In this document: piece after piece, positions 1 through 34,441 of the stretch
Layout of the letters: each line of letters starts with the position of its first letter
Position numbering within the stretch: position 1 is the stretch's first letter
From: a virus
Direction: 5' to 3' (one strand)
Virus record (IMG/VR): IMGVR_UViG_3300009026_000031
Coordinates: 1 to 34,441 of that record
DNA length: 34,441 nt
Program-made: the position numbers and the translations under genes
The notes under the pieces: generated by a model
The model's database searches: none
What the model saw: the letters and a program-made list of their open reading frames with translations, nothing else
What the model was told of the DNA's origin: nothing

Positions 1-378
1 ATCACCACATAAATCAAACCCTTGTGAAATAACATATTGATTATACGTTCCTACTAGCGCTGCACCTCCATCCAATGAGCAGTTTGTTATAACAACTAAT
101 TCAGCTGTACCAGCTAATACGCAGTTAGGGGTTTTAACCGCAGTACCTGCTAATGTACAAGATGGTACAATAACAGCAGTCCCCTTTAGTAAGCATTCAT
201 TATTGAATAAATTACTATTGGTAATCTCTTGATTCCCAGGTATTGACTGAAACTTCATTGACGCACCATTACCTCTAAAAACTCCATTTTTAGCCTCTTT
301 ATGATGAGTGCTTGGTAATACTTCTCTAGGATCGTCTAAATTCATTACTCCAGACAATGTTTTTCTTTCTGTTCTCAT
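1..378 (-). CDS. Tail/muzzle-type structural protein, N-terminus (partial)
   Basis: The reading frame starts with ATG at 378 and stays open for 126 codons to the window edge, so only the N-terminus is seen. It begins with a segment containing SGVMNLDDPREVLPSTHH followed by KNGVFRGN. This resembles the opening of large tail-tube or stabilisation (muzzle-like) proteins of Bacteroidota podoviruses, which often start with 'GMNLD...P.e...A.N'. The visible remainder is rich in short beta-like repeats (CTLAGTAV, CVLAGTAEL, CSLDGGAAL), which look like successive strands of a beta-rich domain. It is the last gene of the late block in the window and follows three neck-like proteins, which fits a distal tail component. 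The functional assignment is inference from position and the N-terminal pattern. Confidence 0.5.
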   Translation of the reverse strand, partial: MRTERKTLSGVMNLDDPREVLPSTHHKEAKNGVFRGNGASMKFQSIPGNQEITNSNLFNNECLLKGTAVIVPSCTLAGTAVKTPNCVLAGTAELVVITNCSLDGGAALVGTYNQYVISQGFDLCGD

Positions 379-379
379 T

Positions 380-1144
380 TTATACTTTAGCTACTAATTT
401 AGAACCCATTCTTATTACCTCATTAATATCCCATAGCATTATTGGATTTTCTCTAAGATTAGCATTTCTTTTTTGGTTATAATATTCTTTTCTTCTTAAT
501 TGTTTATCTCCTAGACTAGCCCTTCTGCCTAATGGAAGATGCTCGATATCTTTCCATGCAATAAACGACAATATAGCCTCTCTTATCTGAATAGGGACTT
601 TGTAGTCAACATCATCTGCCGGAGATGATAAGTACTCTAAAACAACGTATGTATAGCCATAATCATTGCTTAAATAAAGTAATCCATCTTCTTCCGATAT
701 ATCAAATTCTCCTGCGCTACCAAGTGTACTTCCAGCCCCAAATATATTTACATACCTAGCACCATCAAAATAATTTATATATGCCATATCACGAGATGTG
801 CTACTTGTTGTATTATCTATATTGCTTGAGGTTCTATCTGATTGGGTTATCTTATAATTAGACAATGCAGGATTGCGCTTTAGTGTAGCTACCTCTCCAT
901 TGCTATTGAATATTCCTACTTTAGAGAAGCCTATATAATCAGATGGAAGATTTACTGTTTTATTAGCATTAACCATTAACTTAGATGTCTTTGCTGACAA
1001 ATACACATCCATTCCCATCTCTTCTACTCCCCTAATACCAATAGACCATAATCTTCTATAGTCAGAATTAGACAATCTAGCTTGATCTATATATTGATAT
1101 ATAATCTCCGATAATGGGACCCACTTAGCAGTATCTTTACTCAT
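380..1144 (-). CDS. Neck/ring-like structural protein (254 aa)
   Basis: The protein opens with a helical segment (residues about 8-45, YQYIDQARLSNSDYRRLWSIG), then LPSDYIGFSKVGIFNSNGEV at about 67-86. That layout, a helical bundle followed by a 'LP-DY...kVgv' beta segment, is typical of podovirus head-tail connector or ring proteins such as those of crAss-like phages. It lies directly after another protein of similar layout, with a 5-nt gap, and just before the tail protein at the window edge. No enzyme motifs are visible. The role as a ring/adaptor protein of the neck is inferred from gene order and layout. Confidence 0.5.
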   Translation of the reverse strand: MSKDTAKWVPLSEIIYQYIDQARLSNSDYRRLWSIGIRGVEEMGMDVYLSAKTSKLMVNANKTVNLPSDYIGFSKVGIFNSNGEVATLKRNPALSNYKITQSDRTSSNIDNTTSSTSRDMAYINYFDGARYVNIFGAGSTLGSAGEFDISEEDGLLYLSNDYGYTYVVLEYLSSPADDVDYKVPIQIREAILSFIAWKDIEHLPLGRRASLGDKQLRRKEYYNQKRNANLRENPIMLWDINEVIRMGSKLVAKV

Positions 1145-1149
1145 AGTAT

Positions 1150-1773
1150 TTAAGCTTTATCAGCTCCGTCATTGGTTGTATCCTCTGGCGTAGACTTTCT
1201 TATTTTTAATTGGTTTAATACCAAATTTATAATATCTGTTATGTATTCTTGTGGAACATTTAATTCTGCATCCAAGTCGGAATTCTCTGTACTTACCATC
1301 CTGATAATAGCAAATTTACCAACTAGATTAGTATAACTCTTGAACCATAATTTCTTTCCCTCTGGCCAATAGAATATTTTACTTGGTGGGCTTTTTAGAT
1401 TATCCATGTAATCCAATTCTCTAACCGAAATTGGTACTAATGACTTTGCTAGTCCTGTATTTGATGGGAATGTTACCGTAGATATACCATATCCTCTAGC
1501 TAATCCTAATGGAACTTGAGGTAAATCTAATGAGTAATAACCTGTCGTAGAGTCTAATGTAATAGGAATTTCTTTGAATGTAGCATAAAAAGAATCAGCT
1601 ACACTTTCTACTCCATCTAATTTTATAGCATCTGTATAATTAACCTTTGCCATATAAGCTAAGGCTTGGTTTATATATACATTAATTTCCTTTTCGGAAA
1701 CATTAGCGTCATCGTTTGGCACTCCGCCATACAATATACGTCTTATCTGTTCTATTATTACTTTTCTAGTCAT
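1150..1773 (-). CDS. Neck/adaptor-like structural protein (207 aa)
   Basis: An N-terminal helical region (about 1-45) contains EKEINVYINQALAYMAK, a pattern seen in head-tail adaptor proteins that dock on the portal. It is followed by beta-rich sequence with LDLPQVPLGLARGYGISTV. The start codon overlaps the stop of the 219-aa gene (TAATG), so translation is probably coupled. The C-terminal tail is polar (STPEDTTNDGADKA). The assignment as a neck component rests on position between capsid and tail genes and on similarity of layout to its two neighbours. No specific family is recognised. Confidence 0.45.
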   Translation of the reverse strand: MTRKVIIEQIRRILYGGVPNDDANVSEKEINVYINQALAYMAKVNYTDAIKLDGVESVADSFYATFKEIPITLDSTTGYYSLDLPQVPLGLARGYGISTVTFPSNTGLAKSLVPISVRELDYMDNLKSPPSKIFYWPEGKKLWFKSYTNLVGKFAIIRMVSTENSDLDAELNVPQEYITDIINLVLNQLKIRKSTPEDTTNDGADKA

Positions 1774-2432
1774 TATTGACCATCGTTTTTAACTGTTTGA
1801 GATACACGAATTAAATCGCCATCTTTTAAATTTATTCCTATAACACCTAGTGTTCTATATATAATTTCATTTATATCTGATATACTCCATTCTAATTGAG
1901 TAGATGTGCCACTATTATAATTTAATGTACCTGTATCAGGAACCCAAGCCGCAGTTACAGGAGTTTTAACATACACTATTTTAGCGCTAGATAATGTACT
2001 TGGAAAGAACTTAAAGGTAGCCCCAATCTCGGTATAAATAGGTTCTGTTAATGTTGGGGCATCTATTGCATTACCTATATATGATGGTATCTTATCTGCT
2101 GACACTTGCTTAACTGCATAGTTATCATCTATAGTTCTTATAGCTAAAATATCATACATATCATTTGGATGACTAGCTAATTGAGATGTTATAGTTAATA
2201 TAGCTTCTTTTATAAATATAGTCAATGAACTACTTGTAGTCATATCGGACTTTAAACCAGTCTTAATTCTTTTCCCACCTTGGTGAATATCAGCTGATTC
2301 ACTTAGTATAGAACTTAGGTACTGTCGTTGTGCGGTATTAATCGCCATATTAAAATCATCAGGCGATAAGTACGTCCCTTGGTATTTATCAACCATATAA
2401 GAGACTAATTTGTATATATCATTAATATTCAT
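1773..2432 (-). CDS. Neck/adaptor-like structural protein (219 aa)
   Basis: The N-terminus is helical (INDIYKLVSYMVDKYQGTYL, then SPDDFNMAINTAQRQYLSSI), as in podovirus adaptor proteins. The remainder looks beta-rich and ends with WSISDINEIIYRTLGVIGIN. It is the first gene after a strong terminator. A TATATTTG box (2444-2437) lies only 4 nt before the ATG, so the message may have almost no leader. It is probably the first of a translationally linked group of three neck proteins and a tail protein. Function is inferred from position. Confidence 0.45.
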   Translation of the reverse strand: MNINDIYKLVSYMVDKYQGTYLSPDDFNMAINTAQRQYLSSILSESADIHQGGKRIKTGLKSDMTTSSSLTIFIKEAILTITSQLASHPNDMYDILAIRTIDDNYAVKQVSADKIPSYIGNAIDAPTLTEPIYTEIGATFKFFPSTLSSAKIVYVKTPVTAAWVPDTGTLNYNSGTSTQLEWSISDINEIIYRTLGVIGINLKDGDLIRVSQTVKNDGQ

Positions 2433-2436
2433 ACCA

Positions 2437-2444
2437 CAAATATA
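2437..2444 (-). promoter_or_regulatory. Candidate -7 promoter box TATATTTG before the 219-aa neck gene
   Basis: On the minus strand the sequence TATATTTG matches the Bacteroidota -7 consensus TAnnTTTG. It sits between the terminator at 2447-2474 and the ATG at 2432, where a new promoter would be needed. No convincing -33 TTG is seen at 19 nt. With 4 nt between box and ATG the transcript would be leaderless or nearly so. Confidence 0.45.
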
Positions 2445-2446
2445 CT

Positions 2447-2474
2447 AAAAAACCCCCCTGTAGAAACAGGAGGG
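2447..2474 (-). terminator. Rho-independent terminator after the 306-aa gene
   Basis: Read on the minus strand, CCCTCCTGT, loop TTCT and ACAGGGGGG form a 9-bp stem (one G-T wobble), followed by six T. The wobble pairs only in minus-strand RNA, which fixes the direction. It lies 35 nt beyond the stop of the 306-aa gene. Confidence 0.9.
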
Positions 2475-2508
2475 CTTAACCAATAAAACCATAAAACACA
2501 AAGCGTCT

Positions 2509-3429
2509 TTAGGAGTTAACCATATGTTTGATTTGAGAATAGAATTCCTTCCCTTTTTCTGTTAGGCAAAATTCAGCCAAGAATTGCAATGGGGATTTCC
2601 CGTCAGGGATTTGTACTATAAAAGACTTACTGTCTCCCCATATTGCCTGTCCTTTTACTGAACCTGTATCAATTAATCCACTAGCCATAGCTTTTTGCAC
2701 TATGTACTGTATTTTTACTAATGGGTTATTGTATGTGCTAATAAACATTTCAGACCTTTTATCTGCAATATTTAAATAATCAAACCTTATAGCTTTCTCA
2801 CCTCGCTCTACATTTTGGCTATTTGTAAACAAAATACCTAGATATTTTGCATGAGGTATCATCATTTCTAATGGAGCATCCATCGCAATCTTCATTGCAT
2901 TCATACGAACTTCTGCCTTTTCCATATTCTGCTCTTCTTGAGCATGAAAGTCTAGCATCTTATATATAGACTTACTGCCAGACATCCTACTTTTATTAGA
3001 TTCATTCATATTGCTTTTGTTTAAAAACTGCAATAATGATGGCTTATTAGAAGGTACTTTTAAAAATCCATTAACAAATCTTATATCAGGTCTTTGCCTT
3101 CTCTTTTGATCTGTTAGGTGCTCTTGCTCATCCTCCCATACTGTACTAACTCCCTCTAGGTATCTTATATTCCTTTCTGACTTACTTATTTCATCGTAAA
3201 TAAAGTCAGTATTTTTTAATAAGAAATTCTCAGGATAAGGTAATCTTTCTGGGCTTGATGTATAAAATTTTTGGGATAACTCAAAAACGTAGAAGTCTGG
3301 ATTTTTTTGCTGTTTTTTAGGTACATCTACGATAATATCAGATACCTCATTAATTTCATTTACAGATGTCTCTACATCAACGATGTTGCCATCTGCGTCA
3401 ATTGTTTGTTTTTTGGTGCTTTTTGCCAT
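2509..3429 (-). CDS. Unrecognised late (structural?) protein, 306 aa
   Basis: I do not recognise this protein. The first 45 residues are charged and probably disordered (KSTKKQTIDADGNIVD...). A middle segment (about 115-130) reads RPDIRFVNGFLKVPSNKPSL. A methionine- and charge-rich helical stretch at about 155-190 (HAQEEQNMEKAEVRMNAMK) suggests a coiled coil. The C-terminal third contains FAVQIP-like and FLAEFCLTEKGKEFYSQIKH helical sequence. It is bounded by terminators on both sides and has its own TATATTTG box, so it forms a single-gene transcription unit beside the capsid gene. That fits an abundant virion or head-associated protein, but this is inference. Confidence 0.6.
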   Translation of the reverse strand: MAKSTKKQTIDADGNIVDVETSVNEINEVSDIIVDVPKKQQKNPDFYVFELSQKFYTSSPERLPYPENFLLKNTDFIYDEISKSERNIRYLEGVSTVWEDEQEHLTDQKRRQRPDIRFVNGFLKVPSNKPSLLQFLNKSNMNESNKSRMSGSKSIYKMLDFHAQEEQNMEKAEVRMNAMKIAMDAPLEMMIPHAKYLGILFTNSQNVERGEKAIRFDYLNIADKRSEMFISTYNNPLVKIQYIVQKAMASGLIDTGSVKGQAIWGDSKSFIVQIPDGKSPLQFLAEFCLTEKGKEFYSQIKHMVNS

Positions 3430-3447
3430 AGTGGTTGTTTTATATTA

Positions 3448-3455
3448 CAAATATA
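3448..3455 (-). promoter_or_regulatory. Candidate -7 box TATATTTG before the 306-aa gene
   Basis: On the minus strand TATATTTG lies between the capsid terminator and the ATG at 3429, with an 18-nt leader. It matches TAnnTTTG. No clear -33 TTG is seen at the ideal distance. Confidence 0.45.
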
Positions 3456-3458
3456 AGG

Positions 3459-3489
3459 AAAAAAGAAAGCCCCACCTATTAGATGGGGC
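3459..3489 (-). terminator. Rho-independent terminator after the capsid gene
   Basis: On the minus strand GCCCCATC, loop TAATA and GGTGGGGC form an 8-bp GC-rich stem, followed by a T-rich tract (TTTCTTTTTT). One T-G wobble pairs only in minus-strand RNA, fixing direction. It sits 21 nt after the stop of the capsid gene and would insulate its transcript. Confidence 0.92.
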
Positions 3490-3510
3490 CTCTTTATCAA
3501 TTAGTTAAGA

Positions 3511-4851
3511 TTAATACTTAACAGCGATGTATTGATTTGCAGCAAACACTTGGATACCGCAGTATGCCATGTGATGCACATTCAACTCCATCTTATCAGA
3601 AGTAGGAACTTTAGCTAAAGCACCAGTCTCCCAAACTTTGATATCCTTACCTGCTTCAACTTCATTGTAAACAATTCGTAAAGAAGGAACTTTATCTCCA
3701 GTTTGAGCATCACGACCTTCTTTAATAGGAATCAAGATACCGTAGTTCTTGTAATACTCTGTAGAAGGAGCAACTCCATAAACTGCTTCAGCATTGAAAG
3801 GTAAGTACTTCTTCATGTGGAATGTAGTACCATCAATCTTTAATGAATCGAAGCCGTATTTGATTGCAACTTCGCTAGATCCACCAACAGAAGCCCATTG
3901 AATAGCTCCAGCAGTATACTTAGCAAATAAAGCATCGTCAACCGCACTTCTTAAATAAGAATCCATCAAGAAATGATATTCACCAGCACTTCCGTTAAAG
4001 TCAGCTAAACGAGCTAATGCGTGGAAATCTTCAATACCAAAACCTGCAACGTTGCCATTGTATTGGTAAGTTTGACCATTAGCTTCAATTTGAGGAACTA
4101 GGCCAGTTGAACCAACTGTTCCAGAAATATTATCTGTAGGTTTACCAAACATTAACTTGAATTCTTTGTTATTCATGAAGCGACGTACAGCCTCGTCTAA
4201 ACCTTTGTAGGTGTAGTAAGCTTGACCATTAACTTCAAAATATAACTCTTCGATTTTAGCTCTATCTGTGATAGAAAAATCTTCACGAATCTCAGTAGTG
4301 TAAAAAGTCTTCTTTTCAGTAAGACCAGTTAAAGTATTGATTTTAGTAGAAGCTTCTCCTGCTTCAGTAGCACCACGGAACAATAACCAAGCTGTAGATG
4401 TAGCACCTAAATCTATGTTAGCATCAATAGTAGAATCTAAAGGCTTAATTGTACAAGCTGTTGCAGAAGCAACCGCTGTGATTTTGTATTGAGCGCCTGT
4501 TGCAGCGTTCTCTACAACCTCACCAACTCTTAAAGCACTTTTTCCGCTACTTACATGAGCAGATGCGATAACTACATCAATAGCTACACCAGCAGCTACT
4601 GCTGCTAAAGCACCACCATCCAATTGAACAGCACTATGCAATTTGCCACGAGTCTCAAAGTGAAAAAACTCACGAGAAGGAACTGTAGCTTTCATGCCTA
4701 AAGCCTCCAATAATTGTGTATAGTTTTGAGAACCATACTTAGAAATAAACTTGTCGTAGTACTGAGGTTTTAAAATAGATAAATCAGACACAAATTGTCT
4801 ATTTACCTGCCCAGTTGAGGTAACTACGCTACCTGGTTGTAAAACTGCCAT
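3511..4851 (-). CDS. Major capsid protein candidate
   Basis: The 446-aa protein has the size and position of a major capsid protein: after terminase, portal and a scaffold-like protein, and before neck genes. The N-terminus (GQVNRQFVSDLSILKPQYYD) is helical. It is followed by SREFFHFETRGKLHSAVQLD, similar to the N-arm/E-loop entry of HK97-fold capsids. An alanine-rich, Ig-like or beta-rich insertion follows at about residues 75-155 (GVAIDVVIASAHVSSGKS, TGAQYKITAVASATACTIKP). The C-terminal part has a compact alpha/beta layout ending in the beta strand FAANQYIAVKY. Codon use looks smoother than in its neighbours (more 'gaa gca act tct' codons, fewer ATA), as expected for a highly expressed gene. 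A strong terminator follows immediately. The HK97 fold itself is inferred. Confidence 0.8.
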   Translation of the reverse strand: MAVLQPGSVVTSTGQVNRQFVSDLSILKPQYYDKFISKYGSQNYTQLLEALGMKATVPSREFFHFETRGKLHSAVQLDGGALAAVAAGVAIDVVIASAHVSSGKSALRVGEVVENAATGAQYKITAVASATACTIKPLDSTIDANIDLGATSTAWLLFRGATEAGEASTKINTLTGLTEKKTFYTTEIREDFSITDRAKIEELYFEVNGQAYYTYKGLDEAVRRFMNNKEFKLMFGKPTDNISGTVGSTGLVPQIEANGQTYQYNGNVAGFGIEDFHALARLADFNGSAGEYHFLMDSYLRSAVDDALFAKYTAGAIQWASVGGSSEVAIKYGFDSLKIDGTTFHMKKYLPFNAEAVYGVAPSTEYYKNYGILIPIKEGRDAQTGDKVPSLRIVYNEVEAGKDIKVWETGALAKVPTSDKMELNVHHMAYCGIQVFAANQYIAVKY

Positions 4852-4886
4852 TTTTTTTAATTTAAATTATTTTTAGATAATTGTTG

Positions 4887-5996
4887 TTATAAATTGAACA
4901 TAGAATCCACCATTTTATCCATATCGCTAGTATTCATTGCTGCAGAAGGTCTTGGAGAATTACTGTAATCTATATTCTTCATTCCTTTAAGGATGTCAGT
5001 CTTTGCTTTGCTAACGGCTTGCGTTACCATTGAATTGACTACTTTATCCTTATTTTGTAAGAAGTAGATGTCTTCTGCTAATTGCTTGGTGTCGTACTTA
5101 CCATCCTTGTAATAACGACTACCGTAAAAAGACTCTAAATCAAAAGCTTTCATAGTGTCTTTTAGGGTAGTTTTATCCTCTTGTGTAAGAGAATACTTGC
5201 CATCAAATTGGACATCCTCGTCCTTGTAGTTGGCACTAAACCCCTCGAAACTCTGCAATCCATCGTCGATACTTTTTTCAAAGACCTCTCTAGATTGTTG
5301 ATAAGCTTTTGCTTGCTCCTCTTGCTGTTCTGTTAAATACTTGTTTACAATTTCCTCTGTATTCACCTCTTGCGGCTTAGACTGTTGAAATTGACTTAAA
5401 ATATCTGGAAAACTTATGTCCTGTTTTAATGACTGCAAGTGGTCTTTCGCTTCACGAACATCCTTCTTCATCTCCCTTGCAATCGCTTTTTCTTGTTTCT
5501 CAAACTGCTTTTTCTTAGATACAATCTCTTCTTCACTCATAAGTGTTTCATCGAAATCTTTATCTATAGCATATTTAGAATCAAACTCTTCTTCTATCTC
5601 TCTTGGTGTTAAATCTGGAAAATCATAAGCCATTTTAAGCTTTAATATATCCGACTCATCCATCTTATCAATCTCTGAGAGAACTTTTTGTTCATATATG
5701 ATATCTGCTACATCTGATATATTTCCTTTTATCAGGCCATCATATATATTTCTAGCCATCTCATTATCCCACTTGAACTCTTCTACTACCGGGTCTGCCA
5801 CCACTGGTGGCTCATCTACTTTTACAACTACCGGTGACTCATCTACTTTTGCAGGCTCTGGTACAGCTGCTGGTGTAGGGTCTATTACCGGATCTATAAC
5901 TGTTGGCTCTGATGGTAACTCTGTTGGCTCGCTCGTGTTGTTTAATGAATTAGAATAACTAGATTCATCAAACGGGTTTGTTGCTTCTTCTGGCAT
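4887..5996 (-). CDS. Scaffolding-type protein
   Basis: This 369-aa protein lies between portal and capsid genes, the usual place for a scaffold. The first 75 residues are acidic and Pro/Val-rich, with PT/PV repeats (PTVIDPVIDPTPAAVPEP), and are probably disordered. Residues about 100-240 are highly charged and predicted helical or coiled coil (EEEIVSKKKQFEKQEKAIAR, EQQEEQAKAYQQSREVFEKS). The C-terminus (about 320-369) is a basic helical segment, VTQAVSKAKTDILKGMKN, followed by a short tail. Charge pattern, coiled coil and position all match scaffolding or internal assembly proteins. No protease motif is seen. An internal cargo protein is an alternative. Confidence 0.65.
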   Translation of the reverse strand: MPEEATNPFDESSYSNSLNNTSEPTELPSEPTVIDPVIDPTPAAVPEPAKVDESPVVVKVDEPPVVADPVVEEFKWDNEMARNIYDGLIKGNISDVADIIYEQKVLSEIDKMDESDILKLKMAYDFPDLTPREIEEEFDSKYAIDKDFDETLMSEEEIVSKKKQFEKQEKAIAREMKKDVREAKDHLQSLKQDISFPDILSQFQQSKPQEVNTEEIVNKYLTEQQEEQAKAYQQSREVFEKSIDDGLQSFEGFSANYKDEDVQFDGKYSLTQEDKTTLKDTMKAFDLESFYGSRYYKDGKYDTKQLAEDIYFLQNKDKVVNSMVTQAVSKAKTDILKGMKNIDYSNSPRPSAAMNTSDMDKMVDSMFNL

Positions 5997-6015
5997 AATG
6001 GTTTATTTTATTTTA

Positions 6016-6023
6016 CAAATATA
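6016..6023 (-). promoter_or_regulatory. Candidate -7 box TATATTTG before the scaffold gene
   Basis: TATATTTG on the minus strand lies 19 nt before the ATG at 5996, in the 47-nt gap after the portal gene. It matches the Bacteroidota -7 element TAnnTTTG. Confidence 0.4.
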
Positions 6024-6043
6024 GATATAATATTACTAATTTG

Positions 6044-8353
6044 CTATTGAGGCTGAGTATTTTGTGCTTCACCGCTTTCTTCTGCAGCTTGTTGCTCCGC
6101 TTGTTGTTGTTGCATTTGTTGCATCTGCATTTCTTCTTGTTGCTTTTTAGCGAAAAAAACATTTACTAATTGCTGTATCTCCGGGCTTAATGGTCTTCCT
6201 ATTTCAAAGGATTTCATTAATGCTAATTGAACAAATTCTTGTTCAGATAAATCTTGCTTCATCTTCATTTCAGCTGATACAATAGCCATTTTATTTTGCC
6301 CTTGTATTTGTTCTAGTTGTGCATCAGCCTGCGCCTTTACCTGTATAGATTGTTGTTGTGACTGGGCATTCATTTGAGAATTAGCTTGAGCTTTCTGCGC
6401 CTCTTCTTTTTGCTTATTCTTCTTTGCCTTTGTTAAATACATTTCAGCAAGCTTAACATTTTTAATGCTACGTACTCTAAATGCGTCTTCAAATTCCATC
6501 ATACCAGCAGAAAGAGCTGTTTGTATCATCCCTTCCAAGAATGATCTCTCTTTATCGTCAGGCATAACTTCAATCTTAACATCAAATACTTTACCTTTTA
6601 TTTTTTCTGGACTTAAATAGTCTTGATATTGTCTACCACCATATAATACTGAATCATATAATAATAGGGCTATTTTAAATGATGTTTGCTGATATATATT
6701 TAGATATGCATCATAAATAAAATCAGTAGCATTGTTAGATGCTTGTATTTGAGACTGCTGCACTCCTAATCCTAATTTTGGATTAATACCAGATCCTTCT
6801 CTATATTCATTTACGCCTATCTCATCTCTTAGTCTGTCTAGATAATGATTATATACTAATATTAATTCTTGTATTTGGCTTACGCTACCAGAGTTTGGTG
6901 CTTCTTGTATTGGAAGTCCATTTTGACTATCTCCATCTTCTGACCTTCTCTTATAGTATATATTACCAGTTTGATCGTATATTTTTTGAAGCTCTAATGG
7001 GTTAAGTGCCTTCCCCTGTCCAATATTAATATCAGACAAAGAATCTATATCTATAATCAATCCAGATGGTCTAAGCTTGGCAATTAACTGCTGTATCTTT
7101 AAATGAGCTAATGTCATCTGCCTGATAGAAGTTTCCATTCTTTCAGGTAATGCCATATTCTCTAAATCTAAATTTTCAAACATATATACACTATAACTAA
7201 AGTATGCATCAGCTATCTCCTTTGCAGTTGATGGCTTAATCATATTTTTAGCTATACCCCATTCAAGCATTATATCGGTATTAAGAACATATATACCACG
7301 ATATATAACATACATATCCTTGGTAATCAATTCTTTATTATCCCCAAGCTTTTGAGGAACCTTATCTTTTCTTTCTACAATAGTATTGCCATACTTATTT
7401 GTTTTAGACTGATACATCATAGTGTCTATAGTCTTTATCTCATAGTCTATTACATCTACTGTCCAATCGTCATATGGTCTATCTACTGAATATTTAAACC
7501 TATCGTCCCACTTCACCGTTTGAGTATTCTGCTTTGCAGTTTTAGCAAGCTGCCAGATTTTCTCTTCCCCCATAGATGGGTAATTATTTCTAATGTCTAT
7601 TATTTTCATAGACAATATCTCCCCTATAAAAGATACATCACGAAAGTCGTCGTAGGTAGAAAATCCATAAAATGAATTCTCGGGAATTACTCGTCTTATA
7701 TTAATTTTGCCATTATTAGATACGCTAGTTTTTGTAGCTCCAAATCCAGTTTCCATTATATCCTCTAGTAATTTTCTTTTTATTACAGGCCATCCGTTTT
7801 CATAAAAAACAAAATCGCATCCTTTCTCGAATAAAATCTCTTCAGGTAGTTGGTATTCTAATCCAAAATATAATTCTAATTCATCATAAGTCTCTGGAGT
7901 GAAATCTCCATCAGCCATAAGTTTAACGCCAGACTGAGCTTCTATACCACGAACCTCTTCGCCAAAGTTCATTCTAAATTCAGCTTCATCTCTATCATAT
8001 ACCTTTCTCTCAACTGATACAGGATCAATGGCTGTGGCTCTAACCTTCTCCTCTCTTTTCATAAAGCCACCAATAATAACCTGCATAAATTTTGGGGCTA
8101 TAGCAGGCGCTTTCATATCTAAGTTAACAAAGGCTTCCTTCCCATCTACATTTAGTAAATCAAGGAATTCTGCCATAGGTTGTTTACCTCTAGAAAACTT
8201 TCTGTTCTTTTCAAACTTCTTGTTTCTTTTATTGAAGTATCCACAATCATAGGCTTTCTGTAAAAATTTTGAAATTTTTAAGCCTTCTTGCGTGTCTCTT
8301 TTCAGCTTGGAATTGCCAAGGTGAAAATTTAGTATTTCTTTATTATCACTCAT
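6044..8353 (-). CDS. Portal protein
   Basis: The 769-aa protein follows TerL with a 21-nt gap and precedes the scaffold and capsid genes, the canonical portal position. Its length fits the large portals of crAss-like and P22-like podoviruses. Visible features include an N-terminal alpha/beta region with LNVDGKEAFVNLDMKAPAIA, a central helical region (MALPERMETSIRQMTLAHLK), then NEYREGSGINPKLGLGVQQS, typical of phage portal crown/stem transitions. The long C-terminal coiled-coil barrel is very Gln- and Lys-rich (residues about 655-769) and ends in a Gln/Met/Glu tract. Portals form the dodecameric DNA gate of the head. No catalytic motif is expected or seen. Confidence 0.85.
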   Translation of the reverse strand: MSDNKEILNFHLGNSKLKRDTQEGLKISKFLQKAYDCGYFNKRNKKFEKNRKFSRGKQPMAEFLDLLNVDGKEAFVNLDMKAPAIAPKFMQVIIGGFMKREEKVRATAIDPVSVERKVYDRDEAEFRMNFGEEVRGIEAQSGVKLMADGDFTPETYDELELYFGLEYQLPEEILFEKGCDFVFYENGWPVIKRKLLEDIMETGFGATKTSVSNNGKINIRRVIPENSFYGFSTYDDFRDVSFIGEILSMKIIDIRNNYPSMGEEKIWQLAKTAKQNTQTVKWDDRFKYSVDRPYDDWTVDVIDYEIKTIDTMMYQSKTNKYGNTIVERKDKVPQKLGDNKELITKDMYVIYRGIYVLNTDIMLEWGIAKNMIKPSTAKEIADAYFSYSVYMFENLDLENMALPERMETSIRQMTLAHLKIQQLIAKLRPSGLIIDIDSLSDINIGQGKALNPLELQKIYDQTGNIYYKRRSEDGDSQNGLPIQEAPNSGSVSQIQELILVYNHYLDRLRDEIGVNEYREGSGINPKLGLGVQQSQIQASNNATDFIYDAYLNIYQQTSFKIALLLYDSVLYGGRQYQDYLSPEKIKGKVFDVKIEVMPDDKERSFLEGMIQTALSAGMMEFEDAFRVRSIKNVKLAEMYLTKAKKNKQKEEAQKAQANSQMNAQSQQQSIQVKAQADAQLEQIQGQNKMAIVSAEMKMKQDLSEQEFVQLALMKSFEIGRPLSPEIQQLVNVFFAKKQQEEMQMQQMQQQQAEQQAAEESGEAQNTQPQ

Positions 8354-8361
8354 AAGTATAG

Positions 8362-8369
8362 CAAAAGTA
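8362..8369 (-). promoter_or_regulatory. Candidate -7 box TACTTTTG before the portal gene
   Basis: On the minus strand TACTTTTG, matching TAnnTTTG, sits in the 21-nt gap between TerL and portal, 8 nt before the portal ATG. It could drive a separate portal transcript. Confidence 0.35.
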
Positions 8370-8374
8370 CAAAA

Positions 8375-10402
8375 TTAGATTACATCTAGTTTGTAGGTTC
8401 TTACTGGCAATGATGCCAATTTAATTTCCTGTTTGTTACTTTCCAAAGATACACCAGAAAGTAGACTAATCATAAACGAGACTGTTCGGTCAAAAGGAGT
8501 CCGATGTTCATGGTCGTAAATCAGTAATTCTTCTAGTAAGTCTGGAAAGTAAATCTTCTCTGCATGGTTCTCTATATAGTTAATACAGGTATCTAGCTGT
8601 CTGGCTAAAGCAAATGGATCTGCAGAAGCTACGCCATATTTTCCAGGTCCCTGCCTTCTTTTGAATTTATCAATTGCAGCCTCTGGCGTTTTCATTAGAT
8701 ATGACCTATACCCTTTATTAGCAAAATAGTCAACAAAATCATCTCCTACATCATTCTCATAGCAAGCCTTATATCCATAAAATACAGCAGCCTTGAGCAT
8801 TTCTTCGTGAAACATGCTCTTTAATCTAGGTCTATCTAAGTATTCAGCTATTGGCATACCAGTATTTGCAGGGTCTTTAATATCTAACTTTTCAAATATA
8901 TAGCAAGACCCCATAGAACCCTTTCCGCTAATAACAGATGATTTAAATGGATCTATTCCATTTGAATACCTATCTGTATTCGATGGAGTCTTAATACCAT
9001 TAATAATATCCGATTTATTTTGTAATTCTTTTGAAGGGAATTTATGAATAAACCATGGCCCATTTGCATCATCAACCCAATCTACTGTCTTGTCATCTTT
9101 CCAAAAAAATCTAACTTTACGAAGCTTTACCCTTTCTTCTTTTAAGAAGTCTATTTGATTGTATATTTTTTCAGAATTAAAATAACACTTCTTTGCATCA
9201 ATCATAAATGCCTCATCTTCCGTAAATGGGTTCATACGAATTTCTTCGGACAGCGCTTTCTTGTCTATAATTATCTTTCTTTGATTAAGAAGATAATCCT
9301 TACTGCCCATCTCTATCTTTATGTTATATCTATTATAAATGTACTCTTTCTGCTCTTCCGTAGGTGCGTCTACAATAGACTTGCCATACTGGTCTATAAA
9401 TCCCTCGTATCCATCATAAGCAGGGCAGAAATATCTATATAGCCCAGTTGAGGTTATTTGATTCTCAAATTGATTACTTCCTTCAAATAATTCCCTATAT
9501 GGTGCACCACCAGACTTTGCATCATTTGCAGTTGATGGTATTAAGCAAAAACCTACTTTAATAGCACCTCTTCCTAATGTTTTTTTAACAATAGGCCAAT
9601 ATTGATTTACTTGAACTTCTTTAGGCCACTTACCAGCTTCGTCCATTAATAATGCACTAACACGACCAGAATCATATGAGTTAAGAGCGGTATTTTTAAA
9701 ACTAATTTTTGATTCAAGTCCAATATCATCATCAAATACTTTACCCTTTTCTCTGCTCTTATTTTTTCTCTTGTCTTTTTTCTTTTTAAATACAAGTTCC
9801 GTTTTCGTTTCTTCATCTTCTGCCCTGGGCTTAAAAAATATAGGTAAGTTCCTATATCCATTCATTACCATATAAACAAATGCATCAGAGGCATCCTTAC
9901 CTGTTTTTGAGACTATTCCGCAGAATGATTTTCTTTTAGTGAGTGCCTGCCATACTAGATACGCTGTTGCTTGTGATGTAGCCCCTTCACGACGCTTTTT
10001 TATTCTTATTATCCCAAAGCAATATGGTAGAGCATCGCAATACTCTTGAAAATAGTAATATCTTCTATCTACATCTCTATAGTCTGGCTTATTACCATCT
10101 TCTAATGTCCAATAGTTTAAATAAAAATAATGAAGCCCAGTTATGTAAGTAGGCTCCCCATTATTAAAAAACCAATATCCATAGTTTACTTTTCTCCATT
10201 CCGATACAACAAAATCTCTTTGTTCATTAGAGTATATAGGAGTTTCTTCTTCATCAAATTCTAAGTCATTAAAGTATTCTGGAATATCTAATAGTGTAAA
10301 CCTCTGGTCCTTTGCACTTAATTCATACCCACTAATATTATCTATAGCTGGTAGCTCTGGTAGCTTATACTTAATTCCATATACTTCTTGTATCTTATTC
10401 AT
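8375..10402 (-). CDS. terL: Terminase large subunit (TerL)
   Basis: This 675-aa protein is the DNA-packaging motor. The ATPase half shows a Walker A-like motif KKRREGATSQ (residues about 135-144) and Walker B SALLMDEAGK (about 249-258). The RNase H-like nuclease half starts near NGIDPFKSS (first metal-binding Asp about 484), with CYENDVGDDF further on (about 555) and ADPFALARQLD near the C-terminal end. A Lys/Arg-rich insert (about 205-222) separates the ATPase motifs. It overlaps the preceding 207-aa gene by 8 nt and is followed by portal. Length and motif spacing fit TerL of large Bacteroidota podoviruses. Confidence 0.93.
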   Translation of the reverse strand: MNKIQEVYGIKYKLPELPAIDNISGYELSAKDQRFTLLDIPEYFNDLEFDEEETPIYSNEQRDFVVSEWRKVNYGYWFFNNGEPTYITGLHYFYLNYWTLEDGNKPDYRDVDRRYYYFQEYCDALPYCFGIIRIKKRREGATSQATAYLVWQALTKRKSFCGIVSKTGKDASDAFVYMVMNGYRNLPIFFKPRAEDEETKTELVFKKKKDKRKNKSREKGKVFDDDIGLESKISFKNTALNSYDSGRVSALLMDEAGKWPKEVQVNQYWPIVKKTLGRGAIKVGFCLIPSTANDAKSGGAPYRELFEGSNQFENQITSTGLYRYFCPAYDGYEGFIDQYGKSIVDAPTEEQKEYIYNRYNIKIEMGSKDYLLNQRKIIIDKKALSEEIRMNPFTEDEAFMIDAKKCYFNSEKIYNQIDFLKEERVKLRKVRFFWKDDKTVDWVDDANGPWFIHKFPSKELQNKSDIINGIKTPSNTDRYSNGIDPFKSSVISGKGSMGSCYIFEKLDIKDPANTGMPIAEYLDRPRLKSMFHEEMLKAAVFYGYKACYENDVGDDFVDYFANKGYRSYLMKTPEAAIDKFKRRQGPGKYGVASADPFALARQLDTCINYIENHAEKIYFPDLLEELLIYDHEHRTPFDRTVSFMISLLSGVSLESNKQEIKLASLPVRTYKLDVI

Positions 10403-11018
10403 TTATGTTAAAATGCTTTTTTGTAAATTTATCTATTTTATTAAATACATCTAAGCCTGTAGCATTAAGTGCGTATCTCTTTTGTCTATTATCGGTATGG
10501 ACTGCTATTATCATATTGTTTATTCTAAATTGATTTACGAATATACTAAACGAATATCTTGAGTTAGGTATATCATTATCAAAGTCTTTCTTTGTGAAGA
10601 ATGTATATTTGCCTGCCCATAATGCAAATGCAATATGGCTAATTTTCATTTTGAAAATAGAAGAAGCTTGATCTATTTGTAACAAAAACGTATACATTTT
10701 TGTTACAGAATAGTCTCTTACCCTAATCTTTCCTTTCCCTATCTCAATGCCAGACTTCTTTGCTTTTGACCTTTCATTAATAGCAAACCTTTGTAGGTTT
10801 TGTATATGTTTCTTTAGTTTATATATATGCTGCGACTGCTTTAGCATTTTATATCTAAGTTCATTATACCTTTTATTTTTTTCTTTTCTAACTTCAGATA
10901 CTTTTTTTTGATTCGTCTTATTTATATGCCTTTGCATTTTAAGGAGCTTCTGCGCTTTTATATAAGCACTATATACGTCATCTTTCGTAGATTCTGCTGT
11001 AATATAAGCTACACTCAT
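10395..11018 (-). CDS. Coiled-coil / winged-helix protein, possible small terminase subunit
   Basis: Residues 15-85 form a very basic predicted coiled coil (KKVSEVRKEKNKRYNELRYK). Residues about 105-200 look like a winged helix: FLLQIDQASSIFKMKISHIA, then a wing-like end RQKRYALNATGLDVFNKID. It overlaps TerL by 8 nt and the upstream gene by ATGA, so it belongs to the packaging operon. Position immediately before TerL plus a DNA-binding layout suggests the small terminase or a DNA-recognition accessory. A late transcription regulator is the alternative. No family is recognised with certainty. Confidence 0.5.
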   Translation of the reverse strand: MSVAYITAESTKDDVYSAYIKAQKLLKMQRHINKTNQKKVSEVRKEKNKRYNELRYKMLKQSQHIYKLKKHIQNLQRFAINERSKAKKSGIEIGKGKIRVRDYSVTKMYTFLLQIDQASSIFKMKISHIAFALWAGKYTFFTKKDFDNDIPNSRYSFSIFVNQFRINNMIIAVHTDNRQKRYALNATGLDVFNKIDKFTKKHFNINE

Positions 11019-11308
11019 CTTACTAGTTCTTCAATTAATGGCTTGCGTCTTGCCTTATCCTTTTCTTCATCACCTGTTAATAAATTATCTAATTTCAATT
11101 TTTTCATAACCTCATTGATTTCTCCAACACTAGTGAATAGCTTGAGAACCCTATCCCAAGAGCTATCCCCCTTGTCAGCTAAATCTATCTTAGTTAAGTC
11201 GCTTCTATTTAGTAGTGCGGTTATCTCGTTTAACTTTCTATTTAGTGCGTAATAAGCTCCAACTATACCATCTTCTTCGTATAGTTTTATTTTTTCTTTA
11301 TCGGTCAT
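11015..11308 (-). CDS. Small acidic helical protein, 97 aa, unknown
   Basis: I chose the ATG at 11308 because it overlaps the upstream stop (ATGA). An in-frame ATG at 11329 would add seven residues and lengthen the overlap. The protein is almost entirely helical and highly charged (EKIKLYEEDGIVGAYYALNR, ending RRKPLIEELVR). It overlaps the next gene by ATGA. It lies between a GroES-like gene and the terminase genes. Function is unknown. Confidence 0.6.
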   Translation of the reverse strand: MTDKEKIKLYEEDGIVGAYYALNRKLNEITALLNRSDLTKIDLADKGDSSWDRVLKLFTSVGEINEVMKKLKLDNLLTGDEEKDKARRKPLIEELVR

Positions 11309-11913
11309 ATTATTTCTTTTGCTAAGCAATCAGAGAACTTCAGTCTTATAAGGCTTGTTTGTACTCCTCCTACATTATGAAACATTTCGTAGTCTGAATA
11401 CTTGTAGGTAATAGCTATATCTCCAATCTCATAGTCTGTGATAGAGTTTGGCTTTGCTAAAATCTTTAGTTTGTTAGTAATTTTTACAGGCTCTGATATT
11501 AGGATAATTCCTGCTTTAGATATAGGCTCTGGCTCGTACATACGCTCTGCTAGCATATATCCATCTATGCATATTATCTTTTCGTTTTCTATACCAAAAT
11601 ATAAGAAGTTGTCTTCAATAGAAAAAATTTTATGTCCTCTTGGGGTTTCTGGGTAATCCAGATAGCATTCGTCCCCCATGCTGTTGTGGTGTACCAATAC
11701 ATATATTCCTGCTTTTAAATTTTTATAATCCGTTAATAGTATTCCTTGTGTAAAATTAGTTATTCTACTATCCCAATTATATTCATTTGCCAAGTATAGC
11801 TCTATACTTTTTCCGTCCTGTAATTTAATTAAATGGGAGTTTTTTTCTTCTGTATTAACTAGTATAATAGCTCGTCTACCAACTGGCTTTATCTTATTGT
11901 ATAGCTTTTTCAT
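11305..11913 (-). CDS. GroES-like (Cpn10-fold) protein, possibly two domains
   Basis: The start (KIKPVGRRAIILVN) resembles the first strand of GroES (I-R-P-L-x-D-R-V-x-V). The C-terminal half (about 130-202) reads like a GroES barrel: KAGIILISEPVK, then LKILAKPNS, then EIGDIAITYKYSDYEM, then SLIRLKFSDCLAKEI. This matches the usual GIVL / vlAvG / vKvGD.Vlf / ylilreSDILA order. Residues about 60-115 (TQGILLTDYKNLKAGIYVLV, HHNS, IICIDGYMLAERM) may form a first barrel of the same type. At 202 aa it is twice the length of host GroES. In T4, gp31 replaces GroES for capsid folding; position next to the head genes suggests a similar role. This is fold-level inference from sequence reading. Confidence 0.45.
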   Translation of the reverse strand: MKKLYNKIKPVGRRAIILVNTEEKNSHLIKLQDGKSIELYLANEYNWDSRITNFTQGILLTDYKNLKAGIYVLVHHNSMGDECYLDYPETPRGHKIFSIEDNFLYFGIENEKIICIDGYMLAERMYEPEPISKAGIILISEPVKITNKLKILAKPNSITDYEIGDIAITYKYSDYEMFHNVGGVQTSLIRLKFSDCLAKEII

Positions 11914-11929
11914 TTAAATTGGTTATCCG

Positions 11930-11937
11930 CAAATATA
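11930..11937 (-). promoter_or_regulatory. Candidate -7 box TATATTTG before the GroES-like/TerL operon
   Basis: TATATTTG on the minus strand, 16 nt before the ATG at 11913, lies in the only real gap (53 nt) upstream of the GroES-like, 97-aa, 207-aa and TerL gene run. An imperfect TACGAA palindrome overlaps its upstream edge. Confidence 0.45.
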
Positions 11938-11951
11938 CGAAATGATCCGTA
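11936..11951. promoter_or_regulatory. Operator-like imperfect palindrome TACGAA-N4-TCCGTA
   Basis: The 16-bp site TACGAAATGATCCGTA differs by one base per arm from the perfect TACGAA-N4-TTCGTA sites at 16168 and 16199. It overlaps the upstream edge of the TATATTTG box for the packaging operon, so a bound protein could control it. Confidence 0.4.
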
Positions 11952-11966
11952 TTTATATCCTAAAAT

Positions 11967-12839
11967 CTATCTTTTGTTTTTATTTAGGTAGGCTACCATC
12001 TTTGGGTCTTGCATCATCAACTGCTTTGAGTTCATAACATCTGCAACATAATTTTTATCTCCAGGGTTATATCCTTTCATTCCTCTTTTTGATAAATACA
12101 TTGCTGCAAGGTCTAGTATATTAGAATTTTTAGGTATACCTTTTGTTTTAGACAACCTTTTACTATAGCCATCAAGGATACTCTTATTTTTAAGTAGATA
12201 TGCATTAATAGCTTTTGCATTTGATGGGTAAAAACTACCAGATGATTTATCCATTGTAATACCCGGTACTTTTTTATCTGCTAGATATCTATATACGTTA
12301 TGAGGCTGATATTCTTGCGATACATCCCAACCTGATACTAATCCACTTTGAGATGAGTCACCCTCTCTAAAAGAACCCTTTTCTTGACCCATGGTAGATT
12401 CCTGTAGCATTAGGCCTATTAAATCTTCTGGAGATTGGTTTGTTTTATTGGCTGCTATTATTGCATCATCAATGACAGCCTTTGGTACTTTAACTCCCCT
12501 AAACTTACCTTTAGATAATGTTGTTATTGGATTAGCGTTTAGGTCATATCTCTTATTCATTGAATCAAGTGTATCTTGTTTTTTTTCTGACAAAGCTGTA
12601 TACGCATTGGTATGAGGTAAAAGCGTATTTTCCATTTCAAGATAGTCTTTATCAGGAATATAGTCATCACCATTAATAGCCATTAGCTTAGTACGATGAG
12701 TCATAGGCGTCAGCTTACTGCTATAAGATAGCTTTTTAACCGCTGCTTGTATAGCTGAATTATTTTTAGTGCCGCTATTCTTTTTAGAAAGCCATGCAAT
12801 AATTTGTGGTAGATTATATAATATAGGGTTCATACTCAT
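11967..12839 (-). CDS. Lysozyme/lytic transglycosylase-like protein, 290 aa
   Basis: A helical region with LIGLMLQESTMGQ (Glu147) resembles the catalytic-glutamate helix of lytic transglycosylases ('..a.i..ESs.g..'). Further on, NILDLAAMYLSKRGMKGYNP (about 243-262) then KNYVADVMN resemble the end of that fold ('yN.gd..Ya..V'). The first 110 residues are polar and basic, with no signal peptide, as in virion-associated hydrolases that enter the envelope with the phage. The start overlaps the 40-aa gene stop (ATGA). It could open the peptidoglycan during DNA entry. The catalytic assignment rests on one motif and is moderate. Confidence 0.5.
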   Translation of the reverse strand: MSMNPILYNLPQIIAWLSKKNSGTKNNSAIQAAVKKLSYSSKLTPMTHRTKLMAINGDDYIPDKDYLEMENTLLPHTNAYTALSEKKQDTLDSMNKRYDLNANPITTLSKGKFRGVKVPKAVIDDAIIAANKTNQSPEDLIGLMLQESTMGQEKGSFREGDSSQSGLVSGWDVSQEYQPHNVYRYLADKKVPGITMDKSSGSFYPSNAKAINAYLLKNKSILDGYSKRLSKTKGIPKNSNILDLAAMYLSKRGMKGYNPGDKNYVADVMNSKQLMMQDPKMVAYLNKNKR

Positions 12840-12958
12840 CTTCCTTGTCCTTTATAGGCTTTGGGCCTAGGTGAATTTTTATTATAAGATTTTTTAGCGA
12901 ATCCCATCTTTCTCTTACCAAAAGAAACCTTGTTACTATCTACTTTTATTTTTGCCAT
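12836..12958 (-). CDS. 40-aa highly basic peptide
   Basis: ATG at 12958 overlaps the stop of the 114-aa gene (TAATG), and its TGA overlaps the next ATG (ATGA), so it is tightly coupled on both sides. The peptide is about one third Lys/Arg (KVSFGKRKMGFAKKSYNKNS, then PRPKAYKGQGR). Such peptides in head regions are candidates for DNA-condensing or minor virion proteins. No family is recognised. Confidence 0.6.
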   Translation of the reverse strand: MAKIKVDSNKVSFGKRKMGFAKKSYNKNSPRPKAYKGQGR

Positions 12959-13302
12959 TATTTCTTAATAGATTTAGTTTTAGAAACAACCTTCATAGCG
13001 TTAACTAATCTAGATGATTTTTGGCGCTTATGTGTGTTAGCAAATTTACGAGCAGATTCTACGCTACCAAAACCCCAAGCTTTCAAAGCTAAAGCTTTTC
13101 TTGTTGGTTCTCCATTTGGTTTTTTCATTGATCCCCTCATACCTGCAAAACGAGCTGCAAAAGAAACTCTTCTAGGATTAGTTCCAGCTTTTACAGGGGC
13201 TTTTAAATTACCTCCTGTTTGTGCATTGTATGATGCTCTACCTTTTGCGTTTAATCCTCCTTCAGGATTTTTGCCTTCTTTTCTTTGCCAAGCTCCAGAC
13301 AT
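12958..13302 (-). CDS. DUF6321-like basic protein, 114 aa
   Basis: The sequence GAWQRKEGKNPEGGLNAKGR, then ASYNAQTGGNLKAPVK, then PRRVSFAARFAGMRGSM matches what I remember of the DUF6321-type family of phage proteins ('GLn.kGR..yn..tG..LkaP......pRR.sFcaR..gm'). It is strongly basic (Lys/Arg spread throughout, C-terminus VSKTKSIKK) and rich in Gly/Ala. The family is often encoded near head and packaging genes of environmental phages, and its function is not established. It sits between the cell-wall hydrolase gene and the 40-aa basic peptide, so a DNA-binding or internal virion role is a guess. Confidence 0.6.
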   Translation of the reverse strand: MSGAWQRKEGKNPEGGLNAKGRASYNAQTGGNLKAPVKAGTNPRRVSFAARFAGMRGSMKKPNGEPTRKALALKAWGFGSVESARKFANTHKRQKSSRLVNAMKVVSKTKSIKK

Positions 13303-13340
13303 AAATTATATTTTTTGTGAATTCATTTTAGTATACGAAA

Positions 13341-14684
13341 TTACATTATTCCTAGATCAATTAATTTTGAAGCAAATGAGCCTATAGATTTATCCGGGGT
13401 ATTCAATATTTCAGATACAGTAGGTATTCTTGCTTTAGTCCCTTTTGACTGATACCCTGCATTTAATTTAGCCATTTTAGATAAAGCATTTTTAGCGTAC
13501 TTCTCTTTTGTTAATAGCTTTGCTTTTGAATCTATATAGGAAGGCTTATTATATGATGATAATAACGCTTGTTCTATAGGGATATCTCCATATACGGTAT
13601 TATTACTTTGATTGTATTGATACTTCTCTGGATTGTTTTTTATCTTATGGTAATTACTTGCGAGCAGCGACATAACAGCGTTTGATTCATCGTTATAGTC
13701 TTTTCTATGATTTAAGATATTATACATACCCGATCTTTCTACATTAAGCTCGCCCATTCTTCTACCAATATCAGTCATAGTGCCATCTGCATTTTTTCGT
13801 ATATCATCGTACTTGAATTGAACATCCCCTAATGATGCTGATGCTTTACGTCCAAGCTTATTAGCGCTATTGGCTATAAGCATTTTTAATCCAATTGGCG
13901 TATCTGTATTACCAGCCTCGCTTTCATTTTGGAATATACCAAATGCAATATCTCTTAATTTCTTTGCTTCTGTGGGCTGTAGCTTTAGTACATCTTGCTG
14001 TAATTGTGCATTACTATTTAAGGCTTTGATATAATTATCTTCATTTTTAGTTGATACTCTACTTCCAAGTATATTCTGCCTAGATACTCCTTTGTATATT
14101 TCTTTATTTATATAATCTCTATCATTTTTAACGTTCTTTCCTTCTAATGCTTTTGCTCTGTATATACTAGTGGCATTGTATTTAAATCCATATTCGGGTA
14201 TTTCTATCTCATCAATAGGTTGGATATAAACATTTCCATTCTCTGACCCATGTTTTACTAATATTCTACCTTTCTCGTCTTTTCCTATAACTACACCCAA
14301 GTGTTCATTGCCCTCGTTATTTTTTAAGTCATATCCTTTATTCTTACTTGGATAGAATTCCTTACCGCTTATTCCTCTATCTAGTGAAACAAAGTCTCCT
14401 ATTTTTAATCCTGAATATTTACTCTTAGATGCTTTGTTCCATATTTCCTTACCTCCACCTTTTAATACAGCTGCTCTCTTATACCATGCGTCTTGTGGAT
14501 TTAATTCATCATAATTAACTCCATATAAATTAGCAGAAATTTTAGTAGCCATCTTAGAGCATCCTTCTCCTTCGCATACCTTAAAAGCTCTTTGACCTTT
14601 ATATATAGGTAGCTCGTCTGGAGTAGTATCCTTTGAGGTTGGTGGCTTACCATTTATAGTGCTTAAAACTTTTTTGAGGTCCAT
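13341..14684 (-). CDS. Two-domain peptidoglycan hydrolase (NlpC/P60-like plus lytic transglycosylase-like)
   Basis: Residues about 30-165 look like an NlpC/P60 or CHAP-type cysteine peptidase: GEGCSKMATKISANLYG (Cys42 as nucleophile), LKIGDFVSLD, EHLGVVIG (His128) and ILVKHGSENG (His145). Residues about 230-330 resemble a lysozyme/transglycosylase domain: LRDIAFGIFQNESEAG (Glu254 in the catalytic-glutamate position) and ASLGDVQFKYDDI, the usual 'S.G..Q' element. The remainder (to 447) is helical and polar. Absence of a signal peptide and position among late genes suggest a virion-associated enzyme cleaving both peptide and glycan bonds. The domain calls are from motifs only. TATATTTG lies 5 nt before the ATG. 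Confidence 0.6.
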   Translation of the reverse strand: MDLKKVLSTINGKPPTSKDTTPDELPIYKGQRAFKVCEGEGCSKMATKISANLYGVNYDELNPQDAWYKRAAVLKGGGKEIWNKASKSKYSGLKIGDFVSLDRGISGKEFYPSKNKGYDLKNNEGNEHLGVVIGKDEKGRILVKHGSENGNVYIQPIDEIEIPEYGFKYNATSIYRAKALEGKNVKNDRDYINKEIYKGVSRQNILGSRVSTKNEDNYIKALNSNAQLQQDVLKLQPTEAKKLRDIAFGIFQNESEAGNTDTPIGLKMLIANSANKLGRKASASLGDVQFKYDDIRKNADGTMTDIGRRMGELNVERSGMYNILNHRKDYNDESNAVMSLLASNYHKIKNNPEKYQYNQSNNTVYGDIPIEQALLSSYNKPSYIDSKAKLLTKEKYAKNALSKMAKLNAGYQSKGTKARIPTVSEILNTPDKSIGSFASKLIDLGIM

Positions 14685-14689
14685 ATATG

Positions 14690-14697
14690 CAAATATA
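14690..14697 (-). promoter_or_regulatory. Candidate -7 box TATATTTG before the cell-wall hydrolase
   Basis: TATATTTG on the minus strand is 5 nt before the ATG at 14684. It matches TAnnTTTG and would give a leaderless or nearly leaderless message. The upstream metallopeptidase stop (14699) lies right beside it. Confidence 0.4.
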
Positions 14698-14698
14698 T

Positions 14699-15319
14699 TT
14701 ACTTTACATTAAACTTATTTAATATATAGCTTTTGATATCTTCTGGAACTTCTCTATAGCTTTTCTTAAACTTTTTAGAGGCTAAGTCTACAAGCATATT
14801 ATCGGTATATATCCCTGTTGGAAATTTCTTTATTTTTGGTAGTAAATAATAGCTGTATAGATAGATATTAGCTTTTTGTATATATCTACCTATTGGTATA
14901 GGTAGATTCCATTGTCTTATCTTTTCAACTGCCCTCATCTCGCAATCTTTTTCAAGCTCAACCATATTATCTAATACCTCATTAATTTGTATCTTATTCA
15001 TTATTGTATTACCAGACATCCATTCCCATGTCTTGCCACATGAATTAGTCCATCCATTCCACCGATCATCGCTTTTCCATTGTTCCATATGAGAGAATTC
15101 GTGTATTAATACCTCAAACCAATCTTTAAATGGTCTACCACAAGCAACTACTAGTTCCTTATCTCTATCACAAAAGTATCCGCTACAGTCTTGTGACAAG
15201 TCATCCGTAAGAACAACATTACGAGAAGGAGATAATACTAAATCTATACCATAAGACTTGCATTGTCTTTTTACTGATGTTAGAAATGGTTTAAATTCAG
15301 GGGGAATATCGTATCTCAT
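14699..15319 (-). CDS. Zinc metallopeptidase-like protein (HEFSH)
   Basis: I chose the ATG at 15319 (206 aa). The frame also has a GTG at 15364, but a TAACTTTG promoter box (15359-15352) lies between the two. The HExxH motif reads VLIHEFSHMEQW (His73-His77 from this start). Downstream, NMVELEKDCEMRAVEKIRQW (about 125-145) offers a third ligand (Glu). That layout fits small ImmA/SprT-type zinc metallopeptidases or metallopeptidase-like domains. There is no signal peptide. Such genes are common beside phage late regulators, but substrates are mostly unknown. It could process a virion protein or a host regulator. Confidence 0.65.
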   Translation of the reverse strand: MRYDIPPEFKPFLTSVKRQCKSYGIDLVLSPSRNVVLTDDLSQDCSGYFCDRDKELVVACGRPFKDWFEVLIHEFSHMEQWKSDDRWNGWTNSCGKTWEWMSGNTIMNKIQINEVLDNMVELEKDCEMRAVEKIRQWNLPIPIGRYIQKANIYLYSYYLLPKIKKFPTGIYTDNMLVDLASKKFKKSYREVPEDIKSYILNKFNVK

Positions 15320-15351
15320 ATATATTATATATTTACTCCAAATAGGATAGA

Positions 15352-15359
15352 CAAAGTTA
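15352..15359 (-). promoter_or_regulatory. Candidate -7 box TAACTTTG before the metallopeptidase
   Basis: On the minus strand TAACTTTG matches TAnnTTTG and lies 32 nt before the ATG at 15319. The palindrome at 15371-15388 lies just upstream, over the expected -33 region. Confidence 0.4.
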
Positions 15360-15370
15360 ATCACTTTAAT

Positions 15371-15388
15371 CTACGAAACTAATCGTAG
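15371..15388. promoter_or_regulatory. Operator-like palindrome CTACGA-N6-TCGTAG
   Basis: CTACGA AACTAA TCGTAG is a perfect 6-bp inverted repeat with a 6-nt spacer. Its core TACGAAACTAATCGTA closely resembles the sites at 16168 and 16199. It covers the last codons of the 153-aa gene and the expected -33 region of the TAACTTTG promoter. Confidence 0.45.
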
Positions 15389-15832
15389 TCTACTACCATT
15401 AAAGAAAACATTAGGGTTTATCCAGTATTCTATATTACTACCTACCCTTCTAGCTATAATCTTAGCATCTAGTAGGGCTATTATCCCATCCCTATAGCTA
15501 GTAGGTGACTTAAACCCACAAACAAGCAGGCAATCATCTATATTTAAAAATATAGAGTCGGTTATAGGCCTAGCCTTACACATAGCGTAAAAGAGAAGTC
15601 GCATCCCTGAACTGGGTAGGGCCATAAAAGCCTCTAAGTTATCAGTAAATAGCTTTGTATACACCTTAGAGTCACTTAATTGGTCTTTAGACTTGCCTAA
15701 ACGCCTAACAGCTAACAATTCTGCTGTATTAGGGTCTACCATTAACTGCTCATTTGTCTTGGGGATATATTGCCTTAAAGAAACACCATCTACTTTAAAA
15801 GGATTCTCTAAAAATGACTCATTTTGCCTCAT
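15371..15832 (-). CDS. RepL-like winged-helix protein, 153 aa
   Basis: The C-terminal half has the layout of plasmid RepL/firmicute Rep winged-helix proteins: MRLLFYAMCKARPITDSIFL, then NIDDCLLVCGFKSPTSYRDG (helix-turn-helix), then LLDAKIIARRVGSNIEYWIN, ending PNVFFNGSRLRLV, like the 'yfiNP..ifrG.R' end of RepL. The first 60 residues are polar. It is the first gene of the leftward block, facing the non-coding control region and behind a TACATTTG box. A site resembling its neighbours' operators lies inside its 3' end. In this position it may be a late-gene regulator or a replication initiator. The choice cannot be made from sequence. Confidence 0.55.
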   Translation of the reverse strand: MRQNESFLENPFKVDGVSLRQYIPKTNEQLMVDPNTAELLAVRRLGKSKDQLSDSKVYTKLFTDNLEAFMALPSSGMRLLFYAMCKARPITDSIFLNIDDCLLVCGFKSPTSYRDGIIALLDAKIIARRVGSNIEYWINPNVFFNGSRLRLVS

Positions 15833-15855
15833 AATTATATTGGTTTTGGTTATCC

Positions 15856-15863
15856 CAAATGTA
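15856..15863 (-). promoter_or_regulatory. Candidate -7 box TACATTTG of the leftward block
   Basis: TACATTTG on the minus strand, 23 nt before the ATG at 15832, matches TAnnTTTG. It is the best candidate for the first leftward promoter. No TTG is found exactly 19 nt upstream, so it may need an activator. Confidence 0.45.
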
Positions 15864-16167
15864 GGCTAAAAAACATATATACGGTTTTAAAAACATAATA
15901 ATGTTTTCTTGGTATTGATACTCATATGTTTATAGCATTTCCTTCTTATATATATTAATGCTTTAATTCTATACCGAATATGCATATATTTTGCTGTTAT
16001 TAATAGACCCGCTTTTTCTAAAAAATTGTAAAGTAAGATATCTAGTGTCGTAAGGTTCTACCCCCTGAAAAAAAAAATAATATCATCCAGGATCATTAAA
16101 TTCCTTGACCGAGTACCTATTATAAAATAAACATATATAATAATTCAATCATAAGTACTAAATTAAC

Positions 16168-16183
16168 TACGAAATAATTCGTA
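16168..16183. promoter_or_regulatory. Perfect palindromic operator TACGAA-ATAA-TTCGTA
   Basis: A 16-bp site with perfect 6-bp arms and a 4-nt spacer. It pairs with a near-identical site 15 nt downstream and a half-site between them, the usual arrangement for cooperative binding of a dimeric repressor or activator. Confidence 0.55.
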
Positions 16184-16191
16184 ATACTAAC

Positions 16192-16214
16192 TACGAACTA
16201 CGAAATTATTCGTA
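16192..16214. promoter_or_regulatory. Half-site plus second palindrome TACGAA-ATTA-TTCGTA
   Basis: The half-site TACGAA at 16192-16197 is followed at once by a full 16-bp palindrome at 16199-16214, with the same arms as the site at 16168. The three elements have regular spacing. Confidence 0.55.
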
Positions 16215-16533
16215 CGATAACCTTCCTACAACATAAATAGTCTACTAATTTAATAGACTAATAAACATAAAAAAATAACTAAATATTTTAGTAAATTAAT
16301 ACTAACTTTTTTAGTAACAAGATCGTTAAATTTTTGTTAAAATTTGCATAAAAATTAGGTAATATCAAAAACCTATTAAAGGCCATTTTAAGCCTATTTT
16401 AGCCACTTTGCACCTTTGCAATCCCATCATAAGCAATAGCCCAAGATGTGCCAAATTTGGGGTTCTGTTAAAGTTTTGTTAATACTTTTTTTTATGGGCC
16501 TCGGTATCAAATAAATAAGTAAATTGTGTATGA

Positions 16534-16549
16534 ATTGCGATATTGCAAT
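16534..16549. promoter_or_regulatory. Early-type inverted repeat ATTGC-N6-GCAAT
   Basis: ATTGC GATATT GCAAT lies in the leader of the 155-aa gene. It is one of five sites of the form wTTGy-N6-GCAAn in the rightward block, always outside the recognised coding regions and usually just before a gene. Confidence 0.45.
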
Positions 16550-16585
16550 TTAACAATAGCTCTTTTAATTCAAAATTTTAAAAAC

Positions 16586-17053
16586 ATGAAAAATGTAAAC
16601 GAACTTGTTACGCCTAAAACAAGTAAAAAAATTGGCAAAGAAACCGCCTCAATCGTAAAAACCGCTTTAGGTATTGAAGTTTCCGCAAATGTAAATGGTG
16701 CTAAGTTGATTAAACTTTTATCACCTTTGCAAGTAGCTAAAAAAACTTTGAAAATTGCAGTTACTCAAAAGCGTAATGGTTTATTTTTTAATCTTAAATT
16801 GATTAAGGATGAGTGCAAAAGCGAATTTTCAACCTATGTAAGCGAATTGGAAACTAAATTCAATGTCAAAATTTCAAAGGTGGATTTGATTGCAACCATT
16901 AGTGAAACAAACAATTTTATCCCTTTCTTGACTGAAAGTCAAATGATAAAATTCACCGAAAAAAGGTTAAATTTTACACCTAGTTTAATTATTGAAGCAG
17001 TTTCAAAATACTACAAAGCTAATAGGATATTACCTATTAAAATAGCGAAGTAG
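16586..17053 (+). CDS. Unrecognised early protein, 155 aa
   Basis: I place the start at ATG 16586, preceded by the usual A-rich leader. A GTG at 16526 is in frame but would put the inverted repeat at 16534 inside the gene. The protein is Lys-rich (ELVTPKTSKKIGKETASIVK), with alternating helical and beta segments (KKTLKIAVTQKRNGLFFNLK) and no cysteine pattern or membrane span. Codon use is less ATA-rich than in neighbours, with more 'gca/gcg' and CAA codons. It stands alone between two structured non-coding regions, so it is probably a separately controlled early gene. Function unknown. Confidence 0.7.
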   Translation: MKNVNELVTPKTSKKIGKETASIVKTALGIEVSANVNGAKLIKLLSPLQVAKKTLKIAVTQKRNGLFFNLKLIKDECKSEFSTYVSELETKFNVKISKVDLIATISETNNFIPFLTESQMIKFTEKRLNFTPSLIIEAVSKYYKANRILPIKIAK

Positions 17054-17058
17054 TATAA

Positions 17059-17116
17059 AATAGGGTCTAATATCTTGAAAATAAAGATATGTAAAAATTG
17101 AACTTTTGACCCTATT
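17059..17116 (+). ncRNA. Nested stem-loop in the 3' region of the 155-aa gene
   Basis: An outer perfect 9-bp inverted repeat, AATAGGGTC (17059-17067) with GACCCTATT (17108-17116), encloses a second perfect 7-bp stem, ATATCTT / AAGATAT (17070-17090, loop GAAAATA). It starts 5 nt after the stop codon. No T-run follows, so this is not a classical terminator. It could protect the 3' end, or be a regulatory RNA or a cruciform site. Confidence 0.45.
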
Positions 17117-17130
17117 CTATTGACATAAAC

Positions 17131-17146
17131 TTTGCAATATTGCAAG
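17131..17146. promoter_or_regulatory. Inverted repeat TTTGC-AATATT-GCAAG
   Basis: This site contains the perfect 14-bp palindrome TTGCAATATTGCAA and belongs to the wTTGy-N6-GCAAn family. It overlaps an AAACTTTG element (17127-17134) with TTTTG about 18 nt upstream (17104-17108), a plausible promoter for a rightward transcript. Confidence 0.45.
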
Positions 17147-17753
17147 GTGGTTAATATCTCTCTATCAAACCATTGGGGGGGGTGTAAAATTTAGTTATTT
17201 TTTTAATACTTAATATTAGGTATTAAATTAGGCGAAAATTTTATAAGGTAGTTTCTTTGACATATTTATTTATAGGTACATAGATTAACGAAAAAAATCT
17301 ATATTACCAAAAATTTGCAGTATTGGATTGCCCATTTACATAGTCATTCTTGACTCAATTAAGATAGCACATATCAAAAGTTAACTAATATCCTTATATT
17401 AGAAACGCCAATATTAAGGTAGCTTGGACTACAAAATTTTACTATAAATAAACTTACCAATCCCTGACAATAGCACGAAGGGGAAAAAAATGTGTACACA
17501 AAATACATGGGGGGAGATACCTATGTAAGGTTTTGAGTGTAAGAGGGGGCAGAAGAATGTCATGCAAAGAATTGAAGTAATTGGATGACATAGTAAAGAA
17601 GCGGAAGCACTGCAATAGCTATAAAATAGAACCCTTATATATACTCGTATAATTGTAAGTAAAAAAATATATATTAAAAACAATTAGTCCGCATCAGCTG
17701 ACTATAAACTCATGTTCTGGAAATTTAGACTAATCAAATAAAAAAATTAGTAA

Positions 17754-17793
17754 GAAGGGGTGTACTATGTAAATGGTATGCCCTTTCTTTTTT
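17754..17793 (+). terminator. Strong rightward terminator with no gene before it
   Basis: GAAGGGGTGTAC (17754-17765) pairs with GTATGCCCTTTC (17776-17787) over 12 bp including three wobble pairs, followed by TTTTTT. The wobbles pair only in plus-strand RNA. The nearest upstream gene ends 700 nt away, so it ends either a long 3' region or a separate small RNA. Confidence 0.85.
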
Positions 17794-17800
17794 AACCCTA

Positions 17801-17819
17801 CTTTGAGCTTCGGCTAAAG
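17801..17819 (+). other. UUCG tetraloop hairpin in the leader of the early array
   Basis: CTTT, bulged G, AGC, loop TTCG, GCT, AAAG forms a compact hairpin right after the terminator T-run and 53 nt before the 60-aa gene. UUCG loops are unusually stable. It could cap the 5' end of the early transcript or a processing site. Confidence 0.45.
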
Positions 17820-17871
17820 CTGTCCGCAGTCAGCATAAAATGGGGATGGAAACTACAATAAAACTATCATT

Positions 17872-18054
17872 ATGGCAACGAAAATCTACTCGTCCGCTAC
17901 TGGAAAATTAGTTAGACGAAGAATTTATGTAACCGACAAATTGGTTACCGCTTTCATTGAACTAGGCGAAACAAAAAAGGAGGCATTTTTGAAGGTTAAC
18001 CGAATGGGCAAGGAAATTAAATTTAAATCACAATTAAAATTCATGAGTGTATGA
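17872..18054 (+). CDS. Small basic protein, 60 aa, unknown
   Basis: The peptide is Lys/Arg-rich (GKLVRRRIYVTDKLVTAFIE, ending KEIKFKSQLKFMSV), with no cysteine or membrane segment. It is the first gene of the rightward array, and its stop overlaps the ATG of the 36-aa membrane peptide (ATGA). An early host-interaction or DNA-binding role is possible but not shown. Confidence 0.6.
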   Translation: MATKIYSSATGKLVRRRIYVTDKLVTAFIELGETKKEAFLKVNRMGKEIKFKSQLKFMSV

Positions 18055-18161
18055 TCGCATTTTCTATGTTTTTGTATATCATATTTTTAGCATTAATGCT
18101 AATATATGCTATTGGTATCATCTATTTAGCTGTAAAATTTATAAAATTTAAATTAAAATGA
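18051..18161 (+). CDS. 36-aa single-span membrane peptide
   Basis: It overlaps both neighbours by ATGA, good evidence that it is translated. Almost the whole sequence is hydrophobic (FLYIIFLALMLIYAIGIIYL) with a basic end (KFIKFKLK), predicting one membrane helix with a cytoplasmic C-terminus. No family is recognised. Confidence 0.65.
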   Translation: MIAFSMFLYIIFLALMLIYAIGIIYLAVKFIKFKLK

Positions 18162-18364
18162 AGAAATTCAAGACACTAGCTATTTGCATAGCCCTTGCTA
18201 CGCTTATGGCTGACATTTTTATAATGTACATGTTTGAGAGGAGCCCATTATGGTGGATCATATTGTATACAATAAATTTTGGAGGCTTCTTAACTGCATA
18301 CTATAACTATGAGACATACAAGGAATCAAAAATCAAAAGATGGGATAAAAACACAAAAAATTAA
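18158..18364 (+). CDS. 68-aa membrane protein with two spans
   Basis: Two hydrophobic segments, residues about 6-27 (TLAICIALATLMADIFIMYM) and 32-50 (WWIILYTINFGGFLTAYY), are followed by a charged tail (KESKIKRWDKNTKN). It is coupled to the preceding membrane peptide by ATGA. The pair may act together at the inner membrane, for example in exclusion of other phages, but nothing specific is recognised. Confidence 0.6.
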   Translation: MKKFKTLAICIALATLMADIFIMYMFERSPLWWIILYTINFGGFLTAYYNYETYKESKIKRWDKNTKN

Positions 18365-18370
18365 ATAAAA

Positions 18371-18688
18371 ATGGAAAATTTTAAAAAGTACAAAGACAAG
18401 TTCCTTGAGAAGCTTGAATATCAATGTAATGTATACAAGCTAATTGGTAATGGAACAACCGAAAGCCCAATGTGGTTTCAATATAGAAGTAAAGGTTTTG
18501 AGGAAGACAACAGTAAACTGCTTTTTGTTAACTCTCAAAAAAGTGGCATATACTTTGAAATTGAAATAGATGAGAAAGACTCGTGGATACAATACGAGGC
18601 ATTCACTCAACTATACGATTATTTTAGAGACATAAAATATGAGCATATAAAAGAGAATCATCCAACAATTTATAAACAAATAAAATAA
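18371..18688 (+). CDS. Unrecognised 105-aa protein
   Basis: A soluble, charged alpha/beta protein (KKYKDKFLEKLEYQCNVYKL at the N-terminus, FEIEIDEKDSWIQYEAFTQL near the middle). It begins 6 nt after the preceding gene with the leader 'taaataaaaATG'. It has no diagnostic motif. Confidence 0.6.
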   Translation: MENFKKYKDKFLEKLEYQCNVYKLIGNGTTESPMWFQYRSKGFEEDNSKLLFVNSQKSGIYFEIEIDEKDSWIQYEAFTQLYDYFRDIKYEHIKENHPTIYKQIK

Positions 18689-18694
18689 TAACAT

Positions 18695-18904
18695 ATGCAA
18701 GTAGTAATTATTACAAAAAAAGAAAAGTATCTATGGGCATTTAGGTATTCCCAATATTTTTTAGATAAGGATATAAAGGAATGGGCTATGGATTGGCATA
18801 GTTTCGATGTATATAAAGATATAACCATAGAACACGATGATAAATTTGATAAAGTAATAGTAAATAAAACTATAGTGTACGATTATAATATTATAACAAT
18901 ATAA
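18695..18904 (+). CDS. Unrecognised 69-aa protein
   Basis: A small alpha/beta protein rich in aromatic and acidic residues (EKYLWAFRYSQYFLDKDIKE). It starts 6 nt after the 105-aa gene in the same array. No family is recognised. Confidence 0.55.
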   Translation: MQVVIITKKEKYLWAFRYSQYFLDKDIKEWAMDWHSFDVYKDITIEHDDKFDKVIVNKTIVYDYNIITI

Positions 18905-18923
18905 ATAAAACCAATATAAGCCT

Positions 18924-19163
18924 ATGGAAAAAACCCTATGCGTTAGATGTGGGCAAGATATGCCCTTATTAAGGCTGTCTAGATGTGGCTATAATTACTG
19001 CGTTAATTGTAGCACGACAGCAAAGGTAGGTTGTGCACCTATCAACAATCACAAAACTGGAAATACCATCCAAGTATTACCCATGGACTTGGCTGTGAGA
19101 TTAACAAAAGCATCACAGCGTCAAGGATATGGTGTATGCAAGGGCATGAAATCATCATTTTAA
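18924..19163 (+). CDS. DksA/TraR-like zinc-finger protein, 79 aa
   Basis: LCVRCGQDMPLLRLSRCGYN followed by YCVNCST gives a CxxC-x(n)-CxxC pattern with an intervening '...p..RL' segment. This matches the C4 zinc finger of DksA/TraR proteins ('C..Cg..I...RL.a.p....C..C'). The long coiled-coil arm of full DksA is missing, and the zinc finger is at the very N-terminus, so it is a minimal or divergent form. TraR-like phage proteins act in the RNA polymerase secondary channel, but without the coiled coil that role is uncertain. Confidence 0.5.
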   Translation: MEKTLCVRCGQDMPLLRLSRCGYNYCVNCSTTAKVGCAPINNHKTGNTIQVLPMDLAVRLTKASQRQGYGVCKGMKSSF

Positions 19164-19173
19164 AATTAAACAC

Positions 19174-19470
19174 ATGAAAAAAACTATCATTGACTTGCTA
19201 CATAGCAAGGGGATTGTACTTGAATCATTGGTATTACAAGAGAATGGGAATGTAGCTCAAATTAAATTGAGTGATGGATATCTTGTAGAGGTTGGGCCGA
19301 GTTCGTTAACCCTTTATAGGGAAGTTATTAATGTATGCCTTTGGACTAAATATAGTCAAGAACTTTTTACCAAAAAAAGTAATTTAGAAAGAGCTACTGA
19401 ATTCGTAGATACTGTGGTAACATTTCTTAACCCATCAACTTGTAATCTATATGATTATTCAGCTGAATAA
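19174..19470 (+). CDS. Unrecognised 98-aa protein
   Basis: A mixed alpha/beta protein beginning MKKTIIDLLHSKGIVLESLV, with a beta segment VAQIKLSDGYLVEVG and a hydrophilic end. No motifs are recognised. It sits in the array with a 10-nt gap after the zinc-finger gene. Confidence 0.55.
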   Translation: MKKTIIDLLHSKGIVLESLVLQENGNVAQIKLSDGYLVEVGPSSLTLYREVINVCLWTKYSQELFTKKSNLERATEFVDTVVTFLNPSTCNLYDYSAE

Positions 19471-19482
19471 AATAAACCAATT

Positions 19483-19713
19483 ATGAAAAAAGATGATTTA
19501 AAAAATGGATTTTGGATTTTTGGGAACAAGGGTAATGTATGGTCTAATACTGCACATATATTCACTTCCCCAGCATCAAGTACTCTATGTGGTACACCTA
19601 TGTTAAGTACTAATTGGGCAAAATTAAATGGTGTTAAGGAAATTGGTTGTCAAAAATGCCTTAAAATCTACAACCAAAAAACATTAGCTGAAATAATTAT
19701 AGGTAACCTTTAA
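19483..19713 (+). CDS. Small putative zinc-binding protein, 76 aa
   Basis: The pattern His25, STLCGTP (Cys36), a Trp at 45 and IGCQKC (Cys56, Cys59) resembles a small phage family with an 'H...LCG.p....w......i.C..C' zinc ribbon. Function is unknown. It starts with the common 'aaataaaccaattATG' leader. Confidence 0.5.
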   Translation: MKKDDLKNGFWIFGNKGNVWSNTAHIFTSPASSTLCGTPMLSTNWAKLNGVKEIGCQKCLKIYNQKTLAEIIIGNL

Positions 19714-19724
19714 AATAAAATCAA

Positions 19725-19892
19725 ATGAAAAAAGCAGAATTCAAAATGCTCTGGGCTGTGTATACGCCTAGGGGTGATGGTATTTATTGTAGATGGTTTA
19801 CGTACCGATACAAAAAAGATGCTAAAATTATGGCATCTAGGTACAATGGGTCTGATATTAGGCATGAACTTTTTTTAACGTATGATTATTAA
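19725..19892 (+). CDS. 55-aa protein, unknown
   Basis: ATG at 19725 follows the leader 'taaaataaaatcaaATG'. The sequence (MLWAVYTPRGDGIYCRWFTY, then RYKKDAKIMASRYN) looks like a small beta-alpha unit. Similar tiny 'aA.yc.T..G..y..ryt..kkdA' proteins are common in phage arrays. Its stop is 10 nt before the preferred start of the next gene. Confidence 0.55.
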   Translation: MKKAEFKMLWAVYTPRGDGIYCRWFTYRYKKDAKIMASRYNGSDIRHELFLTYDY

Positions 19893-19902
19893 ACAAAATC
19901 AA

Positions 19903-20136
19903 ATGAAAACACTAAAGAAAAAGCAAGAAGAAAGATTAGATTTCGTCGTATTTTTTATTATCCTGATGGGCATTACTATCATCACGCTATCACTCTATGC
20001 AATAAGCGGTTATGATATAGGACGACCCGAAAGAGATGCGTATGCTATCATTGGAATTTTTGGATGTTTCGTATCACTAATTGGATTAACAACCTATTTT
20101 AGTGAGGGTGGAAGGTATTTAAGGAATAAGCATTAA
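19903..20136 (+). CDS. 77-aa membrane protein
   Basis: I chose ATG 19903 because it carries the 'aaaatcaaATG' leader seen at 19725. An upstream in-frame ATG at 19882 would overlap the previous gene. Two hydrophobic segments (FVVFFIILMGITIITLSLYA; AIIGIFGCFVSLIGLTTYF) flank a short loop, and both ends are basic. Function unknown. Confidence 0.55.
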   Translation: MKTLKKKQEERLDFVVFFIILMGITIITLSLYAISGYDIGRPERDAYAIIGIFGCFVSLIGLTTYFSEGGRYLRNKH

Positions 20137-20164
20137 TATTTAAAAACCAATAAAATAAAAATGT

Positions 20165-21880
20165 ATGTACAAAATGTTAACAAACCTTGAATGGTTTCAT
20201 TTATTACCCGAGCCTTATGGCGAACGAGCTATTCACAATGCTATAGCTACAAATAGAGAGGATTTAATTTCTTGGTGCATGTCCGATGCTATCAACGTCT
20301 TCACATGGTGTGAAACTAGCGAGGGACGAGAGTATTGGCAGTCTGTGTATAATAGTTATAAAGAAGCCGATACTACCGCAAGGCATTTATACGAAAGAAA
20401 TGAAACCCTAGCATCTGAAAAGAGATTGAGGGATGCTATTCTAGAAAAAAGCAAACGAGCTGTCGTGTATTCATCATCAATGAAAACTATGCTCAATGCC
20501 CTTGTAGTTCTAGGGTGTAAGGTGTCATGGCATCTACTAGATGACGACTATTGGACGAATGAATTCGCTAACTATATCACCACAAGAAAAGGGATGTTAT
20601 CTTATCTAGCAAATGGTAGAGACCATAAGGTAAATGATAATGGTAGATGGGATAGAGTTGGTAGGCAAGAAATGAAGCCTGCAAAATTAGCCAAAAAACT
20701 GCTACTATCGGGTACTATTTGCGGTAGGTTAATAGAAGCAGATTTTGAAAAATTCTCAAACAATGTTAAATCATACCTCGGTATAGTTGGAGACGAGGAT
20801 GGAGATGGTAAGACATTAAGTTTAAGAGTAGTTAATGGAGAGGATATAAGGAAGGCTTACCTAGGCGATAATTATAGTAAGATATTAGGTAGTGAATCAA
20901 ATCTACATAATTCATGTATGAGGGATGCTAACCGCCAAGAGTATCTTAATATATTCGTTGATAACACAAAGGTTGTTAGCTTGTTAATTGCAGAGGATTC
21001 TGATAATAAGATACTAGGTCGTGCTTTATTATGGGTATTCGATAATGGTGACAAGGGGATGGATACTATATATGGGCCAGACATAGTAATACAGTCGTTT
21101 AAAAATTGGGCTAGCGATAACGACTACTATTTAAAATCAAGGCAGTCCTGTCATCATCATTTATTCGATATATATAATGACAATATACTCCATGATGATT
21201 TAATACGAAAGGTCTCTCTTGAAAAATGGGATTATCAAACTTACCCTTACATGGATTCCCTATTTAGGCTAGAGATTGACGAGAAGCGACTACATAATTC
21301 TACTAGCTTATGTTACGATAGGGAGTTGCGGAACGTAGATGGTACTTGGATAGATGAAAATGGAGACAACTCCGATGGTGATGATAATGAGGATGATAAT
21401 GATGGTGACGATAGAGTTGAATTAAATAATGGAGAATGGGTTGATGAAGAAGATGCTAGATGGCTACACTACCAAAATTACGCAGGGGAATGGCGAGAAG
21501 CATATTATCTAGCAGACGAATGCAGTTGTTGTTATAATGGTGAATGGATGTTAGATAATGATGTTGTTGAAATAGGTAATAGGTGCTACCCTAGAGACCA
21601 TCACGACATTACATTCATTAATGGTAGAGATGAATGGGCTTTATTAGATGATACCGTATACTGCGAATCTAATCAAGAGTATATACTTATGAGCGATGCG
21701 GTTGAGTTAGCGGGTGAAGGATGGTGTCACGAGGATGATGCTAGAAGATGTGATACCGATGGCTTATACTATATGACTGACGATATGACTATGCATGGTA
21801 ATGTATGGGTAGCGGATTGTAATACAGAAACATATTTAGAAACATTAAAAATTAAATCAAATGAAAATGAAACCGCATGA
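20165..21880 (+). CDS. Large conserved phage protein of unknown role, 571 aa
   Basis: A central segment (about 245-290) reads NLHNSCMRDANRQEYLNIFV, then KVVSLLIAEDSDNKILGRAL, then LW. This 'SCMR...Y...n......li.e....iGRALLW' pattern is shared by large unannotated proteins of many phages, as I recall it, with no established function. A very acidic linker (about 390-420, runs of Asp/Gly/Asn) leads to a C-terminal region of about 150 residues with repeated short units: CCYNGEWMLDNDVVE, VYCESNQEYILMSDAVEL, RCDTDGLYYMTDDM. These look like tandem small beta hairpins with Cys. The N-terminal 200 residues are helical. Start at 20165 is the first ATG of the open frame. It overlaps the M20-like gene by 20 nt. 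Confidence 0.75.
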   Translation: MYKMLTNLEWFHLLPEPYGERAIHNAIATNREDLISWCMSDAINVFTWCETSEGREYWQSVYNSYKEADTTARHLYERNETLASEKRLRDAILEKSKRAVVYSSSMKTMLNALVVLGCKVSWHLLDDDYWTNEFANYITTRKGMLSYLANGRDHKVNDNGRWDRVGRQEMKPAKLAKKLLLSGTICGRLIEADFEKFSNNVKSYLGIVGDEDGDGKTLSLRVVNGEDIRKAYLGDNYSKILGSESNLHNSCMRDANRQEYLNIFVDNTKVVSLLIAEDSDNKILGRALLWVFDNGDKGMDTIYGPDIVIQSFKNWASDNDYYLKSRQSCHHHLFDIYNDNILHDDLIRKVSLEKWDYQTYPYMDSLFRLEIDEKRLHNSTSLCYDRELRNVDGTWIDENGDNSDGDDNEDDNDGDDRVELNNGEWVDEEDARWLHYQNYAGEWREAYYLADECSCCYNGEWMLDNDVVEIGNRCYPRDHHDITFINGRDEWALLDDTVYCESNQEYILMSDAVELAGEGWCHEDDARRCDTDGLYYMTDDMTMHGNVWVADCNTETYLETLKIKSNENETA

Positions 21881-22910
21881 AAAACAATTGCTGATTAACA
21901 CATTACATATCCAATCGTATTCGGGTAATACAGATAGGATGGAAGATTACATAATTGATTATATTAATTCTCTAGGTCTTACTCATGTATATGATAATGG
22001 GAATATATATATAACAAAGGGAGTCTCTGATAATTACCCATGCATGATATCACACACCGATACAGTACATGAAATTATACCCGATAAGGAGTACACTATT
22101 ATAGCTAACGATGAGTTTGCAATAGGATATAATAAGGTTAAGATGCAAGCAACTGGATGCGGTGGGGATGATAAGGTCGGGATATTTATGTGCTTACAAT
22201 TACTGCAAGAGTATGACGCTATTAAGATAGCCTTCTTTAGAGATGAGGAGGTTGGGTGTATTGGTAGCTATGACGCTAACATAGACTTCTTTAGCGATAC
22301 CCGATTCGTATTGCAATGCGATAGACGTGGCAATACAGACTTTGTTGATAATATCTATAGCGTACAATTACAAAGTAAGAGGTTCAAGAGGGATGTATCA
22401 AAGATACTATCCAAGTATGGGTATACTCCAACACATGGTATGCTTACTGACGTATATGCTATTAAGCAAATGGGGGTAGGGGTATCAGTAGCTAACATGA
22501 GCTGCGGTTATTATAATCCCCATTGTGATGATGAGACGATCAGCCTAGTAGATGTATCGAATTGTCTTAATATGTGTAGGGATATATTTACTAATATGAC
22601 TAGTGTATATGAGCATAAGACTGATGTGGTAGGCAAGACTAATAAGTATGTCGGTAGCTATGGCTCATATAATGATTGGGAAAATTGGTCAGATGATTGG
22701 GATATGGATAAATCAAAAACTATCATCAATCCAAACAATACACAAAATGAGATTGACTTTTATGAGAATAATGAGAAATGTGGGTCATGCCTAGAATGGA
22801 AGCATCATGATGTAATTGAATATTGTATCCCTTACAATTGCTTTGTATGTGACGATTGTATGGAAGAGGTTGGAGCACCAACAATAATTGAGACATATGA
22901 CAAAGATTAA
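21861..22910 (+). CDS. M20/peptidase T-like metallopeptidase, compact form, with C-terminal Cys cluster
   Basis: All expected metal ligands are visible: MISHTDTVH (His65, Asp67), GCGGDDKVG (bridging Asp103 or 104), FFRDEEVGCIGS (Glu129/Glu130), QCDRRGNTD (Asp154) and NPHCDDE (His221). This order is that of di-zinc M20/M28/M42 aminopeptidases and dipeptidases. Only about 65 residues separate Asp154 from His221, so the large dimerisation/lid domain of M20 is absent or much reduced. The C-terminus (about 308-335) holds CGSCLEW...CFVCDDC, a likely zinc ribbon. It overlaps the 571-aa gene by 20 nt. A role in degrading host peptides or an antimicrobial peptide is speculation. Confidence 0.75.
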   Translation: MKMKPHEKQLLINTLHIQSYSGNTDRMEDYIIDYINSLGLTHVYDNGNIYITKGVSDNYPCMISHTDTVHEIIPDKEYTIIANDEFAIGYNKVKMQATGCGGDDKVGIFMCLQLLQEYDAIKIAFFRDEEVGCIGSYDANIDFFSDTRFVLQCDRRGNTDFVDNIYSVQLQSKRFKRDVSKILSKYGYTPTHGMLTDVYAIKQMGVGVSVANMSCGYYNPHCDDETISLVDVSNCLNMCRDIFTNMTSVYEHKTDVVGKTNKYVGSYGSYNDWENWSDDWDMDKSKTIINPNNTQNEIDFYENNEKCGSCLEWKHHDVIEYCIPYNCFVCDDCMEEVGAPTIIETYDKD

Positions 22911-23064
22911 CAAAATAACGATGCAGATTAAGGCACTAAACGTGCAGATAGAAAGCGGTAGGGTAAAAAATATATACGCAGTTAAGAATAAAATTAAAAC
23001 CCTAAAGCATCAGCTTAAAATTGAATTAGACTCAAGTAATTGGTGGCAGTATTTAAATAATTAA
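22897..23064 (+). CDS. 55-aa basic helical protein
   Basis: ATG at 22897 overlaps the end of the peptidase gene; an in-frame ATG at 22921 gives a 47-aa form. The sequence is Lys-rich and predicted as one long helix (SGRVKNIYAVKNKIKTLKHQ), ending SSNWWQYLNN. Unknown function. Confidence 0.5.
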   Translation: MTKINKITMQIKALNVQIESGRVKNIYAVKNKIKTLKHQLKIELDSSNWWQYLNN

Positions 23065-23074
23065 AAACAAATCT

Positions 23075-23248
23075 ATGAAAAAGTATGTCGTAACCTATGG
23101 CTATCATGACCACGAAGGGTTTGATGGCTATCAAATTGAAAAGACCAAGCCCTTTTATGCTAAAGATGAAGAAGATGCATGGGAGATTTTCGAAGCTAGT
23201 AATGATTTAAATTTTGAGTATGTTAGTATTGAATTAATTAATAATTAA
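23075..23248 (+). CDS. 57-aa protein, unknown
   Basis: It starts MKKYVVTYGYHDHEGFDGYQ and continues EKTKPFYAKDEEDAWEIFEA, a compact beta-alpha-beta layout common among tiny phage proteins ('..v.y.......A.s..eA...f'). The leader is 'aaacaaatctATG'. Function unknown. Confidence 0.55.
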   Translation: MKKYVVTYGYHDHEGFDGYQIEKTKPFYAKDEEDAWEIFEASNDLNFEYVSIELINN

Positions 23249-23258
23249 ATTAAATTTT

Positions 23259-23516
23259 ATGAACAAAGAAATGATTGAAAGAATTAGACTTGTAGAAGTT
23301 TCCCAAAATTCTTGGGAAGAAGAAAATCTATTGTTGCTTACCACCTTAACTGATGAGCAAATCAAATCGGTTTTAACCCCTTTGCTTGAAGAAGAAAGGG
23401 AATCCGAAGATGGAGAAGTAATATACGCCAATGATGATATGGCAAGTATACTAGGGGATAAATACCCCAATGATATTGTAATATTATATGGAGAACCAGA
23501 TTCTTTAACCCTTTAA
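23259..23516 (+). CDS. Acidic 85-aa protein
   Basis: Very Glu-rich (NSWEEENLLLLTTLTDEQIK, then LLEEERESEDGEV), with no basic patch. Strongly acidic small early proteins may mimic DNA or bind host enzymes, but there is no specific match. It lies 10 nt after the 57-aa gene. Confidence 0.6.
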   Translation: MNKEMIERIRLVEVSQNSWEEENLLLLTTLTDEQIKSVLTPLLEEERESEDGEVIYANDDMASILGDKYPNDIVILYGEPDSLTL

Positions 23517-23527
23517 TTTATAAAACC

Positions 23528-24049
23528 ATGAAAATTGAACTAAAAAACATTAAGCACTCCGAATGGGGAAGTGAAGAGACTAACTGCTTTCAAGCAAGTA
23601 TATACTTGAATGGAAAAAAAGTAGGATTCTGTGATAATGATGGCAAAGGCGGTTGCACAAATTATTGTGGAATTGAACGCTATTGTAGTGATGAAATTAA
23701 ACTAATGGAGGAGTATTGCAAGACATTGCCACCTATTGTTTATGATTCAAGCTTTGGAGGAAAAGGATTTGAAATTGATATGACATTAGAGCATTATTTA
23801 GATAACTTGTTAATGGATTATTTAAAAGATAAAGAGTTAGCTAAAATGACCAAGAAAATGGATAAAGCTATACTAATAGGTAATACCCGCAGTTATCAGG
23901 TTATATCATTTAAAACCCCATTGAAAGAGCTATGGGAAAAACACCCCAAGTACTTTACTAAAACATTAAAAGAAAGCCTAGATAAGTATGCCATTAATGG
24001 TAATACTTTACTTAATAACAATATACCACAACAATTTTTAACAAATTAA
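23528..24049 (+). CDS. Conserved phage protein of unknown role, 173 aa
   Basis: The N-terminal 75 residues are beta-rich with four Cys (ETNCFQASIYLNGKKVGFCD, then GGCTNYCG). The middle is helical (LEHYLDNLLMDYLKDKELAK) and the end is alpha/beta (DKAILIGNTRSYQVISFKTP). The 'f.A.ly.ng..vG...NdG.GG...y' start is shared by a widespread family of small phage proteins without known function. Confidence 0.6.
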   Translation: MKIELKNIKHSEWGSEETNCFQASIYLNGKKVGFCDNDGKGGCTNYCGIERYCSDEIKLMEEYCKTLPPIVYDSSFGGKGFEIDMTLEHYLDNLLMDYLKDKELAKMTKKMDKAILIGNTRSYQVISFKTPLKELWEKHPKYFTKTLKESLDKYAINGNTLLNNNIPQQFLTN

Positions 24050-24059
24050 ATTAAATTTT

Positions 24060-24149
24060 ATGAAACAAATCAACCCAAATACCTACCCTATAACAACATT
24101 AGTAGGTATAATAATACTATTATTAATAGAATTATATAAATCATTATAA
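24060..24149 (+). CDS. 29-aa single-span membrane peptide
   Basis: Preceded by the leader 'aaattaaattttATG', it encodes a polar start (KQINPNTYPI) and one hydrophobic helix (TTLVGIIILLLIELY). It fills the gap between two genes exactly, which supports translation. Function unknown. Confidence 0.45.
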   Translation: MKQINPNTYPITTLVGIIILLLIELYKSL

Positions 24150-24150
24150 C

Positions 24151-24321
24151 ATGAGCAAATTAACATTTACAGATGGAGAGTCATTTAACTTAAATGGCCC
24201 ATTACGTTTAGAAGAACGTTACGATGGATGGTACGTATTAGGTAATAATAGAATGATACCAGTGTCTAGTCAAGAAGCAGGTCGTATCTTAATAACAAAA
24301 TTAAATAGTCAAACAAATTAA
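24151..24321 (+). CDS. 56-aa protein, unknown
   Basis: It starts one base after the previous stop (MSKLTFTDGESFNLNGPLRL) and ends LITKLNSQTN. The end resembles that of the following 70-aa protein (LLKQINSKTN) at protein and DNA level, so the two 3' ends may be a local duplication. Confidence 0.55.
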   Translation: MSKLTFTDGESFNLNGPLRLEERYDGWYVLGNNRMIPVSSQEAGRILITKLNSQTN

Positions 24322-24333
24322 AAATTAAATAGT

Positions 24334-24546
24334 ATGAAAGAATTATTCTCAACCGATTATGTTATTTATAACAAAGAAAGTGATAAGCCAATATTTTTTA
24401 CCAATGTTAATGAAATAGTAATATATGGAAACAAATTAGAAGCCGATGATGACTGCATAGTAAACGAGGTTGCTATTCCATGCACCGAATTACCGCAACA
24501 TTGGCAAGATAAATTATTAAAACAAATAAATAGTAAAACAAATTAA
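24334..24546 (+). CDS. 70-aa acidic protein, unknown
   Basis: A small protein (FSTDYVIYNKESDKPIFFTN...) with an acidic middle (KLEADDDCIVNE). It is the last gene before a terminator at 24581, closing the first part of the early array. Confidence 0.55.
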   Translation: MKELFSTDYVIYNKESDKPIFFTNVNEIVIYGNKLEADDDCIVNEVAIPCTELPQHWQDKLLKQINSKTN

Positions 24547-24580
24547 AAGATAAAAGAGTAGTGTTTTAAATTTGAATTAT

Positions 24581-24616
24581 CCCCCTGACCTTTCTAGGTG
24601 TAAGGGGGCTTTTTTT
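24581..24616 (+). terminator. Rho-independent terminator inside the early array
   Basis: CCCCCT pairs with AGGGGG, with an inner ACC/GGT stem and a TTTCTA loop, followed by seven T. It lies 34 nt after the 70-aa gene stop and splits the early array into two transcription units. Confidence 0.88.
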
Positions 24617-24664
24617 AAAACAAAAACACAGTAAATATAAATTAATCATTTAAAATTAAAAAAC

Positions 24665-24871
24665 ATGGACAAAAAGAAATTAGATTATTACCTAGACTTA
24701 TTGTATGAGTTTATGGGTGAGTTCAAGGAGACTATGGTAGCGGAATATAAATCTATCCCAGACGCGGAACAGAAGTTTAGCTACGAGCAGTTCGTTGTTG
24801 TAAGATTTAGTAACATAATATCAATTAAACAAAACACAGATGATAAAAGCAACCTCAATATTCATGTTTGA
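24665..24871 (+). CDS. 68-aa helical protein, paralogue of the 62-aa protein at 25332
   Basis: The core LLYEFMGEFKETMVAEYKSI...SYEQFVVVRFSNII aligns with LYKFMEDFQKELTKEYEAI...CSYEQFVVAIFTNLI in the protein at 25332. The two look like copies of one gene separated by about 450 nt. Predicted as two helices. Function unknown. Confidence 0.6.
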   Translation: MDKKKLDYYLDLLYEFMGEFKETMVAEYKSIPDAEQKFSYEQFVVVRFSNIISIKQNTDDKSNLNIHV

Positions 24872-24977
24872 AATGATTAAATTATTAGTCATTGGTGTAC
24901 CTCTTGCAATAATATTATATTGCACCGCCCACCTATTTTTTGAACTTAAAAGAATAACAAAATGGATAATAAACTAA
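24864..24977 (+). CDS. 37-aa single-span membrane peptide
   Basis: It overlaps the end of the 68-aa gene. Starting at 24864 (or ATG 24873), it encodes a hydrophobic helix (IKLLVIGVPLAIILYCTAHL) followed by a basic tail (ELKRITKWIIN). This is one of several tiny membrane peptides in the array. Its reality is supported only by composition and placement. Confidence 0.4.
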   Translation: MFEMIKLLVIGVPLAIILYCTAHLFFELKRITKWIIN

Positions 24978-25017
24978 ATCTATATTTTTATACAATCACT
25001 ATTAAAACTTAAACAAA

Positions 25018-25332
25018 ATGTCAAAAAATCACTATGAGATGACGCAAGTAGCAAGTGCTAACTTGGAAATCAACTTTCTTCGAGATGAGGTAAGGAGATT
25101 AAAGATAGAATCTAAAGATTGCTCAAAAGCAAGGGAGTTACTCAAGCGTAATGGCTATTACGTTGACAGTCTATGGACTACGGGAGACGTCACGCAGAAC
25201 TACGAGTGTAGCGATGAGTTAGCGTATAAGGTGCTTGATAATGCGATGCACAATGAAGCTACTATGGAACAAATATTTTTAGCCATTGACGATATGTGTG
25301 ATTATTTAGAAATCAAAAAAATAAAAGACTAA
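25018..25332 (+). CDS. Unrecognised 104-aa protein
   Basis: N-terminal helical region (ASANLEINFLRDEVRRLKIE), then KARELLKRNGYYVDSLWTTG, a likely alpha/beta core. It recalls the small phage proteins with '...L...GY....LWt..Dv' that accompany replication genes. Its stop overlaps the next ATG (TAATG). Confidence 0.6.
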   Translation: MSKNHYEMTQVASANLEINFLRDEVRRLKIESKDCSKARELLKRNGYYVDSLWTTGDVTQNYECSDELAYKVLDNAMHNEATMEQIFLAIDDMCDYLEIKKIKD

Positions 25333-25520
25333 TGGGAAATAAAAAAATGCCAGCAGCTATTAAAAAAGAAGTTGATATGCACTTTTATATGCTCTATAAG
25401 TTCATGGAAGACTTTCAGAAAGAGCTAACAAAAGAGTACGAAGCTATTCCAAAAAGAAAAAAGAAATGTAGCTACGAACAATTCGTGGTTGCTATATTCA
25501 CTAATTTAATATTAAAATAA
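25332..25520 (+). CDS. 62-aa helical protein, paralogue of the 68-aa protein at 24665
   Basis: Shares the core 'lYxFMxxFxxxxxxEYxaIPxxxxxxSYEQFVVxxFxNxI' with the protein at 24665, but has a more basic centre (PKRKKKC). It overlaps the 104-aa gene by TAATG. Function unknown. Confidence 0.6.
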   Translation: MGNKKMPAAIKKEVDMHFYMLYKFMEDFQKELTKEYEAIPKRKKKCSYEQFVVAIFTNLILK

Positions 25521-25521
25521 A

Positions 25522-25743
25522 ATGGAAAATGTAATCAATGGCACGCCAAAAGCCACGTTCTACTTGAACGAATTAGCATCAGAGCTAACAGCACTAATAG
25601 TTGACAAGAAGTATGAGAATACTGGAGTTGCAACTATGGTAGAGAAAAGAGGTGTAATGATTTATCATGGGCATATTCAACACGAATATGATAATATCTA
25701 TGACGAAGTGTTTCAATATTTAGAATTAAATCAAATAAAATAA
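25522..25743 (+). CDS. Unrecognised 73-aa protein
   Basis: Small alpha/beta protein (KATFYLNELASELTALIVDK, then RGVMIYHGHIQHEYDNIYDE). It starts 2 nt after the preceding stop. No motif is recognised. Confidence 0.55.
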   Translation: MENVINGTPKATFYLNELASELTALIVDKKYENTGVATMVEKRGVMIYHGHIQHEYDNIYDEVFQYLELNQIK

Positions 25744-25750
25744 AATTGAA

Positions 25751-25840
25751 ATGTTAATTATATTAGGATATATTATAATAGCAGCACTAGCTGTGTTTGG
25801 CTTTATAGATATTATTAAACAAATAAACAAAATAAAATAA
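25751..25840 (+). CDS. 29-aa single-span membrane peptide
   Basis: It encodes LIILGYIIIAALAVFGFIDI and a short basic tail (KQINKIK), and fits exactly between its neighbours (stop 2 bases before the next ATG). It is similar in size and layout to the other membrane peptides of the array. Confidence 0.45.
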   Translation: MLIILGYIIIAALAVFGFIDIIKQINKIK

Positions 25841-25841
25841 A

Positions 25842-26138
25842 ATGGAAACTTACAATTTTTATTTAGACCAAAAGGTCTCAACTTGGATGAGAACTGATTT
25901 CGAGATTAAAGCTGAATCATATAGTAAAGCTGTCGTGCTTGCTAGAGAAAAAGCCAAAAGCGGAACGCTAGATGAAGAAGGGTGGAGCGAGGTTGATTTT
26001 ACGCAGGAATTATTATCCACCAAGGATAATGGCAATCAATCTACCGAAGAACTTTATTCTAGTATAAATAGCGAACTATTATATGATAATGCTAACGAGA
26101 AATTATGGGATAATACTAATCCTAATTATAATACTTAA
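25842..26138 (+). CDS. Unrecognised 98-aa protein
   Basis: Begins METYNFYLDQKVSTWMRTDF, with a beta-alpha pattern including FEIKAESYSKAVVLAREKAK, then an Asn/Ser-rich polar tail (about 60-98). This resembles the small phage family 'y.f.ldqK.t.W.r..f.ieaes.eeA....', whose role is unknown. Confidence 0.55.
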   Translation: METYNFYLDQKVSTWMRTDFEIKAESYSKAVVLAREKAKSGTLDEEGWSEVDFTQELLSTKDNGNQSTEELYSSINSELLYDNANEKLWDNTNPNYNT

Positions 26139-26140
26139 AA

Positions 26141-26160
26141 TATATTTGCTAAATTGCAAA
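26141..26160 (+). promoter_or_regulatory. Promoter box TATATTTG with overlapping inverted repeat
   Basis: TATATTTG (26141-26148) matches the Bacteroidota -7 element. TTTGC-TAAATT-GCAAA (26145-26160), a member of the wTTGy-N6-GCAAn family, overlaps its 3' half and the expected start site, a typical place for a repressor. It lies in the 53-nt gap before the 85-aa gene. Confidence 0.5.
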
Positions 26161-26191
26161 TTATTAATTAATTTTACAAACACAAAATACA

Positions 26192-26449
26192 ATGATTATG
26201 AACTACAAAGTACTAGGGCAGTTAAAGATTGAAGAATCCGGTGATCCGGATACTTACTCATATGAGTATAATGATATTAATCAAGCAGTAGATTTTTATC
26301 GTGACTGCTTTGTTAATATGGCAGAGGATATAGCTGATTTTGGTGGAAACTTTACCGTTACCTTATTGTCAATTGATGATAAGGAGCAGGTTACACTTCT
26401 TAAAAGGAATATTATAAGTACCACTATAAACGAGGTTAACCATGAGTAA
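26192..26449 (+). CDS. Unrecognised 85-aa protein
   Basis: A small acidic alpha/beta protein (QAVDFYRDCFVNMAEDIADF). ATG 26192 is taken; 26198 is an alternative. It overlaps the next gene by 8 nt, indicating coupling. First gene after the promoter-like site at 26141. Confidence 0.55.
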   Translation: MIMNYKVLGQLKIEESGDPDTYSYEYNDINQAVDFYRDCFVNMAEDIADFGGNFTVTLLSIDDKEQVTLLKRNIISTTINEVNHE

Positions 26450-26663
26450 AATAAAAAAGCTACAAATGGCTATAACGCTATTTGAACAAATTGATTACCT
26501 ATCTAATATAGATATGATTGGTATATTATACCATCAGAAAGTGCCAGAGGCGTATAAATTTAAGGAACGGCTAATTCTATTTAATTATAATGTAGATATC
26601 TATACTATAGACGAAACATATATAATAGATGTTAGGCACGTAGGAATATTCCAATTAATGTAA
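26442..26663 (+). CDS. Unrecognised 73-aa protein
   Basis: Helical start (KIKKLQMAITLFEQIDYLSN) followed by a small beta part (YNVDIYTIDETYIIDVRH). Overlaps its upstream neighbour by 8 nt. No family is recognised. Directly before the DnaA-like gene. Confidence 0.55.
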   Translation: MSKIKKLQMAITLFEQIDYLSNIDMIGILYHQKVPEAYKFKERLILFNYNVDIYTIDETYIIDVRHVGIFQLM

Positions 26664-26675
26664 AATCAATAAAAC

Positions 26676-27125
26676 ATGGAAGTAAGGAACTGCAATACAC
26701 CCCTATATAGGATGTATAAGTTACAAGTAAGGTACGTTAAGATATTAGAGAAACTATTAGAAGATTCTGGTATATCTCTATCAGAAAGTAAGAAGGTTAA
26801 AGTAAAGCTAATAAGTGTAACGTCAAGCATTACACCCGAAAAGATAATAGAGTTAGTAGAGGACGAATTCAAGTCTAGTGTACTAACAAGAAATAGGAGG
26901 GTAGTTACCACTAATGCTCGTAAGGCTTCTGCATTTTTGTTATCTAATTATGCTAAAGCTCCATTGGTAGATATAGCCCCATTGATAGGGTTAACGCATC
27001 ATACATCTGTCATGCATAATATTAGAGAATGCGAGGATTTAATGGAAACTGATTACGTCTATAATGGTAAGATGCAAACTATCATAAAAGATATTAAAAC
27101 ATATATTAAAAACATAAAACATTAA
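26676..27125 (+). CDS. DnaA domain IV-like DNA-binding protein, 149 aa
   Basis: Residues about 55-125 match the C-terminal DNA-binding domain of DnaA: SSVLTRNRRVVTTNARKAS, then AFLLSNYAKAPLVDIAPLIG, then LTHHTSVMHNIREC. The last segment corresponds to the DnaA signature '..G.rdHTTV.hA..ki' that contacts DnaA boxes. There is no AAA+ ATPase domain (149 aa against about 450 for DnaA). It could bind origin sequences, compete with host DnaA, or regulate transcription. It sits among replication genes and is followed 2 nt later by the DUF1599-like gene. Confidence 0.7.
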   Translation: MEVRNCNTPLYRMYKLQVRYVKILEKLLEDSGISLSESKKVKVKLISVTSSITPEKIIELVEDEFKSSVLTRNRRVVTTNARKASAFLLSNYAKAPLVDIAPLIGLTHHTSVMHNIRECEDLMETDYVYNGKMQTIIKDIKTYIKNIKH

Positions 27126-27127
27126 CA

Positions 27128-27514
27128 ATGGAGATAATTAAAAGATTTTTTAGGCAACCGCTACATTGCAAGGATGCTATAAAGTATGACCATGCTACAT
27201 TATCAGCAGAGGAAAGAGATATAATGCTAGACCATTTATTCTCTGAACAAAGAGATATCCTTACTAGAAAAGGACATGATTATGCGGGAGAAGATACGCT
27301 ATCTAATTTTAGATTAGCAGGGATGATAGCGAATCAGGGGTCAAGGCATCCTGATGCAACAAGCTGCCTTAATCTAATAAGTACAAAGGTAGCTAGGCTA
27401 GGGCAATTATTATCTAGCGGAAAAACTTCAGAGAATGAATCAGTCAAGGATTCGGCTATAGATTTATGTAATTACTCGGCATTACTTTATTTAATACTTA
27501 AAATGGAAAAATAG
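27128..27514 (+). CDS. DUF1599-like (nucleotide-modification-associated) protein, 128 aa
   Basis: Residues about 45-70, LTRKGHDYAGEDTLSNFRLA, match the 'kgheYag.ddvlanF' core of DUF1599-type proteins, which are often encoded near DNA-modification or nucleotide-pool genes in phages. The end SAIDLCNYSALLYLILK is an MazG-like 'D...Y..l' helix, so a nucleotide pyrophosphatase-type fold is plausible. It lies one small gene upstream of the cytosine methyltransferase. Confidence 0.6.
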   Translation: MEIIKRFFRQPLHCKDAIKYDHATLSAEERDIMLDHLFSEQRDILTRKGHDYAGEDTLSNFRLAGMIANQGSRHPDATSCLNLISTKVARLGQLLSSGKTSENESVKDSAIDLCNYSALLYLILKMEK

Positions 27515-27515
27515 T

Positions 27516-27692
27516 ATGGAAACATATATACCAATGGAAGATGTTATTGTTATGATTAAATACTCAAAGCATATAACACCCGAAGAGAGGATAAAGTACG
27601 AAGAAAGAATTAAATGGATTTATTCTAGTGATTTAGCCAAAGAAAAACTAAAGAAACCAATTATTAAAAACCAACAAAGAAAAAAACTATGA
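27516..27692 (+). CDS. 58-aa charged protein, unknown
   Basis: A short helical protein (METYIPMEDVIVMIKYSKHI, then basic KEKLKKP and NQQRKKL). Its start is 1 nt after the previous stop and its stop overlaps the methyltransferase ATG (ATGA), so it may couple translation of the methyltransferase. Confidence 0.55.
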   Translation: METYIPMEDVIVMIKYSKHITPEERIKYEERIKWIYSSDLAKEKLKKPIIKNQQRKKL

Positions 27693-28642
27693 CACATGGA
27701 TCGCTTTTCAGCGGAATAGGTGGATTCGATTTAGCATCCCATTGGATGGGGTGGGACAATAAGTTCCATTGCGAATGGAATCCATTTGGACAAAAAGTAC
27801 TTAAACATCATTTCCCAAAATCAATATCATACAATGACATCACAAAAACAAACTTTTCTATTCACGAAGGAAGTATTGACATCCTTACAGGGGGATTCCC
27901 TTGTCAACCATACTCAACAGCAGGAAAACGACTCGGGAAAGCCGATGAAAGACATCTCTTTCCTCAAATGCTACGAGCAATTAAGGAGATTAAACCGAGA
28001 TACATCGTTGGCGAGAATGTTCGTGGACTTGTTAGTTGGAACGGGGGGATGGTATTCAACGAGGTGTGCGATGACTTGGAAAGGGAAGGCTATGAAGTCC
28101 AACCGTTTCTTATTCCAGCTGCAAGTGTCAACGCCCCGCACCAAAGACAAAGAATCTGGTTTATTGCCTACTCCAATGGCATCGGAAGCGGACAAGGCGG
28201 GGATAGGGGACAAGCAGAACAGTTTGACAAGGATGGTAAAGAGGGGCTTATTACTCACCCCAACAACGAAAGAGGAGGTACAGGATTTAGTCAAGTTCAA
28301 GGCAAGAATGGAAAAATATCCGAATGGAACAACCATGCCGAATCTAGCAACACAAGTAATGCTTCAAACTCCACGAGCTTCGGACAAAAACATCCATTGG
28401 AAAACAGAGAATTGGAAGGGGGACGATTTAGGGAGTCAGATGAACGAAATTTTTGGGACTCGTTCCCATCTAAACCCCCTCTTTGTGGAGGAGATGATGG
28501 GATTCCCAGGGAATTGGACTCTATCTCCTTTCCTAAATGGAGAAACGAATCAATTAAAGCCTATGGAAATGCAGTAGTGCCTCAATTAGCCTTTGAGATT
28601 TTTAAGATAGTAGCAAAATTTGAAGAAAAATTAAAAAAATAA
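27689..28642 (+). CDS. DNA (cytosine-5) methyltransferase
   Basis: The 317-aa protein shows C5-methyltransferase motifs in order: I SLFSGIGGFDLA (5-16, AdoMet binding), IV GGFPCQPYSTAG (68-79, catalytic Cys72), VI GENVRG (108-113), VIII HQRQRIWF (151-158) and IX/X RNESIKAYGNAVVPQLA (about 287-303). The region between VIII and X, where the target recognition domain lies, is short and of low complexity (Gly/Asn/Ser-rich, e.g. ESSNTSNASNSTSFG). This entire stretch also encodes a second protein in the +1 frame. Base composition is clearly more GC-rich than that of neighbours, suggesting acquisition or dual coding constraint. The likely role is protection from restriction or regulation. Specificity cannot be predicted. 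Confidence 0.92.
   Translation: MTHGSLFSGIGGFDLASHWMGWDNKFHCEWNPFGQKVLKHHFPKSISYNDITKTNFSIHEGSIDILTGGFPCQPYSTAGKRLGKADERHLFPQMLRAIKEIKPRYIVGENVRGLVSWNGGMVFNEVCDDLEREGYEVQPFLIPAASVNAPHQRQRIWFIAYSNGIGSGQGGDRGQAEQFDKDGKEGLITHPNNERGGTGFSQVQGKNGKISEWNNHAESSNTSNASNSTSFGQKHPLENRELEGGRFRESDERNFWDSFPSKPPLCGGDDGIPRELDSISFPKWRNESIKAYGNAVVPQLAFEIFKIVAKFEEKLKK
27786..28577 (+). CDS. Embedded +1-frame protein within the methyltransferase gene
   Basis: A 263-codon frame, open from TTG 27786 (first ATG at 27834), lies wholly inside the methyltransferase gene in the +1 frame. Its product has a patterned sequence: SLARMFVDLLVGTGGWYSTR (74-93) and CAMTWKGKAMKSNRFLFQLQ (94-113), repeated 'LLPTP', 'LLLTPT' and 'MLQTPRASD' units (126, 155, 193), and an end LNPLFVEEMMGFPGNW (229-244) then TLSPF. 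I know this LNP.FVE.MMGFP..WT ending and the LLPTP repeats from hypothetical phage proteins encoded at or near methyltransferase genes. Length, motif content and the low complexity of the methyltransferase frame opposite suggest it is real. Translation start is uncertain. Function unknown. Confidence 0.6.
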   Translation: MDKKYLNIISQNQYHTMTSQKQTFLFTKEVLTSLQGDSLVNHTQQQENDSGKPMKDISFLKCYEQLRRLNRDTSLARMFVDLLVGTGGWYSTRCAMTWKGKAMKSNRFLFQLQVSTPRTKDKESGLLPTPMASEADKAGIGDKQNSLTRMVKRGLLLTPTTKEEVQDLVKFKARMEKYPNGTTMPNLATQVMLQTPRASDKNIHWKTENWKGDDLGSQMNEIFGTRSHLNPLFVEEMMGFPGNWTLSPFLNGETNQLKPMEMQ

Positions 28643-28645
28643 ATC

Positions 28646-28822
28646 ATGATAACAAAAAACAAAATTGAATTCATATGGGGAAGTATATTTAGTAACGATG
28701 ACGATGGCAGCTTACTGCTTGGCATAAGCGCTACAAATGGGTCATATATGCCTAATGACTACCCTATAGTGGCTATACAAATAGGAATTATTATACTCAA
28801 GCTAACTATTGTAATTAAATAA
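28646..28822 (+). CDS. 58-aa protein with hydrophobic C-terminus
   Basis: ATG at 28646 is 3 nt after the methyltransferase stop. The first 40 residues are polar (FIWGSIFSNDDDGSLLLGIS), followed by a hydrophobic stretch (IVAIQIGIIILKLTIVI). No family is recognised. The small-RNA promoter starts just after its stop codon. Confidence 0.5.
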   Translation: MITKNKIEFIWGSIFSNDDDGSLLLGISATNGSYMPNDYPIVAIQIGIIILKLTIVIK

Positions 28823-28824
28823 AA

Positions 28825-28855
28825 TTTGGTAGTATGAAAATACTTCGTACATTTG
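28825..28855 (+). promoter_or_regulatory. Bacteroidota-type promoter TTTG-N19-TACATTTG
   Basis: TTTG (28825-28828), exactly 19 nt, then TACATTTG (28848-28855) matches the -33/-7 consensus TTTG-N19-TAnnTTTG at every fixed position. Expected start is about 28861-28863, at the base of the small-RNA 5' hairpin. Confidence 0.85.
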
Positions 28856-28861
28856 TAATGC

Positions 28862-28961
28862 AAATCCGATAAGGTAGTGGAATTACATTTATCGGGTGTG
28901 TTTAAAGAACTAACCCTTCTTAGATCATGCCCATTAGAATTCCACTCTAGTGGGCTTTTTT
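28862..28961 (+). ncRNA. Approximately 100-nt small RNA with complementary hairpin loops
   Basis: The segment has its own ideal promoter and ends in a clear terminator, and it holds no convincing coding frame. The 5' stem ATCCGATAA (28864-28872) pairs with TTATCGGGT (28889-28897) over 9 bp. Its 16-nt loop contains GTGGAAT (28877-28883), fully complementary to the 7-nt terminator loop ATTCCAC (28939-28945), so the two hairpins can form a kissing-loop or pseudoknot. The linker carries GAACTAACCCTTCTTAG, unpaired in this model. It could be a regulatory RNA acting on host or phage messages. The exact 5' end is predicted, not measured. Confidence 0.7.
28929..28961 (+). terminator. Rho-independent terminator of the small RNA
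   Basis: GCCCATTAGA (28929-28938) pairs with TCTAGTGGGC (28946-28955) over 10 bp, loop ATTCCAC, followed by TTTTTT. The T-G wobble supports plus-strand RNA. Confidence 0.9.
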
Positions 28962-28969
28962 ATTGGGTA

Positions 28970-29262
28970 TCAGTCAAACCTATATGGCTGTTTGCAAGTC
29001 AAGGGGGCAGAAGCCCCACAGCTTAATGGATAAAGACTAAACATCTGATATTTATTCTTTTAAATGTATAGTATTCTTCTAGACTTGCGTAACTATACAG
29101 CCTCACTTACTGAACTCATTAACTCAGTTGTACGTGGTAAGAAATTGGTCTCTTGTGGGGGCAGGGGGCTGACTTCGTTTACCTTGCCTACTTAACCAAA
29201 TCTATCAATCTAGTTGTATTTTAATAATCATCAGCTGTGTCACACAGCTAAATTCTAAAACA
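28970..29262. other. Structured non-coding stretch after the small RNA
   Basis: About 290 nt without a supported gene contain several inverted repeats: GGGGC-AGAA-GCCCC (29004-29017), GCAAGTC (28994-29000) with GACTTGC (29082-29088), TGTATAGT (29066-29073) with ACTATACA (29092-29099), ACTGA-N10-TCAGT (29109-29128) and AGCTGTG-TCA-CACAGCT (29233-29249). Some are mutually exclusive. GCCCCACA (29013-29020) could also pair with TGTGGGG (29154-29160). It looks like a structured RNA or recombination site. No tRNA or known intron fits well. Confidence 0.45.
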
Positions 29263-29263
29263 T

Positions 29264-29374
29264 ATGTGGACTAAACAAGACATCAAAGATTTTATACTTT
29301 CAGTAGTATTACCATTTATATTTATAATAATACTTATGATTTATACTGATTTTATTAGGAAGGTATTTAAATAA
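29264..29374 (+). CDS. 36-aa single-span membrane peptide
   Basis: MWTKQDIKDF is followed by a hydrophobic helix (ILSVVLPFIFIIILMIYTDF) and a basic end (IRKVFK). It follows a 7-bp hairpin and precedes the ERF promoter-like site. Size and layout match the other tiny membrane peptides of the early region. Confidence 0.5.
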   Translation: MWTKQDIKDFILSVVLPFIFIIILMIYTDFIRKVFK

Positions 29375-29390
29375 ATTGTAATTTCGCAAT
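29375..29390. promoter_or_regulatory. Inverted repeat ATTGT-AATTTC-GCAAT before the recombination operon
   Basis: A member of the wTTGy-N6-GCAAn family. It contains TAATTTCG, a near match to the -7 box, and lies 19 nt before the ERF start. It is nearly identical to the site at 30988. Confidence 0.5.
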
Positions 29391-29409
29391 AACCAATAAA
29401 ACAAATAAT

Positions 29410-29982
29410 ATGAAAGCAATTTTAAAAGCTTTATCTGGATTCCAAATGGAATGCCCAGCGATTAAGAAGGGAGCGGATAATCCTTTCTTTAAATCAAAGT
29501 ATGCATCTCTTGATGCCATACAACACGTAGCTAACCCAAAACTTTTAAAGCATGGGCTAGTAGCGATTCAGCCTACTACATGGATAGATGGGCAATGTTT
29601 CGTCAGAACAATAGTATATCATGTGGATAGCGGTGAGTCTATTGAATCTTTATTCCCGGTAATAACGCAAAAAAATACAGCACAAGAGTATGGTAGCGCT
29701 GTAAGTTATGCTAAAAGGTATAGCTATACAGGGTTATTAAATATTATCGTGGATGATGGGAGTGATGACGATGGTAATGTAGCATCAGGAAATCAGGCAA
29801 CTATCACCAGTACAAAAACTCCTTCTAGTACTTTAGTATGGTTAGATGAAAAGCACGCTAAATGGAATGAAGTTGTAGATAAATTTAAAAATAATACAGT
29901 AGATGTTGCTACACTTAAAAAGTATTTTAAGTTATCCAAGGCTATAGAATTAAAATTAACATCATTAAAAAACCCTGCCTAA
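29410..29982 (+). CDS. erf: ERF-family single-strand annealing protein
   Basis: The sequence ALSGFQMECPAIKKGADNPF, then KSKYASLDAIQHVANPKLLK and AQEYGSAVSYAKRYSYTGLL with NIIVDDGSDDDGN match the core of the ERF superfamily (N-terminal '...k.g.Np.fkskYa.l..i' and 'G.a.tYarRY.l..llgi...dDdgn'). The protein ends with a short basic tail. ERF proteins anneal complementary single strands in phage recombination. A RecE-like exonuclease follows two genes later, making a RecE/RecT-type pair. The leader contains ACCAATAAAA. Confidence 0.92.
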   Translation: MKAILKALSGFQMECPAIKKGADNPFFKSKYASLDAIQHVANPKLLKHGLVAIQPTTWIDGQCFVRTIVYHVDSGESIESLFPVITQKNTAQEYGSAVSYAKRYSYTGLLNIIVDDGSDDDGNVASGNQATITSTKTPSSTLVWLDEKHAKWNEVVDKFKNNTVDVATLKKYFKLSKAIELKLTSLKNPA

Positions 29983-29983
29983 T

Positions 29984-30217
29984 ATGGAATATATATTAAA
30001 CAAAGAGAAAGAAGACTATAGGATTAATAGTATTAAATCATCTATAGATGTCCTATCTAATATTAGTCTTCCCAATGATATATCATTAGTTAAAATAGAA
30101 ATAGATGATATATTAAATAGCTTAATAAGAGCTATAGAAGGAGGCAATGAATTAACTATAGGTATCGTTATGGGTCAGGCTCTAGAAAAACTTAAAATTA
30201 TAAATAATAAATTATGA
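29984..30217 (+). CDS. Helical 77-aa protein in the recombination operon
   Basis: An acidic helical protein (KEKEDYRINSIKSSIDVLSN, then IEIDDILNSLIRAIEGGNEL). It lies 1 nt after ERF and overlaps the exonuclease by ATGA, so it is co-translated with both and may bridge or regulate them. No family is recognised. Confidence 0.6.
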   Translation: MEYILNKEKEDYRINSIKSSIDVLSNISLPNDISLVKIEIDDILNSLIRAIEGGNELTIGIVMGQALEKLKIINNKL

Positions 30218-30966
30218 TAACATTAGATAAATTAAAAGAAAGGCCATTGAGCTACAGCTCTCTAAAAGAGTTTTCCAAGTCGCCTGCGCATTATGTAGCC
30301 TACTTAAATAAAAAAGTAGAACCTACAAAAGAAATGCTATTTGGAAGTTTGGTTCATTGTATGCTGTTGACTCCTTCTATAGTTCTTAATAAATTCGCAG
30401 TAATGCCTAATATAGATAGAAGAACTACTATTGGAAAGCAAGCGTATGAAGATTTTACTAAACAATCAGAAGGGAAAGATGTAGTCACAGAACAAGATTA
30501 CGATGACGCTAATAATCTAATTAATAAGGTTATATCAAACCAAGCTATTGCAGAAGCTATACAAAATTGTGATTCATTTGAGAAGGAGTGGAGGTATGAA
30601 ATAAATGGATTACCTGTGCGTGGATTTTATGATGGGGTTGCAATCGACTATATATTAGAGGTTAAAACAACATCAGATGCTGAACCAAGAGCAATTACAG
30701 CTGACTTCTTTAAAAGGCAGTATCATATGCAAGCAGGCATGTATAATTATGTTTCTGGTAAGCCAATAAAATATATTATAATTGAAACAAAGTCCCCATA
30801 TAATTGCTACCTAGCAGATGCTGATGATGATTTTGTTAGTTTCGGTAAGATGAAAATAATAGAGTCTATTGATAAATTTAAGGAGTGTCTTGATATAGGC
30901 TTGTTTGATATGGGCTATGAATTCTACGGACATCTGAAAATAGGATTACCTGGATGGGTAAAATAG
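30214..30966 (+). CDS. PDDEXK exonuclease (RecE/exodeoxyribonuclease VIII-like)
   Basis: The start YSSLKEFSKSPAHYVAYLNK, then MLFGSLVHCMLLTP, is typical of exodeoxyribonuclease VIII PDDEXK-like nucleases. The active-site block is visible: GFYDGVAIDYILEVKTT (metal-binding Asp, then ExK at about 145-151) and FFKRQYHMQAGMYNYVSG (the conserved Q...QaamY helix). At 250 aa it is the compact phage form. It would resect DNA ends for the ERF protein. It overlaps the 77-aa gene by ATGA. Confidence 0.88.
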   Translation: MITLDKLKERPLSYSSLKEFSKSPAHYVAYLNKKVEPTKEMLFGSLVHCMLLTPSIVLNKFAVMPNIDRRTTIGKQAYEDFTKQSEGKDVVTEQDYDDANNLINKVISNQAIAEAIQNCDSFEKEWRYEINGLPVRGFYDGVAIDYILEVKTTSDAEPRAITADFFKRQYHMQAGMYNYVSGKPIKYIIIETKSPYNCYLADADDDFVSFGKMKIIESIDKFKECLDIGLFDMGYEFYGHLKIGLPGWVK

Positions 30967-30967
30967 A

Positions 30968-31003
30968 TTTTGTAATTAAATAAAAGTATTGTATATTCGC
31001 AAT
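30968..31003 (+). promoter_or_regulatory. Promoter TTTTG-N19-TATATTCG with overlapping inverted repeat
   Basis: TTG (30970-30972), exactly 19 nt, then TATATTCG (30992-30999), one base off TAnnTTTG. The inverted repeat ATTGT-ATATTC-GCAAT (30988-31003) covers the box, so a bound protein could block or aid RNA polymerase. Confidence 0.65.
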
Positions 31004-31032
31004 ATCATTTTTGTAAGAGTTGAGTAAAAAAG

Positions 31033-31056
31033 GGGGGTGTTGCATAGAGCATCCCC
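31033..31056 (+). other. 5' leader hairpin before the 120-aa gene
   Basis: GGGGGTGTT (31033-31041) pairs with AGCATCCCC (31048-31056), including two wobbles that pair only in plus-strand RNA, preceded by an A-run. No T-run follows, so it is a leader structure, not a plus-strand terminator. Confidence 0.5.
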
Positions 31057-31070
31057 TAACTTTATAAATT

Positions 31071-31433
31071 ATGGGCAGATACGATTCTTTTAAAATAAGC
31101 GCTACACTACTTCCTATGTCAAACGTAGAGGAGCTAGAAGACCTAACGGATCTTGAATTTCAGACAAAAGATTTAGATAGGGAATTTTTAACCTACGAAG
31201 TGAAAGAAGATGGGTTATTATACTATGAGGATTTTGAATACGAGATGAATGCAATCAATAATGATAATTCGTTATTTTCAGTAGAATTAAAAAAAATTAA
31301 CCAAGTAACCAAAAAAAGCTACCACACAGGAGATGTAGAATTTTATGGAAAGCCGTATGAAATATTTTATACATTTAAAGCACATTTCCATGATGGGAAA
31401 TTAGAATCCGTAATTTTTATTTCAAAAGAGTAG
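31071..31433 (+). CDS. Conserved phage protein of unknown role, 120 aa
   Basis: The pattern MGRYDSFKIS..., LEFQTKDLDREFLTYEVKED, GLLYYE belongs to a widespread phage family ('MGMFD.ik.......FQTKdL...l..y.I..dGrL'). Its function is not known. It is likely a beta-rich fold. It has its own promoter with an operator-like repeat and a structured leader, unusual for such a small gene here. Confidence 0.65.
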   Translation: MGRYDSFKISATLLPMSNVEELEDLTDLEFQTKDLDREFLTYEVKEDGLLYYEDFEYEMNAINNDNSLFSVELKKINQVTKKSYHTGDVEFYGKPYEIFYTFKAHFHDGKLESVIFISKE

Positions 31434-31456
31434 ATGGTATAAACCAATAAAACCAT

Positions 31457-31702
31457 ATGAACACAATAGCAAAGGGTATAACCAAAGCAAAATTAACAAA
31501 ATACTACCCTAAATTAGCAAAGATTGTAGATAATGTCTATGATATTAATAAAGAAGAACACTATTGGTTTTTCGTAAACTACTGCGGTAAATACAAAGAT
31601 AAACAAGGAAAACCAAGAACAGTTTCAATGGGAGCTATTATAGATGTAATTTCAAAGAATGGATACGATATAGATATTGTAGCAAAAAAAAGAATTATTT
31701 GA
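31457..31702 (+). CDS. Unrecognised 81-aa basic protein
   Basis: Lys/Tyr-rich (GITKAKLTKYYPKLAKIVDN, then YWFFVNYCGKYKDKQGKPRT). It has the leader ACCAATAAAA (31443-31452). A nucleic-acid-binding role is possible from composition only. Confidence 0.55.
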   Translation: MNTIAKGITKAKLTKYYPKLAKIVDNVYDINKEEHYWFFVNYCGKYKDKQGKPRTVSMGAIIDVISKNGYDIDIVAKKRII

Positions 31703-31720
31703 TATCCAATTCGGTCTAAA

Positions 31721-31757
31721 ACCCGCTACGTTTCTACGTTGGTGGGTAATTTTAAAT
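31721..31757 (+). terminator. Weak terminator-like hairpin
   Basis: ACCCGC (31721-31726) pairs with GTGGGT (31742-31747) across a 15-nt loop that contains the repeat CTACGTT twice (overlapping the stem), followed by a T-rich tract. The short stem and long loop make efficiency doubtful. Confidence 0.35.
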
Positions 31758-31782
31758 TTTTTAACCAATAAAATATACAAAC

Positions 31783-32076
31783 ATGGCAGAGGACAAAATT
31801 TACTTTAACTCGTTAAGAGGAAAAAAGGGGCAGTATTCAATAAAAGTAAGTGTTAACGTAGAAAAATTCATTGAGGAGCTTAAAGCTAATCAGAATGAAA
31901 AGGGATATGTTAACCTTGAATTGAAAGAAAGGAAGGAAGCCGATAAATTCGGTAATAATGTGTACGCAGTACTAGACACTTGGAAACCAACACAGTCTAA
32001 TGCTCCTGCACAATCTCCTGCACAAGCAACAAGCACCTCACTAGAACCAGCATTTAGCGATGACCTACCGTTCTAA
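31783..32076 (+). CDS. ssb: Single-stranded DNA-binding protein (SSB-like), 97 aa
   Basis: A short beta-rich domain (YFNSLRGKKGQYSIKVSVNV, then GYVNLELKERKE, NNVYAVLDTWKP) is followed by a Pro/Ala/Ser/Gln linker and the C-terminal tip FSDDLPF, the acidic 'DDxPF' tail by which SSBs recruit partner proteins. The domain is shorter than bacterial SSB (about 75 residues) but in line with phage types. Position between the recombination pair and helicase supports the role. Confidence 0.8.
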   Translation: MAEDKIYFNSLRGKKGQYSIKVSVNVEKFIEELKANQNEKGYVNLELKERKEADKFGNNVYAVLDTWKPTQSNAPAQSPAQATSTSLEPAFSDDLPF

Positions 32077-32086
32077 CTTTTCTTAC

Positions 32087-32118
32087 CCCCGTCTATAGAG
32101 ATGTAGGCGGGGTTTATT
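32087..32118 (+). terminator. Terminator-like hairpin after SSB
   Basis: CCCCGTCTA (32087-32095) pairs with TAGGCGGGG (32104-32112) over 9 bp, loop TAGAGATG, followed by TTTATT, a weak T-run. Partial termination before the helicase gene is likely. Confidence 0.65.
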
Positions 32119-32131
32119 AACTTTATTTTCT

Positions 32132-33949
32132 ATGCAAAAAATAACAATATTTAAAAATATATTAAATATTCATGAACCGGCTTTTGTTACAATAGAAAGC
32201 GTATTAAACGCTATTCAAAAAGGGAAGTATAAAGATAAGATAGACGCTATAAGGGCTTGTAAAGATAAAGACCAAGTAAGGTCATTAAAATCTAATCTTC
32301 CATGTGCATTATTTTCTGGCGAGTTCGCCAAACCAATTACAAAAAAATACGAGGATGGTAGGGAGTATATCTCTTATAGAGATGATAAATCATTAACATC
32401 TCATAGCGGGTTTGCGCCCATTGATATAGATGATATAGATAACATAAACTCTGTTAGAGAAGAGCTTATAAATAACCCTTATATATATGCGTTATGGCTG
32501 TCATCTAGCGGTAAGGGATTACATGGTCTTATTAGGATAGGAGATGGAAATAAGCACGTTCAGCACTACAAGGCATTGCTTGAAAAATTTAAAGGGCTAG
32601 ACCCAACAGCAAGAAACCCTTCTAGAGTACTATACTTATCATATGATCCTGATATTTATATTAATACATCATCTAGCACATTCTTTGATATCATACAAGA
32701 CGAAGATATAAAGGTATCTAGCATCCGTATTGGAGATGGATATACTGACTATAAAAAAATGGATGTAGCATCTAGAATGATTAGGCTTGCGCCAGACGGA
32801 CAAAAGCATCATATTTTATTAAAGGCGGCTCATTTATTGGGTGGTTATATAGCGACAAAGCATATTGAATACGATATGGCATTTGATATTCTTGTACATG
32901 AAATATCCAAGAAAAATGTTGATAGTATGAGTATCGCAAAAGATACTATAAATGATGGGTTAAGGCATGGCATGACAAAGCCTATATCGGAAATAGAAAT
33001 GGATTACAGGGAGGCTGTCAGAGATATCGGGGTTATGGAAGAAGATTTATCTTTTTTATCATCAAACTCAAAAGATGATGACTTTATATATAGATTTAGG
33101 GCAGGGCTAATCCCACTAGGGTTGTCATTTGGTTATTATAATCTAGACCAGCATCTTCGTCTCAAAGAGGGAGAGTTTTATGCTGCATTAGCTCATACAT
33201 CAGTTGGCAAAACAACTGTCAATTTATGGCTTATTTTTCTTTCTTCGGTACATTATAATTGGAATTGGATGATGTATATGGGTGAGAATAGTTCAGCATC
33301 AGTTAAGATGAAAATGATGGAGTTTTTTATAGGCAAGAGAATACAGCAAATGTCCGACCTAGAACATAATGTATCTTTAAAATTTATAGAAGAGCATTTT
33401 TCTATAATGTCAACCGACTGCATGTATACCTATGGGGATATACTAGACCACTCTAAAACACTTATGCAGTATAAGTCTCTAAAGGGAATATTTATAGACC
33501 CATATAACTCACTTAAAATGGAGTTAACAAACTCTAAAAATAAATATATATACGACTACGAGGCGTATACTAATATGTTAAATTATACAAGGAAGTATAA
33601 TACAACTATATTTTTATCAGTACACACTACTACCGAGGCTCAAAGAGATAGGGATAGAGATGGCAATCAAAGGATGCCTCACGCCTCGCAAGCGGAAGGT
33701 GGGTCAGTCTTATCTAATAAGGTAGATACCTTTATGACGTACCATAGGAAGATTAAGGATCCGGTAGAGTGGATGTGGACGGAAGTTTCTATTGATAAAG
33801 TAAGGAGCAGGGAAACTGGAGGCAAGCCAACTGTTAATGGGTCTCCTTGTAGATTAAGAATGAATAATGGTATAGAGTTCGTTGACGAGAACGGTTTATT
33901 GCCATTTAATAGAGAACAATTATTATTCAAACATAAATGCAGATTTTAA
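32132..33949 (+). CDS. Primase/helicase: VirE_N (BT4734-like) domain plus DnaB-like helicase
   Basis: Residues about 40-180 match the BT4734/VirE N-terminal domain of Bacteroidota elements: SNLPCALFSGEFAKP, HSGFAPIDIDDI, ALWLSSSGKGLHGLIRI and ARNPSRVLYLSYDP. That order resembles the primase-like (prim-pol type) domain of phages. The C-terminal half is a RecA/DnaB-type helicase: Walker A AHTSVGKT (about 354-361), Walker B GIFIDPYNSL (about 452-461), SVHTTTEAQRDRDRDGN (about 496-512) and ASQAEGGSVLSNKVDTFM (about 516-533, DnaB motif 4 region). It would unwind the fork and probably prime it. It starts 14 nt after the terminator-like hairpin. Confidence 0.88.
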   Translation: MQKITIFKNILNIHEPAFVTIESVLNAIQKGKYKDKIDAIRACKDKDQVRSLKSNLPCALFSGEFAKPITKKYEDGREYISYRDDKSLTSHSGFAPIDIDDIDNINSVREELINNPYIYALWLSSSGKGLHGLIRIGDGNKHVQHYKALLEKFKGLDPTARNPSRVLYLSYDPDIYINTSSSTFFDIIQDEDIKVSSIRIGDGYTDYKKMDVASRMIRLAPDGQKHHILLKAAHLLGGYIATKHIEYDMAFDILVHEISKKNVDSMSIAKDTINDGLRHGMTKPISEIEMDYREAVRDIGVMEEDLSFLSSNSKDDDFIYRFRAGLIPLGLSFGYYNLDQHLRLKEGEFYAALAHTSVGKTTVNLWLIFLSSVHYNWNWMMYMGENSSASVKMKMMEFFIGKRIQQMSDLEHNVSLKFIEEHFSIMSTDCMYTYGDILDHSKTLMQYKSLKGIFIDPYNSLKMELTNSKNKYIYDYEAYTNMLNYTRKYNTTIFLSVHTTTEAQRDRDRDGNQRMPHASQAEGGSVLSNKVDTFMTYHRKIKDPVEWMWTEVSIDKVRSRETGGKPTVNGSPCRLRMNNGIEFVDENGLLPFNREQLLFKHKCRF

Positions 33950-33950
33950 A

Positions 33951-34184
33951 ATGGGATATGAATTTATAAATGATTCAAGATTAACAATCTTAGCATATGA
34001 CTTATCTATTAAAGATATTAAGACTAGGAGAGCTAGTGTAGTTGAATTTAAAACTCTTAAAATTGCTCAACAAAAACTACTGATAGGACAAAATATTATT
34101 AAGAATGCAATAGTAAAAAAAACTAGAGTGTATTCTGAGGCATTAGGAAAAGAATACGCATTAAGAATAAAACCATTGAAATGA
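33951..34184 (+). CDS. Unrecognised 77-aa protein
   Basis: I start at ATG 33951, one base after the helicase stop. An upstream in-frame start at 33882 would overlap the helicase end by 68 nt. It is basic (KDIKTRRASVVEFKTLKIAQ) with an alpha/beta pattern. Its stop overlaps the next ATG (ATGA). Function unknown. Confidence 0.6.
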   Translation: MGYEFINDSRLTILAYDLSIKDIKTRRASVVEFKTLKIAQQKLLIGQNIIKNAIVKKTRVYSEALGKEYALRIKPLK

Positions 34185-34441
34185 TAATACAAACAATTCA
34201 TGAAATATTAAATCCTTTTGATGTAGAAACACCACTAGGATACGGAGTGGCAATCTTTTTAATTGGCGGGTCAATTCATTCTAATCCTCAATTTATGATT
34301 AGATTATATAATACAGGAGACATTAGAACAGTAGACCAGAATGATGTAAAAATATATGGCAATCCTACTACAGGAGAACCTTTAATACCTACTAATAAGC
34401 AATTTATAAAAGGTTTAAAAAATCACTTTGGACCTAAAAAA
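34181..34441 (+). CDS. Conserved small phage protein, partial at right edge
   Basis: The 87 visible codons (IHEILNPFDVETPLGYGVAI...) run off the window. The 'v.TP.G.G.ai......t.....v.l...G.i...d..Dv....N.T.g' pattern is shared by a common family of small phage proteins found near replication genes, with no known role. It is coupled to the 77-aa gene by ATGA. Confidence 0.6.
   Translation, partial: MIIQTIHEILNPFDVETPLGYGVAIFLIGGSIHSNPQFMIRLYNTGDIRTVDQNDVKIYGNPTTGEPLIPTNKQFIKGLKNHFGPKK

Follow-up and report, generated by a model that had tools for sequence, protein, structure and literature searches.

The C5 cytosine methyltransferase gene of a phage record (IMG/VR IMGVR_UViG_3300009026_000031, analysed over its whole length of 34,441 nucleotides, hereafter the window) appears to encode a split enzyme in which the specificity half, designated beta, is overprinted in the +1 frame on the catalytic half, alpha. 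Taking sequence comparisons and structural models together, we put the probability of this reading, in which both chains would assemble and beta would pick the target, at about 0.88. In the proposed mechanism, frame 0 would provide a large domain that binds SAM and carries out catalysis (motifs I-VIII), a disordered linker and motif X, and the +1 frame an N-terminal arm, one to five recognition cassettes of approximately 39 amino acids and motif IX. The two proteins would form a single active methyltransferase that selects its DNA target through the cassettes of beta and, in the phage, the resulting methylation may guard the phage's own DNA against host restriction.

Alpha is encoded by an open reading frame of 317 amino acids at 27689..28642 on the plus strand, on which all features of alpha and beta described here are located, and matches the C5 cytosine methyltransferase profiles Pfam PF00145 (1.3e-45, residues 2-228), TIGR00675 (4.9e-42) and phrog_363 (6.3e-70). 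Motifs I (SLFSGIGGFD, 27701..27730), IV with the catalytic cysteine in PCQ (GGFPCQPYS, 27890..27916), VI with ENV (VGENVRG, 28007..28027), VIII (PHQRQRIWF, 28136..28162) and X (KAYGNAVVPQ, 28556..28585) are all present in this frame. The AF2 model of alpha is confident at residues 1-165 and in the helices of motif X. A low-complexity linker, residues 168-278 (28190..28522), is predicted to be disordered, with a pLDDT below 50 over most of its length, and occupies the place expected for the recognition domain and motif IX. The model matches M.HaeIII and M.HhaI across approximately 165 residues only, and therefore the small domain is missing from the modelled alpha. A recognition domain and motif IX were not found in this chain, and an IX-like sequence is present in the +1 frame only. 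As modelled, alpha is without a predicted recognition domain and the large chain has no folded room for one.

Among the neighbouring genes, a small protein encoded 5′ of the methyltransferase (26676-27125) has a match to the DnaA C-terminal, origin-binding domain (PF08299, 7e-07) that falls just under the Pfam cut-off, and an ERF-type single-strand annealing protein and a PDDEXK (DUF3799) protein, likely to be a recombination pair, are encoded 3′ of it (29410-29982 and 30214-30966). Scanning the window for Rfam families and for tRNAs gave no matches.

Inside the alpha gene, the +1 frame is open from stop to stop for 280 codons (27735-28574). The original prediction, made from the sequence of the window, reported two open frames over 27786-28577 and a raised GC content at the gene. 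Both observations were confirmed, with every motif that had been named being present and a GC content of 43-45% across the gene compared with 33% in the window and flanks. The inner gene had been started at TTG 27786, which is a possible start codon. We prefer ATG 27834, which fits the family better, because a +1-frame ATG is found around or before motif IV in 217 of 217 distinct homologous loci, most commonly 20-25 codons before it; a Shine-Dalgarno-like sequence precedes the beta ATG in 7% of loci only. From this start, beta comprises 247 amino acids (27834..28577), has homologues in the same frame and belongs to PHROG 1008 (profile match 3.3e-20). Its N-terminal arm (SLARMF .. WYSTRC .. TWKGK .. 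FLFQL, 28005..28121) is overprinted on alpha motifs VI-VIII and contains W, S and C residues that are invariant or near-invariant in our aligned set of homologues. The arm is followed by an array of three LPTP cassettes (28158..28466) that start at 28158, 28248 and 28359, and then by a motif IX-like sequence, HLNPLFVEEMMGFPGNWT (28467..28520), which is near-invariant in the same alignment and is located between motifs VIII and X in single-chain relatives; motif IX itself is carried as LNPLFVEEMMGFPGNWT.

A +1 frame of this length is not expected from the coding requirements of the methyltransferase. In 20,000 trials with the synonymous codons of the alpha gene reshuffled, the longest +1 frame averaged 103 codons, and a frame of at least 280 codons had a probability of 0.0001. 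The +1 frame of the 217 homologous loci has a mean length of 262 codons, compared with 103 in this null, and the mean for the +2 frame is 44.

Selection on the two frames was examined by counting divergence at each codon position in 54 disjoint pairs of relatives with 72-95% identical DNA. Divergence at frame-0 positions 1, 2 and 3 was.087,.058 and.342 before the overlap,.110,.060 and.213 over its catalytic part,.303,.155 and.163 between motif VIII and the +1 stop, and.202,.137 and.386 after that stop. In frame 0, the fastest position is therefore position 3 as far as motif VIII and position 1, equivalent to position 3 of the +1 frame, from there to the +1 stop, after which position 3 is again the fastest; in the window, dominance passes to the +1 frame just 3′ of motif VIII. 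This flip was observed in 53 of the 54 disjoint pairs. When the counts were binned, frame-0 position 3 reached a minimum of.12-.16 at codons 110-140, beneath the conserved WYSTRC..TWK of beta, and returned to.38 within the first ten codons past the +1 stop. The synonymous constraint that was to be expected in the overlap if the original prediction held is thus clear and is accompanied by a reversal of the free codon position. We conclude that the +1 frame represents a genuine overlapping gene of ancient origin.

A search of viral contigs with the +1 protein identified 517 relatives, of which the best 80 were retained, and all of these best 80 of 517 are nested at +1 within a methyltransferase. 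Since this set had been selected on the +1 frame, a second search of viral loci was run with the frame-0 protein alignment as query, and a +1 homologue was found in the same frame at 80 of 80 loci. A +1 profile search of bacterial genomes also gave nested +1 genes in 80 of 80 loci, the hosts being mainly Bacteroidota but also Bacillota, Pseudomonadota, Acidobacteriota, Chloroflexota, Parcubacteria and others. The profile is uncommon in sampled whole genomes, with matches in 4 of 296 genomes belonging to the same phylum as a Flavobacterium and in 12 of 369 belonging to the same class as a gammaproteobacterium. The overlap had been proposed to be widespread in phages, and the loci found through frame 0 bear this out; it also occurs in bacteria and is hence not restricted to phages. 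Homologues of similar divergence, checked for stops in the +1 frame, show no drift towards them. As traced through these homologues, the double coding has been retained in phages and in bacteria from many phyla.

Interruptions were seen at individual loci. A stop at L012:1902-1904 breaks the beta frame and leaves alpha intact, so that beta is either decaying or affected by an error in sequencing, and L037 and L166 each contain one stop in the frame-0 methyltransferase near motif IV with the +1 frame still open. A nested pair in a bacterial genome (L296 / L299, G008) has stops in the +1 frame and looks to be a decaying copy.

The role of beta is suggested by relatives, found in some actinobacterial phages, in which the corresponding region forms part of a single chain. 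Gp6 of Mycobacterium phage McProf contains, in one frame, motifs I-VIII, four LPTP cassettes, LNPRFAEWMMGWP / SPQLNPRFAEWMMGWPLDW and then motif X. Using hhalign, beta was matched to the VIII-X region of single-chain relatives with a probability of 98.5 (E 3e-15) in a pairwise comparison that is partly driven by the LPTP repeats, whereas comparison with its own alpha gave no match (probability 0.5). In a canonical methyltransferase encoded in L212, motif IX reads RRLTEIECERLQGFPDNWT and aligns by eye with SHLNPLFVEEMMGFPGNWT. Given the single-chain VIII-X match, the lack of a match to alpha and the resemblance to motif IX of the canonical enzyme, we consider beta to be composed of the arm, the cassettes and motif IX. 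These comparisons identify beta as a homologue of the recognition/IX portion of the phage enzymes made as one chain, and beta most likely represents the recognition domain plus motif IX, with frame 0 providing a disordered linker at this location. The proposal that the +1 frame encodes a partner or specificity factor of the methyltransferase is supported, and neither of the two outcomes named in advance as refuting it, drift to stops in homologues and a lack of synonymous constraint, was seen. The accompanying idea, that the second protein constrains the recognition domain of the first, stands with respect to constraint on the overlap but not with respect to the domain, because beta itself is likely to be that domain and alpha is predicted to be disordered there.

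An AF2 model of beta alone is of low confidence (pLDDT 60, pTM 0.27), which would fit a subunit that folds on its partner. No sequence match to solved structures was obtained with the beta (+1) profile, the single-chain C-terminal profile gave only chance matches to gelsolin among solved structures, none of them credible, and a Pfam scan of 111 beta members gave no credible match. A match of beta to AbiEi_4 (E 0.05) was dismissed as chance. One annotation points to a relationship with the BsuMI subunits YdiO/YdiP.

To define cassettes, the beta sequences were split at LPTP-like starts. This gave 506 cassettes with a median length of 39 amino acids, numbering one to five per beta and falling into 259 clusters. 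The same cassette is found at differing positions and with differing neighbours, and some cassettes are confined to the last position, adjoining motif IX. This shuffling looks like recombination of recognition units, and each cassette may read a target, by analogy with the multispecific enzymes of B. subtilis phages.

Other gene layouts are present in the family. In the actinophage loci L260-L270 and L273, alpha and beta are located side by side: alpha ends shortly past motif VIII and beta, which begins approximately 190 nt upstream of the alpha end in the +1 frame, contains cassettes, motif IX and its own motif X. In L260, the open frames of alpha and beta overlap by 389 nt. A single-chain methyltransferase on a 180-kb viral contig (L271:1495-3483) has an unusually long cassette array, with more cassettes than McProf gp6. 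The methyltransferase of Mycobacterium phage AlpineSix (L248) is found in two open pieces (1159-1687 and 1394-2075) with an apparent frameshift, and the nested +1 gene is still open across its second half.

Phylogenetic analysis of motifs I-VIII separates all three layouts (nested, side-by-side and single-chain) from eight canonical enzymes (100/99), on a root that rests on few, long-branched canonical rows, and the single-chain and side-by-side forms group together (99/95) inside the nested ones. Because of this placement, the nested arrangement looks ancestral in the family, with the single chain a later fusion. A broader scenario, to which we give slightly less than even odds, is that each cassette of approximately 39 amino acids would be an independent recognition unit, making the enzyme multispecific and allowing it to evolve by gain, loss and swapping of cassettes within the overlapping frame, where frame 0 would serve merely as a stop-free linker; nesting would be ancestral in a clade that spans many phyla and the single-chain enzymes would be later fusions.

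Alternative explanations differ in how the +1 frame is read and in what its product does. It could be an untranslated by-product of base composition or of the conservation of the methyltransferase protein, and a short, weak match of the canonical methyltransferase L285 to the N-terminal part of the +1 profile indicates that some of the similarity in this part of the +1 protein can arise as a shadow of the frame that encodes the methyltransferase. However, the canonical C5 methyltransferases L283, L284, L286, L289-L292 and L294, taken from genomes of the kind sampled, have no +1 match, and at the sequence level this explanation is refuted by the shuffle nulls and by the exchange of the free codon position, seen in 53 of 54 pairs, leaving it a negligible probability. 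Alternatively, a single polypeptide might be made by two programmed frameshifts, from 0 to +1 after motif VIII and back to 0 before motif X. Dominance flips exactly at VIII and reverts at the +1 stop just before X, as such a product would require, and the joined order of I-VIII, recognition region with IX, and X is the order seen in single-chain relatives. Yet a frameshifted protein needs no ATG-started open +1 frame upstream, across motifs I-VIII, and this was observed in 120 of 120 loci when only 0.4 of 120 would be expected given the frame-0 protein. Nor does it need a stop-free frame 0 in the linker, where 5.3 stops per locus are expected given the +1 protein and none was observed in 216 loci, which had been picked for an uninterrupted frame-0 ORF, few being set aside on that ground. 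Since frame 0 avoids stops in the linker too, both frames appear to be translated. Selection on both frames of the overlap is therefore indicated by the shuffles, the codon positions and the stop nulls alike, and on this evidence both frames are under protein-coding selection and appear to be read over their full length. A doubly frameshifted protein is disfavoured by this and by the actinophage relatives, in which beta is a partly separate ORF with its own motif X. We give the double frameshift a slim chance.

Slimmer still is the chance that beta is a real protein with another role, for example as an inhibitor, a stability partner or an anti-restriction factor. The low confidence of the lone beta model is compatible with such a role, and the function of the family is deduced from sequence. 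Against this, single-chain relatives have the corresponding region in frame, flanked by VIII and X, alpha has no folded small domain there, and the precedents M.EcoHK31I and M.AquI function as two-part enzymes. We therefore favour a split methyltransferase with an overprinted specificity subunit. If this is correct, half of the enzyme is absent from many annotations, because gene callers usually retain one of two long overlapping frames, and its sequence specificity would not be understandable from the annotated half alone. The pair would also be an unusually clear natural example of dual coding, in which selection changes frame at a known structural boundary and each frame is testable independently because silent changes in one show in the other. 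Should the cassettes prove to be interchangeable recognition units, the family would offer a ready-made collection of split methyltransferases whose specificity is modular.

The overlap had been called little noticed, which agrees with the papers searched, where we found no description of a nested methyltransferase gene or overlap in phages, but less so with annotation. In Paenibacillus larvae phages the inner ORF is annotated in some cases: gp56 of phage Shelly is the same nested +1 gene, recorded as 'g55 internal gene', and PHROG 1008 contains the beta family. Such annotations give either no role or the label 'DNA methyltransferase'. The portion of a P. larvae phage comparison available to us lists two adjacent methyltransferase entries and does not discuss an overlap (PMC6070908).

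Two-polypeptide C5 methyltransferases are represented by M.AquI and M.EcoHK31I; in the latter, motif IX alone is located on the small polypeptide and motifs I-VIII and X on the large one, and the predicted recognition domain was placed in alpha rather than beta (PMC3404938). The nested pair can be likened by description to M.EcoHK31I, a heterodimeric enzyme acting at YGGCCR, as motif positions and hhalign assign I-VIII and X to the large chain and IX to the small chain. Lee, Kam and Shaw reportedly found in 1995 that M.EcoHK31I beta is encoded by an ORF lying inside the alpha gene in a different frame. Unlike M.EcoHK31I, beta here also comprises a conserved arm and cassettes, of which there are one to five, the phage gene has no visible restriction partner and alpha lacks the folded room for a recognition domain. 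No EcoHK31I-like gene was found in E. coli genomes by a distant DNA search with the gammaproteobacterial relative L302, and a plasmid search with a gammaproteobacterial beta gave no enterobacterial match. M.AquI, a natural split enzyme, has the distal variable region, IX and X on its small subunit (PMC3404938). The nested pair likewise has a two-part split that leaves IX and the distal variable region to the smaller chain, but it differs from M.AquI in that beta is wholly nested and alpha holds X; the actinophage relatives with adjacent genes are closer to the M.AquI layout.

McProf gp6 shares the catalytic family, the LPTP cassettes and the LNP.F.EWMMG.P motif with the nested pair, but all in one frame. 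The multispecific C5 methyltransferases of B. subtilis phages SPbeta, phi3T and rho11s are said, in work by Trautner from 1996, to contain tandem small recognition domains. These are similar in size to the 39-amino acid median of the cassettes. The likeness, again by description, lies in a tandem array in the variable region, here of shuffled cassettes; unlike those enzymes, which have the array in the catalytic chain and frame, the nested pair has it in an overlapping gene. Trautner 1996 is among the works cited in PMC12707154. What is new here relative to the M.EcoHK31I precedent is the breadth of the family, the cassette arrays and the switch of coding dominance between frames.

Follow-up and report, generated by a model that had tools for sequence, protein, structure and literature searches.

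A small RNA element found in a viral contig and in many other uncultured viruses, unrelated ones among them, carries two hairpin loops, one in its 5' hairpin (L1) and one in its intrinsic terminator (L3), which pair in nature, as established by covariation in relatives; that the RNA family and the loop pairing are both real is, as a joint claim, very likely. The window, i.e. the whole stretch of DNA analysed here, is a 34.4-kb viral contig (IMG/VR record IMGVR_UViG_3300009026_000031, positions 1 to 34,441). Its terminase, portal and primase/helicase have distant kin in the Flavobacterium elemo phages, Cellulophaga phi38:1 and Maribacter phage Panino, and from what is generally known of those phages we take the window to be a crAss-like phage fragment. 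The element is flanked by a 58-aa ORF and by the gene of an Erf-type recombinase, and an unlisted 36-aa ORF with a hydrophobic stretch (MWTKQDIKDFILSVVLPFIFIIILMIYTDFIRKVFK) lies at 29264-29374, immediately ahead of the Erf gene. The parts of the element are as follows.

28825..28855, + strand: Bacteroidota-type promoter (TTTG at 28825-28828, 19 nt, TACATTTG at 28848-28855)
about 28860-28863, + strand: predicted transcription start, from the promoter position
28864..28897, + strand: 5' hairpin P1, 9 bp (28864-28872/28889-28897) with one U.G, supported by fold and covariation
28874-28876/28884-28886, + strand: inner stem P1b, 3 bp, presenting exactly the 7-nt loop L1
28877..28883, + strand: 5' loop L1, GTGGAAT, fully complementary to the terminator loop, covarying with L3
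28897..28929, + strand: middle hairpin P2, outer stem 28897-28903/28923-28929, outer-arm complementarity kept across RNAs
28905-28909/28917-28921, + strand: inner stem of P2, with loop CTAACCC
28929..28961, + strand: intrinsic terminator P3, 10 bp (28929-28938/28946-28955) with T6 at 28956-28961, supported by fold and covariation
28939..28945, + strand: terminator loop L3, ATTCCAC, covarying with L1

Structure and covariation of the RNA

The window contains a single instance of the strict promoter pattern on the + strand and three on both strands together (0.31 expected), a similar promoter lies ahead of the RNA in most relatives, and the upstream TTTG-N19-TAnnTTTG that defines membership among small RNAs with a Bacteroidota promoter is present. 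These promoters suggest, by inference only, that the hosts of the viruses carrying the RNA are Bacteroidota. The folding energy of the 111-nt stretch is -32.9 kcal/mol, against -19.9 +/- 3.2 for shuffled sequences (z = -4.1; 0 of 200 shuffles as good), and P2 abuts P1 and P3 directly on either side. In the single-sequence minimum-energy fold of the window, some bases of the 5' loop are drawn into an inner stem, GUAGU/AUUAC, of which only GUA/UAC is conserved. A scan of the + strand for hairpins of at least 8 bp with loops of 6-8 nt returned terminator-like hairpins at three places, and only for this terminator does the reverse complement of the loop lie in the preceding 110 nt. An earlier sequence-only reading had proposed the promoter, a 9-bp 5' hairpin and a 10-bp terminator with T6, all of which held at the positions listed above, and had noted that ATTCCAC is the full 7-nt reverse complement of GTGGAAT, which also held and extends to 9 nt (AGTGGAATT/AATTCCACT). 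Its claim that such complementarity is unlikely by chance stands as well, given a sole case among the three terminator-like places, and is settled by the comparative evidence.

Relatives were gathered through a primase/helicase search (24 loci), a scan of viral contigs for the pattern of the conserved 5' hairpin (50 stretches) and two more scans aimed at the stretches downstream of the RNA, which added further members. Among the primase/helicase relatives, the small RNA was readable by BLAST in 16, at about 71-85% DNA identity and with near-identical contigs of the same virus excluded; the adjacent Erf protein is only 26-57% identical. Because IMGVR_UViG_3300024346_001710 is 99.99% identical to window positions 25258-34441 over 9.2 kb, it belongs to the same virus and does not count as independent evidence, and a search for a close relative of the Erf gene found only a near-identical contig of the same virus. 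The collection comprises 49 distinct RNAs, all in uncultured viral contigs. When 18 phage contigs were searched in full with a covariance model made from 41 RNAs, each yielded one copy, and Panino yielded none; weak antisense matches of the model were dismissed as reverse-strand echoes of P1. Nucleotide searches of cultured phages with three members and two downstream stretches gave promoter-like or chance similarity or nothing. In 395 sampled Bacteroidota genomes the model search gave no convincing copy; nine genomes had weak matches (best E 1.5e-5), and the eight inspected were ordinary terminators without complementary loops. Pattern matches in genome contigs were rejected as chance, there being no terminator after them.

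For the covariation test, the terminator loop was defined from its own stem alone and its reverse complement was then sought in the 5' hairpin. Contiguous complementarity of 6-9 bases was present in 48 of the 49 distinct RNAs (seven bases in 34, eight or nine in 13, six in one), compared with about 3 complementary bases, mostly 2-4, when loops were swapped between different RNAs. About 28 different complementary loop sequences were represented, such as GTGGAAT, GTAAGAG, GTCGCAG, ATTACGG, TAAGCGG, GGTCAAG and ATGTGTC. The model alignment of 40 distinct RNAs contained double changes at all seven loop pairs, and the covariation score of the whole structure was 0.466, against 0.157 for shuffled and no more than 0.104 for slid controls. 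With 11 disjoint pairs of RNAs, chosen to limit shared ancestry and with at most about 12% difference outside the loops, all 24 loop differences in ten pairs were double and compensated, with none one-sided. The one exception throughout was L017 (GTGAAGT / ATTCCGC), in which 6 of 7 pairs are kept, two G-U included. This RNA, at L017:3949-4049, is the sole member with a mismatched loop pair and may represent an intermediate step in evolution, a recombination product or a chimeric assembly. A few unpaired-looking loop cells in alignments A1 and A3 were traced to a one-column shift of rows with a shorter P3 stem, the loops being fully complementary in the raw sequences.

Since complementarity is near-complete in all RNAs save one and is accompanied by compensated double changes, the loops pair in nature. 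The check proposed with the sequence-only reading, whether the loops of relatives covary or vary independently, thus came out strongly in support of pairing. Covariation of the loops cannot, however, separate pairing within one molecule from pairing between two, or from an alternative nested fold that would undo the terminator, so that of the kissing loop, pseudoknot or dimer originally suggested, the pairing itself held and its form was not distinguished.

The stems are likewise shown by comparison to be conserved as RNA. The base of P1, AUCCGA/UCGGGU, is almost invariant, its fixed U-G pair included, and across 40 distinct RNAs the upper P1 pairs and P1b covary, the latter as G-C/A-U. In P3, 99.7% of cells are paired, double changes occur at 6 of the 10 pairs (40 distinct RNAs), U.G pairs are found in 31 of 40 stems, and the T tract that follows is retained throughout the relatives. 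The outer arms of P2 start right after P1 and end right before P3, and remain complementary despite differing sequences (7.1 of 9 pairs within own RNAs versus 5.5 when swapped; best of 5000 shuffles, 6.2). An AACC(C) loop recurs in the middle hairpin of most short-linker members, and unrelated inserts of 40-66 nt replace that hairpin in several groups. A function in RNA rather than DNA is favored because G-U pairs on the + strand are fixed or common, and a loop-loop contact because both loops are held by conserved, covarying stems (P1b and P3).

For many members the single-sequence optimum is a nested rod rather than three hairpins. Both arms of the terminator then pair elsewhere, the 3' arm with the 5' end of the RNA and the 5' arm with the 3' arm of P1, and L1 pairs with L3. 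When each fold was enforced, with no bonus counted for kissing, the rod was on average 2.7 kcal/mol worse than the terminator form over 38 RNAs (range -6.3 to +8.5) and 6.3 kcal/mol worse in the window. The strands with two alternative partners are the invariant ones, so the extra antiterminator pairs have no covariation support, and those pairs are largely absent in L088-type RNAs. The two-partner strands make a terminator switch possible, a suggestion drawn from sequence alone.

Distribution, hypervariable loops and the downstream stretch

Comparison also shows that the RNA is a unit common to different phages. It is present in at least four clearly different gene contexts: beside Erf and near other genes in the crAss-like group, next to a 385-aa terminase of another type, beside an HK97-type capsid/portal/adaptor cluster, and after a gene of unknown type of roughly 1000-1200 aa; in L036/L060 it follows another set of genes. 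The gene downstream of it is not conserved among relatives. L088/L091-L093 and L125 have 5' hairpins of unrelated sequence with the same layout and the same loop-to-terminator complementarity, over 7 nt in the former and 11 nt in the latter.

Pairs of RNAs that differ by less than 5% outside the loops differ by 30% within them. L010 and L011, 98.1% identical over 11 kb, nevertheless differ at 8 of 14 loop positions, and L021/L022 (96.2%) and L052/L061 (94.0%) likewise differ in loop type; L008 and L011 (85%) have their loop type in common, and certain loop types recur across different phages. Diversifying selection, recombination of loop types and a relaxed constraint on pairing alone could each contribute to this diversity, and were not separated. 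The loop 7-mers have no excess of third copies in the rest of the contigs, where these would be possible targets (50 seen, 46.6 expected).

Wherever the sequence reaches far enough, nearly all relatives have another conserved stretch, of about 250-350 nt, that begins within a few tens of bases of the terminator and has the same orientation. In the window this stretch comprises:

28966..29222, + strand: conserved, probably structured non-coding stretch, from alignment and RNAalifold of 18 relatives
from 29060, + strand: alpha-type core, joined to a gamma-type front, with helix TGTATAGT 29065-29072 / ACTATACA 29092-29099

The downstream stretches were sorted by eye into alpha, beta, gamma and delta types, and these interchangeable types are what follows the RNA in the window (28966-29222) and in L008, L015, L029, L013 and L035. 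Many compensatory pairs support the alpha and beta stretches. The fold of the window taken alone is not significant (z -1.1), so that structure there rests on comparison. In scans with the cores of the alpha and beta types, every genuine copy with readable upstream sequence on its contig was preceded by the kissing RNA, and no promoter was seen in the gap between terminator and downstream stretch in relatives with sequence available. An Rfam search of the downstream stretches of the loci scanned gave no match, either to HEARO or to another known RNA. Several side observations concern these stretches. Alpha-type relatives carry a short direct repeat, its two copies flanking the last hairpin and its sequence varying between phages (AGTTGTA at 29126-29132 and 29212-29218 in the window). 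The small RNAs of L088, L091, L092, L093 and L125 precede beta or alpha stretches. In L112, a leucine-tRNA-like sequence is inserted between the terminator of the small RNA and the alpha stretch.

Comparison with known RNAs

No Rfam family matches the small RNA at gathering thresholds, in agreement with the initial impression that it belongs to no recognized family. The best Rfam score, 28.6 bits for the trpB motif (RF04312), is below the cut-off of 59 bits, and the context of that motif (before trpB or an amino-acid ABC transporter in Firmicutes/Fusobacteria) is not met either, the RNA lying in phage contigs beside Erf, terminase, capsid or unknown genes. The trpB and fhsA motifs are structured RNA candidates, and in fhsA a pseudoknot has been proposed between the terminator loop and the preceding hairpin (PMC11109978). 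Both resemble the phage RNA in having a 5' hairpin followed by an intrinsic terminator (PMC11109978), but they are leaders of metabolic genes in Firmicutes/Fusobacteria or Leptotrichia. Qrr RNA (RF00378) scored 20.0 bits against 50 bits and was rejected.

The closest parallels in layout are offered by plasmids. In pT181 attenuators, a kissing hairpin controls a terminator/antiterminator (PMC4878617). Like these Staphylococcus plasmid elements, the phage RNA places a 5' hairpin, which has interior loops and an apical loop for kissing, ahead of an intrinsic terminator (PMC4878617); the terminator downstream of the kissing hairpin is present as sequence and conserved structure only. The pT181 attenuators also alternate between terminated and read-through folds (PMC4878617); for the phage RNA a fold that undoes the terminator is a prediction only, the nested rod being the less stable form on average and in the window. 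In pT181, however, the hairpin kisses an antisense RNA made from the complementary strand, whereas in the phage RNA it pairs with the loop of its own terminator. A search for an antisense promoter found one weak minus-strand -7 motif in the window, at 28982-28975; the matching site of gamma-type relatives does not fit the motif, and no conservation of a pT181-like antisense promoter was seen across relatives (both by eye). The 7-nt loops of ColE1 RNA I and RNA II are fully complementary over their whole length and vary under a complementarity constraint. The loops described here are similarly 7 nt long, fully complementary and variable, but the two ColE1 RNAs come from opposite strands and are complementary automatically, whereas the phage loops, 55 nt apart on one strand, must co-change.

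Among phage RNAs, phi29 prohead (packaging) RNA is of similar size and also has two mutually complementary loops (PMC7357161); it differs in its 4-bp pairing, in forming a protein-bound ring on the portal and in having no terminator loop, and no sequence or Rfam covariance model match to a phi29-type prohead RNA was found in the window or the relatives scanned. P1/P7 C4 antisense RNA and P4 CI RNA are derived from leaders, pair with their own transcript, terminate it early and do so with phage-specific pairing; C4 antisense RNA is cited in PMC2864571. By analogy, the RNA described here may likewise be a leader-derived phage RNA pairing with its own transcript, but fold and target layout differ, there is no evidence of immunity, and no entry for C4 antisense RNA (RF01695) appeared within 28840-28980 at E values as permissive as 10. 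The phage RNAs ROOL and GOLLD, which frequently lie near tRNA islands, assemble via intermolecular contacts including kissing loops (PMC12286853). They share with the present RNA a phage-borne structure without known protein partner, kissing contacts and proximity to tRNAs (PMC12286853), but are much larger single RNAs, and their Rfam covariance models matched nothing in the window or loci scanned. The parts of the RNA thus resemble pT181, ColE1-type loops, phi29 pRNA and C4/CI RNAs, and the tests made place it in none of these groups.

Proposed mechanism and rival explanations

The mechanism that we prefer, although we would not wager on it outright, is a phage leader with a terminator under loop control; here transcription, termination and regulation, as well as the direction of the latter, are all inferred. 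In this view, a phage-encoded leader RNA of about 100 nt would start at the Bacteroidota-type promoter, fold into the three abutting hairpins P1, P2 and P3 and end at the intrinsic terminator P3. The P1 loop would pair with the P3 loop, probably first as a 7-bp kissing complex, and this contact would set the share of polymerase stopping at P3 versus reading on into the large downstream structured RNA. Pairing may either lock the terminated three-hairpin form or nucleate strand exchange into the terminator-undoing nested rod; the sequences allow both. The mechanism is favored by its two-state potential, the folds being 2.7 kcal/mol apart on average, and by the T tract found after P3 throughout. 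Against it, with no conserved gene downstream, only the structured stretch, itself of unknown function, would be left to regulate, and there are no transcript data; a purely intramolecular contact does not explain loop hypervariability, though neutral drift is not excluded; and the nested form is 6.3 kcal/mol worse in the window, and L017 breaks one loop pair.

A leader or attenuator is preferred over a free-standing small RNA because the structured stretch follows nearly always, with no promoter seen between them; judged from sequence alone, the leader role is at least as likely. The claim of a 100-nt small RNA thus held in part, since the RNA may not be free-standing, and of the two roles first put forward for the pairing, control of termination and presentation of a linker, both remain candidates, with the former preferred by inference. 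The free-standing alternative, a trans-acting small RNA, remains possible. Here the kissing loops would lock P1 to P3 and protect both ends, the P2 loop (CTAACCC / AACCC) or the linker would be presented to a target, and the downstream stretch would be a separate element. Its own promoter and terminator, the compact three-hairpin fold, the recurrent AACC(C) loop of most short-linker members and the placement of the unit beside different genes in different phages are in its favor. Against it, the replacement of P2 by unrelated 40-66 nt inserts in several groups means that no single seed is conserved, and the downstream stretch is almost always present.

Allele-specific action in trans, as autoregulation or superinfection immunity, is unlikely, ranking slightly ahead of intermolecular assembly. 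The terminated RNA of a resident or sister phage would loop-pair with nascent leaders of the same type and force the same outcome on them, ignoring other types. The loops do change faster than all around them, some types recur in different phages, and there are precedents in pT181 (PMC4878617) and in plasmid antisense systems, where compatibility can hinge on a single loop base (PMC10724649). Every RNA, however, has its partner in cis, which should outcompete one in trans, and neutral drift under a pairing-only constraint would also yield variable loops. If true, this reading would amount to a phage self/non-self code in RNA, each phage bearing one of many loop types of 6-11 nt; such a code, serving dosage control or superinfection immunity, would drive paired loops to diversify yet stay complementary, and the loops would behave as plasmid incompatibility determinants do.

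Pairing between L1 of one copy and L3 of another, giving dimers or rings, is also unlikely. Two different, mutually complementary loops correspond to the open head-to-tail arrangement of phi29 pRNA (PMC7357161), ROOL and GOLLD provide a precedent (PMC12286853) and a tRNA-like sequence adjoins the unit in L112; but the abutting hairpins and linkers of about 29 nt or more allow an intramolecular contact, which ordinary concentrations would favor, one partner is a terminator hairpin, and no Rfam match was found in the window or loci scanned. That the inverted repeat acts in DNA as a recombination or replication site, its RNA structure being incidental, is very unlikely: inverted repeats are common at such sites and the region adjoins recombination genes in the window, but G.U pairs (A.C on the other strand) are fixed or common, a promoter precedes and a T tract follows, and the neighbors differ between phages.

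These results add an RNA family absent from Rfam and common to different uncultured phages, in which one partner in a loop pair that changes fast yet stays strictly complementary is the loop of the terminator itself. With this family, control of transcription termination by loop-loop contact, or else RNA-based specificity among phages, can be put to a clean test, and attention is drawn to several large structured RNAs, likewise without Rfam match, that travel with the small RNA.
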